Assembly (NCBI RefSeq): GCF_036711975.1
Contig: NW_027248940.1
Location: forward strand, 62,001-126,000
Origin: Onthophagus taurus
Taxonomy: Eukaryota; Arthropoda; Insecta; Coleoptera; Scarabaeidae
DNA length: 64,000 nt
Direction: 5' to 3'
In this document: positions 1 to 64,000 of the stretch, in pieces
Layout: each line of letters starts with the position of its first letter
Numbering within the stretch: position 1 is the first letter of the stretch
Notes under the pieces: generated by a model
Database searches by the model: none
The model's input: the letters and a program-made list of their open reading frames with translations, nothing else
Told to the model about the DNA's origin: nothing
Program-made: the position numbers and the translations under genes

Positions 1-2
1 CT

Positions 3-1502
3 CTGCGAGCAGTTAACTCTACTGGGGGGCCCGGCGGCGACGGTGTACCTCCTGTTCTCATTAAAAACTGCTGTGAATCTCTTAGTGAGCCTTTAACAAT
101 TTTGTACAATAGATCCTTAAGAGAGTGTGTATTTCCGCAAATATGGAAGCGTGCCACAGTTGTACCTATATTCAAATCTGGCAGTAGAAGTTCCGTCAAA
201 AATTACAGGCCCATTTCTCTACTGCCTATATTCGGTAAAGTTCTCAAGAGCTTAATTTATAAACCAATTTTTTACATTGTTAAGAATGTTTTAGACCAAC
301 AACAACATGGTTTTTTTGCTGGTCGCTCAGTAGAGACTAATCTTCTTGAATACACTAATTATATTTTACATTCTTTTGACGATAACTGCCAAGTTGACTC
401 CGTATACACTGATTTTAGCAAAGCTTTTGATAAGGTTGATCATCTGCTATTATTAAATAAAATAGAACAAGTTGGTTTGCCCAGCAATATACAACAGTGG
501 CTCGCTTCCTATGTGGTTAATAGAACGCAATGTGTCAGGATTAGAGGTTTCTCCTCACAGGCAGTGGCCGTCTCGTCCGGTGTCCCTCAGGGAAGTATCC
601 TTGGCCCCTTGCTCTTCAATATTTATATTAATGATATTTTTCATTGTTTTAAACATTCAAACTGTTTAATGTACGCAGACGATTTAAAAATTTTCTGCCG
701 TGTATCTGGCCCTAAGGATTGTTCTGCTCTTCAGCGCGATCTCTTCGACCTTGCTCAATATTGTCTGACAAATTTTATTAGCCTAAATTTTAGTAAATGT
801 GTTACCATCACATTTACAAAGAAAGCTAATCCCATACGTTTTGATTATTTTATTGGTGGGGAATTGTTGCAGAGAGTCACGTCTATAAAAGATCTGGGGG
901 TAACTTTTGATAGCAAACTTTTATTTAATGAGCACGTCGACTCGGTGGTCAACAAGGCTTCTCGTATGCTTGGATTTGTCATGAGATCAGCGACTGATTT
1001 CACTGATATCAGTTCCATAAAAACTCTCTATTTTGCGTATGTATTCAGCGTTTTAAATTATTGTTCTGTCATCTGGAATCCTAAATATGATATGTACGTG
1101 AAAAGATTAGAACTAGTCCAAAAGAGATTCCTTCGATTTTTATGCCGAAAGTCTCATAACACCTATGTTGACTACGACTCGGCGTGCCAATCCTTTCGGT
1201 TTCTGAGACTGACTCAGCGACGTTTTGCTAGTGACGTATTGCTATTCTATAAATTAATTCATAATATCTATAATTCGACTTCGCTTACGTCTCTAGTGAA
1301 TTTGCATGTTCCGCCCAGAACGTTGAGATATGATTTTCTCTTTTTCACTCCTACAACCCGCACTAATGCTTATCAACATTCCCCATTGTTGCGTGCCGCT
1401 CGTTCAGCCGATCGTCTGTCCATCGATATATTTGCTTATGAATCCATTAGCTCGTTTAAAAAATCGACCTTAGCTGCTGTTGGGAGCATGCCGTATAATT
1501 AA
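3..1502 (+). CDS. LINE reverse transcriptase, 5' end off window
   Basis: The frame is open from base 3 to the stop at 1500-1502, so the true N terminus (endonuclease domain) lies outside the window and no start can be chosen here. Seen in order: palm entry motif WKRATVVPIFKSG, fingers NYRPISLLPIFGK, the first catalytic aspartate in VYTDFSKAFDKVDH, the GVPQGSILGPLLF block, the catalytic YADDLKIF box near residue 225 of the visible part, then a thumb and a C-terminal region rich in aromatic and basic residues without RNase H. There is no stop or frameshift in about 500 codons, so this copy is young or was recently active. It would copy its own RNA into DNA at a nicked target. Confidence 0.9.
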   Translation: MRAVNSTGGPGGDGVPPVLIKNCCESLSEPLTILYNRSLRECVFPQIWKRATVVPIFKSGSRSSVKNYRPISLLPIFGKVLKSLIYKPIFYIVKNVLDQQQHGFFAGRSVETNLLEYTNYILHSFDDNCQVDSVYTDFSKAFDKVDHLLLLNKIEQVGLPSNIQQWLASYVVNRTQCVRIRGFSSQAVAVSSGVPQGSILGPLLFNIYINDIFHCFKHSNCLMYADDLKIFCRVSGPKDCSALQRDLFDLAQYCLTNFISLNFSKCVTITFTKKANPIRFDYFIGGELLQRVTSIKDLGVTFDSKLLFNEHVDSVVNKASRMLGFVMRSATDFTDISSIKTLYFAYVFSVLNYCSVIWNPKYDMYVKRLELVQKRFLRFLCRKSHNTYVDYDSACQSFRFLRLTQRRFASDVLLFYKLIHNIYNSTSLTSLVNLHVPPRTLRYDFLFFTPTTRTNAYQHSPLLRAARSADRLSIDIFAYESISSFKKSTLAAVGSMPYN

Positions 1503-1730
1503 CATTACAATCAGCAATTCCTTATTGTTGTTATTTTTTACTTGTTTATAGAATGTTTGCTTAATTTCAATCAGAATTTTTGATCGTTTATTTTACTTAT
1601 CTTATTTTATTTTTTTTTTTTGCTACTGTTCACTACTGATGTTATTTTGTGTCTTTATTATTTTGTTTTGTTCTTATTCTTTTCAGTGACACAGCTTTTA
1701 TTGGGTTTGTCCTGTGCTGTGTCCTATGTA

Positions 1731-3133
1731 CAGGGTGGTTCAAATTCGATGTCCGAATAGGCTAACTCGGAAACTATAAGAGTTAGAAAAAAAGTAGCTT
1801 ACATGTCATGATCTCGTTTTTCGAGAAACTGCTAATGCCGAAAACCTTATAGCGCTACCGTCTTTTGTTTTTCCCCTAGAGGCCAAAATTGAAAATATCG
1901 TAAAACCAATAAGTGCAATTATCTTGGTTATTATTATAGGTGGAGTATTATAACTACGACATTATATGGACACTTTTTTACAGAGAATTTCATGGCATAG
2001 TCAAAAAAAAATTTTCGGTTTTAGATTTTGAGATATCATGAGAATTTTCGTTTTTTTAAATGGAAACAACCACTGATTATTCGCTTATTAAATTCGTTAT
2101 TTTTTTCTGATTACAAAAATATAGGGTTCGACAGGTCTATTTCTTATTGTTTTAGAATAAAGCTAAAAATAAACTTTTTTATAAAATTTCCATCTAGTGT
2201 CGTCGAGAAAATTAAATTTACAGTTTCCTGTAAGTTACGGGGCGGTAGGTAAAATCTAAAAAGTTAACAATTAAATACGAAGATAACTTCTGGTATTTAA
2301 AAACAAATCATTTTTTAATATGTAACATTCTAACATGTCAAACTTTTCAAAATTTACGTAATTAATCTTAAAAACAGGATTTTTAAAGTGACACTTCAGA
2401 AAATTTTTGAATACAAACAAATGTTGCTATGTTTATTTGAATTAAAAAAAAAACATGAGCGCCATCTATCGATAATTTATTAAGTAATTTAAAAATAATA
2501 TTAAATCGTAATAAAAAATGTGAAATAATGCAATCTATTCCAATTTTTGTGTAAAACATATATAAATTAAACAGTTCAACAAATATATTTGTTTCAAATA
2601 TCAGAAATATGTTTTTTTAAATTTTAGTTATAGAACCGTAATTTACAGGAAACTGTAAATTTAATTTCTTCGACGACACTAAAAGAAAAGTTTATTTTTA
2701 GTTTTATTCTAAAACAATAAGAAATAGACCTGTCAAACCCTATATTTTTGTAATCAGAAAAAAATAACGAATTTATTAAGCGAATAATCAGTGGTTGTTT
2801 CCATTTAAAAAAGTGAAAATTGTGATAATATCTCAAAATCTAAAACCGACAAAATTTTTTTGACTACGTCATCAAATTCTCTGTAAAAAAGTGTCCATAT
2901 AATGTCTTAGTTATAATACTCCACCTATAATAATAACCAAGATAATTACATATGCGGGTTTTGCGATATTTTCAATTTTGGCCTCTAGCGGAAAAACAAA
3001 AGACGATAGCGCTATGAGGTTTTCGGCATTAGCAGTTTCTCGAAAAACGAGATCATGACATGTCAGCTACTTTTCTTCTAACTCTTATAGTTTTCGAGTT
3101 AGCCTATTCGGACATCGAATTTGAACCACCCTG
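1731..3133. mobile_element. Long-TIR mariner, internally deleted (family A, copy 1)
   Basis: The element starts CAGGGTGGTTCAAATTCG and ends with its reverse complement, flanked by TA (1729-1730, 3134-3135). The two arms are about 510 bp inverted repeats, so two mirror-image small ORFs appear in them; these are not genes. The middle (about 2300-2440) matches the first codons of the transposase in the longer copy at 27846-30539, showing this copy is a deletion derivative that lost about 1.3 kb of transposase gene. It sits in the LINE 3' UTR. Confidence 0.85.
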
Positions 3134-3169
3134 TACATAAATAAATAAATAAATAAATAGTAGCTAGAA

Positions 3170-3840
3170 CTACTATTTACAGATTTAAGCAATATGCTCA
3201 AAACTATTCCGACATGTCCTACCAATGGCATGCGGAAGACATTATAAGCACCGATACTGTGCTATCAATGCCGTCAGATTTAGCGGGATCACTATCAGTG
3301 ATTAATGCTTAATACCAGATTGTACTGCCTAAACGGCAGTCCTGGATCGAAAACGAAAATTCTCTGATTCAGACAGATATTTGCATGTTCACAGATGGAT
3401 CAAAAACGCCGGAAGGGGTCGAAGCAGGAGTATACTGAGAGACACCTCGGATTAAGCAAGCTCACAGCCTGGGAACGTACTGTACTGTATTCCAGGCGGA
3501 AGTATTTGCTATTGACATGGGTGCTAAAATCCTTCTTGACTGAGGGGTGAAGAACACGACGGTACGATTTTTCTCAGACAGTCAAATTGCTCGCCAGGCG
3601 CTGCAGGCCGTGAAAACGGTGTCGGCTCTGGTAAATGACTATAAAAGGACATTAAATATGGGTCCCAGGTCACTCTGGGGCTGCTGGCAATGAGCAGATG
3701 AGCCAGCACGGAAGGGCAGCGCTAAAGCGTTTGTGGGGCCAGAACCACCAGTTGGTGAATCATTTGCAATGGCCGATGGATTTGCTGTAGACCAGTACAA
3801 TAGATCCTTAGCGTCGTGGTGCATGGTTGGTTGGTCCGCC
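3170..3840 (+). pseudogene. RNase H domain relic of an I-group LINE
   Basis: Three-frame reading shows a decayed RNase H: FTDGSK near 3390, FQAEVFAI (catalytic Glu) near 3495, RFFSDSQIARQAL near 3570, and a C-terminal ADEPARKGSA-like stretch near 3700. Several in-frame stops and frame changes break it, and no RT precedes it. It belongs to a LINE with a C-terminal RNase H, unlike the LINE directly to its left. It lies in what is probably intron 3 of the minus-strand phenoloxidase gene. Confidence 0.7.
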
Positions 3841-3912
3841 TACCCGATATGTAATCTACATAATGTAATGTAGTTCTTGGCTTCTATGTTATGAAAGAAA
3901 AGAATTTCGTAC

Positions 3913-4555
3913 TTTGTATGAATCTGGTACCACACCAAGTTCTTCGCTAGCTTTTTGTAAAACCTTTCCATCTAAAAACTTATACGGAAATGATTGTATG
4001 AAAGCCGGTAATTCTAAATGTTGCGTATCCGGGCGATGTATAATAGCGACCGAAAGTCCGTAATTAAAAAGATAGGGGTTTATTCTGTCTCTGGTGTAAA
4101 CAGCCATTGCCAATAAATCTTCAAAGGTTACCATTCCTACAAAAAAAAAACAATTTTTGATTTTTGAGATGAATTAAAAGAATTTTAATTTTACCTGTAA
4201 ACGTAGCAATTAAATATCCCGCGATTTCCCTATGCTTCGGAATGAAAAGAGAAAAACTAGCTTCTCTAGGAAACGATAAAATTTCTCTAAATTTTGCAGA
4301 GTCCGGTATCGAAATTTGTTTTACAGGTATCTTATCGTTTGTGTAATAATCTGCAATATCATTAACCACCTGTTCTGGTAAAGCTTTGTACCTAGCAGTC
4401 TGAAAAAAAAGAATCAAATTAAATAGAATTTATTAAAATTTAGTAATGTTTACCATATATTCATGTGGCACGATAAAAGATTTTTTTTCGGGACCTTTTG
4501 GGAGAAAACATGGTTCCAAAGGACGGTCGTAAAGTAAAAGAAGATTTTCTGCCAT
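3913..4555 (-). CDS. Phenoloxidase/hemocyanin-family protein, first three exons
   Basis: Exons 4555-4454, 4399-4195 and 4136-3913 join in frame with GT..AG introns to give the first 177 residues. The protein starts MAENLLLLYDRPLEPCFLPK, then has FSLFIPKHREIAGYLI and FEDLLAMAVYTRDRINPYLF, the hallmark of the hemocyanin N domain that precedes the copper centres of arthropod prophenoloxidases (about 680 residues). The last visible exon ends at a GTACGA donor. The copper-site exons are not in the window: they must lie beyond the left edge, making the next intron at least 3.9 kb and full of transposons, or the gene is truncated. No signal peptide is seen, as is usual for insect prophenoloxidase. 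Hexamerin or another superfamily member is possible. Product would oxidise phenols in melanisation. Confidence 0.8.
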
Positions 4556-4610
4556 TTCGGAACGCTTTGATGCACTTAAACGAATGATAAAACGGAATAA
4601 GCTGCATCCT

Positions 4611-4617
4611 TTTTATA
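4611..4617 (-). promoter_or_regulatory. TATA box of the phenoloxidase-like gene
   Basis: Read on the minus strand, TATAAAA lies about 56-62 bases upstream of the ATG (4555). An initiator-like TCATT falls about 30 bases downstream of it, near 4587, which would give a 5' UTR of about 30 bases. The tight TATA-Inr-ATG spacing supports the chosen start. Confidence 0.6.
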
Positions 4618-5055
4618 TCATTCATTCTAACCTCAAATATTTGTTTTGACTGGATTTACTTGAAAAACAGGATGCGGTTAATAAACTAAAGAAGTACGTC
4701 TAAAGAAGAAAAATAGTATTATATAGGTATGTATTAATATTTAAATTTTAATTTAAGGGTTATGAATTTCTAACATTGTTGCCAACGTTAATTTGTTTTC
4801 CATTATGTGGGGATATTATAATGTTAAAAAAGGAAACAAAAACAAAATGTTTGTGTAAGTTAATAACGAATTAATTTTAATTATTCATTTTAATAATTAA
4901 ACTTTAAAAAATATTTATTCTATTTAATTAATTTTTGGATTTAACGGTTGGTAGTATTTAAACGCGACCATTTCAACCGCCATTTTGTTTGGACCCAAGC
5001 GCGTTTTGCGGCGTCGTAATTTTAACTTGTAAAAATTCAAGAACTCCTTCCAAAA
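4618..5055. promoter_or_regulatory. Divergent intergenic region, phenoloxidase-like / SRSF1
   Basis: About 440 bp separate two divergently transcribed genes. The left part is AT-rich with no transposon ends seen. Near 4976 there is CCGCCATTTTGTTTGG, resembling the CGCCATTTTG (YY1/pho-like) motif of housekeeping promoters, followed by a CG-rich patch (AAGCGCGTTTTGCGGCGTCG) that probably marks the SRSF1 start region. Motif roles are inferred. Confidence 0.4.
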
Positions 5056-8000
5056 ATGTCTCACGGTAGAAGCGATTGCAGAATTTACGTTGGGAATTTA
5101 CCTCCAGACATCCGTACGAAAGATATTCAAGATCTTTTCTACAAATTCGGTAAGGTTACGTTCGTCGACTTGAAGAACAGAAGGGGTCCGCCATTCGCTT
5201 TCGTTGAATTCGAAGATCATAGGTAAATTTAAAAATATACAACATTCTAGAGAACCGCCAATATTTACTTTTAGAAAGAATGTCATAAAAAATTTAAAAA
5301 AATTTTTTTTTGGGTAAATAGGGATGCAGATGATGCTGTTCATGCTCGAGATGGTTACGATTACGATGGTTATCGTCTTAGGGTTGAATTTCCAAGAGGG
5401 GGTGGTCCTGGTGGATTTAGAGGTGGCCGAGGAGGTGGTGGAGATCGTGGAAGAAGTTCTAGGGGCCCACCTGCTCGTCGGTCTCAATTCAGAGTTTTAG
5501 TTACTGGTAAGTCATCTGATCCAATTTAATAATCTTGTTTCCAATAACATAATATTTATTTAATCTTTTCTTCATTTAGGACTACCTCCTTCGGGTTCAT
5601 GGCAAGATTTAAAAGATCATATGCGCGAAGCTGGGGATGTGTGTTTTGCGGATGCTTTCAAAGATGGTTCTGGAGTTGTTGAATTTTTGCGTTACGAAGA
5701 CATGAAGTATGCGATTAAGAAATTGGATGATTCTCGGTTTCGATCACATGAGGTAATATTCTTTATTAAAAAATTTAATATTAAAAAAAATGCTAGTGCG
5801 ATTGAACAATTAATAGGAGGATGTGGTTCTTACGATTAAAAAAAAAGTTCTGTTTTTTATAATAACCTTGAATTTTTAAATTGTTTTTCTTTGACATATT
5901 GTGTTGAAAATATAAGAAGCTGATTTGTTTAACGCAAATTGATAAGACTGTTTTATTAAATTATTAATTTTATTTCATTTTACTTTTAAATTTTGTCAAT
6001 TCTGTCAATTGATGTAGGTTAAAAATTTTTTTTGAAGTTATGTTTAATGATTATTTTAATTATTTTTTATTGAAAAAAAATTACAAAATGAGGCATATAT
6101 CAAGATTAGAGCTTTGTTCGTTGGGACTGCACTACTTGCACTCACTTGCACTATGCAGTTTAGTGCAGATGTTGTGTGTTCGTTGGGGATAGTGCAGTTT
6201 AGTGCAGTTGCATTCATACTGTTCGTTGGGCCAGGTGCAGTGCAATTTAGTGCAGCCGGTGCACGTTAGTGCAGATTTTGTTGCACCTGCTTTCGATTAA
6301 GTTCAATAAGTGCAGTGTAACTAAAATGGCGGAATATCGACCTGTATTTCGTTTAGGACGAAATGAACCAGTCTCACCTAAGCGGTCATACAAATTTTTA
6401 AATAACTTGTGATTTGGTTGTCTTCTGTTGGGGTATTTTAATAAATATCTTCTGCACGCTTCCCTTCCATTAAACTTTTCTTGAGCGTATATGCGTGTTA
6501 GAAAAAAAATTATGCCGGGGCATTATTTCAAAGTAACAAATACATTGATTACAATAATACTGAGCGTAAAATGAAACGGAATGTCAAACTGATTGTCTAG
6601 TGTTTGACTAAATAAAAACTTTGTCAACGCCAACTAATGTTTATTGAGCATAGTGAAATTTTGCAATGTGCGCTTAAACAGTGATTATCTCGGGAACGGA
6701 GAACTTTAGAGAATATTGATAGGTATACCAAATTTATGTAAAAATGTCTGAGAAACTGTTTTATGTTATGTGAGTTGTAAAAATTTTAATGATGAAAAAG
6801 ATATGCCTACTTTAAGGATGGTTTTTTAAGGTAGACAGCGCCATCTGAAAGATAAATCAAAACTAACACCAAATTATTATTTATTGTAATAAAAAATGAT
6901 AATGTACCAATTTGCATGTTCATAATGTAAGAGACAACGAAATTATTAAAGAAAAACGAAAATAAAGTATTAACTTTAACCATCTGTATCTTCGTTATTA
7001 TTAACAATTGGACTAAGATAAATTGGGTTAAATCGTAATAATTATATGTAAGGAATTCACTGTTGCTCTGTGTCCCATTAGTAACGGACCACCCTGTATA
7101 TATTAAGAAATAAAGCCTTATAATTATTAATATTTGTTGTATTAGAGAACACAGTACATTCAATACCAGTAGAGGCAGTAGAAAACTACCCCTACTTTTT
7201 TGGAATAATTTAAAAACTACCTGTTGATTTTGGCTTCATTAAATACACTTATAGTACATTTAAAAATATTAATCATGTGTTTTTTCTCATTTAGGGGTGG
7301 CTGGGGTTAACTACCCTCACCACCCCAAATTTTTTTTTTTCAAGTACTGCTTATCGATTTTGGTGCAGTTTAGCATGTGATTTCTACTAATAAGGGTTAG
7401 TAGTTTGGGGTAGAAAATATATTTCGCTAATAATTGAAAAAAATAAAAAATAATAATAATATAATAATAATTGATGAATCGCTACTAAAAAAACATTCTG
7501 CAATGATTTCATTTTCCACGAGTATTTCGCTGACAATCTCCTGTTCGTCCATTTCAAATATTACACACTTTTTTTATAAAAATCTGTTCGTTGGGACCAC
7601 GGTTTATACACTTTTCTGACCTGCACTAAGTTGACATGACATTGCATTGACTTACACTTCATTGCACTATGACGTCATACGAGTGCCATGTCGTGCAGAG
7701 TAGTACAGTCCCAACGAACAAAGCTTAGGAGTCACTCTTAAAAATCGATGATTTTTTTTTTAATTGATAGGAAATGAGTCAAAAGAGGCGTTAATGATAA
7801 AAAAAAAGTGCGGAAAAGTGTAGTACTTACCGAAAAATCACTTTAAAGTTGCGATTTGACGTTTCTTTTTGCAAGTTCAAAGCAATGTTAAAATTGCATT
7901 TTCATATTAAATCCTAACCTGAAATTGTTTAATTTATACCCACGCACTAAATAAAAACTTATTTTCACTAAACTTATTGAGATTACAACATATTTTCGGA

Positions 8001-11000
8001 TGAAAACCTTATTTCTTAGGCTATCAATGCATAACGACAACTACCTGTCGTTAGATAGAATTGTTTCTACCAAATGTGTGTTAATAGACTTTGTGTTAAT
8101 AGATTGTGTATCAATTGATCTGTCAAACGACTGAAATATCTTTATATTGTAAATATAAATGATAAATAAGTATAATAGCTTATTTAATAGTACCTTACTT
8201 AAGTTAAAATAGTTAATTAATTAAAAATTAATATTAAAAAAGACGTGTACATGGTTACAAAATAACAATAAAAAAAATAACCCGTGTGACGATGGCAACA
8301 AACTGTGTATTTAACCAAATGACAATTACAACTAACAACACAAGCAATGTTAACCATGACATGTATTTTCGTATTAAATCCTAACCTCAAATTGTTTAAT
8401 TTATACCCACGCACAAAATAAAAAGTTATTTTCACTTAACTTGAGATTACAACATAACTATTCATAATGACACCTATGTGAAGTTAGCCCCCAATTAGAT
8501 AGGATTTTACATGTATAGTATTTTGATTATAACATGAGAACCAGTGAACCCATTTCGATAAACAATGTCTCATTCGAAAGCTTAATCTTTGGTCAATACG
8601 ACAGTGGAAATGCCCGATTCGAAATCTCTTTCGAATTTCGTTAAAACGCCAAAATAATGCGAACATACACGAAAATTACACAAAATTGACCTTCTTTAAA
8701 TGGTGATAACTCGTAAACGATGTACCCGTTAATCAAGATCTATACGTCACTCGATTCGTCATAGTGTCTTCTATTGAAATTACAAGATGCCCGATTTCAA
8801 TTCTCTTCCGTTAACTTTATACAGCCACGTGTGAACGCTCAAAAGTATAGTCCCCAATATAAAAAAATTAATTTAAACTAAATCGACCATAATAATTAAA
8901 GAACAGTTTGACGGATTTTAATGTTTTATATCTCAATCGAAAGTTTATGTCTGGCTGAATGCTGTTGTCGAAATGCCCGATTCGAAATATTTAAGGATTT
9001 TGATTAAAACACAACAAACGAATTAATTAAACACATCAATTATCTTCGTAACTAATTGACCAATTTTAGTCATCAAAATCTCGGTCGAAAGTATGATCTG
9101 CAATGAATGCGAAGGTGGAAATACCCGATTTCAAAATTTACTAATTATGTACATACAAACATTGAAATGATTCCGCGAGAGATTTCGAGTCGGGCATTTC
9201 CACTTTCGTATTGGCCAAAGATTAAGCTTTCGAATGAGATTTTGATTATCGAAATCGATTGACTGGTTTTCTTGTTATAATCAAAATACTATACATGTAA
9301 AATCCTATCTAATTGGGGGCTAGAAAAATTTGGAGCTAACCTCGCATAGGTCATGATGACTAAGTGGCTGTCGTTACATAGACTGTGTGTCTATTAACTA
9401 TGTACAAGAGCGTCGCCAGATAGGAGCAAAGATAGATTCGAAAAAAAAATTGAATAGAATATAAGATACAAATAGATTCTAAAAATCCATTACTATACAT
9501 GTAAAATTCTGTTTAATTGGGGGCTAACTTCACATAGGTCTCATTATGAATAATTATGTTGTAATCTCAACAAGTTTAGTGAAAATAACTTTTTACTTTG
9601 TGCGTGGGTATAAATTAAACAATTTGAGGTTAGGATTTAATACGAGAAATACATGGTTAACATTGCTTGTGTTGTCAGTTGTAATTGTCATTTGGTTCAA
9701 TACACAGTTTGTTGCTATCGTCACACGGATTATTTATTTATTTTTATTTTGTAAGCATGTCTTTTTTAATAACTATTTTAATTTAACTAAACTACTATTA
9801 AATAAGCTACTATACTTATTTATCATTTATATTTACAACATAAAGATATTTCAGCTTTCAGTCATTTGACAGATCAATGCAATCTATTAACACAAAGTCT
9901 ATTATAGTGAGTTTACACATGCATGGATTTAGTGGCGCCAATACAAACTGGTGCGCCAGTAAAATTAAATTGCATGTGTAATAGTGAGTTTACACATGCA
10001 TGGATTTAGTGGCGCCAATAAAAACTGGCGCGCCAGTAAAATTAAATTGCATGTGTAAACATCAACTGGCATGCAAGTTGAAACCAAGCATGCATGGATC
10101 GGAAAAGTCTGCACCCTTCTGAAATTACTGGCGCCAGTGATGAGTCTAAAACATGTAACCATGGCAACATAGGTGAGTGTCCACAAAAATTCAAAATTTT
10201 TTAATGTCAAATTTAGGTTATGTTTCATTGCATTCAAATTAAATCCCAATTACGTTAACAGATTCAAAGATACTGTTTAATTATCCACATAAAACCTAGA
10301 ATATATCTATTTTCGTTTCAGTTGAGGTCCTAATTTATGTATATAGTTGTAGTACACTTTAAAATGACACTGGCGTGTCACTTATTTTTTACATGTGCCA
10401 CGCCAGTGGCACATGTAATGTAAACCTTTACTGGCGTGCAAATAGAACTAGCGCAACTACTGGCGCCACTAAATCCATGCTCTAAACTCACCTTAAACAT
10501 CAACTGGCATGCAAGTTGAAACCATGCATGCATGGATCGGAAAAGTCTGCACCCTTCTGAAATTACTGGCGCCAGTGATGAGTCTAAAACATGTAACCAT
10601 GGCAACATAGGTGAGTGTCCACAAAAATACAAAATTTTTTAATGTCAAATTTAGGTTATGTTTCATTGCATTCAAATTAAATCCCAATTACGTTAAACTG
10701 GCGTGTCACTTATTTTTTACATGTGCCACGCCAGTGGCACATGTAATGTAAACTTTTATTGGCGTGCAAGTAGAACTGACGCAACTACTGGCGCCACTAA
10801 ATCCATGCATGTCTAAACTCACCTTTAATCACAGACTACTACCAGACGGCCAACTCCATTGTGAAAGCGAGATCCAATATATACCGGTCTCTCTCACTCA
10901 TCATGTAACACTTATGTATGTAGATGGCAGTGAGAAGCAAAAATGCAATTGGCGCCAAATTCAAATCTTTTATTTAATTTAATATTTGAATACAGAAATA

Positions 11001-12427
11001 TTTTTGATCTAATGTGCTTTTTGTGGATCTATTAAGCTATATTTAGCTTACGTAAACCAAAATAATTACAGCTTAATAGACCAATAAAAAGCACCTCAAA
11101 TCAAAAAGTTATAATTTTATAATTTCAATGCAAAATAAAGAGAAATCCGTTGGCGATTTAAAATTTTATATTTAAATTACAATATAATTACACTAAAAAC
11201 CCCTGTCCTCGTCTTCTCCGGGATGACCCTCACAGGTTGGGTTGGGTTGGCCGTTTTTGTCTGTGGTTTTCAATTGATAAAGTACATATAACAAAAAAGC
11301 ATTATAACAAATAAATGTTGGTTATCAAACACCAACGGCTTCTTACCCTAAGTGACACGGTGTTATCAAAAATTTGAATACTTAATTTGAATACTATTGA
11401 AATTAAAAATTGATATAATTAAAATACTAACCTATCCTTATTCTTGGGAAAACAAAATAATTTTCCAACTTCATCTTCGCTACATCCACACACAATGCAA
11501 AACATTTTTACAATAATTATTCTCGAAAATTATTCGTACAAAATACAACGCAAAAATAGATAATAAGTACAAATAAGACAATAAACGCAAAAGGACTGTG
11601 TGACATGTGACATACATAAAATGTCAAAACAGCTTAAACAAAGTCAACAGCTTTCTGTAATATTACTAACGACATGTACGCCATCTACTAAGGATTTCTA
11701 TCAAGATGACAAAGAGAAAATATCGGTATTATGATGTGATAATAAGAGATAGAGAATGGCCTATCATTTTCCCGGTGAGCTAACTCTCTGCCTTACTCTG
11801 TGCCTTTAATACACATTTGGTAGAAACAATTCTATCTAACGACATTTAATTGTCGTTCTGCATCGATAGCCTAAGAAACAAGGTTTTCGTCCGAAAATAT
11901 GTTGTAATCTCAACAAGTTTAGTGAAAATAACTTTTTATTTTGTGCGTGGGTATAAATTAAACAATTTCAGGTTAGGATTTAATACGAAAATGCAATTTT
12001 AACATTGCTTTGAACTTCCAAAAAGAAACGTCAAATCGCAACTTTAAAGTGATTTTTCGGTAAGTACTACACTTTTCCGCACTTTTTTTTATCATTAACG
12101 CCTCTTTTGACTCATTTCCTATCGATTAAAAAAGAAATCATCGATTTTTAAGAGAGACTACTATTTTTTAGTAATAATTTTGATTACTGCTGATTTGTTA
12201 TTTACTTTAAATTTTAATTGTCAATAATATATTTCATATTTATGTTAGTTATTTTTTTATTGATTTAGGGTGAAGTTTCATATATTCGTGTAAAAGAAGA
12301 CAGAGGCGGTTCCGATCGACGTTCTGGAGGTCGGTCTCGTAGCAGATCTTACTCGCCGAGACGTCGCGGATCCCCAACGTACAGCCCCGTTAAGCGGAGT
12401 TATTCAAGAAGCCGTTCCCGTTCGTAA
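5056..12427 (+). CDS. SRSF1: SR splicing factor SRSF1/SF2
   Basis: Four coding exons (5056-5222, 5322-5506, 5580-5752, 12269-12427) splice in frame to 227 residues. RRM1 spans about residues 8-80 with RNP2 IYVGNL and RNP1-like PFAFVEF. A glycine/arginine hinge follows (about 80-105). The second, pseudo-RRM carries the family signature [16 protein letters not shown] at 124-139. A short RS domain ([12 protein letters not shown]...YSRSRSRS) ends the protein. The family binds exonic enhancers, recruits U1 and U2AF, and shuttles through the nucleus; RS serines are SRPK/CLK targets. The RS tail is somewhat shorter than in fly SF2 (about 255 aa). Intron 3 is 6.5 kb and filled with transposons. Reading through its donor would add a tail ending at 5839, so retention would remove the RS domain. 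Confidence 0.95.
6110..7725. mobile_element. TIR element with AGCTTTGTTCGTTGGGACTG ends
   Basis: The ends are exact inverted copies of AGCTTTGTTCGTTGGGACTG, flanked by TAG on both sides (6107-6109, 7726-7728), a 3-bp duplication that recalls PIF/Harbinger (usually TWA). Just inside the left end, GTTCGTTGGG and CAGTTTAGTGCAG blocks recur several times. Near 7080-7097 a CCACCCTGTA end shows an older mariner fragment inside. No transposase frame is present, so it is non-autonomous. Confidence 0.7.
9907..10825. repeat. Nested element built of duplicated GGCGCC-rich palindromes
   Basis: Ends GTGAGTTTACACATGCATGG and the mirror image near 10800-10825 suggest a TIR element. Its interior is rearranged: a ~76-bp block is repeated at 9907 and 9984, a ~200-bp block at 10057 and 10496, and a ~105-bp block at 10371 and 10698. 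ACATGTGCCAC / GTGGCACATGT hairpins and CTGGCGCCAG palindromes are dense. The small ORFs here are shadows of the repeats. Confidence 0.65.
10826..11812. other. Insert of unclear nature in the foldback element
   Basis: This segment is absent from the second foldback copy (compare 41568-41578, TCTATTAATACAC), where the two sides are contiguous. Together with 9907-10825 it is an insertion at TTA. It holds no gene I can recognise and no clear TIR of its own. Confidence 0.4.
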
Positions 12428-13926
12428 AAAAATTTAAATTCTGCCCATGAATTAGAAGACGGAGAGAGTTAAGAAGGGAGATCGGTAAGTGTTCTTTTTC
12501 GGTTCTTATTTGATTAATTTTTTTTTGTTTAAAATATCAAAATCAAGATTTTGACATGGAGAAAAAAAATTTTTTTTGTACAAAAACCCTGCTAGACATC
12601 ACGTCTTAGTTTTTTAGTTTTGTTACGATATGTTTCAGGATGTCGTCGCCTAAACTCTCTCACTCTATCTCTCTCTCTCTCCGGTGTGTGTTGTTAGCGG
12701 GGGCAAGTTATCAAACGAAATTTTATGTAAATGAACTAATAATTAATTCCGGTAGAAATACACTTTACACAGGATGAAACAACAAAACACACACACACAC
12801 TCGTTATTATTTTTCCGATTGGATTTTTGATGTCTCGCGTTTAATAATTTTTTACGATTGTTCTGTTTTTTTTTTTTTTTTGGTTAATTTTTCTTAATTT
12901 TCTCTTCCATTTTTTCCATTTTTTATGTTTATAATGTGGACCGATAACCTATAACTAACGCAGGATCTAAAATTATTTAAAAAATGTTGAATAAAATTGG
13001 AATTATTTTAGATCTCGCGAGTAATGATGTTTAATTATAAATATAATAAAATGATTAGTTTGTAAGTTATAGGGTACTAACGATGATTTGATGACTAATT
13101 TGTAATTGTTTTCTTTCTGTTGCCGATCCGGCCGGATTTTTGGTCGAAACGAGCGTTTAAAATAAAGGATACACATAAAAAAATTAATAAAAACCCGACT
13201 GTAAGCGTTTCTTTACTCTTGAACTGAAATAAACTGAGCTAAACTGAAATAAACTGACCGAAAGAAAGAAAGATTTATCTTATCGTATTGATAAAGAGGA
13301 ATTTAAAAAATTATAAAAATAAAAAGCGGATGATGAGGATGATGATGTGTGGAAAAAGGAGGAAAGGATAGGAAAAAGAAAGGATAGGAGTGTTCTTGAA
13401 TTTATCTTGATTTGTAAAGCTAAAAGTAATCTGTTTAAAACGGGAGACGCGAAGTAGGGCAGAATAGGAGGGAGAGGATCTTAAAACGGAAGAGGAGATG
13501 TAAAGGGAGAGCACAATGAAACGAAAAAGGGACTTTTTGCGGTATTTAGACTGTTTTTGTTTGCTGATTTTTTTTTCATTTCCTTATTACCTTTTTTTTT
13601 TGAAATTTTCTTTGTTTGAATGATTTGTTAGCACGACCTAATCCTTTATTAGTAATCTAATTGAACACGTTCGCTACGGCTTCGACGCCATGTTTTATCT
13701 TAAATCAAGTGTGCACATCAAAATTGGCTTGACGTTTGTTCATGCTTTAATTTGTTAGATTTTTAAAATAAATGAGTGAAAGTGGAATTTCTCTATTTTT
13801 CCTGTTCACATAATATATTTCCAATCAGTTTTCTAAATTATCGAACGTGCATATTAATTGCAAGCACTCTTGTATAATGTAATTCAGAGTATTCATGGAC
13901 AATTTATTTTGAAAATTTTGTTAACA
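12428..13926 (+). other. SRSF1 3' untranslated region and flank
   Basis: 58 bases after the stop there is a strong donor (CG|GTAAGTG at 12484/12485), so part of the 3' UTR may be spliced; introns after the stop can expose an mRNA to nonsense-mediated decay, and SR genes often self-regulate this way. A CT/TCTC run lies near 12655-12680, a CA run near 12787, and AATAAA at 13161-13166. No other gene is seen up to 13926. Confidence 0.5.
13161..13166 (+). terminator. Candidate SRSF1 poly(A) signal
   Basis: AATAAA about 735 bases after the SRSF1 stop, within a region free of transposon ends. Another AATAAA-like site occurs near 13767. Confidence 0.4.
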
Positions 13927-13975
13927 CCAAGGACAGTAGAATCTAACAGGACTGCTACATTCATTGTTGTGACAA

Positions 13976-14192
13976 CCTGCCCGCAAACTACGTCACACCA
14001 TTTTCCACGCCCAGCTGTTGTTATGGTCTATGCGTTTGCTGTGTATTTTTAGAGGTTATATCGTAGACGTATTCATATTATTTTTGAAGTTTTATGTTTT
14101 TAGACGTATTAATGGCTATCATATAACCTCTAAAAACATAGACAGTTACCAGGCGGGGCAAATAATGTGACGTAGAGTGCGGGCAACCAACC
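13976..14192. repeat. Hairpin MITE with ~80-bp arms
   Basis: TGCCCGCAAACTACGTCACA at 13978 pairs with TGTGACGTAGAGTGCGGGCA near 14166-14186; ATTTTTAGAGGTTATAT pairs with ATATAACCTCTAAAAA around a short centre. Arms are diverged by scattered mismatches. Confidence 0.65.
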
Positions 14193-14205
14193 CGTAGTGG
14201 ACTAC

Positions 14206-14599
14206 GTTTTTTTTCTATAATACTTGTCAATGTAAATTATTTAGGGTTTCTGTTGGTATTATCTAGGACCCTTATAAAATTTATGTTGTTTTCATGATTT
14301 TTAATAACATTTTCAGTAACTAATTAGTTGAGGTTAAAATACTAATAAATTTGTAGATAAATACGATTTTCACGAAGTACATATTTGTTGTAAAAACGTG
14401 CTACAAAGTAATTAATAGAATAAAATACCTTTTCTAGGTAAATAAATGGCAAATAAACACCCCACAACACTTTTTATGCACCTTTTCTTTTTGAATAACG
14501 AAAGCTCAAACGTCAATGTGACATATTTACTTCAAAACATGATAAAACAAACCCCCTATTAATTTTGCCAACTTTACAACAATTTGACAGGTATTATAA
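14206..14599 (+). repeat. 394-bp direct repeat, copy a
   Basis: Almost identical to 16810-17202 (only a few substitutions seen, e.g. GGGTTTCTG versus GGGTCTCTG). Each unit begins TTTTTTTTCTATAATACTTG and ends with a near mirror (GACAGGTATTATAG...), so the unit is itself a MITE. Confidence 0.8.
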
Positions 14600-14888
14600 G
14601 GTTCGTTCCAACCGCACTTTTAACTGCCAATTGACAGTCACCAGCCTGCGCAGTTGAAAAGTGCTGTTCCATCCGACCCGTGGACGTGCCGCGGACTGGT
14701 CGGCGACAAGTTGTCATGAGTTCCAACGACCGTCGGACGCGTTCATGTACGCGTCCGCGACAAGTCAAATGCGTACCTGGTTTCGACGATGTACGGTTTG
14801 TCACGTTCTTTAGCGCTTGCGCATAACTCATTTCCAATTGTGCAGCCGTCCTGTTTGTATCTCTTATGGGTATCTTTACCATCAAGCG

Positions 14889-16345
14889 TGTCTGTCACGA
14901 CGAGCTGAGTCTATATCTATGTGGCACTATTTCTCTGAAAATTTGTATATAGCGTTTATCCGAGGTGCTCGTTTCAGCTAAAATATTTTCAGTTTTCTCC
15001 AACTTCCGGTTATACCGGAAATGGACCCAACTTCGTATTTTAAATGGAATGCACCAATTTTTATAGAATTTTTGAGATCCACACAAAATTTTAATACAAT
15101 TTGATACAAGTCATCATATGTCTAGAGTGCACCATTTATGAATTATTTCAGGTTTTTCGAAAATTATGGCAGATGCAACCCTTCATAATAAAAGTAATTT
15201 TTCGAAATTACAGGAGTCCGGCCAAATATTCTCAGGGTTTGCACAGAGAGGGCCCATAGGTTACATAACCCTTTAAAAGTTTTTTAAAAAATTACAGAGA
15301 GTTGTCAGAAATTTGCCCCGAATTTCCGAATTTGGGGTTGCTTTTCAAGTATTATGTAAGCAGTGGGTCGTCTCTGTGCAAACTTTGGGAATATTTGGCC
15401 GGACTCGAGCGTAATTTCGAAAAATTATTTTTATTGTATCTGCCCAAATTTTCGAAATGACTAAAATAATTGAAAAATGGTGCACTCTAGACATATGATG
15501 ACTTTATCAAATTGTATTAAAATTTGGCGGGGACCTCGAAAATTCAATAAAAATTGTTAAAATAACGAAGTTAGGGTCCATTTCCGGTATAACCGCAAGT
15601 TGGAGAAATCTGAAAATATTTTAGCTGAAACGAGCACTTCGGGTAAACCCATATGCAAATTTTCACAAAAATAGTGCCAGTAGTTTGCCATATACATACA
15701 GAGTGTATCTGAATGACATGCCCAAACTTCAGGGGGTGATTCTTTAGGCAATTTTAAGGGTACTTTGATATATAAACCATGGGCGACTTGGGCTCCCCTG
15801 AGGAGCTACACCCCTCCAAAAATGGCGGAAAATTTTGGTTTAATTTTTTTTTCTCAAAAACCATATACGCTAGGAAAACGAAATTTGGGAAATATGTTTA
15901 ACTGGTAGTAGGGCACGTTTTCACCCTATTTGTACTTTCAACCTATCCTTCTAAACTACTAAACGTAACCGCCCCCTTTACATTTTTGCTAAAATTTTTT
16001 TATGCAGATGGTAAATACATTAAAAAAAAAAATTACATAGGTAGATGAAAGTATCTTAAAACTTTTTTATCTCTCTAAAATTTTTTCAAAAACGACTAAT
16101 TTTTGAGAAAAAAAATAAAGCAAACACAATCAACAACGGGGTTGTCGATCAAAAGTTGGAATGAATTTTTAATGAAAAAATCTTGGTAGGCTTTGCACTC
16201 TTTGTCAGAAATATTTTTGACGTTTAAATGTCAGTGGTTTTCTTACTTAAGTACCCTTAAAATTGCCTAAAGAATCACCCCCTGAAGTTTGGGCACGTCA
16301 TTCAGATACACCTGTATAAGACTCAGCTCGTCGTGACAGACCCTG
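14889..16345. mobile_element. Mariner-type foldback (GTCTGTCACGACGAGCTGAG ends)
   Basis: The right end reads ...GTCGTGACAGACCCTG followed by TA; the left end is the degraded mirror. The body is a foldback: blocks such as TCATCATATGTCTAGAGTGC and CTTCCGGTTATACCGGAA occur in both arms (14900-15300 versus 15350-15640). No coding potential. A younger MITE sits at 15699-16314. Confidence 0.6.
15699..16314. mobile_element. 616-bp MITE with ~65-bp TIRs
   Basis: Starts CAGAGTGTATCTGAATGAC and ends with the mirror ...GTCATTCAGATACACCTG, flanked by TA. TIRs extend through CAGGGGGTGATTCTTTAGGC and AATTTTAAGGGTACTT. TA duplication places it with Tc1/mariner-type MITEs. Confidence 0.8.
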
Positions 16346-16809
16346 TACATTTGGATGTGGATTATTCTCTACTCTTTTACATGTTTCTGGTGTTTTGTTT
16401 AACAAATTTTTAAGAACTTTTATTTCATATGTATGTTTTATGATAAATTTCATAGACAAATTAATCAAAAAAGTGTAAAAACATGCATATTTTTATTTCA
16501 TTTTTCTAGTAAGACTTATTACGTTTTTTTACATTTCTAATTAATGCTACTTTAGTTCATTATTGTTAAAAAAATGAGTAAATGGATTTCGTTTGAAATG
16601 GTAAATTGTGGTTGCAGCGCTAACTATCGGCAGGGTTGGATATAAAACGTACATAGAAATTTCAAACCGTTTCAACAGCGTTGACGAAATGTACGCGTAC
16701 ACGAACGTGTCCACGGACGAACATGCGCAGAAAAAAGTCCTGTACTAGTCGTGTACGCGTACACGACGAGTCAAATTTGTGCGGTTGGAACGAACCTAAT
16801 GTATAGTTC

Positions 16810-17202
16810 GTTTTTTTTCTATAATACTTGTCAATGTAAATTATTTAGGGTCTCTGTTGGTATTATCTAGGACCCTTATAAAATTTATGTTGTTTTCATG
16901 ATTTTTAGTAACATTTTCAGTAACTAATTAGTTGAGGTTAAAATACTAATAAGTTTGTAGATAAATACGATTTTCACGAAGTACATATTTGTTGTAAAAA
17001 CGTGCTACAAAGTAATTAATAGAATAAAATACCTTTTCTAGGTAAATAAATGGCAAATAAACACCCCACAACACTTTTTATGCACCTTTTCTTTTTGAAT
17101 AACGAAAGCTCAAACGTCAATGTGACATATTTACTTCAAAACATGATAAAACAAACCCCCTATTAATTTTGCCAACTTTACAACAATATGACAGGTATTA
17201 TA
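16810..17202 (+). repeat. 394-bp direct repeat, copy b
   Basis: Second copy of the unit at 14206-14599, same orientation, on the other side of the Harbinger-like insert. Confidence 0.8.
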
Positions 17203-17262
17203 GAAAAAAAATGAACATTTTTTTTTATATGTAGCAGACCTGTTAGATTCTACTGTCCTTGG

Positions 17263-18857
17263 TTAACACATTTTTTTATAACCTCACTTTGACGCAATCA
17301 ATGTACTATCTACTCACACCGCGTATGTTGCTAAGCAACGTTATAACACTTTTACATGCAGAAACGTCAATTGAGTTTAAAATAAATTTTTCATTTAAAT
17401 TTGAACATAAGCATGATATTGACCGCAGCGAACGTGGTAAATTGATTTTAAAATATCCCACTTAATATAAACCCTAAAAATTAAAAAAGAAAAAAATGAT
17501 GTATTGATTGATTGAGATGTTGGGTGTTGTTGATTGAGACGATGTCAGAAAATTTACAGAATGCGCTTTATATGCAAAATTGTATAGTTTTAATCGATCA
17601 TCTGTATTTTATCTGATTGTGATTGATTGATGATGTCTCCTCACGTATAGCGTGCGAATGAATTTTTTTCCTACTCTTTCACATCACCACAACATTAATT
17701 ACTCATTAAATCAAATAAGTGGTTGATGTGAATGTGGTATTGGCAAAAAAATGTGTGAATGCGTCGCGTTTTATATCTTGATTAATAAAATTTTCTCCAA
17801 TGCCCAGGTATAAGGATGATAATAAATAAAAAGGATTAAGGATTAAATATTAAAAGGATAAGGATTAAGGATAGTGATCAGGATGAGATGAGGATTAGGG
17901 ATTTCTTCTCATAGGAAAAACGCGGGACGGGACTCTTCTTCTAGAATTCGTGACGAGCGCTTACAAATCTTCTCTTCTTTAAAAATACAAAACAAAAACA
18001 ATAAAAAATAAAATCGTTTTGGACAGGAGACAGAGAGAGAGACACGCTTTTTGGACGATTCCTTTTTGGATTCTTGTTGCGCTCCGTTGACGACCGAACT
18101 CCCTTCTCTCCTCCCTACTCGCTCCATTTGCCGGATCAGCCGGATTAAGTCGGATCCCGAAAGGTATTTTAAAACAAATAAAAATTAATTAATTAAAAAA
18201 AAAGAATATATAAGAAACTCACTTTTGAATGATTTTCAATATTTTTCTTATAGTTTGATTTTTTTTAATTTGCTTGCCGATTTTTTTATTAACCGACCGT
18301 ATTTTTCTTTAAAACTTAAGCCTATATAGTTTGTGTGCATGGATGTTGCTTTCTAAAATTTTAAAGGTTACATTTAACGGAAATAAAGAAGATGGAAAAA
18401 ACATTTTTAATATTAGTTTTGTAGATCAATACAATAAAGACTATTGCGGTACATTTATTTGAATCGTTTTATTAAATATATCTTTTATCACCTCTAGATA
18501 AAGTGATTGCTAACTTTATCTAACCGATAGTAGTTTATATATATTCCTAACAGTGATTTAAACGGTGGGAGGCGTGATAACGTACGTAACGTATAGCATT
18601 TTTGTCCTTCGGAGGGGACCTTAAACATCTCTGGTGTCGTCAGTAGTAGTAGTAGTAGCCACCTTTCCTCCTAAAATGGGGTTGACCTTGTGATTAACAC
18701 AGCCTGTGTCCTTTTTCGTAACATTGTTACAAAACCTCTAGAAATTTCTAGAGGAGGTCAATGTTCAAAAATTGGGCTGTTCGTCACGGATGATTATAAT
18801 GATTTAAACGGTGTTATATTATTTTGTTAAAGAAAACTGTTACCATAACGAAATTAT
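17263..18857. other. Gene-free stretch with simple repeats
   Basis: No protein gene recognised. Notable contents: AAGGATTAAGGAT-type low-complexity repeats at 17810-17900, a CT/GA-rich stretch at 17930-18130, (GTA)n at 18640-18658, and a perfect 20-bp palindrome CCTCTAGAAATTTCTAGAGG at 18735-18754, which overlaps a heat-shock-element-like GAA..TTC..GA array. The short minus-strand frame at 17909-18127 looks like chance. Confidence 0.4.
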
Positions 18858-19253
18858 ACACTGGTTTTAAACCAGGAGGAGTAAACGCGAAAGTCAGATT
18901 TACACTAGGAAAAATCACCAGAAAATATCACTAGATATTTTGGCGGTAAATTTAAATTGATAATTATTATTATTTATTTTTTTACTTATTATTGTATTTA
19001 TTTTCGTTTGTTATCGTCAACACTAAACATACAAATTAACATTGAAGTTAAGAGTGTATTTATTTCAAAATATAATAAAGAAGGGTTTAAGAACACAAAA
19101 TTTACAATAATGACACGAAACTGTCGAATTGTCAATAACCTAACCTTCAAATTCAAAATTGCCTGTGTGTGAACCTTCCTCGCATTCAACCAATCACGTG
19201 CAAGGTCAATCTGGTGACAAATTTAAAATACTCCTCCTGGTTTAAAAACAGAG
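18858..19253. mobile_element. ~400-bp MITE (TTTTAAACCAGGAGGAGTA ends), copy 1
   Basis: Left ACTGGTTTTAAACCAGGAGG and right mirror TCCTCCTGGTTTAAAAACAG, flanked by TA. A second, 3'-cut copy lies inverted at about 23444-23823. The small frames in it on both strands are shadows. Confidence 0.75.
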
Positions 19254-19338
19254 TATAGAACGATTTGAAATTGATGAAGATTTGGAGGAAATTAATAATT
19301 CGATTTGATTCAATCACTAGGTAACGTTATTATAGGTA

Positions 19339-21131
19339 CAGGTGTCCCAATTTCGATGTCCGCATAGGCTATTTCCGAAACTAAAAGAGATAGAAAAAAA
19401 GTAGCTTACATGTCATGATATCGTTTTTCGAGAAAATGTTAATGCCGAAAACTCCGAACAGTTATCGTCTTTTGTTTTCGCCCTATCGGCAAAAACTGCA
19501 AATTTTGCGAAAACGACAATCGCGAATATCTCACTTATTATCAAAGATGGAATATTATAAATAAAACATTATATGGGCAACTTTTTACGAAGAATTCAGT
19601 GGCGTAGGTAGAATTTTTTTTCCATCTTTTATTTTCGAGATTTTAGACCTAACTTTATTTTTTTAAATGGAAACCATAGTTGACTATGACCTAAAATAAT
19701 TTGTTATTTTCTTCTGATAATAAATATATATAGTTTGTGGGGTATATTTCTTATAGTTATTGAATAATTAACAAAAATTCATTTTATTCTATCTAAAACT
19801 ATTGTATGCATTAAAAGTTAATGCTGTTATGGTGATAACCATACCATGATGGAAAACATTGTTTCCAATTATTGCCAAAATTTGTAGTAGTATTTAAAAA
19901 TTCACTAACAACTCTGGCATTATGTGCTGGTGCTCCGTCATATTGAAAATATATCATTTGAGACATATTTAATGGCAAATTGTCGACCAAAGGCGCAATG
20001 TGCTGCCTTAGTTTAAGTTTTTATGGTTGATACTATATGCCAAATATCTATTATCTAAAAACGCACACCATACATTGAACCCTAATCTTCTTTGAACACT
20101 CAGAGACTTCATCGGTCCAGATGACATTTTGCACAAACAGCAGATTATTTAATATTTCTAAATATCATCTACAAAATTCTAATCTTAGATTAGACACGTA
20201 AATAATGAGTAAGCCCCGCTTTGTATGGTTTATACTTATTTTTCTTTCATATTCGGGAGCAGCGGCTGTTGGGTCAGACGTCTTGTTTAATTTCTCTGCA
20301 AGATGTTGAAGGATTTATCGCAATTGAAGCCAACACTTCATCCTCTTGCAGGTCATTTTGGTATGTTTTTGCACGTGGTTTGGGGAAGGACCAAAAATCT
20401 ATTAAATTTTCTGCTAATCGGCTGGAGGTTCTTATGTGCGGTTGTCTTTTTTCCGGACACTTGTGAAATATAATTCCGCGGTTAACGTGGTATTCTTATC
20501 TGATAACATATAGCGTTCCATTATGTTACATTTTTCATAATTTTCGAAATTCATTGTAAAGTTTTATTCAGTTTTGTTATACTTTCACACTTAACATGCT
20601 AGTGCTTCGTACCAGCACATAATGTCAGAGTTGTTATCAAATATTTAAATACAAACTTTGGCAATTATTTGATACATTATGTTCCATCATAGTATGTATG
20701 GTTATCACCATAGCAACATTAACTTTTAAATACATACATTAGTTTTAGATCAAACAAAATGAATTTTTGTTAATTACTCAATAACTATAAGAAATATACC
20801 GCACAAACTATAGATATTTGTTATCAGAAGAAAATAACAAATTATTTTAGGTCATAGCCAACTATGATTTCCATTTAAAAAAATAAAGTTACGTCTAAAA
20901 TCTCGAAAATAAAAGATGGGAAAAAAATTCTACCTACGCCACTGAATTCTTCGTAAAAAGTTGCCCATATAATGTTTTATTTATAATACTCCATCTTTGA
21001 TAATAAGTGAGATATTCGCGATTGTCGTTTTCGCAAAATTTTCAGTTTTTGCCGATAGGGCGATAGCTGTTCGGAGTTTTCGGCATTAGCATTTTCTCGA
21101 AAAACGAGATCATGACATGTAAGCTACTTTT
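19339..21131. mobile_element. DD41D mariner with coding-spanning arms (family B, copy 1)
   Basis: Left end CAGGTGTCCCAATTTCGATG after TA; the right arm is cut off after GTAAGCTACTTTTTT near 21131, so one tip is missing. Homologous to 25929-27731 in the opposite orientation. Inverted arms of several hundred bases include CCATTTAAAAAAATAAAGTT, TTGCCGATAGGG and the end of the transposase gene. Confidence 0.75.
19811..20554 (-). pseudogene. DD41D-type mariner transposase, dead
   Basis: From the ATG at 20554 the minus strand reads a helix-turn-helix N terminus (MNFENYEKCNIMERYMLSDK), then decays through stops and frame changes, regains VIWTDEVSE (first catalytic Asp) near 20115, and ends QYDGAPAHNARVVSEFLN (second Asp) near 19920 followed by a short tail. 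The third catalytic Asp and about 100 C-terminal residues are absent, exactly as in the other family B copy. Confidence 0.7.
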
Positions 21132-21284
21132 TTAGGTAGCTTTTTTTTAGGTATTTTCAAAACATTGCTTTTATGTTTCCTCAGATTTCTTTGGCGTCCA
21201 ATAGTTCCTTGTATTCTCCTTTTCTTCTGTACCATCAAATTGTGATGTTGTAGGTTCCTTCGAATGCAATTCCGGCTCCATATA

Positions 21285-21400
21285 CAGTGTGTCCCGTATC
21301 TTCCGCATCATTTCGAAAAAATTTTATTAGAAAGATCGCTTCAGAATAATGTATCCTACAACCGTATAATGCTCTGATGCGGAAGATACGGGACACGCTG
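21285..21400. mobile_element. 116-bp MITE
   Basis: CAGTGTGTCCCGTATCTTCC at the left and its mirror GGAAGATACGGGACACGCTG at the right, flanked by TA. A minimal mariner-type MITE. Confidence 0.85.
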
Positions 21401-22275
21401 TATACTTCTACAGCAGTTCAGTCAAAGTTATTACCTATTATTGTTAGAAAACCCCAACAAAGTACACATATCTAGAATCAAGTGTGCATTCTTAGATGAT
21501 TTATCTTTATTTCGTTTTTCTTTGGCAGGCGTGAAGTTGTTCGGTATTTGTAGTCCGTTCCAGTACACATTGTACCTATCTCTACTTTTTTTTAAATAGT
21601 ACTTCATGTTTTAATTAATCTATTACTACTTATTGCGCTTACTTAATTCGATAACGTCACAAGTTCTCCCTTCTAAATTAAGCAAGGCGGTTCCATTTAT
21701 ATTCTCAATATTGTATAGATGTGGTGTTAATCGCAGCGCCTCGGCTTAATAAGCCGCCTACACATTCTTTATGATAAGTTAAACCGAAGAGCCGTCATAC
21801 ATATCGTATCGAGTACTATCAAATGTACCGTCTCGGCTGCAAGCGACCTTGGCTTAATTACAAGAAATTACACATCCTTCTTTTTAAGTTAAGCCAAGGT
21901 CGCTTACGGCCGAAGCACTGCACTATACTATGTATATTGTTGTTATAACATTATCATCAAAGTCTGTGACCCTCTGTAGCTCTGCAATATATGATAGTTT
22001 TTAGGTTTATGTAGTACTACTTGTTTTTGCTATGAGAGAGACATTGTAGTTTGTCTTATTTAAGTGTAAAGGATTTTATTAAAAAAAGGTAAGTAGATTT
22101 TTTTTAATTGAAATGTTAAGTGAATTATGGCAATTTTTGCTTTAGTTATAGAAAACTGTAATAGGAGTTTACAAAAGCCTGTAATAACGATTAAAGAAAT
22201 CTGTAATAAATTATAGAAACCTGTACTAAAACTTTTGGGTTAGGTTTATTCCGATTTGTTATAAATGGGTGTCAT
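21401..22275. other. Gene-free stretch with a hairpin
   Basis: No gene recognised. At 21839-21912, GCAAGCGACCTTGGCTTAA pairs with TTAAGCCAAGGTCGCTTACG around a ~30-base loop; related CGGCTTAA fragments precede it. A donor-like AAAG|GTAAGTAG occurs near 22088. Confidence 0.4.
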
Positions 22276-23147
22276 TTTTCGAGGCGGCAAATTAGATATT
22301 TTCAACGACAAATTATGTGTTGACAGCGACAAAAAAAATATCCAACGGCAATTTATGTTATTGACCGGCAAAATATGTAGCTTCATAGCAAAAAGTGTAA
22401 ATAAGCAGCAATATATGTATTCTAGCGACAAAAAGTGTAAAAGAGCAGCTAATTAATTCGTACTACTGCGCCATCTTACAGATTTTATTTAAATCTAAAA
22501 CCCAACCCAACAAATTTGTAAGTTCTTGTCCAGCCTATTTAAAAAATTACAAATGCAAACATGCCCTTGGATTAGAAATTCGAATAAAAAAGGTTTCAGT
22601 TCCTGAAGAAGCAAAAAATATTCGTTTAGGACAAAAAAGAAAAAGAGGAAGACCTTCAAAAGCAAAAAAAGCTCTTATTCTTCAGAACTAACTTTTGTTT
22701 TATATTGGTTTTAAAGAACTAAATGTTTGATTTGAATGGTTATATATGCATGGTTATAACTAAATGTTTGATTTATAATTTGTTATAATATTTATTTATT
22801 ATTTATGTTTTCTATTATATTTTTTTTATTTTTATTACATACTTAAATAATTTATGTTATGTTATTACTTTTATTATTTTTTAATAAAGTACATACTTTT
22901 CAAATCCAGTGTTTTGCACACCCTACACCAAGAGTATTAAAAGTAATTCATAAAACTCAGATAAAATAGAGTCTAATTTGTAGTATATGTTCTGGTGCGC
23001 AAGAATTGTCGCTCCGAATCGTTAATTTGCCTCTAGGAGTACATATTCTGCCGCTCAAGAACAGCCGCTCCGAATCACTAATTTACCGCTCGGAGTACAT
23101 ATTCTGCCGCCTAAGAATTGCTGCTCCGAGTTCCCTAATTGGCCGCC
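22276..23147 (+). mobile_element. Mutator-like (MULE) relic with subterminal repeats
   Basis: Degraded ends GAGGCGGCAAATTAGATA and the mirror of GGGCGGCCAATTAGGGA bracket a fragment of MULE transposase. Both flanks carry short irregular tandem motifs: CGGCAAAATATGT-like units at 22280-22445 and ~65-bp units (ACATATTCTGCCGC...) at 22985-23110. Subterminal tandem repeats are common in MULEs. No target duplication is visible. Confidence 0.5.
22512..22691 (+). pseudogene. MULE/FLYWCH-type transposase C-terminal fragment (SWIM finger)
   Basis: An open frame of about 59 codons ends at the stop 22689-22691. It shows SSCPAYLKNYKCKHALGLEI, a SWIM zinc-finger core (CxC-like pair, then CxH), and a basic tail KRKRGRPSKAKKALILQ resembling an AT-hook. 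This matches the C terminus of Mutator-like transposases in animals. Nothing upstream continues it, so it is a fragment. Confidence 0.65.
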
Positions 23148-23443
23148 CTGATATACAGCCTGATTCAGAGTAAGCGCCTTATTTTTTTTTAGCCACACTA
23201 TGGGTACTACTTTCAAAATATTTGTCAGTAATATGTTTTAGGACACTCTCTACACGATGGTGATATCATATTTTCAATTGGACGAATTATTTCAAAATGG
23301 CGACTGTCAACTTTTTTTTTAAATGGAATGCCAAAATTTTTTTTTTATTATTGAGATCTTAAAAGCATTCTTTTTACGACAGTATTTTGTTTTTCTTAAA
23401 AATTCATTTCTTTCCCCATCCAAAAGGAACCTAATATTTTAAT

Positions 23444-23823
23444 CTATACTCTGTTTTTAAACCAGGAGGAGTATTTTAAATTTGTCACCAGATTGACCTT
23501 GCACGTGATTGGTTGAATGCGAGGAAGGTTCACACACAGGCAATTTTGAATTTTGAATTTGAAGGTTAGGTTATTGACAATTGGACAGTTTCGTGTCATT
23601 ATTGTAAATTTTGTGTTCTTAAACCCTTCTTTATTATATTTTGAAATAAATACACTCATAACTTCAATGTTAATTTGTATGTTTAGTGTTGACGATAACA
23701 AACGAAAATAAATACAATAATAAGTAAATAAATAAATAATAACAATTATTAATTTAAATTTACCGCCAAAATATCGAGTGATATTTTCTGGTGATTTTTC
23801 CTAGTGTAAATCTGACTTTCGCG
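23444..23823. mobile_element. MITE copy 2 (TTTTTAAACCAGGAGGAGTA end), truncated
   Basis: Inverted, near-identical copy of 18858-19253; its far end stops at TCTGACTTTCGCG, where the next MITE starts. The 85- and 72-codon minus frames here are not genes. Confidence 0.75.
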
Positions 23824-23972
23824 CATGAATGTTTTACACTTGATGTTATTTTTGTCAAAATAAATAACTAAGTAGATGTTTATTACAAAATAAAGTATAA
23901 TTGTTTCTTTTGTGTCTAGCGCTACTTGATATTTGGACAAAAATAACATCGAGTGTAAAACATTCATGCGCT
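23824..23972. mobile_element. ~150-bp MITE (GCATGAATGTTTTACACTTG ends)
   Basis: CATGAATGTTTTACAC...GATGTTATTTTTGTC at the left is mirrored by GACAAAAATAACATCGAGTG...CATTCATG at the right. It interrupts the preceding MITE. Confidence 0.75.
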
Positions 23973-24262
23973 ACTAGATTAAAATGTGTGCTTTTTGATG
24001 GGGAAAGAAATGAATTTTTAAGAAAAACAAAATACTATCGTATAAAGAATGTTTTTAGGACCTCAATAATAAAAAAAAAATTTTGGCATTCCATTTAAAA
24101 AAAAAAAGTTGACAGTCGCCATTTTGAAATAATTCTTCCAATTGAAAATGTGGCATCACCATCGTGTAGAGAATGACCCAAAACATATTACTGCCAAATA
24201 TTTTGAAAGTAGTACCCATAGTGTGGCTAAAAAAAATAAGGCGCTTACTCTGAATCAGGCTG

Positions 24263-24665
24263 TATATTCCCCGTTATAAATTGGGACTATAATTAGAAAT
24301 TATTATTTTTTATGATTTATTAAAGGTAAGTGATGATTTTAATTTTCTAAGATCTTTTTTTTTAATTAAAGCAGTGATTTCAATAACTTTCATCAATTTC
24401 TATGAATCCTATTCGAAATGGAATCTAATTTTAATGATTTTATCCATATTTAGATTTATAATTAATTTTTCATCATTTTAACACATCTTTATGATTAATG
24501 AAGTTTAATATATTAATAAATGATTATATTAGATTTGAGGTGGTTTTAATGGGAAAATAATAACGAAATAAAAGCATTCAAATTAACGGCCATTAAGCAC
24601 TAAATTATTCATAACCCACTGAAAGAACCCATCAACTTTACTATTCAAGTAGATCTTTACCAGAA
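24263..24665. other. Upstream region of the gustatory receptor gene
   Basis: AT-rich, no gene or transposon end recognised. A donor-like TTAAAG|GTAAGTGATG near 24325 could mark an untranslated first exon, but nothing confirms it. Confidence 0.3.
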
Positions 24666-25674
24666 ATGTTTTATCTAAAACCGAAAAACCTTTTCGCCAA
24701 CTTCATTTTAACAGTTTTAAATTTAACCTCACACAAACGAATGTGGTCAATAATCTTTTTAAAACTAATTTTTGTTTTAACTTGTTTAAGCATTTTCGCG
24801 GAACTAAAAGAAAACGAGACAGAAATTTCAAAAACAACCGGTATTTTAAAAAGAATCATATTAAGCTTTTACAACATCCTAATAAACATCGAAATAGATT
24901 TTTTACAACGCAACAATTTTAACTTGTTATTAAAAAATTTGAGACATAAAAAACGATTTTTCAATTTAAATTTTAATTGCATCTTTATCCACATCATCTT
25001 AATCTTGGAGCTTTTTAACGCGGGCTTTTACCCCTTAATAATCTTCGATACCATTTTAAAGTATCGGTTAAGTTTGGTTTTGTTGTTAATTTTGGGGTTA
25101 ATTAAACAAATTAAAATTGGCTTTGAAGAAATAAATGATATTTTGAGGCGAAAACAAAAATTAAAGCTTACCCTAAATAATTACATTCAATTAATTGAAT
25201 GTGTTGATTATTTCAACGAAATTTTTGGGTACATCTTATTATGCAAAATCTTATTTTTCATCATTAACTTATTAATATCGTTCCAATCGATTTTAACAGC
25301 AAGAAATGAAAGAATCTGCATTATTTTAAATTGTATACAAATCTGTTTCATTTTGGTAAGTAAAGATTTTTTTAATTACAATGTAAAATAATTAATATTT
25401 AATTTTTTAGTGGGGGTTAATTTCTTTAATTTCAATCGCAAGCTCAACATCGAAAGTAGCAATGTGGTCCTCGTTTTTAATCCAAAATTTAATTTATTCT
25501 TCTCCTTTAATTGAATCAAGATTAAATTTGGAGGTTTTCTTGAAACAAACAACGATTAGGAATCCCGTTTTCTCGGCGGGGGGATTTTTCGATATCAATT
25601 TCGCTTTGTTAAATCATTTGTTGCAATCTTGCGCTTCTTATATCGTCGTAATCGTTCAATTTAGTGATTTTTAA
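24666..25674 (+). CDS. Insect gustatory receptor (7tm_7)
   Basis: Two exons, 24666-25355 and 25411-25674 (GTAAGT donor, TTTTTTAG acceptor), give 317 residues dominated by hydrophobic helices. The C-terminal part has the gustatory-receptor pattern: SAGGFFDINFALLNHLLQS followed by SYIVVIVQF, matching the family's TYhhhhhQF ending in TM7. Insect Grs are ligand-gated cation channels with an intracellular N terminus; most are 350-450 residues, so this one is short, mainly at the N terminus. A missing 5' exon or a genuinely short receptor are both possible. Ligand cannot be inferred. The surrounding DNA is transposon-rich, as often for Gr genes. Confidence 0.8.
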
Positions 25675-25928
25675 AATAATAATTGATGTATGATAGACAG
25701 TATTAATTTATAAAAGGATCTAAAAGAATCTTTTATTAATATTAATAGTGACCAAATAAAAAACATCTTGACAAAAAGTCAAGAAAGTAAGAAAATACAA
25801 GACCACTTTTTTATAATTTTAGAAATTCATAGATCCTTTTTGACATCTATAAGTGTTTAGAAAGCGTTTAGACACTTTTCGATCATTTTAGAAATTCATA
25901 GGAAAAATTTTCAGCCGAGGCAACCGTA

Positions 25929-27731
25929 CAGGGTGTCCCAATTTCGATGTCCGCATAGGCTATCTCCGAAACTAAAAGAGATAGAAAAAAAGTAGCTTAC
26001 ATGTCATGATCTCGTTTTTCGAGAAAATGCTAATGCCGAAAACTCCGAACAGCTATCGTCTTTTGTTTTCGCCCTATCGGCAAAAACTGAAAATTTTGCG
26101 AAAACGACAATCGCGAATATCTCACTTATTATCAAAGATGGAGTATTATAAATAAAACATTATATGGGCCACTTTTTACGAAGAATTCAGTGGCGTAGGT
26201 AGAATTTTTTTCCTATCTTTCATTTTCGAGATTTTAGACGTAACTTTATTTTTTTAAATGGAAACCATAGTTGGCTATGACCTAAAATAATTTGTTATTT
26301 TCTTCTGATAACAAATATCTATAGTTTGTGGGGTATATTTCTTATAGTTATTGAGTAATTAACAAAAATTCATTTTGTTTGATCTAAAACTAATGTATGT
26401 ATTTAAAAGTTAATGTTGCTATGGTGATAACCATACATACTATGATGAAACATAATGTATCAAATAATTGCCAAAGTTTATATTTAAAGATTTGATAACA
26501 ACTCTGACATTATGTGCTGGTACGAAGCACTAGCATGTTAAATGTGAAAGTATAACAAAACTGAATAAAACTTTACAATGAATTTCGAGAATTATGAAAA
26601 ATGTAACATGATGGAACGCTATATGTTATCAGATAAGAATGCCACGTTAGCCGCGGAATTATATTTCACAAGGTATCCGAAAAAAAGACAACCGCACGTA
26701 AGAACCTTCAGCCGATTAGCAGAAAATTTAATAGATTTTTGATCCTTCCCCAAACCACGTGCAAAAACATACCAAAATGACCTGCAAGAGGATGAAGTCA
26801 ATGTGTTGGCTTCAATTGCGATAAATCCTTCAACATCTTGCAGAGAAATTAAACAAGACGTCTGACCCAACAGCCGCTGCTCCCGAATATGAAAGAAAAA
26901 TATGTATAAACCATACAAAGCGGGCCTAACTCATTATTTACGTGCAGGAGATGTCAATCTAAGATTAGAATTTTGTAGATGATATTTAGAAAAATTAAAT
27001 AATCTGCTGTTTGTGCAAAATGTCATCTGGACCGATGAAGTCTCTAAGTGTAAGTAAGTAAGTTTTTAGATAATAGATATTTGGCATATAGTATCTACCA
27101 TAAAAACTTAAACTCACGTAAATACCTGAATATATTAAGGCAGCACATTGAGCCTTTGGTCGACAATTTTCCATTAAATATGTCTCAAATGATATATTTT
27201 CAATATGACGGAGCACCAGCACAAAATGCCAGAGTTGTTAGTGAATTTTTAAATACTACTACAAATTTTGGCAATAATTGGAAACAATGTTTTCCATCAT
27301 GGTATGGTTATCACCATAACAGCATTAACTTTTAATGCATACAATAGTTTTAGATAGAATAAAATGAATTTTTGTTAATTATTCAATAACTATAAGAAAT
27401 ATTCCCCACAAACTATATATATTTGTTATCAGAAGAAAATAACAAATTATTTTAAGTCATAGCCAACTATGGTTTCCATTTAAAAAAATAAAGTATGTAA
27501 AGCTGTATTTATAATTCTCCATCTTTGATAATAAGTGAGATATTCGCGATTATCGTTTTTGCAAAATTTTCAGTTTTTGCCGATAGGGCGAAAACAAAAG
27601 ACGATAGCTGTTCGGAGTTTTCGGCATTAGCATTTTCTCGAAAAACGAGATCATGACATGTAAGCTACTTTTTTTCTATCTCTTTTAGTTTCGGAGATGG
27701 CCTATGCGGACATCGAAATTGGGACACCCTG
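25929..27731. mobile_element. DD41D mariner with coding-spanning arms (family B, copy 2)
   Basis: Complete ends: CAGGGTGTCCCAATTTCGAT and its mirror, flanked by TA (25927-25928, 27732-27733). The inverted arms are at least 500-600 bp each. The left arm includes the reverse complement of the transposase 3' coding part (around 26400-26530), mirrored at about 27210-27330. Confidence 0.85.
26578..27335 (+). pseudogene. DD41D-type mariner transposase, dead
   Basis: Starts MNFENYEKCNMMERYMLSDK, keeps the two-HTH N-terminal region (ELYFTRYPKKRQPHVRTFSR) and VIWTDEVSK, with at least three stops. It resumes with AYSIYHKNLNSRKYLNILRQ and QYDGAPAQNARVVSEFLN, then ends at 27335. The stretch that should carry the third catalytic Asp is missing. 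The plus-strand reading explains the 99-codon minus frame at 26619-26918, which is a shadow. Confidence 0.75.
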
Positions 27732-27733
27732 TA

Positions 27734-27843
27734 CAGATGAGGCAGTTTTAATATCATATTAATAATTAAAAAAAGCCTTTATTTATTGCATTGTAATACT
27801 TGAGCCACTGCCTCGGTAGCACAGGTACCTCAACTTTTGAGTG
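27734..27843. repeat. Short repeat unit with CTGCCTCGG, between transposons
   Basis: This ~110-bp spacer contains TTTTAATATCATATTAATAA, AAAGCCTTTAT, ATTGTAATACTTGA and CACTGCCTCGG in order. The same series occurs in the next spacer (30542-30716), so these are pieces of one low-copy tandem repeat into which the transposons inserted. Confidence 0.55.
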
Positions 27844-27845
27844 TA

Positions 27846-30539
27846 CAGGGTGGTTCAAATTCGATGTCCGAATAGGCTAACTCGGAAACTATAAGAGTTA
27901 GACAAAAAGTAGCTTACATGTCATGATCTCGTTTTTCGAGAAACTGCTAATGCCGAAAACCTCATAGCGCTATCGTCTTTTGTTTTTCCCCTAGAGGCCA
28001 AAATTGGAAATATCGTAAAACCAGCAAGTGCAATTATCTTCGTTATTATTATAGGTGGAGTATTATAACTAAGACATTATATGGACACTTTTTTATAGAG
28101 AATTGGATGACGTAGTCAAAAAAAATTTTTCGGTTTTAGATTTTGAGATATCACAATTTTCGTTTTTTTTAAATGGAAACAACTACTGATTATTCGCTTA
28201 TTAAATTCGTTATTTTTTTCTGATTACAAAAATATAGGGTTCGACAGGTCTATTTCTTATTGTTTTAGAATAAAGCCAAAAATAAACATTTTTTATAAAA
28301 TTTCCATCTAGTATCATCGGCGAAATGAAATTTACAGTTTCCTGTAAATTACGGGGCGGTAGGTAAAATCTAAAAAGTTAACAATTAAATAAGAAGATAA
28401 CTTCTGGTATTTAAAAACAAATAATTATGTTTATTACACCAACTGTTAATACGGAAATATTTAATGACTTGCATTGCTTCACACTATTTTATTAGCAACT
28501 TGATAAATTATTAAGTGGCTGATTTTAGAAATTGTAGGTTTACTACATACCTACATTTCTTAATACTTTATGAATAACTTTTAAAAATTTTCACATCTAT
28601 AAGATTGACATTATTTAATATATTATTTGTTTTTGTTAGATCAAATAGTATTTATAAATATTTTATTAACGCAAAAAACTAGTAATTTAACAACAAATAC
28701 TAATAATTTTATTTTCCAAACATTATTAAAACAATGCTACAAAAAATGCTCAAATTGACCTCCTCTTTTTTCGATGCAAATTTCACAACGCTTTCTAACA
28801 CTGTTTATTGCGTTAAATATACTTATATTTGGAATAGAATTGAGACAATGCTCAAAATTTATCTTTAATTCTCTTATATTTCCATTATCCATTAAATATA
28901 ACTGGTTTTTGATGTAGCCCCAGAGAAAAAAATCCAGTGACGTCAAATCCGGTGATCTTGGTGGCCACCGATGGTTTCCGCTGGAACCAATCCAGTTGTC
29001 TTCAAAATTAATATTTAAAAAATCAGTTATACGCCTAGCAGTATGCGCAGGAGCGCCATCATGTTGAAAATCAACATATCTTTCAATGTGGTTTGTTAAT
29101 ATGTTTAAATACCGTTCCGCATTTAAATTTTCTTGGTATATTTGATATGCCAAAACTTCATTATTTAGCAATGCTACCCATACGTTAAAACCAAAGCGAC
29201 CTTGAGTACGCCTTTCAATGGTACTTGGTTTGGGGATTAACGTTCGACCATATATGTTGGTTATTTCTGTTAAATATCCCCGCACTGCTAATGTGTGCTT
29301 CATCGGTCCAGATAATTGCTCTACTGAAAACTGGGTTTTCATTAACCTGATCTACGTACCAACGGCAAAATTCAAGCCTTCTTTGGGTATCACCATCTCG
29401 TAAATGATGCATGATTCGAGGAACGTATGGCTTATACTTGTGTTTATGTAAAACACGAAGACAGCGATTTCTGGAAATACCAAGATCATTCTCCATTTCG
29501 CGGCTTGATATCGACAAATTTGCTGTAACTGCCGCTAAAACATTTATTTCTTCGTCTTCATTTTCTTTATAATACGATTTTGGTCTAGGCTTTTTAAAAG
29601 AACCGAATGTTTTTAAATTTTTTTCTAAACGACTAAATATTTTCGCATTTGGCTGCCTTCTTTCCGGGTATCTATTAAAATACAACTCTGCAGCCAATTC
29701 ACTACTTTTATTTTGTAATATGTAACATTCTAACATGTCAAACTTTTCAAAGTTTTCGTAATTCATCTTTAAAACAGGATTTTTAAAGTGACACTTTTTG
29801 AATACAAACAAATGTTGCTATGTTTATTTGAATTCCAAAGAAAAATATATGAGCGCCATCTATCAATAATTTATTAAGTCATTTAATAATAATATTAAAT
29901 ATTAATAAAAAATGTGAAATAATGCAATCTATTCCAACTTTTGTGTAAAACATATATAAATTAAATAGTTCAACAAATTTATTTGTTTCAAACATCAGAA
30001 ATTTGTTTTTTTAATTTTTAGTTATAGTACCATAATTTACAGGAAACTGTAAATTTTATTTCGTCGATGACACTAGATGGAAATTTTAAAAAAAAGTTTA
30101 TTTTTGGCTTTATTCTAAAACAATAAGAAATAGACCGGTCGAACCCTATATTTTTGTAATCAGAAAAAAATAACGAATTTAATAAGCGAATAATCAGTGG
30201 TTGTTTCCATTTAAAAAAACGAAAATTGTGATGATATCTCAAAATCTAAAACCGAAAAAATTTTTTTGACTACGTCATCCAATTCCCTGTAAAAAAGTGT
30301 CCATATAATGTCTTAGTTATAATACTCCACCTATAATAATAACGAAGATAATTGCACTTGCTGGTTTTACGATATTTCCAATTTTGGCCTCTAGGGGAAA
30401 AACAAAAGACGATAGCGCTATGAGGTTTTTGGCATTAACAGTTTCTCGAAAAACGAGATCATGACATGTAAGCTACTTTTTGTCTAACTCTTATAGTTTC
30501 CGAGTTAGCCTATTCGGACATCGAATTTGAACCACCCTG
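27846..30539. mobile_element. DD41D long-TIR mariner (family A, copy 2)
   Basis: Ends CAGGGTGGTTCAAATTCGAT and mirror, TA flanks (27844-27845, 30540-30541), ~510-bp inverted arms, and a transposase gene on the minus strand between them. It is the longest family A copy here and the source-like form of the deleted copy at 1731-3133. Confidence 0.9.
28737..29766 (-). pseudogene. DD41D mariner transposase with one frameshift
   Basis: The N terminus (MNYENFEKFDMLECYILQNK, chosen because family B starts alike) has the mariner paired-type HTH region. Catalytic residues are present: IIWTDEAHIS, then DFQHDGAPAHTA, then RSPDLTSLDFFLWGYIK; 41 residues separate the second and third Asp, as in the DD41D (rosa-like) mariners. 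The frame changes once near 29225 (after NPQTKYH, resuming STIERRTQGRFGFNVW). Without that single shift the protein would be about 343 residues with no stop, so decay is recent. It would cut at its TIRs and insert at TA. Confidence 0.85.
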
Positions 30540-30541
30540 TA

Positions 30542-30716
30542 CATTGATACAGCATAGAAACTTTTACTTATTAAATATTTTATTATACTTGAATTGCTGC
30601 CTCGACAGCTTAGCTGCCTCAGCTTCTAATATCATATTACTGATGAAAAGAAGCCTTTATATGTATATTGTAATACTTGAAACACTGTCTCGGCTTAACA
30701 GCAACACATTCGTAGG
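30542..30716. repeat. Two units of the CTGCCTCGG repeat
   Basis: TATTATACTTGAATTGCTGC...CTCAGCTTCTAATATCATATT is followed by AAGCCTTTATATG...ATTGTAATACTTGAAACACTGTCTCGG. These match the spacer at 27734-27843. Confidence 0.5.
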
Positions 30717-30718
30717 TA

Positions 30719-32330
30719 CAGTGATGGACTAAAGTGTTGGCACACTTGACATCATTAAGTAAAATTGAGGTCTACGTAAAATTAAAATAAAAATTTTATT
30801 TAGTTGTTTCACCAAAAATATTTATTGACATTTTCACTACTTAATATTATAAAATAGAAACATTCATATAAAAAATAACAACAAAATATTTTTAAAATAC
30901 TAATTTTTGAGTGGACAAAAGTGTTCGCACAGTAACTTTTTCATTTATTAAACATAATGGGTTGGCAGCAATGACGTTATAATATACCAACGGAGAAAAT
31001 CCCGATCTGTCATACGCGCGTAAAGGTTATTTAAATAGTTGGATTTCATAAAAGTGTTTAATTTACCGATATGAGCGGCAAACGGAAAGAAACAACTGCA
31101 GCTGAGAGAGAAATCATAATCCGCCTACATAAACAAAATAAATCATACTCCGAAATTGGAAAAATAGTAAACAGAAGTAGATTTAGCATTAGAAGCATAA
31201 TAAAACAATTTCAAAACAGCGAACATTTTGAAAGTCGAAAACGGACAGGGCGTCCACGAAAACTTACCGAAAGAGAGGAGATTCAAATTGTAAGAAAAAT
31301 AAAAAAAAATCCAAAAATATCATCCTCAGAAATTGCGTCAGAGGTAAGGATGGAATTTAAAAAGGACGTCCATCCAAAAACAATACGCAGAACGCTACAT
31401 CGTGCTGGTTATAGTGCGAGAGTAGCCAGGCGAAAACCTCACATCAGTGAGATCAATAAAAAGAAGAGAATAGAATTTGCTAAAAATTTCGGTAATAAAC
31501 CCAAAGAATTTTGGAACAATGTGTTATTCTCCGAACAGATGGTCGAATATTGGTATGGCGAAAACCGAATACTGAATTAGAAGAAAAAAATGTAGTAAGC
31601 ACGGTAAAACATGGAGGAGGGGGAGTAATGGTATGGGGTTGTATGGCCGCATCAGGTGTAGGCGAATTTGTGTTTATTGACGAAATCATGGATAAGAAAG
31701 TTTACCTAAATATATTGAAAGAAAATCTAAAGAAAAGTGCAGAGAAGTTGGGTTTAAACAAAAACTTTTATTTTCAACAGGATAACGATCCGAAACATAC
31801 CGCCTATGATGTGAGGATGTGGATCGTATACAATATTCCACATATCCTTCCTTTACCTCCTCAATCCCCCGACCTCAACCCTATCGAGCATTTGTGGGAG
31901 GAACTAGAAAGGAGAATTAGAAAAAATAAAGTTTCTAACAAAACCGACCTTAAAAACATTTTACAAAAAGAATGGCATAATATTGGGGAGGAAGTTACCA
32001 AAAAACTAGTATCTTCCATGACCAATAGACTCGCCGAAGTTCTAAAAAGGAAGGGATTTCCAACAAGATACTAAACAAATGATTTTTTTTATTAAAACGC
32101 CAACTGTGCCAATAATTTTGTCTACCCAAAAATAGGGTGTAAAACTTTCTTTTGTTGTTGTTGTTGTTTATATAAATGATTATATTTTATATTTCTATGT
32201 AATACTAAGTAGTAAGGATGTTAATTATTATTTTTCGTGAAACAACTGAATAAAATTTTTGTTTTAAATTTACCTAGACCATAATATTACTTAATAGTAT
32301 CAAGTGTGCCAATACTTTAGTCCATCACTG
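30719..32330. mobile_element. Tc1-type transposon (DD34E)
   Basis: TIRs CAGTGATGGACTAAAGTGTT and mirror, flanked by TA (30717-30718, 32331-32332), 1612 bp, the usual Tc1 size. Its right-hand TA is shared with the next element. Confidence 0.9.
31071..32074 (+). pseudogene. Tc1 transposase missing the first catalytic Asp
   Basis: Residues 1-160 show a clean bipartite HTH domain with the GRPR hinge (RKRTGRPRKLT). The frame then breaks near 31530: VLFSE runs into another frame at RTDGRILVWRKPNTELEEKN. The piece that should read DESKF... after VLFS is deleted, so the first catalytic Asp is gone. Downstream, QQDNDPKHTA and QSPDLNPIEHLWEEL keep Asp and Glu with 34 residues between (DD34E). About 330 residues in all. 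It cannot act without complementation. Confidence 0.85.
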
Positions 32331-32617
32331 TATAATCTGTTTTTTATTTAAATCAATTGTCATTGCCAAATTTTTATAAAAAAAACGGTCTGTACCACCC
32401 TAGATACCATGTTCTATGACCACGCTTTATAATATTTTCCACTAAATAATAAGTAAGGTTGTGTATATTCTAAACGAAGTTGTCACTGATTGTCACTTTA
32501 AACACGAAGCCACTAATCTCTCGTCACTTGGCTAATATCTACGTTTTGAAATTAAAACTCGTGAGCAATATATTAAGATAACATAATTAAGTGCTATAAT
32601 TAAAATTTGAATATTGT

Positions 32618-34608
32618 TTAAAAATCAGAATTACTGGAAGAATCTGAGTCTTCCGCTAGTTGGATGATGACAGGAGGTAAATCAGTTATTAATGAATTTC
32701 CCATTAATGTTGTCCAATCTTTTTTAATTAGTTCTTCACAGTGGCGAACACTATTTGCCCACATTTCCGGAGTGTAATGACCAAGAGCTTTTTGCCAAGT
32801 CTCCTTAACACGACAGATCTTTTTCTCCGAGCTGGACTGAACATGTTTATTGTAATAAGTTTTTAAGAACGCCCAACATAGTTCAATGGGATTATATTGG
32901 CAATTGTATGGAGGAAGGCGAAGAACAGTATGGCCATGGTCTCTTATTAATTTGTCAATTTCAAAGGATTTTTCAATTTGAGGCTTGTAATAACGGATTA
33001 TTTCCCATAACGATTTTTTATTTAAGGTTGGTTCAAACTGTATATTATGTTCAGTTAACCATTTTTTCATATCATTTTCTTTTGTGCAGAAACTTGGAGC
33101 TTTCTCGATTTGTTTTGAGTGATATGGAGCATTATCCATTACTACCGCACACTTCGCACCCAAATTATTTAATGCTGGAAGTAATTGATTTTTCACCCAT
33201 TCCATAAAAATAATTGACGTCATATTTTTATGATAATCTCTGTGCTCCGTGTCGTCACTAAGCAAGAGATCGCAATTTGGCAAAAACCCTGACGAAGTGC
33301 CTGCGTGCAAGATTGTAAATCTTTTTCCTTCGCCTTCTGCTCTTTGCGGAATACCGAATCTTTCATTTTCATTTACCCATTGATAAACTTGGGTGCCATT
33401 TTCGTAAATCCAAGTTTCGTCAAGAAAAACAAAAGTATACTCTCCGGATTGTAGGTATTGCAAGTATGTCTTTAAAAATGTAATTCTTTTTGAAACTATA
33501 TGTGGTTGTTCAATTAACACTTTTCCATTGTTAATCTTTTTATATCTATATCCCATAGATTTTATAATTTTATGTAATTTTGATCTACCATTAGTAAAAT
33601 CACATTCATTTCTTGCAAAATTAAGTAAATCATTAAGATTAAAATACTGTTTCTTTTCATGCAATTTTTGTATTTGTCTTCCTAACTCTTCTTTAATAAA
33701 ATATAAATTATTATCCGTTTTGTAGTTCATTTTACAACGCCCTTGTGTTTTTGGTTTTTTTACAGTTTGATATTTTTTGTAGGTTTGAATCATTTTAAAA
33801 ACCGTCGTGCTGTGAACCTAATACAATTAAGTCAATTTAAATAAAACAAAATTTTCCTCTTTCTTGCTATTTATTTTATTATGCTTCTAAATCGATTTCG
33901 AGGAAACAATCCTCATCTTCAGTAGAATTGTCAGTTTAGTTGAAAAAATATATTAATCATCAAATTTAACACATCCTCCAAAGTTAACTTCATCTTTTTT
34001 ATCCAAACTTGAAAATTTCTTATTTTAATAATTGAACAACAATTTTAAAATACACTTAAAACAAAATCCAAAATAATATAAAACAAAACACGCGTTTACA
34101 TTTAACAAAAGATACGAAAAATGGCATTTTTTAACTTTTGGTTTTGAATTTGATATTCTATTATATTTGTTCAATTATTAAAATAAGAAATTTTCAAGTT
34201 TGGATAAAAAAGATGAAGTTAACTTTGGAGGATGTGTTAAATTTGATGATTAATATATTTTTTCAACTAAACTGACAATTCTACTGAAGATGAGGATTGT
34301 TTCCTCGAAATCGATTTAGAAGCATAATAAAATAAATAGCAAGAAAGAGGAAAATTTTGTTTTATTTAAATTGACTTAAACAAAGCTTGCTAATGAATAA
34401 TTTAATCAACTAATACAATTATGTTGAATATAAATTTAATTTTAAAACTCAAGTGCAATACACATACATCAAAAATACGTGAAGCTTTATCACATATATA
34501 TTTTAAATTCGTATTTGGTGTCTCCGTCTGTACTTCTTCATAATACCTAATTATAGAGTTTTTTTCGCGTTTAGACAGTTGACATCCCGTTCCACCCTTT
34601 CTTAACAT
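32618..34608 (-). CDS. DD83E-type transposase, apparently intact
   Basis: Exon 1 (34608-34468, MLRKGGTGCQLSKREKNS...RIFD) and exon 2 (33817-32618, VHSTTVFKMIQTYKK...) join across a GTATGT..TAG intron to give 446 residues without a stop. Exon 1 plus early exon 2 form the DNA-binding HTH part. The DDE core shows VFLDETWIYENG, VVMDNAPYHSKQ and YNPIELCWAFLK. 83 residues lie between second Asp and Glu, far from the 34-41 of Tc1/mariner and close to the published DD82E group (name recalled, not checked). The acidic serine tail (EDSDSSSNSDF) is unusual. The start was chosen as the first Met of the conserved block; an in-frame upstream extension to 34740 exists but looks like TIR-proximal DNA. Confidence 0.8.
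33831..34375. mobile_element. 545-bp foldback MITE with TTAA flanks
   Basis: GTCAATTTAAATAAAACAAA at the left and its mirror at the right are flanked by TTAA (33827-33830, 34376-34379), as in piggyBac-type elements. Arms are ~225 bp and nearly perfect. It lies wholly in the transposase intron, 14 bases upstream of the acceptor-side exon on the sequence; without it the intron would be about 100 bases. Confidence 0.85.
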
Positions 34609-34785
34609 TTTTATGGTAGATTTAGCAGCAAAAAAATTATATGAAAATTGTTTTTTAATCAATCTTAACAAATTTGATAGACAGTGGTGGCACACAATTA
34701 AAGTAAAAGTCACGACATGCGCTTTTACTTTCAATACCAACTTGACGACACTTTGACAATTGATTTAAATAAAAAACAGATTATA

Positions 34786-35404
34786 TGTATTTGATATATT
34801 TCTGACATTTCATTTCTTTGACAGCGTTGCTTGAGTTAGATTACGGTTTTGTGAGTTTATCGAGTTTATTTTCTATTATCGTTCTATTTCGTTTATCTAT
34901 TAACTGTTCTTTTCAGAGCAAAAGCCCTTCTCATCTAATTTTCAGGTCAGTAATGTTAATTTTAATAGGTGTCAGATATGTATGTATATAATTTATTTTC
35001 ACAATTAGATACGTATATTACAAAGTAACTAAGTAACTGTTATGCCAAATTTTAAATTTTTTACTCATTTACAAAAAAAATCGGGGTCGAAAGGGTTAAA
35101 TCCTTTTGTTTACTGTTACATTGCCTCGGCTTTTACGCCTTTAACACATTTGTATCAAAAAAGACGTTGGTCGCTTCTTTTATTATCAAGTACACGTCTC
35201 AACAGCACAGCTGCCTCGGCTCCGAATTAATACATTAACATCGAAATAATGATTTTATTTTTAATTTGTATTAGTTTTTTTTTTGTATTTGTTTCAAGGA
35301 AACCCGATAGTTTTTAGTTCAATATAATTAACAACACTCATTTAGAATGAAAGCAGTAACAACATCTATTTATATCATTTTTTTGCAATTTTTAAAACAA
35401 AATA
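34786..35404. other. Spacer downstream of the channel gene
   Basis: Contains further CTGCCTCGGCT fragments (35120-35225) of the repeat seen at 27734 and 30542. A tiny exon-like piece bounded by TTTTCAG and GTCAGT lies near 34919-34945. No protein gene recognised. Confidence 0.35.
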
Positions 35405-37108
35405 TTAAAAATCCTGCCCGAATTTAGCCCGCGGCAAACCGCTCTCCAAAATATTCCCCTTCTTAACTTCGAACAAAATTTCGGTTTTCTCCTGCAACTT
35501 TGGATCTTGCTTACTCAGAGCTTGCATCAAAATTTCCTGCCTCTTGTCAACTTGATCCATCAATCTCTCGTAAATCGTCCTATTTTTCATATTGCTCAAA
35601 AAGTCCTGCTTGGTCATCCGAAAAATCTCCGAAATCTCAAGCGCCACCACGTTCACCGGAAAATCAGTTACATCCATGAGCCTCCCACCTCCGAACACCT
35701 CTCCATCCTCTAAATGACATAGCTCAATTCCACTCGTGTGTATCATAGCAACCGTTCCATGTGAAATTATGTACCAATAATGTAACGGTTTATGTGCTGA
35801 TACAACGACGTCGTTTTTAAGATAAATCTCGGTGTTTAAGCTCGCGATGATGCTTCCAATCAATCCTTTGGGCAATCCCTTAAAAATTTCGACCTTTCCG
35901 ATCAGATTTCTCATGGTGTACAATTTAATTTCGTTTTGGAGGTGCTCGGAGAGCGTCGCTAAAATGGCCTCAGTTCTAAAATAGCGCTTTTGAAAGCGAT
36001 ATTCGCAATACCTCGTTAAACGCTTATTAATATTAACGGGAACTCGCTTCGACCTCAAATACTCGTAAAGTTGCCTCAAAAGCTCTTCGTATTTGCTTTC
36101 GGCCGCGTTTACAGTCCCAATCGCTTGTAATATTATTACGATTACGTATCCGAAAAAGGCTGAGCCTAAGATGGCGATTAATGATAACGTGACGTAATCA
36201 AATTTCGAATGGGTGGGAAAAATCTCGCCCCCCATGCTATAAAAGTGAGCTATGCTTAGTTGTAACGACCACATGTATCGCTCAAACACCGTGACGTTGC
36301 TCCCGGTGAGATTCGCGTGTCTAAACCACGATTCATTCGTATCCCCCAACAAAACATAAATATAATCCACGCTCGCTAAGAAACAAGAGCACCAATGCAA
36401 CATATATATCGATAACGATATTAAAGAAACAATTTCGTGCTGGGTGTCGCTTAAACGCATCAATACCGTGATATGTCGCAAATATTTGTACATAGTGGGT
36501 ACTCGGAAATAAAGAAAGAGAGTTGGGATTACCCCGATCGCTTTTCCCACGGCATTCCACGCTAATAACGTCGACGGGAACAAACATATACAATCGGCGG
36601 CGAAATAAGTCTTTAAATAATTAACGGCGATTCGTTTCGGCTCTAAAACCGCCTCTTTAATTTGAGCGTGATGGTACCCGGAGATTAAATTAAATATGAT
36701 ATTAATAAAAATCGTTACGTTAATAGCCTGGCTGAATGCTCTTGGCCACCGAAACTGCGTTTCATCCTCGTAAAAAACGTGTGCCATCAAAATCGGCCAC
36801 ACCGTAAAGATTACGATGTATATTAAACACCATACGATTTCTCGGTAATAAGTGAATTGGCTGAATGGGTGGATTATATAGACGGGGGCCGTTGATATTT
36901 GGCGTCTTCTTTCAAAGGTAATCGCCGCGCTGCTGCGGTAATGTTGCTTGGAATTGGGGTGGCGCGAAGATACTATCAAGGTTTTTCGAAATCGCCGTTT
37001 TAATTTTTCCCAGTTTGAAGCGTTCGGAGATAGTTTCGGGAGGCACGACTCGGAACGTTTTCTGATGGTACATTCGTGGCGGTTTATATCTTTAAATGAT
37101 TTTGCCAT
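35405..37108 (-). CDS. CNG/HCN-type channel with degenerate pore and cNMP site
   Basis: A single uninterrupted frame of 567 residues. Layout: basic N terminus; S1 about 89-110; S2 128-147; S3 165-183; S4 195-220; S5 223-247; pore loop 275-298; S6 305-332; C-linker 335-405 (EYLRSKRVPVNINKRLTRYCEYRFQ); cyclic-nucleotide-binding fold about 405-505. The filter reads FYSMGGEIFP, lacking GYG of HCN and nearest to the GET filter of CNG channels. S4 (YFRVPTMYKYLRHITVLMRL) lacks the regular Arg/Lys repeat of HCN. In the phosphate cassette, DGEVFGGGRLMDVTDFPVNV replaces FGE...RRTA, so the key Arg is missing. It is thus probably a plasma-membrane channel with altered gating; cAMP gating is doubtful. The absence of introns suggests retroposition or intron loss. 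Confidence 0.85.
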   Translation of the reverse strand: MAKSFKDINRHECTIRKRSESCLPKLSPNASNWEKLKRRFRKTLIVSSRHPNSKQHYRSSAAITFERRRQISTAPVYIIHPFSQFTYYREIVWCLIYIVIFTVWPILMAHVFYEDETQFRWPRAFSQAINVTIFINIIFNLISGYHHAQIKEAVLEPKRIAVNYLKTYFAADCICLFPSTLLAWNAVGKAIGVIPTLFLYFRVPTMYKYLRHITVLMRLSDTQHEIVSLISLSIYMLHWCSCFLASVDYIYVLLGDTNESWFRHANLTGSNVTVFERYMWSLQLSIAHFYSMGGEIFPTHSKFDYVTLSLIAILGSAFFGYVIVIILQAIGTVNAAESKYEELLRQLYEYLRSKRVPVNINKRLTRYCEYRFQKRYFRTEAILATLSEHLQNEIKLYTMRNLIGKVEIFKGLPKGLIGSIIASLNTEIYLKNDVVVSAHKPLHYWYIISHGTVAMIHTSGIELCHLEDGEVFGGGRLMDVTDFPVNVVALEISEIFRMTKQDFLSNMKNRTIYERLMDQVDKRQEILMQALSKQDPKLQEKTEILFEVKKGNILESGLPRAKFGQDF

Positions 37109-37357
37109 TTCATTTATATATTACTATTACTTATTTTGTCTCACCAATATAATACGTCAAATTGACATTTAATTATATAATACCACTTGACGTTTCTTTA
37201 ATTTTTTATTTTTTAGGTTATGCATGATAACTTTTATATTTATTTATAAACTTTAGTATTTCTTTTAAGATATTAATACGTTGTGATGAGAAAGAAATAA
37301 AACGAAATAATAAACAGTTTTTAAATTCACTGAAATGTCAACATTAATTAATAGGTA

Positions 37358-37558
37358 CAGTCGTGTTCACGGGAAATGCGTACCGAAGGTCAAAAGCTGT
37401 TGTGAGATCCGACATGGCGCTTACCTGCCCGGGACCGCCACAAGTCGCTTCTCCATGAGCTTCGTGTGAGCTCGGCTCAGCCCGTTTAGCCAGCGGCATG
37501 TCGGATCTCACAACAGCGCTTGACCTTTTAGTGCGCATTTTTCCCGTGAACCCGACTG
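37358..37558. mobile_element. 201-bp palindromic MITE
   Basis: TA-flanked ends CAGTCGTGTTCACGGGAAAT and mirror; the arms continue GTCAAAAGCTGTTGTGAGAT / ATCTCACAACAGCGCTTGAC, leaving a GC-rich centre. Frames on both strands through it are shadows. Confidence 0.85.
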
Positions 37559-37572
37559 TACATTTTCCAGCG

Positions 37573-37690
37573 CATCGACTTAACGTACAAGAATCGCCCG
37601 CAAGCAATCTCGGCGATACAAGAAGTCATTTATCCTCAAATCGCCGAAGTCGCTTGCGGGCGAGAATTTTCCAAAATTGACGATTTGAGG
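37573..37690. repeat. Hairpin with CGCCCGCAAGC arms
   Basis: CGCCCGCAAGCAATCTCGGC(GAT) at 37597 pairs with the ATCGCCGAAGTCGCTTGCGGGCG block at 37640-37664. A further copy-like TTGAGGCG lies just outside. Probably another small MITE. Confidence 0.55.
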
Positions 37691-37751
37691 CGAAACGTTA
37701 TTTCGGTAAAGATACAAAGTCGCTTACAATATAGTATATTATTATATGAGC

Positions 37752-37849
37752 ATATAATGAGGGCTATTATTCACGAAGGTTAAGTTTATGTCACGAGCGT
37801 AGCGAGTGGTATAATTAACCTGAGTGAATAATAGCTCATTATATGCGAG
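37752..37849. repeat. ~98-bp hairpin
   Basis: GCATATAATGAGGGCTATTATTCAC...GGTTAA is mirrored by TTAACC...GTGAATAATAGCTCATTATATGC around a GAGCGTAGCGAGTG centre. Longest perfect arm segment is 13-15 bases. Confidence 0.7.
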
Positions 37850-37865
37850 TAGAATACGGCATATA

Positions 37866-40800
37866 TCAAGATTAGGAGTCTCTCTTAAAAATCGATGATT
37901 TTTTTTTAATCGATAGGAAATGAGTCAAAAGAGGAGTAAATGATAAAAAAAAAGTGCGGAAAAGTGTAGTACTTACCGAAAAATCACTTTAAAGTTGCGA
38001 TTTGACGTTTTGTTTTGGAAGTTAAAAGCAATGTTAAATATGCATTTTCGTATTAAATCCTAACCTCAAATTGTTTAATTTATACCCACGCACTAAATAA
38101 AAACTTATTTTCACTAAACTTGTTGAGATTACAACATATTTTCAGATGAAAACCTTATTTCTTAGGCTATCAAAGCATAACGACAATTACCTGTCGTTAG
38201 ATAGAATTGTTTCTACCAAATGTGTGCTAATAGACTTTCTGTTAATAGATTGTGTATCAATTGATATGTCAAACGACTGAAATATCTTTATATTGTAAAT
38301 ATAAATGATAAATAAGTATAATAGCTTATTTAATAGTACCTTACTTAAGTTAAAATAGTTAATTAATTAAAAATGAATATTAAACAAGACGTTACAAAAT
38401 AATAATAAAAAAATAACCCGTGTGACGATGGCAACAAACTGTGCATTTAACCAAATGACAATTACCTACAACTGACAACACAAGCAATGTTAACCATGTA
38501 TTTTCGTATTAAATCCTAACCTCAAATTGTTTAATTTATACCCACGCACAAAATAAAAAGTTATTTTCACTAAACTTGTTGAGATTACAACATAATTATT
38601 CATAATGACACCTATGTGAAGTTAGCCCCAATTAAATAGCATTTTACATGTATAGTATTTTGATTATAACATGAGAACCAGTGAACCGATTTCGATAAAC
38701 AATGTCTCATTCGAAAGCTTAATCCTTGGCCAATACGAAAGTGGAAATGCCCGATTTGAAAACTCTTTCGAATTTCGCTAAAATGCCAAAATAATGCGAA
38801 GATACACGAAAATAACACAAAATTGACCTTCTTTAAGTGGTGATAACTCGTAAACAATGTACCCGATGATCAAGATCTATACGTCACTCGATTCGTCATA
38901 GTGTCTTCTATCGAAATCACAAAATGTTCGATTTCAATTCTCTCCCGCTAACTTTATGCAGCCCTCGGAACGACACCGTCTTCGGCTCGCTGTTTATGCA
39001 CGTGTGAACGCTCGTGCTAAAAAATTAATTTAATCTAAATCGACTATAATTAGAGAACAGTTTGACGGATTTTAATGTTTTATATCTCAATTGAAAGTTT
39101 GTGTCGAAACATTTAAGGATTTTGATTAAAACACAACAAACGAATTTTAGTCATCACATTGATGTGTTTAATCTCCGTAACTAATTGACCAATTTTAGTC
39201 ATCAAAATCTCGGTCGAAAGTATGATCTGCAATGAATGCGAAGGTGGAAATGCCCGATTTCAAAATTTACTAATTATGTGCGTACAGCCATTGAAATGAC
39301 CCCGCGAGAGATTTCGAGTCGGGCATTTCCACTTTCGTATTGGCCAAAGATTAAGCTTTCGAATGAGATTTTGATTATCGAAATCGGTTGACTGGTTTTC
39401 TTGTTATAATCAAAATACTATACATGTAAAATCCTATCTAATTGGGAGCTAGAAAAATTTGGAGCTAACTTCGCATAGGTCCTAATGATTAAGTGCCTGT
39501 CGTTACATAGACTGTGTGTCTATTAACTATGTACAAGAGCGTCGCCAGCTAGGAGTAAAGATAGATTCGAAAAAAGAAATTGAATAGAATATAAGATACA
39601 AATAGATTCTAAAAATCTATTTGAAATGTTTATAATGTTTGTTTTTTTTGTATGTTCTAACTCAAAATCTAATTTCTACACAAAATTCTTATTTGGGCGA
39701 TATTACATCGATAAAAGCAAGATTGACGATTTTTAAGCAACATGTATGTTGTAAAATTATACGAAGATGGGTTTATGGAAAAGTTGAACTTGTTCATTCA
39801 TAAGTAGATAGTTATTATTATTTTTATAATTTGTTACACGAATGTAAAAGCTCAACTCCTCCATAATTTATATTATGTTCAGTCTTTATGTGGTGCTTAG
39901 AAACATTGGAATTTGCTTTAGTTTTATGTTTACGAATTCTAGTTTTCAGCCTCCTCCACATTTGTCCGATAGCAACAAACTTTCCAGCAACAAACTTGTA
40001 TCTGTAATTTTTTATCTACTTTCTTAGCTGATATCTTTCTTATTATTAGAGATAATTCGAGATAATAATTAGAGATTCTTTCTCTATCTAAAACCGGTCT
40101 TTGTCTGTCGATAAGTTAATACTAAGATCAATCTGTACTTAAACTACAAAGCGGTGGCTCTGTACTTAGATTAAATAGCTTAAAATTACCAAACTTCAAG
40201 CCTTTGTGCAATTGTTATCAAACCGAATTTTAAAAAACTATTATCACACTCGGAAAGAGCGCTCTTTAAATTATCTTAACCCGGGTTTTCGTTGGTAAAT
40301 GTCTATCGGCGACATGCTTAAATCGCCCTTAATATACATCCCTACACGCAAAAACGCTTAATTACTATTCCTTTAAACAAATTTCTTATTTGATAGGGGG
40401 AAAACTATAGAAGTATAGATCTATCTTATCTACAATTTTTTGCTCTCTCTAATGGTGTATAACACGCGGCTATCGCTGCTTGGTTATAGAGTTTTTTCCT
40501 GGTGATATAAGAAAGTTATTGATCCCAACAATGTTTAAAAGTAGCTAAAACGTGTGAATTTGGTAATTTTTTGACCAAAAACGTCCTTGTGTAAGTCTAT
40601 AACTTCATGATATACTTCTATAGTTTTCCTCATATCAAATATGTAAGAAAGTTGTTTAGAGGTAGAGCAATTAAACGTTTCTGTATATAGATTTATATAA
40701 TATATAGTTTTGACCAACAAAAACCCGGATTAAGATATTTGAAGGAGCGTTCTTTCTGATTGTGAACACAGTTTTTTAAAATTCGGTTTGATAACAATTG

Positions 40801-41935
40801 CACAAGGGCTTGAAGTTTGGTAATATTAAGCTATTTTACGTACAGAGCGGTGTTCTTCATCTTTTATTGATTTTAATATTAACATATCGGCAAACGAGGA
40901 CCGACGATTTTATAAAGAAAGAATCAAGCTTTCATATGGTGCATTTAGTGTTCTGCTATATCTAATAATAAGAAAGATATCAGCTAATAAAATAGATAGG
41001 AAATTGCGGATAAAAATTTGTTGTTGGAAGGTTTGTTGCTATCGTTGCTATCGTCACATCGTCAATCGGGCATTTCCACTTTCGTATTGGCCAAGGATTA
41101 AGCTTTCGAATGAGACATTGTTTATCGAAATCGGTTCACTGGTTCTCATGTTATAATTAAAATACTATACATGTAAAATTCTGTTTAATTGGGGGCTAAC
41201 TTCACATAGGTATCATTATGAATAATTATGTTGCAATCTCAACAAGTTTAGTGAAAATAACATGTTGTAAAATAAGCAATTTGAGGTTAGGATTTAATAC
41301 GAGAAAATACATGGTTAACATTGCTTGTGTTGTCAGTTGTAATTGTCATTTGGTAGGGTTAAATACACAGTTTGTTGCTATCGTCACACGGATTATTTAT
41401 TTATTTTTATTTTGTAAGCATGTCTTTTTTAATAACTATTTTAATTTAACTAAACTACTATTAAATAAGCTACTATACTTATTTATCATTTATATTTACA
41501 ACATAAAGATATTTCAGCTTTCAGTCATTTGACAGATCAATTGATACACAATCTATTAACACAAGGTCTATTAATACACATTTGGTAGAAACAATTCTAT
41601 CTAACGACATTTAATTGTCGTTCTGCATCGATAGCCTAAGAAACAAGGTTTTCATCCGAAAATATGTTGTAATCTCAACAAGTTTAGTGAAAATAACTTT
41701 TTATTTTGTGCGTGGGTATAAATTAAACAATTTCAGGTTAGGATTTAATACGAAAATGCAATTTTAACATTGCTTTGAACTTCCAAAAAGAAACGTCAAA
41801 TCGCAACTTTAAAGTGATTTTTCGGTAAGTACTACACTTTTCCGCACTTTTTTTTATCATTTACGCCTCTTTTGACTCATTTCCTATCGATTAAAAAAAA
41901 AATCATCGATTTTTAAGAGAGACTCCTAATCTTGA
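37866..41935. mobile_element. Giant foldback element, copy 2
   Basis: Begins TCAAGATTAGGAGTCTCTCT and ends with the exact mirror. Arms 37866-38765 and 41062-41935 are ~0.9 kb inverted repeats; an inner copy of the arm motif (GGGCATTTCCACTTTCGTAT) recurs at 39320. The middle has another inverted pair: GGTAATTTTAAGC-side block near 40170-40250 and its mirror at 40760-40850. No frame exceeds about 105 codons and none looks coding. The copy in the SRSF1 intron lacks the 39620-41060 centre. Confidence 0.8.
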
Positions 41936-42945
41936 ATTATTCCTAGAATACTATACTTTGTTCATGACTATTAAATTATTATAATAAATTTTTGAATAAA
42001 GGTTAAACGTCAATGTGACACAAATTCAATGTTACTAACTGTAATCAACTTCACAACAATTTGTCAAAATTAAATGTCAGTTTTATAAAGCGTCGTTTTC
42101 TTTACGAAAATTAATTAATTTATGCTTAAATCATACAAAAAAAAGGAATTTGTTAAAAGGTTTTTTTAATGTCAAACATTTAGAAACTTCTATAAAATTG
42201 AATTTATGCGCAAGTATTTTTTAAAATTGACTTCATATTTATACAGGGTGTCTCAGCCAGACCGGTCATTAGACGTTTCTGGGGTTCTGGCCAAACAAAA
42301 AATTTGAGAATGCAGACTTAAATATTATCAATTACGTTCTCTTCATCTAAAATATTTTCAGATTTCTAGCACTTCCGGTTATATCGGAAGTCGCCACCTA
42401 CTTTATTTTTTTAAATGGAACACCCTGTATATTTTTACATATTTGGATTTGTCTGTTTTGAAGGTTTATAAATAACTTTACTTTTTGCAATTTGAACCAG
42501 CAATTCTCGAGTTATTCGAATTTTTATAGAAAAATTTGCTCCAGCGGACACTTGTTCAAAAAATCATAGAACACTCAATTTTTGAGATATCAATTTAGGA
42601 TTCAGAACATGCTTAAACAACATGATGGAGTATGTTTTGGTGCCGAGAACGGCTGTCTAAAACGTTTGGTCACTTTACTATGGCACGTTATCTTTTCGAA
42701 ATTTGGAAACACCATAACTTCATTTTTTTAAATGGCAGCCCCCATATTTTATTACTTAGTCGTCTTCGGCGTCTCATTTTACATCTTTTATATTTCATAT
42801 GTCCTATGCCTAACATTAATAGTTTGAGAAATAATTAGGTTTTTTTGAAAAATGCTCACATATCATATCGATATTAACCTAGTGTGCCATGGAAAACAAA
42901 TGTTTAATGACTTATTGATAAACGTCAAAGTCTGATTTACGTTGT
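41936..42945. other. Transposon debris
   Basis: CAGGGTGTCTCAGCCAGACC at 42245, after TA, is a mariner-type left end; CTTCCGGTTATATCGGAAG and TTTAAATGGAACACCCTGTA follow by 42430. The 68-codon frame at 42632 is not convincing. No host gene seen. Confidence 0.5.
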
Positions 42946-43353
42946 TTGATGCTTGTGAGTCTAAAACCAGTTAAAATTGATATTAATAACGTAAATAATG
43001 TTTATACGAAGAAAAATGAAGAAATCCATAATTTATTTTTTGTGCACGAAAAGTGCGACAAAGTTCTTTTTAGAACTTGCAGAATGTTTAATGAAAATTA
43101 TCCACATTTATCTCCGATGACAAAAGGTAAATTTAGAAGAATAGAAGCAAATTTTTTGCATTTTGGACGAATTAATCACGTGTTAAACTGCCCAAAAAAT
43201 GTAGTAGATAATGCAACGGAAGAAGTGAATACCTTGGCTTATTTCGAGCCCAGTCCCAACACCTCAATTCGAGCTGCCAAAGAAGATCTGGGAATCATAC
43301 TACGAACTTTGTCGCGCTTTTCATGCAAAAAAAATAAATTAACAATTTCTTGA
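42946..43353 (+). pseudogene. Mariner transposase N-terminal fragment
   Basis: A 135-codon frame resembles the HTH region of DD41D-like mariners: FRTCRMFNENYPHLSPMTKG parallels the AARLYNERYP... block, and NTSIRAAKEDLGI parallels the second HTH. It stops before any catalytic residue. With the 42245 end it is probably the left half of a dead mariner. Confidence 0.55.
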
Positions 43354-43554
43354 TTTGTGTAAATATTACTTTCGTTATTGTTATCGATTTTAACTCTTTT
43401 CAGTACTAATATTAAGGGACCTAACAGATAATTATTAGCTCACATGCATCAAGTGACGTAAACAAGTGAGTCTTTGACAAGAACTCATTGAGAAGGCTTG
43501 TTTTTCATGGCACACTAGAAATGAAAATGAAATGAACCCCAACGAGATCCCCGC

Positions 43555-44541
43555 CAAATTTTAATACAATTTGATAAAGTCATCATATGTCTAGAGTGCA
43601 CCATTTTTCAATTATTTCAGTCATTTCGAAAATTTGGGCAGATACAATAAAAATAATTTTTCGAAATTACGCTCGAGTCCGGCCAAATGTTCCCAAAGTT
43701 TGCACAGAGACGACCCATAGCTTACATAATACTTGAAAAGCAACCCCCAAATTAGGGTTGCCATTTAAAAAAATGAAGTTTTCGACTTTTCGAGATAGGG
43801 AAATTCGGGGAAAATTTCTGACCAATCTGTATAATTTTTTAAAAAGCTTTTCAAGGGTTATGTAAACTATGGGTCTTCTCTGTGCAAACCCTGAGAATAT
43901 TTGGCCGGACTCGAGTGTAATTTCGAAAAATTACTTTTATTGTGAAGGGTTGCATCTGCCATAATTTTCGAAAAAACTGAAATAATCCATAAATGGTGCG
44001 CTCTAGACATATGATGACTTATATCGAATTATATTAAAATTTAGTGGGGATCTCGAAAATTCAATAAAAATTGGTACATTCCATTTAAAATAACGAAGTT
44101 GGAGTCCATTTCCGGTATAACCGGAAGTTGGAGAACACTGAAAATATTTTAGCTGAAACGAGATCCTCGAATAAACGCTATATGCAAATTTTCAGAGAAA
44201 TTGTACCAGTAGTTTGCCACATAGATATAGACTTAGCTCGTCGTGACAGACCCGCTTGATGGTAAAGATACCCATAACAGATACAAACAGACCGGCTGCA
44301 CAATTGGAAATGAGTTATGCGCAAGCGCTAAAGAACGTGACAAACCGTACATCGTCGAAACCAGGTACGCATTTGACTTGTCGCGGACGCGTACATGAAC
44401 GCGTCCGACGGTCGTTGGAACTCATGACAACTTGTCGCCGACCAGTCCGCGGCACGTCCACGGGTCGGATGGAACAGCACTTTTCAACTGCGCAGGCTGG
44501 TGACTGTCAATTGGCAGTCAAAAGTGCGGTTGGGACGAACC
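43555..44541. mobile_element. Harbinger-like element, copy 2 (truncated) with the same nested foldback
   Basis: Inverted relative to 14600-16796. It ends GTGCGGTTGGGACGAACC followed by TAA; the left end is missing. The nested foldback ends CGTCGTGACAGACCCGCTTG at exactly the same place in the host element (before ATGGTAAAGATACCC) as in copy 1, so both descend from one already nested ancestor. The 109-codon frame is a shadow. Confidence 0.7.
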
Positions 44542-45010
44542 TAATAATAACAAATAAAACAAATTTTGACAATGTAAGGAAATAGGTATGCAGCAGTTGG
44601 TAACACCGTAACACTTGAAAAGATAAATTTGAATTGACAATTAGAAACTGTCAAAACACAAAATATATTCACCTTAAACAATGTTTCATGTACACCTCCC
44701 AAAATAAGAGAAATTGCTCAGTGTTCAATGTCCTCATCATTGTGGACCTTGTATCCGATGCTAAGAACGTGTTTAAACATCCATAGACAAAAATTGTCAC
44801 ATTGACAACTAGAAAAATTAATGACCCAATCTCATTACAGCACCCGTTTGGGTACTGTTAGAGCTTTCGTTACCGTCGCGAATTACAAAAAATTGGTTAC
44901 CTATCCCGCGACTCAAAGTGACAGTGTGAAAGTGCAGTGACATTGACAGTTTGAACCAATTTGAACTGTCAGATCAAAAATGTTAAATGTTAGCAATCCC
45001 AATTAACAAC
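44542..45010. other. Spacer, nothing recognised
   Basis: AT-rich with CGTCAATGTGAC-like fragments; no frame, TIR or RNA gene identified. Confidence 0.3.
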
Positions 45011-45014
45011 ATAT

Positions 45015-48000
45015 CGTCGCCGGGCGTGCAATACCTCTAATGTGAATAATTACAAATTTTACAGGAGAACGAAAAAACTATATAATTGAAGGAGATTCGG
45101 AAAAATATCATAAAAAATTGTATTGACGCTGATTTATATACATTTTGAATGTAACAGATCACACAAAAACAATCGGAACACCTTTTTTCTCCAAAAATTC
45201 GCTTATACAAGTCACATTGGGGGTATTGCTACATTTTAAAATATAACATTGTTGGTATTTACCACTTTACGGTTTCATTGTACCTATTTTAGGATTTAGA
45301 GATAATATATTTGTGCAAAACAAATAAAAGCCCTGTCTACTCAGAAATTTATTTATTATTATATTATTTATTTATATATAGAAATTTATCAAAACGCTTC
45401 AAAAGAAAATCAACTTAATTATTCAACTGAAAGAAACACTTTAGTTTTTAGTTTTCTTCTTTTTATGTTCGTGCGGCAATGCGTAAAATGGATGATAATC
45501 TTTTTCTATAACTCCCTTTAAGTCTTGCAAGTGGTTGTATTTGTCGTCAGATATTGGCACTTGTGTTTTATAAAGCGGCATAGTGTAAGAAGCAGTTTCT
45601 TAAGGACATCTTCGATGAGGTAATTCTTGCCAATTTTTAGAGTAGTAAAAAGGTGTATAAAATTTTACCATCAGGTAAATATTTTATTTGACGAACATCG
45701 ACTACAACGGGATCTCCCACACGCTTTCCTGGCCTAATGGACGGAAAATTAGAAGGCATTTCATATTTTTTAAAGAAAGTGTGATCTAGAACTTTTATCT
45801 CGTATGGAAGACTTGGTCGAGCTAGCCGCATTCTTGCCACGTAGTCAGTTGGTGAGTTGATAGGAGGATGGAAGTAATGTTCTAATGCTGAATGGACAGA
45901 ATCAGCTTCCATCATGGTATGTCCCTTTTCTAAGAAAAGCTGGTGAATTGTTACTTTTTTTTCAACGGCAAAGTCATTAAGGGCACTTGCCAAGACCTTA
46001 TTGCGGTTTTGATAGTTGCATCCGTCCGAAATCAGAACAAATGATCTAATTTTGTTCTGGTCCTCCAGCTTGGATAGCAAGTAATCAATAACACAGGACG
46101 TGAATTCATTCGATGAAACTCCGCCATTGGCTTCGTGCCATACATATAGCGCAACCCTTTTGTCGTTTAACGAATGAATGGTAAAATTGTGTAGTTGTAG
46201 CTTCAGCTTATAATAGCTTTCTGAAGCTAGGAGTTTTGGGCATGTCAAAACACTCTGAAGGTTCATGGTGACAACAAAATTTTCATCACTTGCACTAGCC
46301 TTCAGAGCTGCTTTTTCTTCTCTACCAGCTTTTTCCTTTCCACGGTGAAGATTATATTCGACTTCAGAAACATTTCCGCATTTATAACCAACACAAGTAT
46401 CACATTGATCTTTGCAAGGTTTGTGGATAGAAATTTTTTCATCCCTTAAAATACATTTAAATGATTTAAGGTGCGTTACTTCTTTTTCATTTTCTGTACA
46501 CCAAGTCTTGTATATTTTATACATATTTTGTTTTGAAACAAAAGCATTGTCAACATAATGTCTAGATGAAGATGCTCTACAATAGTGTGACGGTACTTTT
46601 GGTATCAAACTAAGCCACTCAACAACAGTGCGGCTTAATTTCTGTTGCTGTATACCTTGACGAGTTTCTTTTTTGTTATTATTCATCGGAACTTCCGAGT
46701 GACTTATAGTATCATCTGTAGATGACTCAGAGACCGACCTGCTTTCTTTTAGCCATCTCTTCAAGCAGTCTTCACCCAAACTTAAAGTATGTAAAAACAT
46801 CTTGTGACAAACTTTGAGTCTTTCCCTATTTCGCTTCGTAAGAAAATAGTCATGACCTTCATTTTTCTTGAAATCACCATCCTTATTTTTTATGTCTTTT
46901 CTTCGTCTGCGAATTGGTCTGGTGACAATGAGATTTCGGATAAATAGTTTTTTTTTCATTCCAAGTATCTAGCTTCCATAGTCTTCGAAAAATATCTTGT
47001 CTGTCCTCATCGGTAAGTGAAGCGCACAAAAAGATTTTTTTGTTATTTTTTCTATTTCTATTGTCTTGTGATTGCATCTTGCCTTTAGATGTCTAGCTTC
47101 CCTTGGAGTACGTGTTATATGTTTTTCTTTATTTCTTCTGTAACCTTTATAACCTTTACCTCGAACTCTTTCTAATTTTGTTTCTAGCTTGTCTCCTCGC
47201 TTTAAATGTGTCCTTTTCTTTAAAATGATTTCGCCTTCCTCATCACTACTTTCTGGCTCAAAATCAGAACCGTTTTCTGCATTTTTTATTTGTTTATATT
47301 TTTTACCCATCTCTGTACCTCCTCTAGAATCAGAATAAGGATCTTCCGATTGTTTTTGTTCTTCTTTGCCCTCTACTGCATCTTTGACGTTCTCGAACTT
47401 TTCACCGACTTCATCCTCTGTTTCTTCGTTGTTTTCCATGATACAAGGATCTTCGACAGATCCAAAATCAGAGTCTCTTCCTGCGTTCTCCATCTCCTCT
47501 CTAACGTGAATGAGCACAAAATGTGGACTTCTTCGTAATTCTTCGAGTTCTTCAAGTCCGATGCTTGGATTTTCACCCAGACCAAACGTTGAATGCCTAT
47601 CTGCAGTTTCTACCTCATTCGATTTTTCCAGGACCGTGTCATTCGTGTGCAGGTATCTATCATTATTACCTGGCTGCTCTACGTAAATAATGCCATTACA
47701 CGTTTCTATTTGAATTGTCTTCTTTTTTTCTTCTATCAGATTGGTGTATTCCAATGGTTGTGGTTGTGGAACTGCATCTTCAATTTTCTGCGACATATCA
47801 TCATTCACTCTATCAAGCGTCCCATCGGAGCTAACTACATAAATAACACCAATGTTGCTTAATTGCACATTGGGTATATTTCTGTCATAGTATTTGGGCA
47901 TGCGTCACATTGGCGATTGAAAAAGTTGTTTTGAATACCATGTTAGTGGACTGCGGAACATTAGAGATATCGCCAGAAGATGCGGCAATCTCCAATACGT

Positions 48001-48066
48001 CTTTTAGTGTCAAAACCTAGATTTAGGAAGGTACGTCACATTGGAGGTATTGCACGCCCGGCGACG
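45015..48066. mobile_element. DNA transposon with DUF7869-like transposase
   Basis: TIRs CGTCGCCGGGCGTGCAATAC(CTCTAATGTGA) at 45015 and mirror ending 48066, flanked by ATAT on both sides (45011-45014, 48067-48070). It is 3052 bp and carries one large minus-strand gene. The 4-bp duplication and CG-rich ends do not match Tc1/mariner, hAT or Harbinger. Confidence 0.85.
45441..47901 (-). pseudogene. Large RNase H-like transposase, frameshifted (DUF7869-like)
   Basis: The N-terminal 270 residues are acidic and probably disordered (SSDEEGEI, EETEDEVGEK). The homology core follows: LTDEDRQDIFRRLWKL, KPCKDQCDTCVGYKCG (possible zinc site), VVTMNLQSVLTCPKL, FVLISDGCNYQNRNK, FLEKGHTMMEADSVHSALEH. This order matches arthropod and cnidarian proteins I associate with domain DUF7869 (from memory). 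Asp in ISDGC and Glu in MEADSVH fit a DDE/RNase H fold; the first expected acidic residue is Asn here (MNLQ). Frame changes occur near 47055 and 46950, both at A runs, and near 45640, after which the C-terminal tail QVPISDDKYNHLQDLKGVIE is read to the stop at 45441. Confidence 0.7.
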
Positions 48067-48151
48067 ATATAAAGTATAAAACGATATATGTAGATCAATA
48101 AGTAGGCGAAGCCCACATGACGCAAAGACGTTTTAAATAAATTTATTTTGG

Positions 48152-49266
48152 TCAAGAATCATACAATCGAACTAAATCTAAAGCTCTAACTGGAATGTTT
48201 GAAACGGGACAGGTTGATGCATTCTCTCGAAAATGTTTCACAATACACGGAAAACAATAAACATATCTAAAATAGAAACAATTACTAATAAATAAATTAA
48301 ATTGGAAAATTTACCCCGAAGCTGGAAGAACAGTCGGTATTTTCCACGGTTGTAAACAAATGGGACATTTTCCTTTCAAAGCTTTCGCTTTAGAATCAAT
48401 CTAAAAATGTTAAACTTAGTAAATAATTAAAAAAAATAGATTTTATAAACTCACATTTGGTGGGGGAACCGTGGGAAGAGCCGTAACATTAAAATCCGAT
48501 TTTTCCGCATACCAAGTTTGCAAAAATTGTATAAAAAACGCTCCAATTTCCAAACATGTCCTTAACCCGTGTTTCAACACCCCCGAAGTAAACTCTTTCA
48601 ACTTTAATTTGCCTTTAAATAGAGCCCCCCAAAATGACGAGACATCATCACGATCCTCAACCAAAATCAATTGGATTTGAATAAGTTGTAATGTCGGTCT
48701 TTGATAAATAGTTTTATCCGACATGTATCGCAAATAATTAATTAAAACCCAAACACCCCACGTTAGATCAAACGTTGAGTGCGAATAAATAAGTAATTTT
48801 TTCGTTTTTGAGGTTAAAACACCCTCGGCGTTTTGAATCTTGTAAAAATTGATCCGTTCCTCTAATTTTCTTTTTAAATACGGCAAAATAACCAGGAATA
48901 GAAATGAAAGCTTTCTTTGATGATCGGAAAGGAGTTTACCATCGGACGAGATGCGTTTTAATCCGTAAAAGTACTCCGAAAATGAAGCATCATATTTTTT
49001 TATGTAATAATATTGTAAGAGTCCGTTTAAAACTAAAAATGTTTCCTCGTAATGTGTATACAACCAATTGAAATGCTTTGGGCTACTTTCTGCTAAAAAC
49101 TAATCCATTTAATTAGCTTAATTCTTATTATTGTTATTATTATTACCTCCGCGATTCGTTTTAAAGCTGGGTGTAAGGTTATGTTTAAAGAGTGTTGGGC
49201 TATAACCTCAAAAATTGAAGGTTTCGCTTCGGATGTAAAAGCAAAATTTGCTGCTTTTTCAGCCAT
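48152..49266 (-). CDS. PEX12: Peroxin-12, RING-family peroxisome import ligase subunit
   Basis: Four exons (49266-49147, 49099-48455, 48400-48315, 48266-48152) give 321 residues, near the usual 300-360. Pex2/Pex12 membrane region: HYEETFLVLNGLLQYYYIKK and YDASFSEYFYGLKRI, with hydrophobic segments along exon 2. The C-terminal RING-like domain reads CPICLQPWKIPTVLPASGYV, CFPCIVKHF and STCPV. It has fewer zinc ligands than a full RING, as is normal for PEX12. PEX2-PEX10-PEX12 form the peroxisomal ubiquitin ligase channel that recycles PEX5. Splice sites and phase are consistent throughout. It is divergent from RMND1, whose ATG is 1.3 kb away. Confidence 0.95.
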
Positions 49267-49394
49267 TTATTTAGTTTATCTAATATTATTTATTAAAATG
49301 CAAAAATCATTGTTTATCTTAAGATTAATTTGAACTTTGAACCAATATAAGAGTTGGTTTGAAACTTTGCTTATAAAACCGCCATCTATTATTT

Positions 49395-50512
49395 ATTACT
49401 TAAATATTCTTTAATTTAATAATGTCAAATTACCAGATAACCTTAAAAAAATTAAACGTCAAATAATTTTTATGTTGTATTAGAATTAAAAAGTACTAAT
49501 ACTTAAAATGTTATTTATTAAAAAGTAAAAATCATTATTTATTTTGAATTTTTTTTATTAAAAGCGCCATCTCTTATTTATTACTTAAGTAGTCTTTAAT
49601 TTAATAATGTCAAATTACCAGATAACCTTAAAAAAATTAAACGTCAAATAATTTTTATGTTGTATTAGAATTAAAAAGTACTAATACTTAAAATGTTATT
49701 TATTAAAAAGTAAAAATCATTATTTATTTTGAATTTTTTTTATTAAAAGCGCCATCTCTTATTTATTACTTAAATAGTCTTTAATTTAATAATGTCAAAT
49801 TACCAGATAACCTTAAAAAAATTAAATGTCAAATAATTTTTATGTTGTATTAGAATTAAAAAGTACTAATACTTAAAATGTTATTTATTAAAAAGTAAAA
49901 ATCATTATTTATTTTGAATTTTTTTTATTAAAAGCGCCATCTCTTATTTATTACTTAAGTAGTCTTTAATTTAATGTCAAATTACCAGATAACCTTAAAA
50001 AAATTAAACGTCAAATAATTTTTATGTTGTATTAGAATTAAAAAGTACTAATACTTAAAATGTTATTTATTAAAAAGTAAAAATCATTATTTATTTTGAA
50101 TTTTTTTTATTAAAAGCGCCATCTCTTATTTATTACTTAAGTAGTCTTTAATTTAATAATGTCAAATTACCAGATAACCTTAAAAAAATTAAACGTCAAA
50201 TAATTTTTATGTTGTATTAGAATTAAAAAGTACTAATACTTAAAATGTTATTTATTAAAAAGTAAAAATCATTATTTATTTTGAATTTTTTTTTATTAAA
50301 AGCGCCATCTCTTATTTATTACTTAAATAGTCTTTAATTTAATAATGTCAAATTACCAGATAAACTTAAAAAAATTAAACGTCAAATAATTTTTATGTTG
50401 TATTAGAATTAAAAAGTACTAATACTTAAAATGTTATTTATTAAAAAGTAAAAATCATTATTTATTTTGAATTTTTTTATTAAAAGCGCCATCTGTTATT
50501 TATTAGATATTT
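49395..50512. repeat. Six-unit ~185-bp tandem array
   Basis: The landmark GTCAAATTACCAGATAA starts at 49424, 49609, 49794, 49976, 50161 and 50347, giving periods of 185, 185, 182, 185 and 186 bases. Units are nearly identical and contain AAAAGCGCCATCTCTTATT and TTAAACGTCAAATAA. The array fills almost the whole gap between the starts of PEX12 and RMND1, stopping about 50 bases before the RMND1 ATG. Confidence 0.95.
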
Positions 50513-50560
50513 TTAATTCAAATTTTTAGGTTATGTTGATAAGTCGAATTAACCTCAAAA

Positions 50561-51721
50561 ATGTCTCGGTTTTTTAGAACGTTTTCGGCAATTCGCCCTG
50601 TTCTGTTTAAAACGAACCCTATTATAGATTTAAAGCCCTTTACAATCATAAATACAACCGTTTTGTATCGTCCAAATTCAACGTTAATACCCAAAGTGAA
50701 GCCCCAACTTGTTCAAGGTATTCAAGATAAAATCTCTTCGTTACAACTGAAAAAACGCCCCGCACGAAAAAAGCGAACCCTCGAAGAAGAAGACCTTAAA
50801 ATTAAAACCCCCGGTTTTTTTGACGTGACCGCATTCTCCACCGCTGATGAGTACAACCTAGAAAAATTACTTTCCGGCTTAAAACAAGAAGATTTATACG
50901 AACCAAAATTCGTGGATAACACCGATGTAGTTCATGCGGTTGCTAAATATCAAGTTGGGGATGAACCCCGAGAGTTATTTTTTTTCCGGGAGGGCACCAT
51001 TGTTATGTGGAACATATCCGAATTAGAAATCGAAAATATTTTAAACTTTATTAAAACCTTCGAAACGGACGCTTATTCCGAGAGTTTAATCCAAAACGAA
51101 GCTGAGTATATGAATTATAGATGTCAAAATGACAGGTAACCTAAAAAAAAAAATTTGTTTATGTCAAAATTGAATTAACCTCAAATTAATTTTTGTTTTA
51201 GAAAACCGTCATTAACTTCAAACGGAGAAATTTTAATCCCCCCGGAAGATAATACACTAGAAAAATACACCTTTTCAAACGCAATGGCTCTCTCGGTTAA
51301 ATTAGGCTGTTGGGAGGCTTCGTTACAACGTTACATAGACACAATCGAGTTCGTTACGGACGATTTAAAATTCGGTAGGAAAATCAAAATGAGTCAAGAT
51401 GATGTATTGAGAAAACACGGGGAATTATTTGCGCTACGTCATGTGATTAATCTAAGCTCGGATTTATTGGATACCCCCGATTTTTATTGGGACCAAGATC
51501 AATTGGAGGTGCTTTATTCTCATGTTTGCGGTTATTTTAGTATCGCGAAGCGTACGCGGGTGATGAACGAAAAAATTAATCATTGCGTTGAACTTATCGA
51601 GTTGTTATCGTCGCATTTAAGTGATAAACATCACGTACGATTGGAATGGATGATTATTGTTTTGATCATGGTTGAGGTTGGGTTCGAAACTTTGCATTAT
51701 GTTGAACGATATTTGCATTGA
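50561..51721 (+). CDS. RMND1: RMND1 homologue, mitochondrial (DUF155)
   Basis: Exons 50561-51135 and 51202-51721 (GTAACC donor, TTTTAG acceptor, phase 2) give 364 residues. The N terminus (MSRFFRTFSAIRPVLFKTN) is basic and lacks acids, as for a mitochondrial targeting peptide. The DUF155/RMND1 domain follows: VHAVAKYQVGDEPRELFFFR, REGTIVMWNISELE, LSVKLGCWEASLQRYIDTIE, and near the C terminus LEWMIIVLIMVEVGFETLHY, a membrane-like helix. In animals RMND1 is an inner-membrane-associated protein that supports mitochondrial translation. No defect seen. Confidence 0.92.
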
Positions 51722-52337
51722 AGTGTTTTGGGTGCAATCTCTTAATTAAGAATTAAATTAGTGTTTTTGAGAAAAATTTTAAAATAATTTTAGTGGATAA
51801 ATAATCTTTGCTTATAATAATTCATTTTATAATTTGATAAATTTAATAATAAGATGATTTTCTGAATCCTAACATCTTTTTATAGAGCTTTTTATGTCCT
51901 CTAATATAGCTTAATCAGATTTTTTAAAACTGTAAAAGTGACTATATCACTTGGAAAAATTGCTTACTGCTTCCACAAAATAATTTACTCTTTAAGAAGA
52001 CTATAAGGTAAATGGAGAAGGGTCTTCTAAAAAATACAACTATGTATTATCCGTGCAAAAAATCAAGGCCCCTCACTATAGAGATCGATATCTTCGTAAC
52101 CGCTCGATGGAAAAATTTCTGCGTATCACATGTTAATTTGGAAATTTTCGGGTCCGCGGTTTTTCTTTTATCGCGAGTTAAGTGAAAAAAGTACCCGATT
52201 TTTGAGAGTGCCAGCAACTTTATCTACTTTGCGATTTTTTTTTCTCCAAAATTATTCGAAAAAAATTCAAATTTAAACTGGTGGTAAATCGATGTGTTCT
52301 TAATGTGGCGCATATTTTATTTTTTTAATATTCCATA
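51722..52337. other. RMND1 3' flank, nothing else recognised
   Basis: AT-rich; TATCGCGAGTTAAGTG and related phrases at 52170-52250 look like transposon debris but no end is defined. Confidence 0.3.
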
Positions 52338-54714
52338 TACACTGTTGGAAATAATTCACGAGCACACCCTATATAATCTGAACGCGTCAAGATAAATCCA
52401 TAATATTTGCGGAGCACAAAGGTTTACTATAGACGAGTTTATTCAGGGAGTTTCGAGTTGTTCCGTCGCGGCATTGTTGACTGAGCCGCCCTTCCAAGTG
52501 GAACATTCCGTCGTTATGGAGACCGAAGTGGATGGAAAATACCGGTCGTTTTTAGTGTGGTGTGAGGGACCACATTGTTATCGTACTCTGTGCGCAATTT
52601 ATGGGCGATCGCGTTACTTAAGCGAGTTTGAGCGAGGAATGTTTGTGGGTATGCACATTGAGGTGTATCTATTGCGCGTCGTCTCGAGCGGTCGTTATCG
52701 GCAGTGCAACGGGCATGGTGAGAATGGTCTGAGGTAGGACATAGGTACCTTCAGCCGCGGCCGGGACGGCCCTGCGCATCCCCAACACACGAGGATCGCG
52801 CTCTTGTGCTCAGCGCTTTAGCGTCGTGTGTGTCCTCCTCAAGGCAACTTGGAGCTGTTTGGCCACTGGCAGGGGAAGGCGCACTCACTACGCGAACTGT
52901 ATGGCGGCGTTTGGCAGATAGTGGACTGCGCGCGCGTCGTGCGATACAGCGGATTCCAGTAACACCCGAGCACCGCAGCATACGTCACGAGTGGGTCGAC
53001 GCTAGGCATTAGTAGGTTGCCGAGTAGAGGGACATTTTGTTTTCCGACGAATCAAGATTCGAATTGAGCACCGGTGATGCGCGAATTTTAGTTCATCGGA
53101 GCCGTGGTGATCGTCTTCTCGAGCAGTGTGTGCAAGAACGCCCTATCCACCGACAACCGAGCATTATGGTATGGGGTGCGATTACATATGGTGGATCAAC
53201 GATACGTAGATGGGGTGCTACGGCCCGTTGTGCTTCCCTACGTTCCACAGTGGGGCCAAACAAGGAAAAATGTGGAAAAAAGTTTTAATTTGGTGGCCCC
53301 TCCGCCACCAAATCAATTTGAATAGGATTAATAATAATATAATAACACATTACAATAAATATTTACATAGATATGAGTTATCAATCAGATTCAGATTCTG
53401 AAGAAGCGTCAATATCCGTTTCGTCCTCGATATCTTCCGTTGGAATTAAAATCATGTCCAAAACTTCTTTGTCGGTAACTTTCTTTCTTTTCGGTTTGTC
53501 TGTAATACTTGATATATATGGATCAGAGTTAATAAGCAAGCGACGAAGTACATCTTGATTTGTTTTTTCACGAGACATTTTTCGTGAGTATGATTCTCCA
53601 ACTTTTTTAAAAATTTTGTTTGCCTCTTGTGCTTCTTCACTCAACAATCCTATGGGCAACCAGAAATTCGAAATTACGTCTGCACCATGTATTAATATTT
53701 TGTGTACTGTTGGGGTCATTGGATTCCAAGAATATTTTTCAACATATAATTTGCCGTTTCCAACGTATAATTTTAAAATTTTTCTATATTGATAGTATGT
53801 CCACTTGCTAATGTTTGTAATATAATTTTGAATCGTTTTATTAAATCTATAGAAACTCCAGTAATTTCTGCAGATTTTTCGGGGTTCATGAAAAAACGCC
53901 TTGACGTATTACCATCATTCGTGCTCCCAGACATTTGTTTTGGTTTATCGACAATAAGACCGAGTTCCTGTTTAAACCTAGCTTAAATTTTCTTTTTAGT
54001 CTCAGCAACAATGTCTTGATTTTCTTTTCCACGCGCTTGCCATTTCTTTATAGGTAATTTATAGGAAATGTGTAAAACACATTCAAAAAATCGAATCCAA
54101 GCGTGCAGTGTTGACAAACCAAAGTCAAAAGAATCTTTTTTAATTTCAGCTGTTTTTGCCTTTTCAATGTCATTAAAATCTTTTGATGTTAATCCGCAAA
54201 TATAACAACGTTGTGTAGATGTCGTATCTGTAAGTGTATTGCAAATTTTTCCGTCTACCATTGTAAAAACTAGTTGATGAGTTATTTCGACATTCGCTTC
54301 ATCCATATAATATTTTGTCGGTTTTAATTCTTTTATTTGTTGATCTAAGTATTCTTTCTCCGTTTTAATCAATTCTGTTGTTTCGTGCGCAAATTGAAAC
54401 CGAATAGGCCTACAAAATCTGGTTGATGAGCATTTGTTATTTTGCCACAAGATACGCTCATTCATTGTCAAACGTAACGGTACCATTGACGCAATAAAAA
54501 TGTTGGCATCTGACGCTTCCGGGTTCGTCCAAAATTTTTGTTTATACTGTTTTTGGGACGATCCGTCAAATCCCCATTTTGAAATTAAACAAAGTTTGCT
54601 GTCTATTGATTGCAATAGATCTTGTTGCGCTCAAAATACGATTTATGGTGTGATCCAATAGTCCTTGCAATCTCACCTCTGCCATTGTTTCTGAAACAAT
54701 TATGTATTCTTCTA

Positions 54715-56712
54715 TGTATGTAGGAAAGAGGAGGGTATGCTACGCACACAGCACCTAGGCCCCAACGGGCCCTTTGTACATCCTCCTACACTGTCTCCGG
54801 CTACATCAACCAGCCTAAGGAATTTCCGAAGGCTAGGATACAGCTCAGAGGTGTGTTCCTGATGCCATCTGTGGTCGGCCATTCCTCTCCGAAGTCTCTC
54901 ATTCTGAGGTCTTGCAGAGTGGGGCATTCACACAAGATGTGTCGGACCGTCTCCTCGCTCTCTTTACAGAGGCGACAGAGAGGACTAATAGCAAGCTTGA
55001 GGTTATAAAGATGCTTGTTTACCTTACAGTGACCCGTGACGAGTCCCGGTACAGTTCGTAGAGCGTTTCTACCAAGCCTTACGAAAGACAAGGCTGCCTC
55101 TGCTGAAGGATAATGTAATACTTCCTTAAACAGATGGCAACCCTTAACCCTATCCCACCAGTTCATGAACTTTTTGTGGGTAAAATCTTTAATTATCTCA
55201 ATCTGAGTTGATAAGGACGGAGCGATTATCGGTTCAGGCGAACATGGCGCTCGCTTGGCAGCCCTTTTGGCAAGCCTATCAGCGTGCTTGTTACCTGAAC
55301 AAGTCGAGTGTCCTTTTATCCATTGAAGTATGACACAGTTATGCACTGCGGCCTTCTCCAATGTCAGATGACAACCCATAACAAGTCCTGAGGTAATTGT
55401 TATTCTACTCAGGGCGAAAATAGCTTGTCTACTGTCAGTATAAATTGTAAAAGTCTTACCTACCAAATTGGATCTGACAATAACGTCAGCGGCAAGTTGT
55501 ATGGCGATTAACTCCGCCTGTATGACGGTGGTACTTATACCTAAAGGTTCAGATACGTGGAGTCGGAGATCGTACGAGAAGACTCCGGCTCCAGCTCCTT
55601 CCCGTCTCTTTGAACCATCAGTGTAGATTTTAAGGCTGTTTTTTACCTCTACTTATGTGGAACTTGGGTGGGTGAGATATTTCTTCGTAAAAATGTGTTG
55701 TAGTGGTGTAAAGTCCGTTACACACTCCAGAATTGGTGAGTAATCCACCATTTCATTCCAGAGATTGGCATTTTTACTATTTCTCTCACCCATTAGAATT
55801 CCTGCTGCTCGCAGTCGAGTCATGGTCACCAATGCCACCTCTTGGATGAACAAATGAAGTGGCGTTAGGTTTAACATGTTTTCCATGGCTGCAGTGGGGG
55901 TAGTCCGCAGCGCACCTGTAACATACAAACACGCAAGTCTCTGTACTTTATTAAGTGCAGTAGTGGATGTAGACTGTAGGGTCTTTGACCACCATAAGTA
56001 AGCATAGGTCGGATTACAGCCGTGTAAATCCAGAGGGCATTTCTGGGTGACAAACCCCATGTCTTACCTATAGCCCTCCGGCATTGACCGAATGCAACGT
56101 ACGCTTTTTTTACTCTATTATCTAGGTGGGCTCTCCATGTCATTTTATTGTCAAGTGTGATGCCCAGATATTTAACTTCTTTTGACAATACCAATGGAGT
56201 ATCAGCAAGGGATGGCATTCTGGGATTGCCAACCTTCCTCATCCGTGTGAAGAGAATCAACTCTGTCTTCTTAGGATTCACAGAGAGTCTTTGTTCGTCA
56301 CACCAAGTCTCTATCAGTTTGAGAGCTACTTGCATCCTGTCAAACAGCACGTTTATATACTTGCCTTTGACGAGAATGGTTAAATCATCTGCGTAACCAA
56401 CTGTGATAAAGTTGGCTTCGGCGAGGCGGTTCAAGAGGCTATCCAGGGTGAGGTTCCACAAAAGTGGGGATAGTACACCCCCTTGTGGACAGCCTCGAGT
56501 AACTCCTCCTTGAAGACTGACATCGCCAGCCCTAAGCTTAACTATCCTATGTTTAAGAGTGTTCTCAATCCAACCACAAAGAGTCGGTGGAACATTATGC
56601 TCTAACAAGGCATCGTTAATACCAGAGAAAGTTGTTTTATCAAAAGCTCCCTCTATATCTACGAAAACCCCCAGGGCGGACTCCTTTAGGTCCAGCGCCC
56701 CACCAACAAAGC
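54715..56712 (-). mobile_element. 5'-truncated RNase H-bearing LINE inside Transib
   Basis: Flanked by a 13-bp duplication ATGTATTCTTCTA (54702-54714 and 56713-56725). The 5' end falls inside the RT domain, as is usual for truncated LINE copies. Confidence 0.9.
54801..56712 (-). pseudogene. LINE RT + RNase H, two frameshifts
   Basis: The frame is open at the insertion edge and starts within RT: VFVDIEGAFDKTTF (catalytic Asp), GCPQGGVLSPLLWN, GYADDLTILVKG. A frame change near 56030 leads to the thumb (KVQRLACLYVTGALRTTPTA), another near 55645 leads to RNase H: KIYTDGSKRREGAGAG, IQAELIAIQLA, YTDSRQAIFAL, KGHSTCSGNKHADRLAKRAA. A C-terminal zinc knuckle CRLCKESEETVRHILCEC follows, with the stop at 54801. 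RT-RNase H-CCHC order suits the I/Loa/R1 group. Confidence 0.88.
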
Positions 56713-58911
56713 ATGTATTCTTCTAATGGATAGCATTCTTTTTTTGCAAGTTGAATTTCTTTGTAAGAAGGAAATCGCAATGGATCTTTCTTGCGTATTT
56801 TATTATATTGCTCTTTGCTAAGAGTGGCATCAACAAATAAAGAAAGTGCTTCGCTTCGTGGAAGTTTTTGAGAAATTACACCTTCTAGGGATTTTCGGTA
56901 TCGAGACTTGTACCTACATCGTAAAAGGTATAGTATAAAAAAATGAAAAGAAAATATTTTTGCAAACAACTATTGTTTTTAACCCAGATAAAAAATCATC
57001 TAATAGATAAGTTTTTTAATCAGGTGAATGAACAAAACAACTATACTTGTTGGCTCGCGCTGGAGACGTGGTTGTTATATCTTTCAGTACGCTTGCAGCA
57101 TCGCTCAATCCAGATGAAAGAAGACTCATCTGAGCCGCATAAACCAGCTCATCAGAATCATGGGAAGCACGTATTATTTCGGTTTTTTGCCGTTTGGATC
57201 TTTCACATACATCCGCAAAAGGTTTTGTTGGTCTTCCTAACTTTTTCTGCCCCGGTTCTTTACAATAAATAGCAAATCCTATGGAAGTATTTAGCCAATT
57301 CTCATTTTCCTTCAAAAATCTATCTTCTTTTCTTTGAGACTTTTGCCATCTACTTTTAAAATCCGATGCAAAATGAGAAACTGCCTTTTTCATTTCTGGA
57401 GTAATATCCATATCCATAGGATATTTCGTGAAGTTTTTAATGTACTGTTTCAGTGAGTTCAGTTGTTCATCCAAATTTTTCTCATGAGAACTCCTCATTT
57501 CGTAAACGAGAGTACGTCGTAGGACAGAGATAAATAAACCGGATGCTAAATAATTAAACAAAACCGTTTTATAGTATACTGTCTTTTAAGATGAGTATTT
57601 TGGAACACATTAATTTATTCCCATGTTCATTTTTAAATTGAATCCTTTTAAACAATAAATTTAAAACATAGCGATAAGTATATTTTGAATTTAGTATCTA
57701 ACATGGCATTATTAATTATAGCGTTGCATGTTGTTCCGTGTTCCGTAAGAAAAGAAAGTCCGTAGATATTTGTTTATATAAAATGGCGCAAATGTGCGCA
57801 AACTTTTTTGATTGATTATGAAACTACATTAGTCTCTTTATGTTATAGAGGAAAAATTTTGACCGGATATCATCCGGAAGGTTATCAAAAGTCAACCTTA
57901 ACATTTTCTTATACGTCAGTACTTATAAAATTAAAATTATAGTAAAAAGGTAAACAACTAACCTTTAGGTTGATTTTCCATCGCAAAATAAATAATAATA
58001 ATAAATCGCCACACAAAGAAATTATATAAAAATATTTCGAAACCTCTATATAATTTTTACTGATTTGTAATAAGTCAAACTTTCTACTGTTATATCCGGA
58101 GCACCAGCGATCTCTTTGATATTTTTATTGTTGAGTAGGGTAGTTAGGTTATGTACCTGCATGTTGTCATAGAAAATTGGCCATAAATATGAATTATATT
58201 TTTCGACTTTTTTCCAACTTTTCATTGCTTTGGCCCCACTGTGCGTTCGGCGGCTCCCAGGTCTGCTATATATGCACGACAACACATCGGGCGTGTTGTA
58301 CAGACCTTTGTGGAAGAGCACCGTATACGAATGCTTCCATGGCTAGCTCCGTTTCCGCATCTGAATCCGATCGAACATATTTGGGACATGACTGGTCGGA
58401 GACTTCTACGTTATCCGGCTTTCTCGGCTAACGTTGAGGAGCTATGGAGGCGAGTTGAGGTGGCATGGTTGGCATTCCCTCTCATTACAATACAGCGACT
58501 TATAGATTCCATGTCACGTCGTGTTGCGATAGTACGCGAAGCTCACGGGGGATACTCTCGCTATTGATGTTTCTCCTCCCAGCAGAGTTGTGCCGCTCTC
58601 CATGTGAGAGTAAGTTACACTACTTTAGTACTACTTCCATACCAAATTTTATTGCGCTAGACACACGCATTCAGATTATACAGGGTGTGCTCGTGAATTA
58701 TTTCTAACAGTGTAGTTTCACGAAAAATCGCGGATTAGCAAGATGCGGTTATTTCGAAAACGACCTGGCGAATTTCAACGCGGTTTTTACCAAAATATGT
58801 CAAATAATGTCAGTTGTCGGATTCCGTTATCAGTTTTTCAAAATTAGCGCTCCCTAATTTTTTAAGAGAGATTTAATGGAATTACAAATTAAAGAGAAAC
58901 AGTAATAAGCT

Positions 58912-59071
58912 CTGCGGGGAGAGGGTTCCGTCCAATCGGAACAGATGGTGTGTCCTAGACAGTACGTTGCGCCTTTATCTTACCTACATAAAGAAATAAG
59001 GCGCGACGTTCTGTCTAGGACGCACCATCTGTTCCGATTGGATGGAACCTTCAACCCCCGTCACCCCGCAG
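58912..59071. repeat. ~160-bp near-perfect hairpin MITE
   Basis: GGTTCCGTCCAATCGGAACA (58925) pairs with TGTTCCGATTGGATGGAACC (59030-59049); ~52-bp arms continue through TAGACAG and GCGCCTT to a short centre. Outer TCTGCGGGG / CCCCGCAGA extend it. Confidence 0.8.
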
Positions 59072-60077
59072 ACCCTTTTACTTCACAGACCCTTAGTCAC
59101 CTTGAAATTTGCTAAATATTAGTGAAAAGCGCATCTCGATATCACCATCCGTTCTCGAATTATAGAAAAAAATTTTAAAAACTCGAGTGCCATCAATCGG
59201 ATCCAGTTGCCTCATCGTGAAAAACAAATCACAACCATGGTAACTGTCAACTAACTGTAAACATGTCATTTACTAACACAGAAGCGTGTGGTAGAGCGTA
59301 TGATGATTTATTTTCAATGTTTCGAATATGATGCAACTGCATGGCAAAAATATGCAAAGCAATTACGACACTTTAAAGACACATATGTCTAGAAGTGTTT
59401 TTAAGATTGACTTATCGATTACGGGAAACTGGCAACGTGTAGCCCACATCTCTATGAATTCGTAAATCACATTGGTGCGCAATGCGATCCCACATAATCT
59501 GGGAACCCCGAAAACAATTGTCCATAAGATTCCTTAAGAGCATAATATCTCCACTACATTGTTTTACATCAGGCCTTAACACATACCGATTATGATATCA
59601 GACTGAACTATTATTACTGACTTTAGTTTTGACGTTTCTTTTCCGTCAAAACTAAATGAAATAAATGCATCGAGGTTTATGGAAGACATTTCGAACATTT
59701 GTGAGCTATTTTTGCCAAATATTTAACTTATTCTAAGTGTTTTGGTTTATTTTGTTTTATTATCATTGTTGATGTTTCATTGATCCGTTGGCTTTTAAAC
59801 ACGCCACAACAGTAGGTTTGAACCAGTTCTAAAGGGGCCTATCCACGGTCATGCATGCATGACAAGCATCGCAAGCTGTCATGCAAGATTGACAGTGGAT
59901 GGGGTTGTATGAGACGCTTTCCTCGGCATGACAGCCAGGCATGACACAATTCAAACCGTTTTGATTTTCTGTGGGCGGGGCATCAGGCTTGCAAGCAAGC
60001 GTGCACGTGGATGGCTATGCTGTTATGCATTTTGTCATTCCATCTGTAACCTTTGTGAGGTAAACATTACTTTCAAC

Positions 60078-61794
60078 ATGGCTTGTGGAAGCGCGAAGTC
60101 CTTTTGGATGGAATTTTTTGAAATATTTAGAGATCATAAGGAACTGTGGAAGGTTAAAAGCGAAAAATACAAGGATAAAAACGAACGGTTGAAGGGATAT
60201 GATATTTTATTAAAAAAATATCAGGAAAAAGATGAAAATGCAACTATAGACACTTTAAAGAAAAAAATAAATACCATCCGAACCAACTATCGACGTGTGT
60301 TAAAAAAGGTGAAGATGAGCGAAAAATCAGGGGCCGCATCGAAAGATATTTACACTCCGTCTTTATGGTATTTTGATCAACTACACTATCTTAGGGATCA
60401 AGAAACACCGGATGTTGGCATATCAACGTTAGATATTGAAGAAGGAGAAGATGTAAGTAAATAAACACAAACCTTTAATGATTAAAAACTTTATTTTATA
60501 AATCCCAAATACAAGTGCTAATTATATTATTATACTGTTTGTTGAAATGGAACTGCACCAACGGTATTAAAATATGTACGAAATTTATCTCTTACTTCTT
60601 TTGCAAAAAGTGTTGAATTTCGCGCATTTGTGTTGTTATTTATGGGTAGTAACTCCTCCCCAGAATGAGTGTTCTCATTACGTATATTTCCTTCCCTATA
60701 TGTTTGCCCCCGGTTCTTACTCAGATAATTATGTAAGTAACAACAAGCCAGAACAATGGTAGCACTTTTTTCGGGGGATAAATTTATCGTAGTTAATAAA
60801 ACTCGAAATCTTGAAGCCAAAATTCCGAAAACATTCTCGACAATCCGTCGAGCTCTGGAAAACCTGAAATTACAAATGTCCTCTTCCAATGTTAAAGCCC
60901 TTCGGCTATATGGCTTCATTATAATATGTTCTTTTAAAGGAAAAGCGTCATCTGCTATAAATACGTATGGCACCTTTTCTGGAAAATTTGGTAGTTTATT
61001 GGATCTGGGAGTTTTACTCTGTTTTCTTCAAGTCTTTCATAAAAATTTGTTGCGGTAAAGACTCCACCATCTGAAATTCTACCATTTGATCCAATATCCG
61101 CCATTATAATTTCGTAGTTTGCATCAGCTATCAACATCAGCACTATGCTGTGAGTCTTTTTGTAGTTAAAATAGTGGCTACCTGAATTTCCTGGTTTTTT
61201 AATCGCTACATGTTTACCATCTATTGCACCTAAGCAATTTGGGAAATTCCATCGGCTATTAAAATTTGATGCGATTTCTTTCCAGGCCTCTTCATTTCTT
61301 GGCATCTAGAAATTGCAAAGTATATTTAAATTTACTTTTAAAATTGTATCTTTTGGCATATGAACGTAATTTTTAAATGATATTTTTAGGCACCAGAAGA
61401 TTCATTGGAAGCCGAATCAACACAAGTAACTCCATCACGTCCAAAGAAACAAAAGTTGTCTAATGAAAGAAATGAATTTCTAAAAAAGGCGGTTAAATAT
61501 TTAGATACATTAAATGATGTAGCAGAAATGCTCGGTAAAGTTTGGGCGTCGCAATATAGAAAACTTTCCGTTGAGCAGCAACTGTATGCCAAGAAGCATA
61601 TTGATGACATTCTGTATCATGGTCGCCTTTCAAAACTAGGTCCTTCGCCTACCCCATCAATCACACCATTGCTTTTCGTGAGCTCATCATCGTACGACTC
61701 AAGTTCAACCACTACGTCGTATATGTATGAACCAATGCAGATACCATGTTATACAGATATATCGTCTTTATTAAGCAATACTCAATATCATTAA
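60078..61794 (+). CDS. Harbinger accessory DNA-binding protein (MADF/Myb-like)
   Basis: Exons 60078-60452 and 61390-61794 join at DIEEGED|APEDSLEAES (GTAAGT donor, TTTTTAG acceptor) to give 259 residues. Residues 7-95 form a MADF-type domain (WMEFFEIFRDHKELWKVKS ... IRTNYRRVLKKVK ... PSLWYFDQLHYLRD). A basic KKQKL patch near 140 may be a nuclear signal; the rest is Ser/Pro/Thr-rich. In Harbinger systems such a protein binds the ends and carries the transposase into the nucleus. I take the ATG at 60078, since the upstream extension to 59928 runs into TIR-proximal DNA. The 937-base intron contains the whole second exon of the opposite-strand transposase. Confidence 0.82.
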
Positions 61795-62262
61795 GATGTT
61801 ATAATGAATAAACGATAATAATTTTAACGATAATAATTGTTTACGTACCTGTATATATTCCTCCAATGTACTAATAATCGCTTCGCATGTTTCAATTACA
61901 ATTTTTCCTATTGTTTGCGGAGCTATCGCTGTCAAAAATTTTAAATCTTCATAAGTTGCACCACTGGCCAAATATCTTAGAGTGGTAGAAAGTCGAAGTT
62001 GTGGTGAAATAGAATCTCTCATCTGTGTATTTTGTTTTTCAATGAAAGGCTTAACCTTGAACAGCAAATCGTGAAATAATTCAAGATCCATTCTTAAGAA
62101 ATTGTTATAATCTTCTGTCGAAGAAACTTCTAATTCTTTTAAAAGTTTGATATGCGAAAATTTTTTACGTTGTAGAAACCAACGCTTCGGCCAATACCTA
62201 TGTCGTCTCTTTTTACGGCTTAACTCGTCGATTATTATTAAAGCGCAAGCTATATCACTCAT
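60530..62262 (-). pseudogene. HARBI1-like transposase, one frameshift
   Basis: Exon 1 (62262-61849) encodes 138 residues with the HTH region (LFHDLLFKVKPFIEKQ, LRLSTTLRYLASGATYEDLK). Exon 2 (61305-60530) follows after a GTACGT..CTAG intron: FPNCLGAIDGKHVAIKKP (Asp1), MADIGSNGRISDGGVF (Asp2), FSRARRIVENVFGILASRFR (Glu). All three acidic residues are present. One frame change near 60990, between VKLPDPIN and LPNFPEKVPYVFIADDAF, interrupts an otherwise clean ~395-residue protein, so this copy is recently dead or the break is a sequence error. DDE_4-type nuclease; target TWA. Confidence 0.85.
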
Positions 62263-62591
62263 TATAGATGTACCGATAATCAGTACTTACCACCTTCGAG
62301 GATACGGATTAAATAAATGAATGACAAGCTTGCATGATAGTGTATGGAGAAAGTAAGAAACGGCATGAACAGCATGCATGACAAGCATGCTTGACCGTGG
62401 ATAGGTCCCTTAAGCTTGGGTAAAGTGTGAGTGTGTCTCCCTTATTTGTTTGCTAAGGAAACTTGATTCGATTAAGATAACGAATTTTTAACATTTTCTT
62501 CTATAATTCGAGAATGGATGGAGATATCGAGATGCGGTTTTCACTAATATTTAGTAAATTTTATGGTGATTAAGGGTCTGTGAAGTAAAGA

Positions 62592-63431
62592 GTACCGTTC
62601 CATTTAACTATTTTTCAAAAATCACAAAAATATGTAATCGCTGCAGATAACGCCCTCTAGCTTATTTGTTTTAAACCAAGAGGTCTTACTGAAAATATTT
62701 TTTAAAAGAGCATAAAATGCTCTTTCAAACAAGATCAAAAATATTCAAATCGGATAAATGGTCCAGGAGATATTAAAATGTAAACATTTGAAAACGCACT
62801 GGTCTCTCCCTTCTTTATTATAACAGATATGAGAATTATCGCAAAACAAAAGCGATGCGGTATTATCCAAGCTACTAAGTGATGTCAAAGTTATAGCTCA
62901 TTGTCTAACTTTCTGAGATAACGGGAATTTTATGTTTCTCTATGGCAATTACGCCCAGTTACTTCAAAATAATTTCCAGCAATTTCTCTTATCCACTTTG
63001 CTATAAGGATTTTTTTCCCAAACCTCTAGGCCTTACCGTTGTTGAGATACAGCCCCTCCGTACCCTTAACATAAAAAAAATTATCACCCCAATATACAGG
63101 TGTCCCCTGTATATTGGGGTGATAATTTTTTTTGTAATATTTCTACGTAGCAATTTTATAAAATGATTGTTGTAATATTTCTGTGTATGTAATTATGCTA
63201 GCAATAAAAAACATGGAAATCATAATTTTCTCTATCAATTTTACTACAACAACCTTTTTCATTGCGGTGAAACTGTTGAAGATTTTAATCAAATTGAAAA
63301 TAATATCAAATTGTGACAAGAAAATGCATATTTTATTTTAGAATTTATACATTAAATTTTATTATTATTATACATTTATATAAGTACGAAGGCTTTCACG
63401 TTATACATATTCATTTATACATTTATTAACG
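62592..63431. other. Transposon-like debris and a hairpin
   Basis: No gene recognised. The stretch AAGAGCATAAAATGCTCTTT near 62705 is a small palindrome. The 74-codon plus frame at 62942 ends in the hairpin and is not convincing. Confidence 0.35.
63073..63133. repeat. Perfect 28-bp-arm hairpin, 5-base loop
   Basis: AAATTATCACCCCAATATAC(AGG) on the left is exactly mirrored from 63106 to 63133; the loop is TGTCC. The centre ATACAGGTGTCCCCTGTAT resembles two mariner-type tips (CAGG(T)GTCC) abutting. Confidence 0.9.
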
Positions 63432-64000
63432 CTAATCGTTGGTGGCAACGTTTTTTTCATCGTTGTTGCTGCATTTGCCGTATTCGTCTTCCCAATCGCT
63501 GTCCGAGTGTCTTTGTCTGAATCGATCTTTACGAGTCCATCGACCGGAATACTTTTCGGTAACAGTTATACCGTTGTTGAAAGACTTTTGCCGAATCTTT
63601 ACAATGTTACCGTCGAGCAATTCGATGGCGTCACTTTTGACTAGGTCGTCGTTGTCAAATTGAACGTACGAATACAACATGTGGTAGACTTCAATAACGT
63701 CGTAGAGATTTTGACATGCGGCAAAATAATATTCGAACGGTTCAAGATCAACATTAACATATGCGATATGTTCCAAATCGTAATAGACACCAGGATTTAT
63801 CGGTTCAACAGGCAATACGTTTACGGGTAACTTTTCCGCAACAATTTTCAATTTGTCCTCGGGTCGAGAATAGACCACGTTCTCGTCGACGTAGAGATCT
63901 TTGGTGCATACTTTTTCGTTGTTCGTATCGGACGGGCACTTGCACAAGCATAGTTCGTATTGGTAACGATTTAATTTCTTTGGATGCACGTCGACGTACA
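63432..64000 (-). CDS. Unrecognised acidic protein, 5' end off window
   Basis: The frame is open from the right edge to the stop at 63432, about 189 residues, so the start lies outside. It is rich in Asp, Glu, Asn and Tyr, with a Cys pair near the visible N terminus (CLCKC), no obvious membrane segment, and a charged tail (DRFRQRHSDSDWEDEYGK). Codons use more G/C-ending forms (AAC, GAC, TAC, TCG) than flanking DNA, so it is probably a real coding region. I do not recognise the family. A host gene exon, a large DNA transposon gene or a gene of viral origin are all possible; no choice is supported. Confidence 0.5.
   Translation of the reverse strand, partial: YVDVHPKKLNRYQYELCLCKCPSDTNNEKVCTKDLYVDENVVYSRPEDKLKIVAEKLPVNVLPVEPINPGVYYDLEHIAYVNVDLEPFEYYFAACQNLYDVIEVYHMLYSYVQFDNDDLVKSDAIELLDGNIVKIRQKSFNNGITVTEKYSGRWTRKDRFRQRHSDSDWEDEYGKCSNNDEKNVATND

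Follow-up and report, generated by a model that had tools for sequence, protein, structure and literature searches.

Transib transposons are related to the enzyme by which antibody genes are cut, and Kapitonov and Jurka were reportedly the first, in 2005, to link the RSS with the TIRs of Transibs. This link is cited in papers including PMC7204232 and PMC4411706, as far as the available portions of these two sources go. In the available part of PMC8355894, Transib ends are described with heptamer and nonamer-like blocks, one set of Transibs having symmetric spacers of 20–22 bp and a few having 12/23 spacers, and the accessible portion of PMC8289069 notes that Transib favours GC in its 5-bp target sites. 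An equivalent of the nonamer-binding domain (NBD) with GRP was reported in both Transib subgroups by Tao et al. 2022 (PMC9435367). For HzTransib from Helicoverpa zea (six PDB entries, among them 6pqn), the available excerpt of PMC6941560 gives the catalytic triad as D126, D225, and E436 and describes how a hairpin forms on the flanking DNA when the element is excised.

The element examined here lies in a window (the whole stretch of 64,000 nucleotides of Onthophagus taurus DNA that was analysed) and shares with HzTransib a homologous transposase, with D, D, and E at corresponding positions, and ends that resemble the RSS heptamer (PMC8289069, accessible portion). The ends of HzTransib show little or no nonamer similarity in that same portion of PMC8289069, whereas the window family carries an A-rich block (A-block) at +23. 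The HzTransib chain in the PDB starts just after the GRP domain, whereas the window family codes for this domain upstream. Like Transib Subgroup II (PMC9435367), the window family has a GRP-bearing N-terminal domain and symmetric ends, which are one of the two kinds in that subgroup; nothing was found that separates the two, and on its closeness to HzTransib the window family would probably be a member. Both the RSS-like ends of Transibs and a GRP "nonamer-binding" region in their transposases have already been published, so the window family joins a known kind.

Ends and target site of the element

The Transib copy occupies positions 53246–58243, ends included. These are the limits proposed in the initial annotation, and they proved correct to the base, with TIRs identical at 31 of 39 bases and a 5-bp direct repeat, CGTTC, on both sides (53241..53245 and 58244..58248). 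The left TIR (53246..53284, plus strand), on the 3' side of the transposase gene, consists of a heptamer (53246–53252), a 23-nt spacer, and the A-block AAAAAAGTT (53276–53284); the right TIR (58205..58243, minus strand), on the 5' side of the gene, has its heptamer at 58237–58243, again a 23-nt spacer, and the A-block AAAAAAGTC (58205–58213). The layout common to both ends is CACAGTG, 23 nt, and AAAAAAGT, so that the CACAGTG start and the A-rich block 23 bases further in, both of which had been claimed for each end, were borne out. CACAGTG is the heptamer consensus of the V(D)J RSS, and the A-run occupies the place of the A-run in the nonamer consensus of the V(D)J 23-RSS. Heptamer and spacer length are thus the same as in a 23-RSS, whereas the likeness to the nonamer is confined to its A-run. 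V(D)J signals pair as 12/23, whereas both ends of the window Transib are of the 23 type, and the latter is a mobile element with no RAG2 rather than a gene-segment signal.

The two flanks are the halves of one Tc1-like transposase gene (52722..58567, plus strand), which received the Transib insertion. HTH_Tnp_Tc3_2 was matched in one flank (52722–53012; E 2.4e-7, just under the Pfam curated cut-off) and, weakly, DDE_3 in the other (58193–58567; E 0.0068, under the Pfam cut-off). All three Tc1-like copies that were fetched contain the empty site, two of them reading CGTTC and the third TGTTC, and the bases that they have in excess of the window flanks are located away from the junction. The joined flanks were spanned, with at most one end base missing, by 38 of the 40 genome matches listed (297 candidates, 40 scored). 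The direct repeat together with these empty sites upholds the earlier reading of CGTTC as a CG-bearing 5-bp target-site duplication (TSD).

TSDs of further elements were sought as exact 5-bp repeats, CG not being required. CG was present in the TSDs of all six paired elements of the window-element family and its deletion derivative (CGTTC, CGGCG, GGTCG, CGACG, CAGCG, and CGTGG) and of all four paired elements from other families (CGACA, CATCG, CGTCT, and CGTCG); a fifth pair from another family, L066/L067, has GGCCG by eye. The pair at L058 (AAAAT, without Transib heptamers) was excluded as chance, the end flanks of L060 differ by one base (CGCTG versus CGCTT), and the pair search found no TIR pair for two further copies of the window-element family, L026 and L027. 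Several features of the Transib superfamily are found here: a homologous transposase, a D-D-E triad, a CG-bearing 5-bp TSD, and CAC-starting TIRs with an RSS-like heptamer.

Elsewhere in the window, frames that look like transposases of other DNA transposons were picked out by eye (28737–29817, 31062–32074, and 32618–33817), as was a long open frame for a putative cyclic-nucleotide-gated ion channel (35405–37120).

Transposase remains, nested retrotransposon, and relatives

The transposase is encoded on the minus strand. Its central part is left as an open frame at 53983..54630, which matches HzTransib (PDB 6pqn) with E 8e-49, and its C-terminal part as one at 53381..53908 (HzTransib, E 1.1e-21). 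Both frames are broken. The former contains the two catalytic Asp residues (54565–54567 and 54253–54255) and the latter, separately, the catalytic Glu (53624–53626). By hand count in the alignments, these residues align with chain positions 109, 208, and 419 of HzTransib, which on addition of 17 become D126, D225, and E436, matching the published triad; the RAG1-core-like Asp, Asp, and Glu that had been noticed in the coding remains are thus placed individually. HzTransib was the sole solved structure matched by the 53983–54630 frame at E ≤0.001. Homology to RAG1 became visible only with a family profile, chiefly in the C-terminal catalytic part. With a profile built from eight related frames of this genome, RAG1 or RAG1-like chains made up 15 of the 16 PDB sequences listed at E ≤1, the best matches, including 6v0v and 3jbw, having E of about 1e-7 (lowest 9e-8). 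The transposase pieces of the window were not assigned to any Pfam family, and two of three longer relatives gave weak RAG1 matches below the curated cut-off (E 0.0012 and 0.00014). The Transib/RAG1 hit anticipated for the 54.0–54.6 kb frame was therefore obtained directly for Transib and by way of the family profile for RAG1.

Upstream, the second exon would start at 56726..56913 (minus strand), the region where the HzTransib chain begins, and a putative GT...AG intron of 133 nt (56914..57046, minus strand) would separate the core from the GRP domain; several related families read through this region unbroken. The N-terminal domain is found in an open frame at 57016..57585 (minus strand), the last part of which enters the putative intron, with the GRP motif from 57237 down. 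In the window-element family the GRP domain seems to lie on its own exon. The GRP motif was present in all 10 aligned N-terminal pieces, which were chosen after GRP had been seen and of which two are near-identical, and is lacking from the N-terminal pieces of L059 and L060, which appear to be decayed kin of L058 and L055. The GRP domain resembles the RAG1 NBD weakly here, both in a profile comparison (hhalign probability 1.4, E 0.036) and as a collinear stretch of 2.8 bits in the family profile; in the PDB, the only matches of the N-terminal profile at E ≤10 were two FliS chains and the core of HzTransib. We infer that this domain reads the A-block. The poor nonamer similarity of HzTransib would fit its chain without a GRP domain, and the two together suggest that the A-block is dispensable for some Transibs, as far as the available part of PMC8289069 describes the ends. 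Our guess is that HzTransib has been studied without an upstream GRP-coding exon, its chain starting about where the second exon starts here.

A piece of a non-LTR retrotransposon (54715..56712, minus strand) is nested within the copy, flanked by a 13-bp duplication, ATGTATTCTTCTA, at 54702..54714 and 56713..56725. It contains reverse transcriptase (RVT_1, PF00078), RNase_H (PF00075), and zf-RVT (PF13966) domains, and the matches of six other copies stop on both sides of it. No poly-A was seen at the 3' end of the piece. The nested piece and frame breaks divide the transposase gene, so the window copy is dead and cannot make a transposase. The nested piece, the separate frame of the Glu, and the Tc1-like gene around the element go beyond what the initial annotation had recorded.

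Identity to the window copy is 89–98.5% for six other copies that retain transposase sequence (L022 to L027), with interruption around the retrotransposon; one of these, L022, does not carry the nested element and measures 3004 bp, which leaves space for one gene. A 1.25-kb derivative, L028, has retained the ends. Transibs are abundant and diverse in the O. taurus genome, with at least 153 matches to the core (596 candidates, 150 scored), at least 111 matches to a second family (964 candidates, 108 scored), and several Transibs in open frames of 640–758 codons. Among viral contigs and prokaryote genomes, no relatives were confirmed (0 in each). The C5 copy of the window-element family, L039, is apparently inserted within the coding part of another Transib; by eye, the adjoining open frame has Transib core sequence right up to the element end.

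End signals across Transib families

Ends were collected by their heptamer, G-rich following bases, and CG in the flank, with no criterion beyond base 10. The first set comprised 66 ends in 21 clusters, none of which was dropped. AAA starts at position 33 in 14 of the 21 clusters, the maximum in 2000 shuffles being 9 at any offset, and at position 23 in 12 of 21; the positions kept are the heptamer, G at 29, the A-run at 33–36, and, more loosely, an A-run at 22–25. The second set comprised 74 ends in 25 clusters, of which 21 were kept after removal of L019 (without a neighbouring transposase), L032 minus (within coding sequence), L043 at 11 (no end, by eye), and L058 (shifted by 2). In this set the nonamer match peaks at offsets 30–31 (4.90 and 4.67 of 9; null maximum 4.05). 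A final, hand-made list of 22 ends also omits two entries: L066 minus repeats, in reverse, a heptamer that was already included, and L069 minus is probably no end. The list adds L057 (flank without CG, by eye), L070 (a CACAGTG just beyond a homology break, set by eye; spacer 22), and L077 (end set by the homology drop of three copies; heptamer rejected by the filter). The two earlier sets are less curated and give the same main peak.

Averaged over the 22 ends, the match to the RSS nonamer is highest at spacers of 22–23 (5.05 and 4.82 of 9), and the value of 5.05 was reached at any offset by none of 2000 dinucleotide shuffles, although this significance is overstated because all Transib ends are homologous by shared descent. 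A spacer of 22 or 23 is best in 16 of the 22 ends, the remaining six having 9, 11, 24, 25, 30, and 31, and AAA falls within 31–37 in all except L066 and L074. The 23-base layout is thus a trait that recurs in most Transib ends examined here, the window copy included. The initial annotation had counted this spacing in a single copy and named drift of the A-rich block as the observation that would speak against it; in these ends the block hardly moves, and its position is conserved above the shuffle background. As a separate observation on spacer length (L070 compared with L064), 7 bases between the heptamer and the A-block are gone from the end of one copy of the L064 family, where the spacer is 15 versus 22 in a copy that is 98.7% identical over 530 aligned bases.

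The A-block at +23 might be mere A+T-rich subterminal sequence, or reflect kinship of the ends, and have no role in recognition. The homology that inflates the shuffle statistics and the two ends without the run are compatible with this reading, as is the occurrence of AAA elsewhere: 7-nt windows clear of both peaks hold it in 0 to 8 of the 21 ends. However, the bases between the blocks are scrambled across families (0.03–0.35 bits at positions 15–21 of the first set), whereas positions 35 and 33 retain 1.45 and 1.14 bits; the peak also persists, at 5.22, in a strict set of nine ends <45% identical (0 of 2000 shuffles), and at the L077 end, which was placed by homology drop, the A-block still lies at spacer 23. 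A block without any such role is on balance unlikely. That the layout is a chance feature of the window copy, where the right block AAAAAAGTC resembles the RSS nonamer mainly in its A-run, has practically no probability left: other copies have the same ends, most ends of other families have the same spacing, and the statistics of both the second set and the 22-end list refute it.

It is highly unlikely that the element is instead RAG-like (RAGL), accompanied by a RAG2-like partner, even though a heptamer and a 5-bp TSD are common to RAGL elements according to the available part of PMC7204232. Neither a kelch nor a PHD family was matched among nine open frames of the window (Pfam, E ≤0.1), the 3004 bp of L022 correspond to the size of one gene, and the core frame finds HzTransib directly and RAG1 only through a profile. 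With no RAG2-like frame among the nine scanned and an element of one-gene size, RAGL identity was rejected, and the single-gene organization of a Transib is what is found.

A second A-run was observed in a position equivalent to the nonamer A-run of a 12-RSS, one helical turn nearer the heptamer. AAA lies within 21–26 in 14 of the 22 ends, and both runs are present in 13; the eight ends without it are L004, L044, L057, L063, L066, L067, L070, and L077, the run of L070 being one base nearer the heptamer than this interval. By eye, in the six families with both ends paired, the second run is at both ends in four, at one end in one, and at neither in one. Its peak of 4.0 at offsets 19–21 was reached there by 0 of 2000 shuffles and anywhere by 1 of 2000. 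The corresponding counts in the strict set of nine ends are 34 and 499 of 2000, and the peak of 3.95 in the second set exceeds the null 95% value (3.67) and falls below the null maximum (4.05). Given the weak shuffle support in the strict set, the second run is looser and suggestive only.

A dead Transib and a possible origin of the 12/23 signal

The window element is almost certainly a dead, formerly autonomous Transib cut-and-paste transposon with an end signal of heptamer and A-block, later interrupted and decayed; the Transib reading of the initial annotation is supported by the HzTransib matches, triad, TSD, and ends. Both ends would have been bound by one transposase, encoded in two exons, that recognized the heptamer beside the cut and the A-block 23 nt further in. 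Cutting would have been performed by the D-D-E active site, presumably leaving a hairpin on the flank in the window-element family as in HzTransib and RAG, and the element would have inserted at a CG-bearing 5-bp site, here within the Tc1-like transposase gene. Afterwards the Transib was hit by a non-LTR retrotransposon insertion, and its frame broke down.

One family and a Transib-rich genome are thereby added to a well-described superfamily, consistent with the known link of Transibs to V(D)J recombination. The sole point worth carrying forward is the two-register A-run, which is possibly new; no description of it in Transib ends was found in a limited literature search, which is no proof of novelty. 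It is conceivable, if rather a long shot, that a nonamer-binding domain of the GRP type could read the end of the ancestral RAG transposon in either of the two registers, and that the vertebrate 12- and 23-signals each kept one run, spacer length remaining unchanged. Diverged families with defined ends in one genome thus provide concrete positions at which the origin of the two-part 12/23 signal may be considered.
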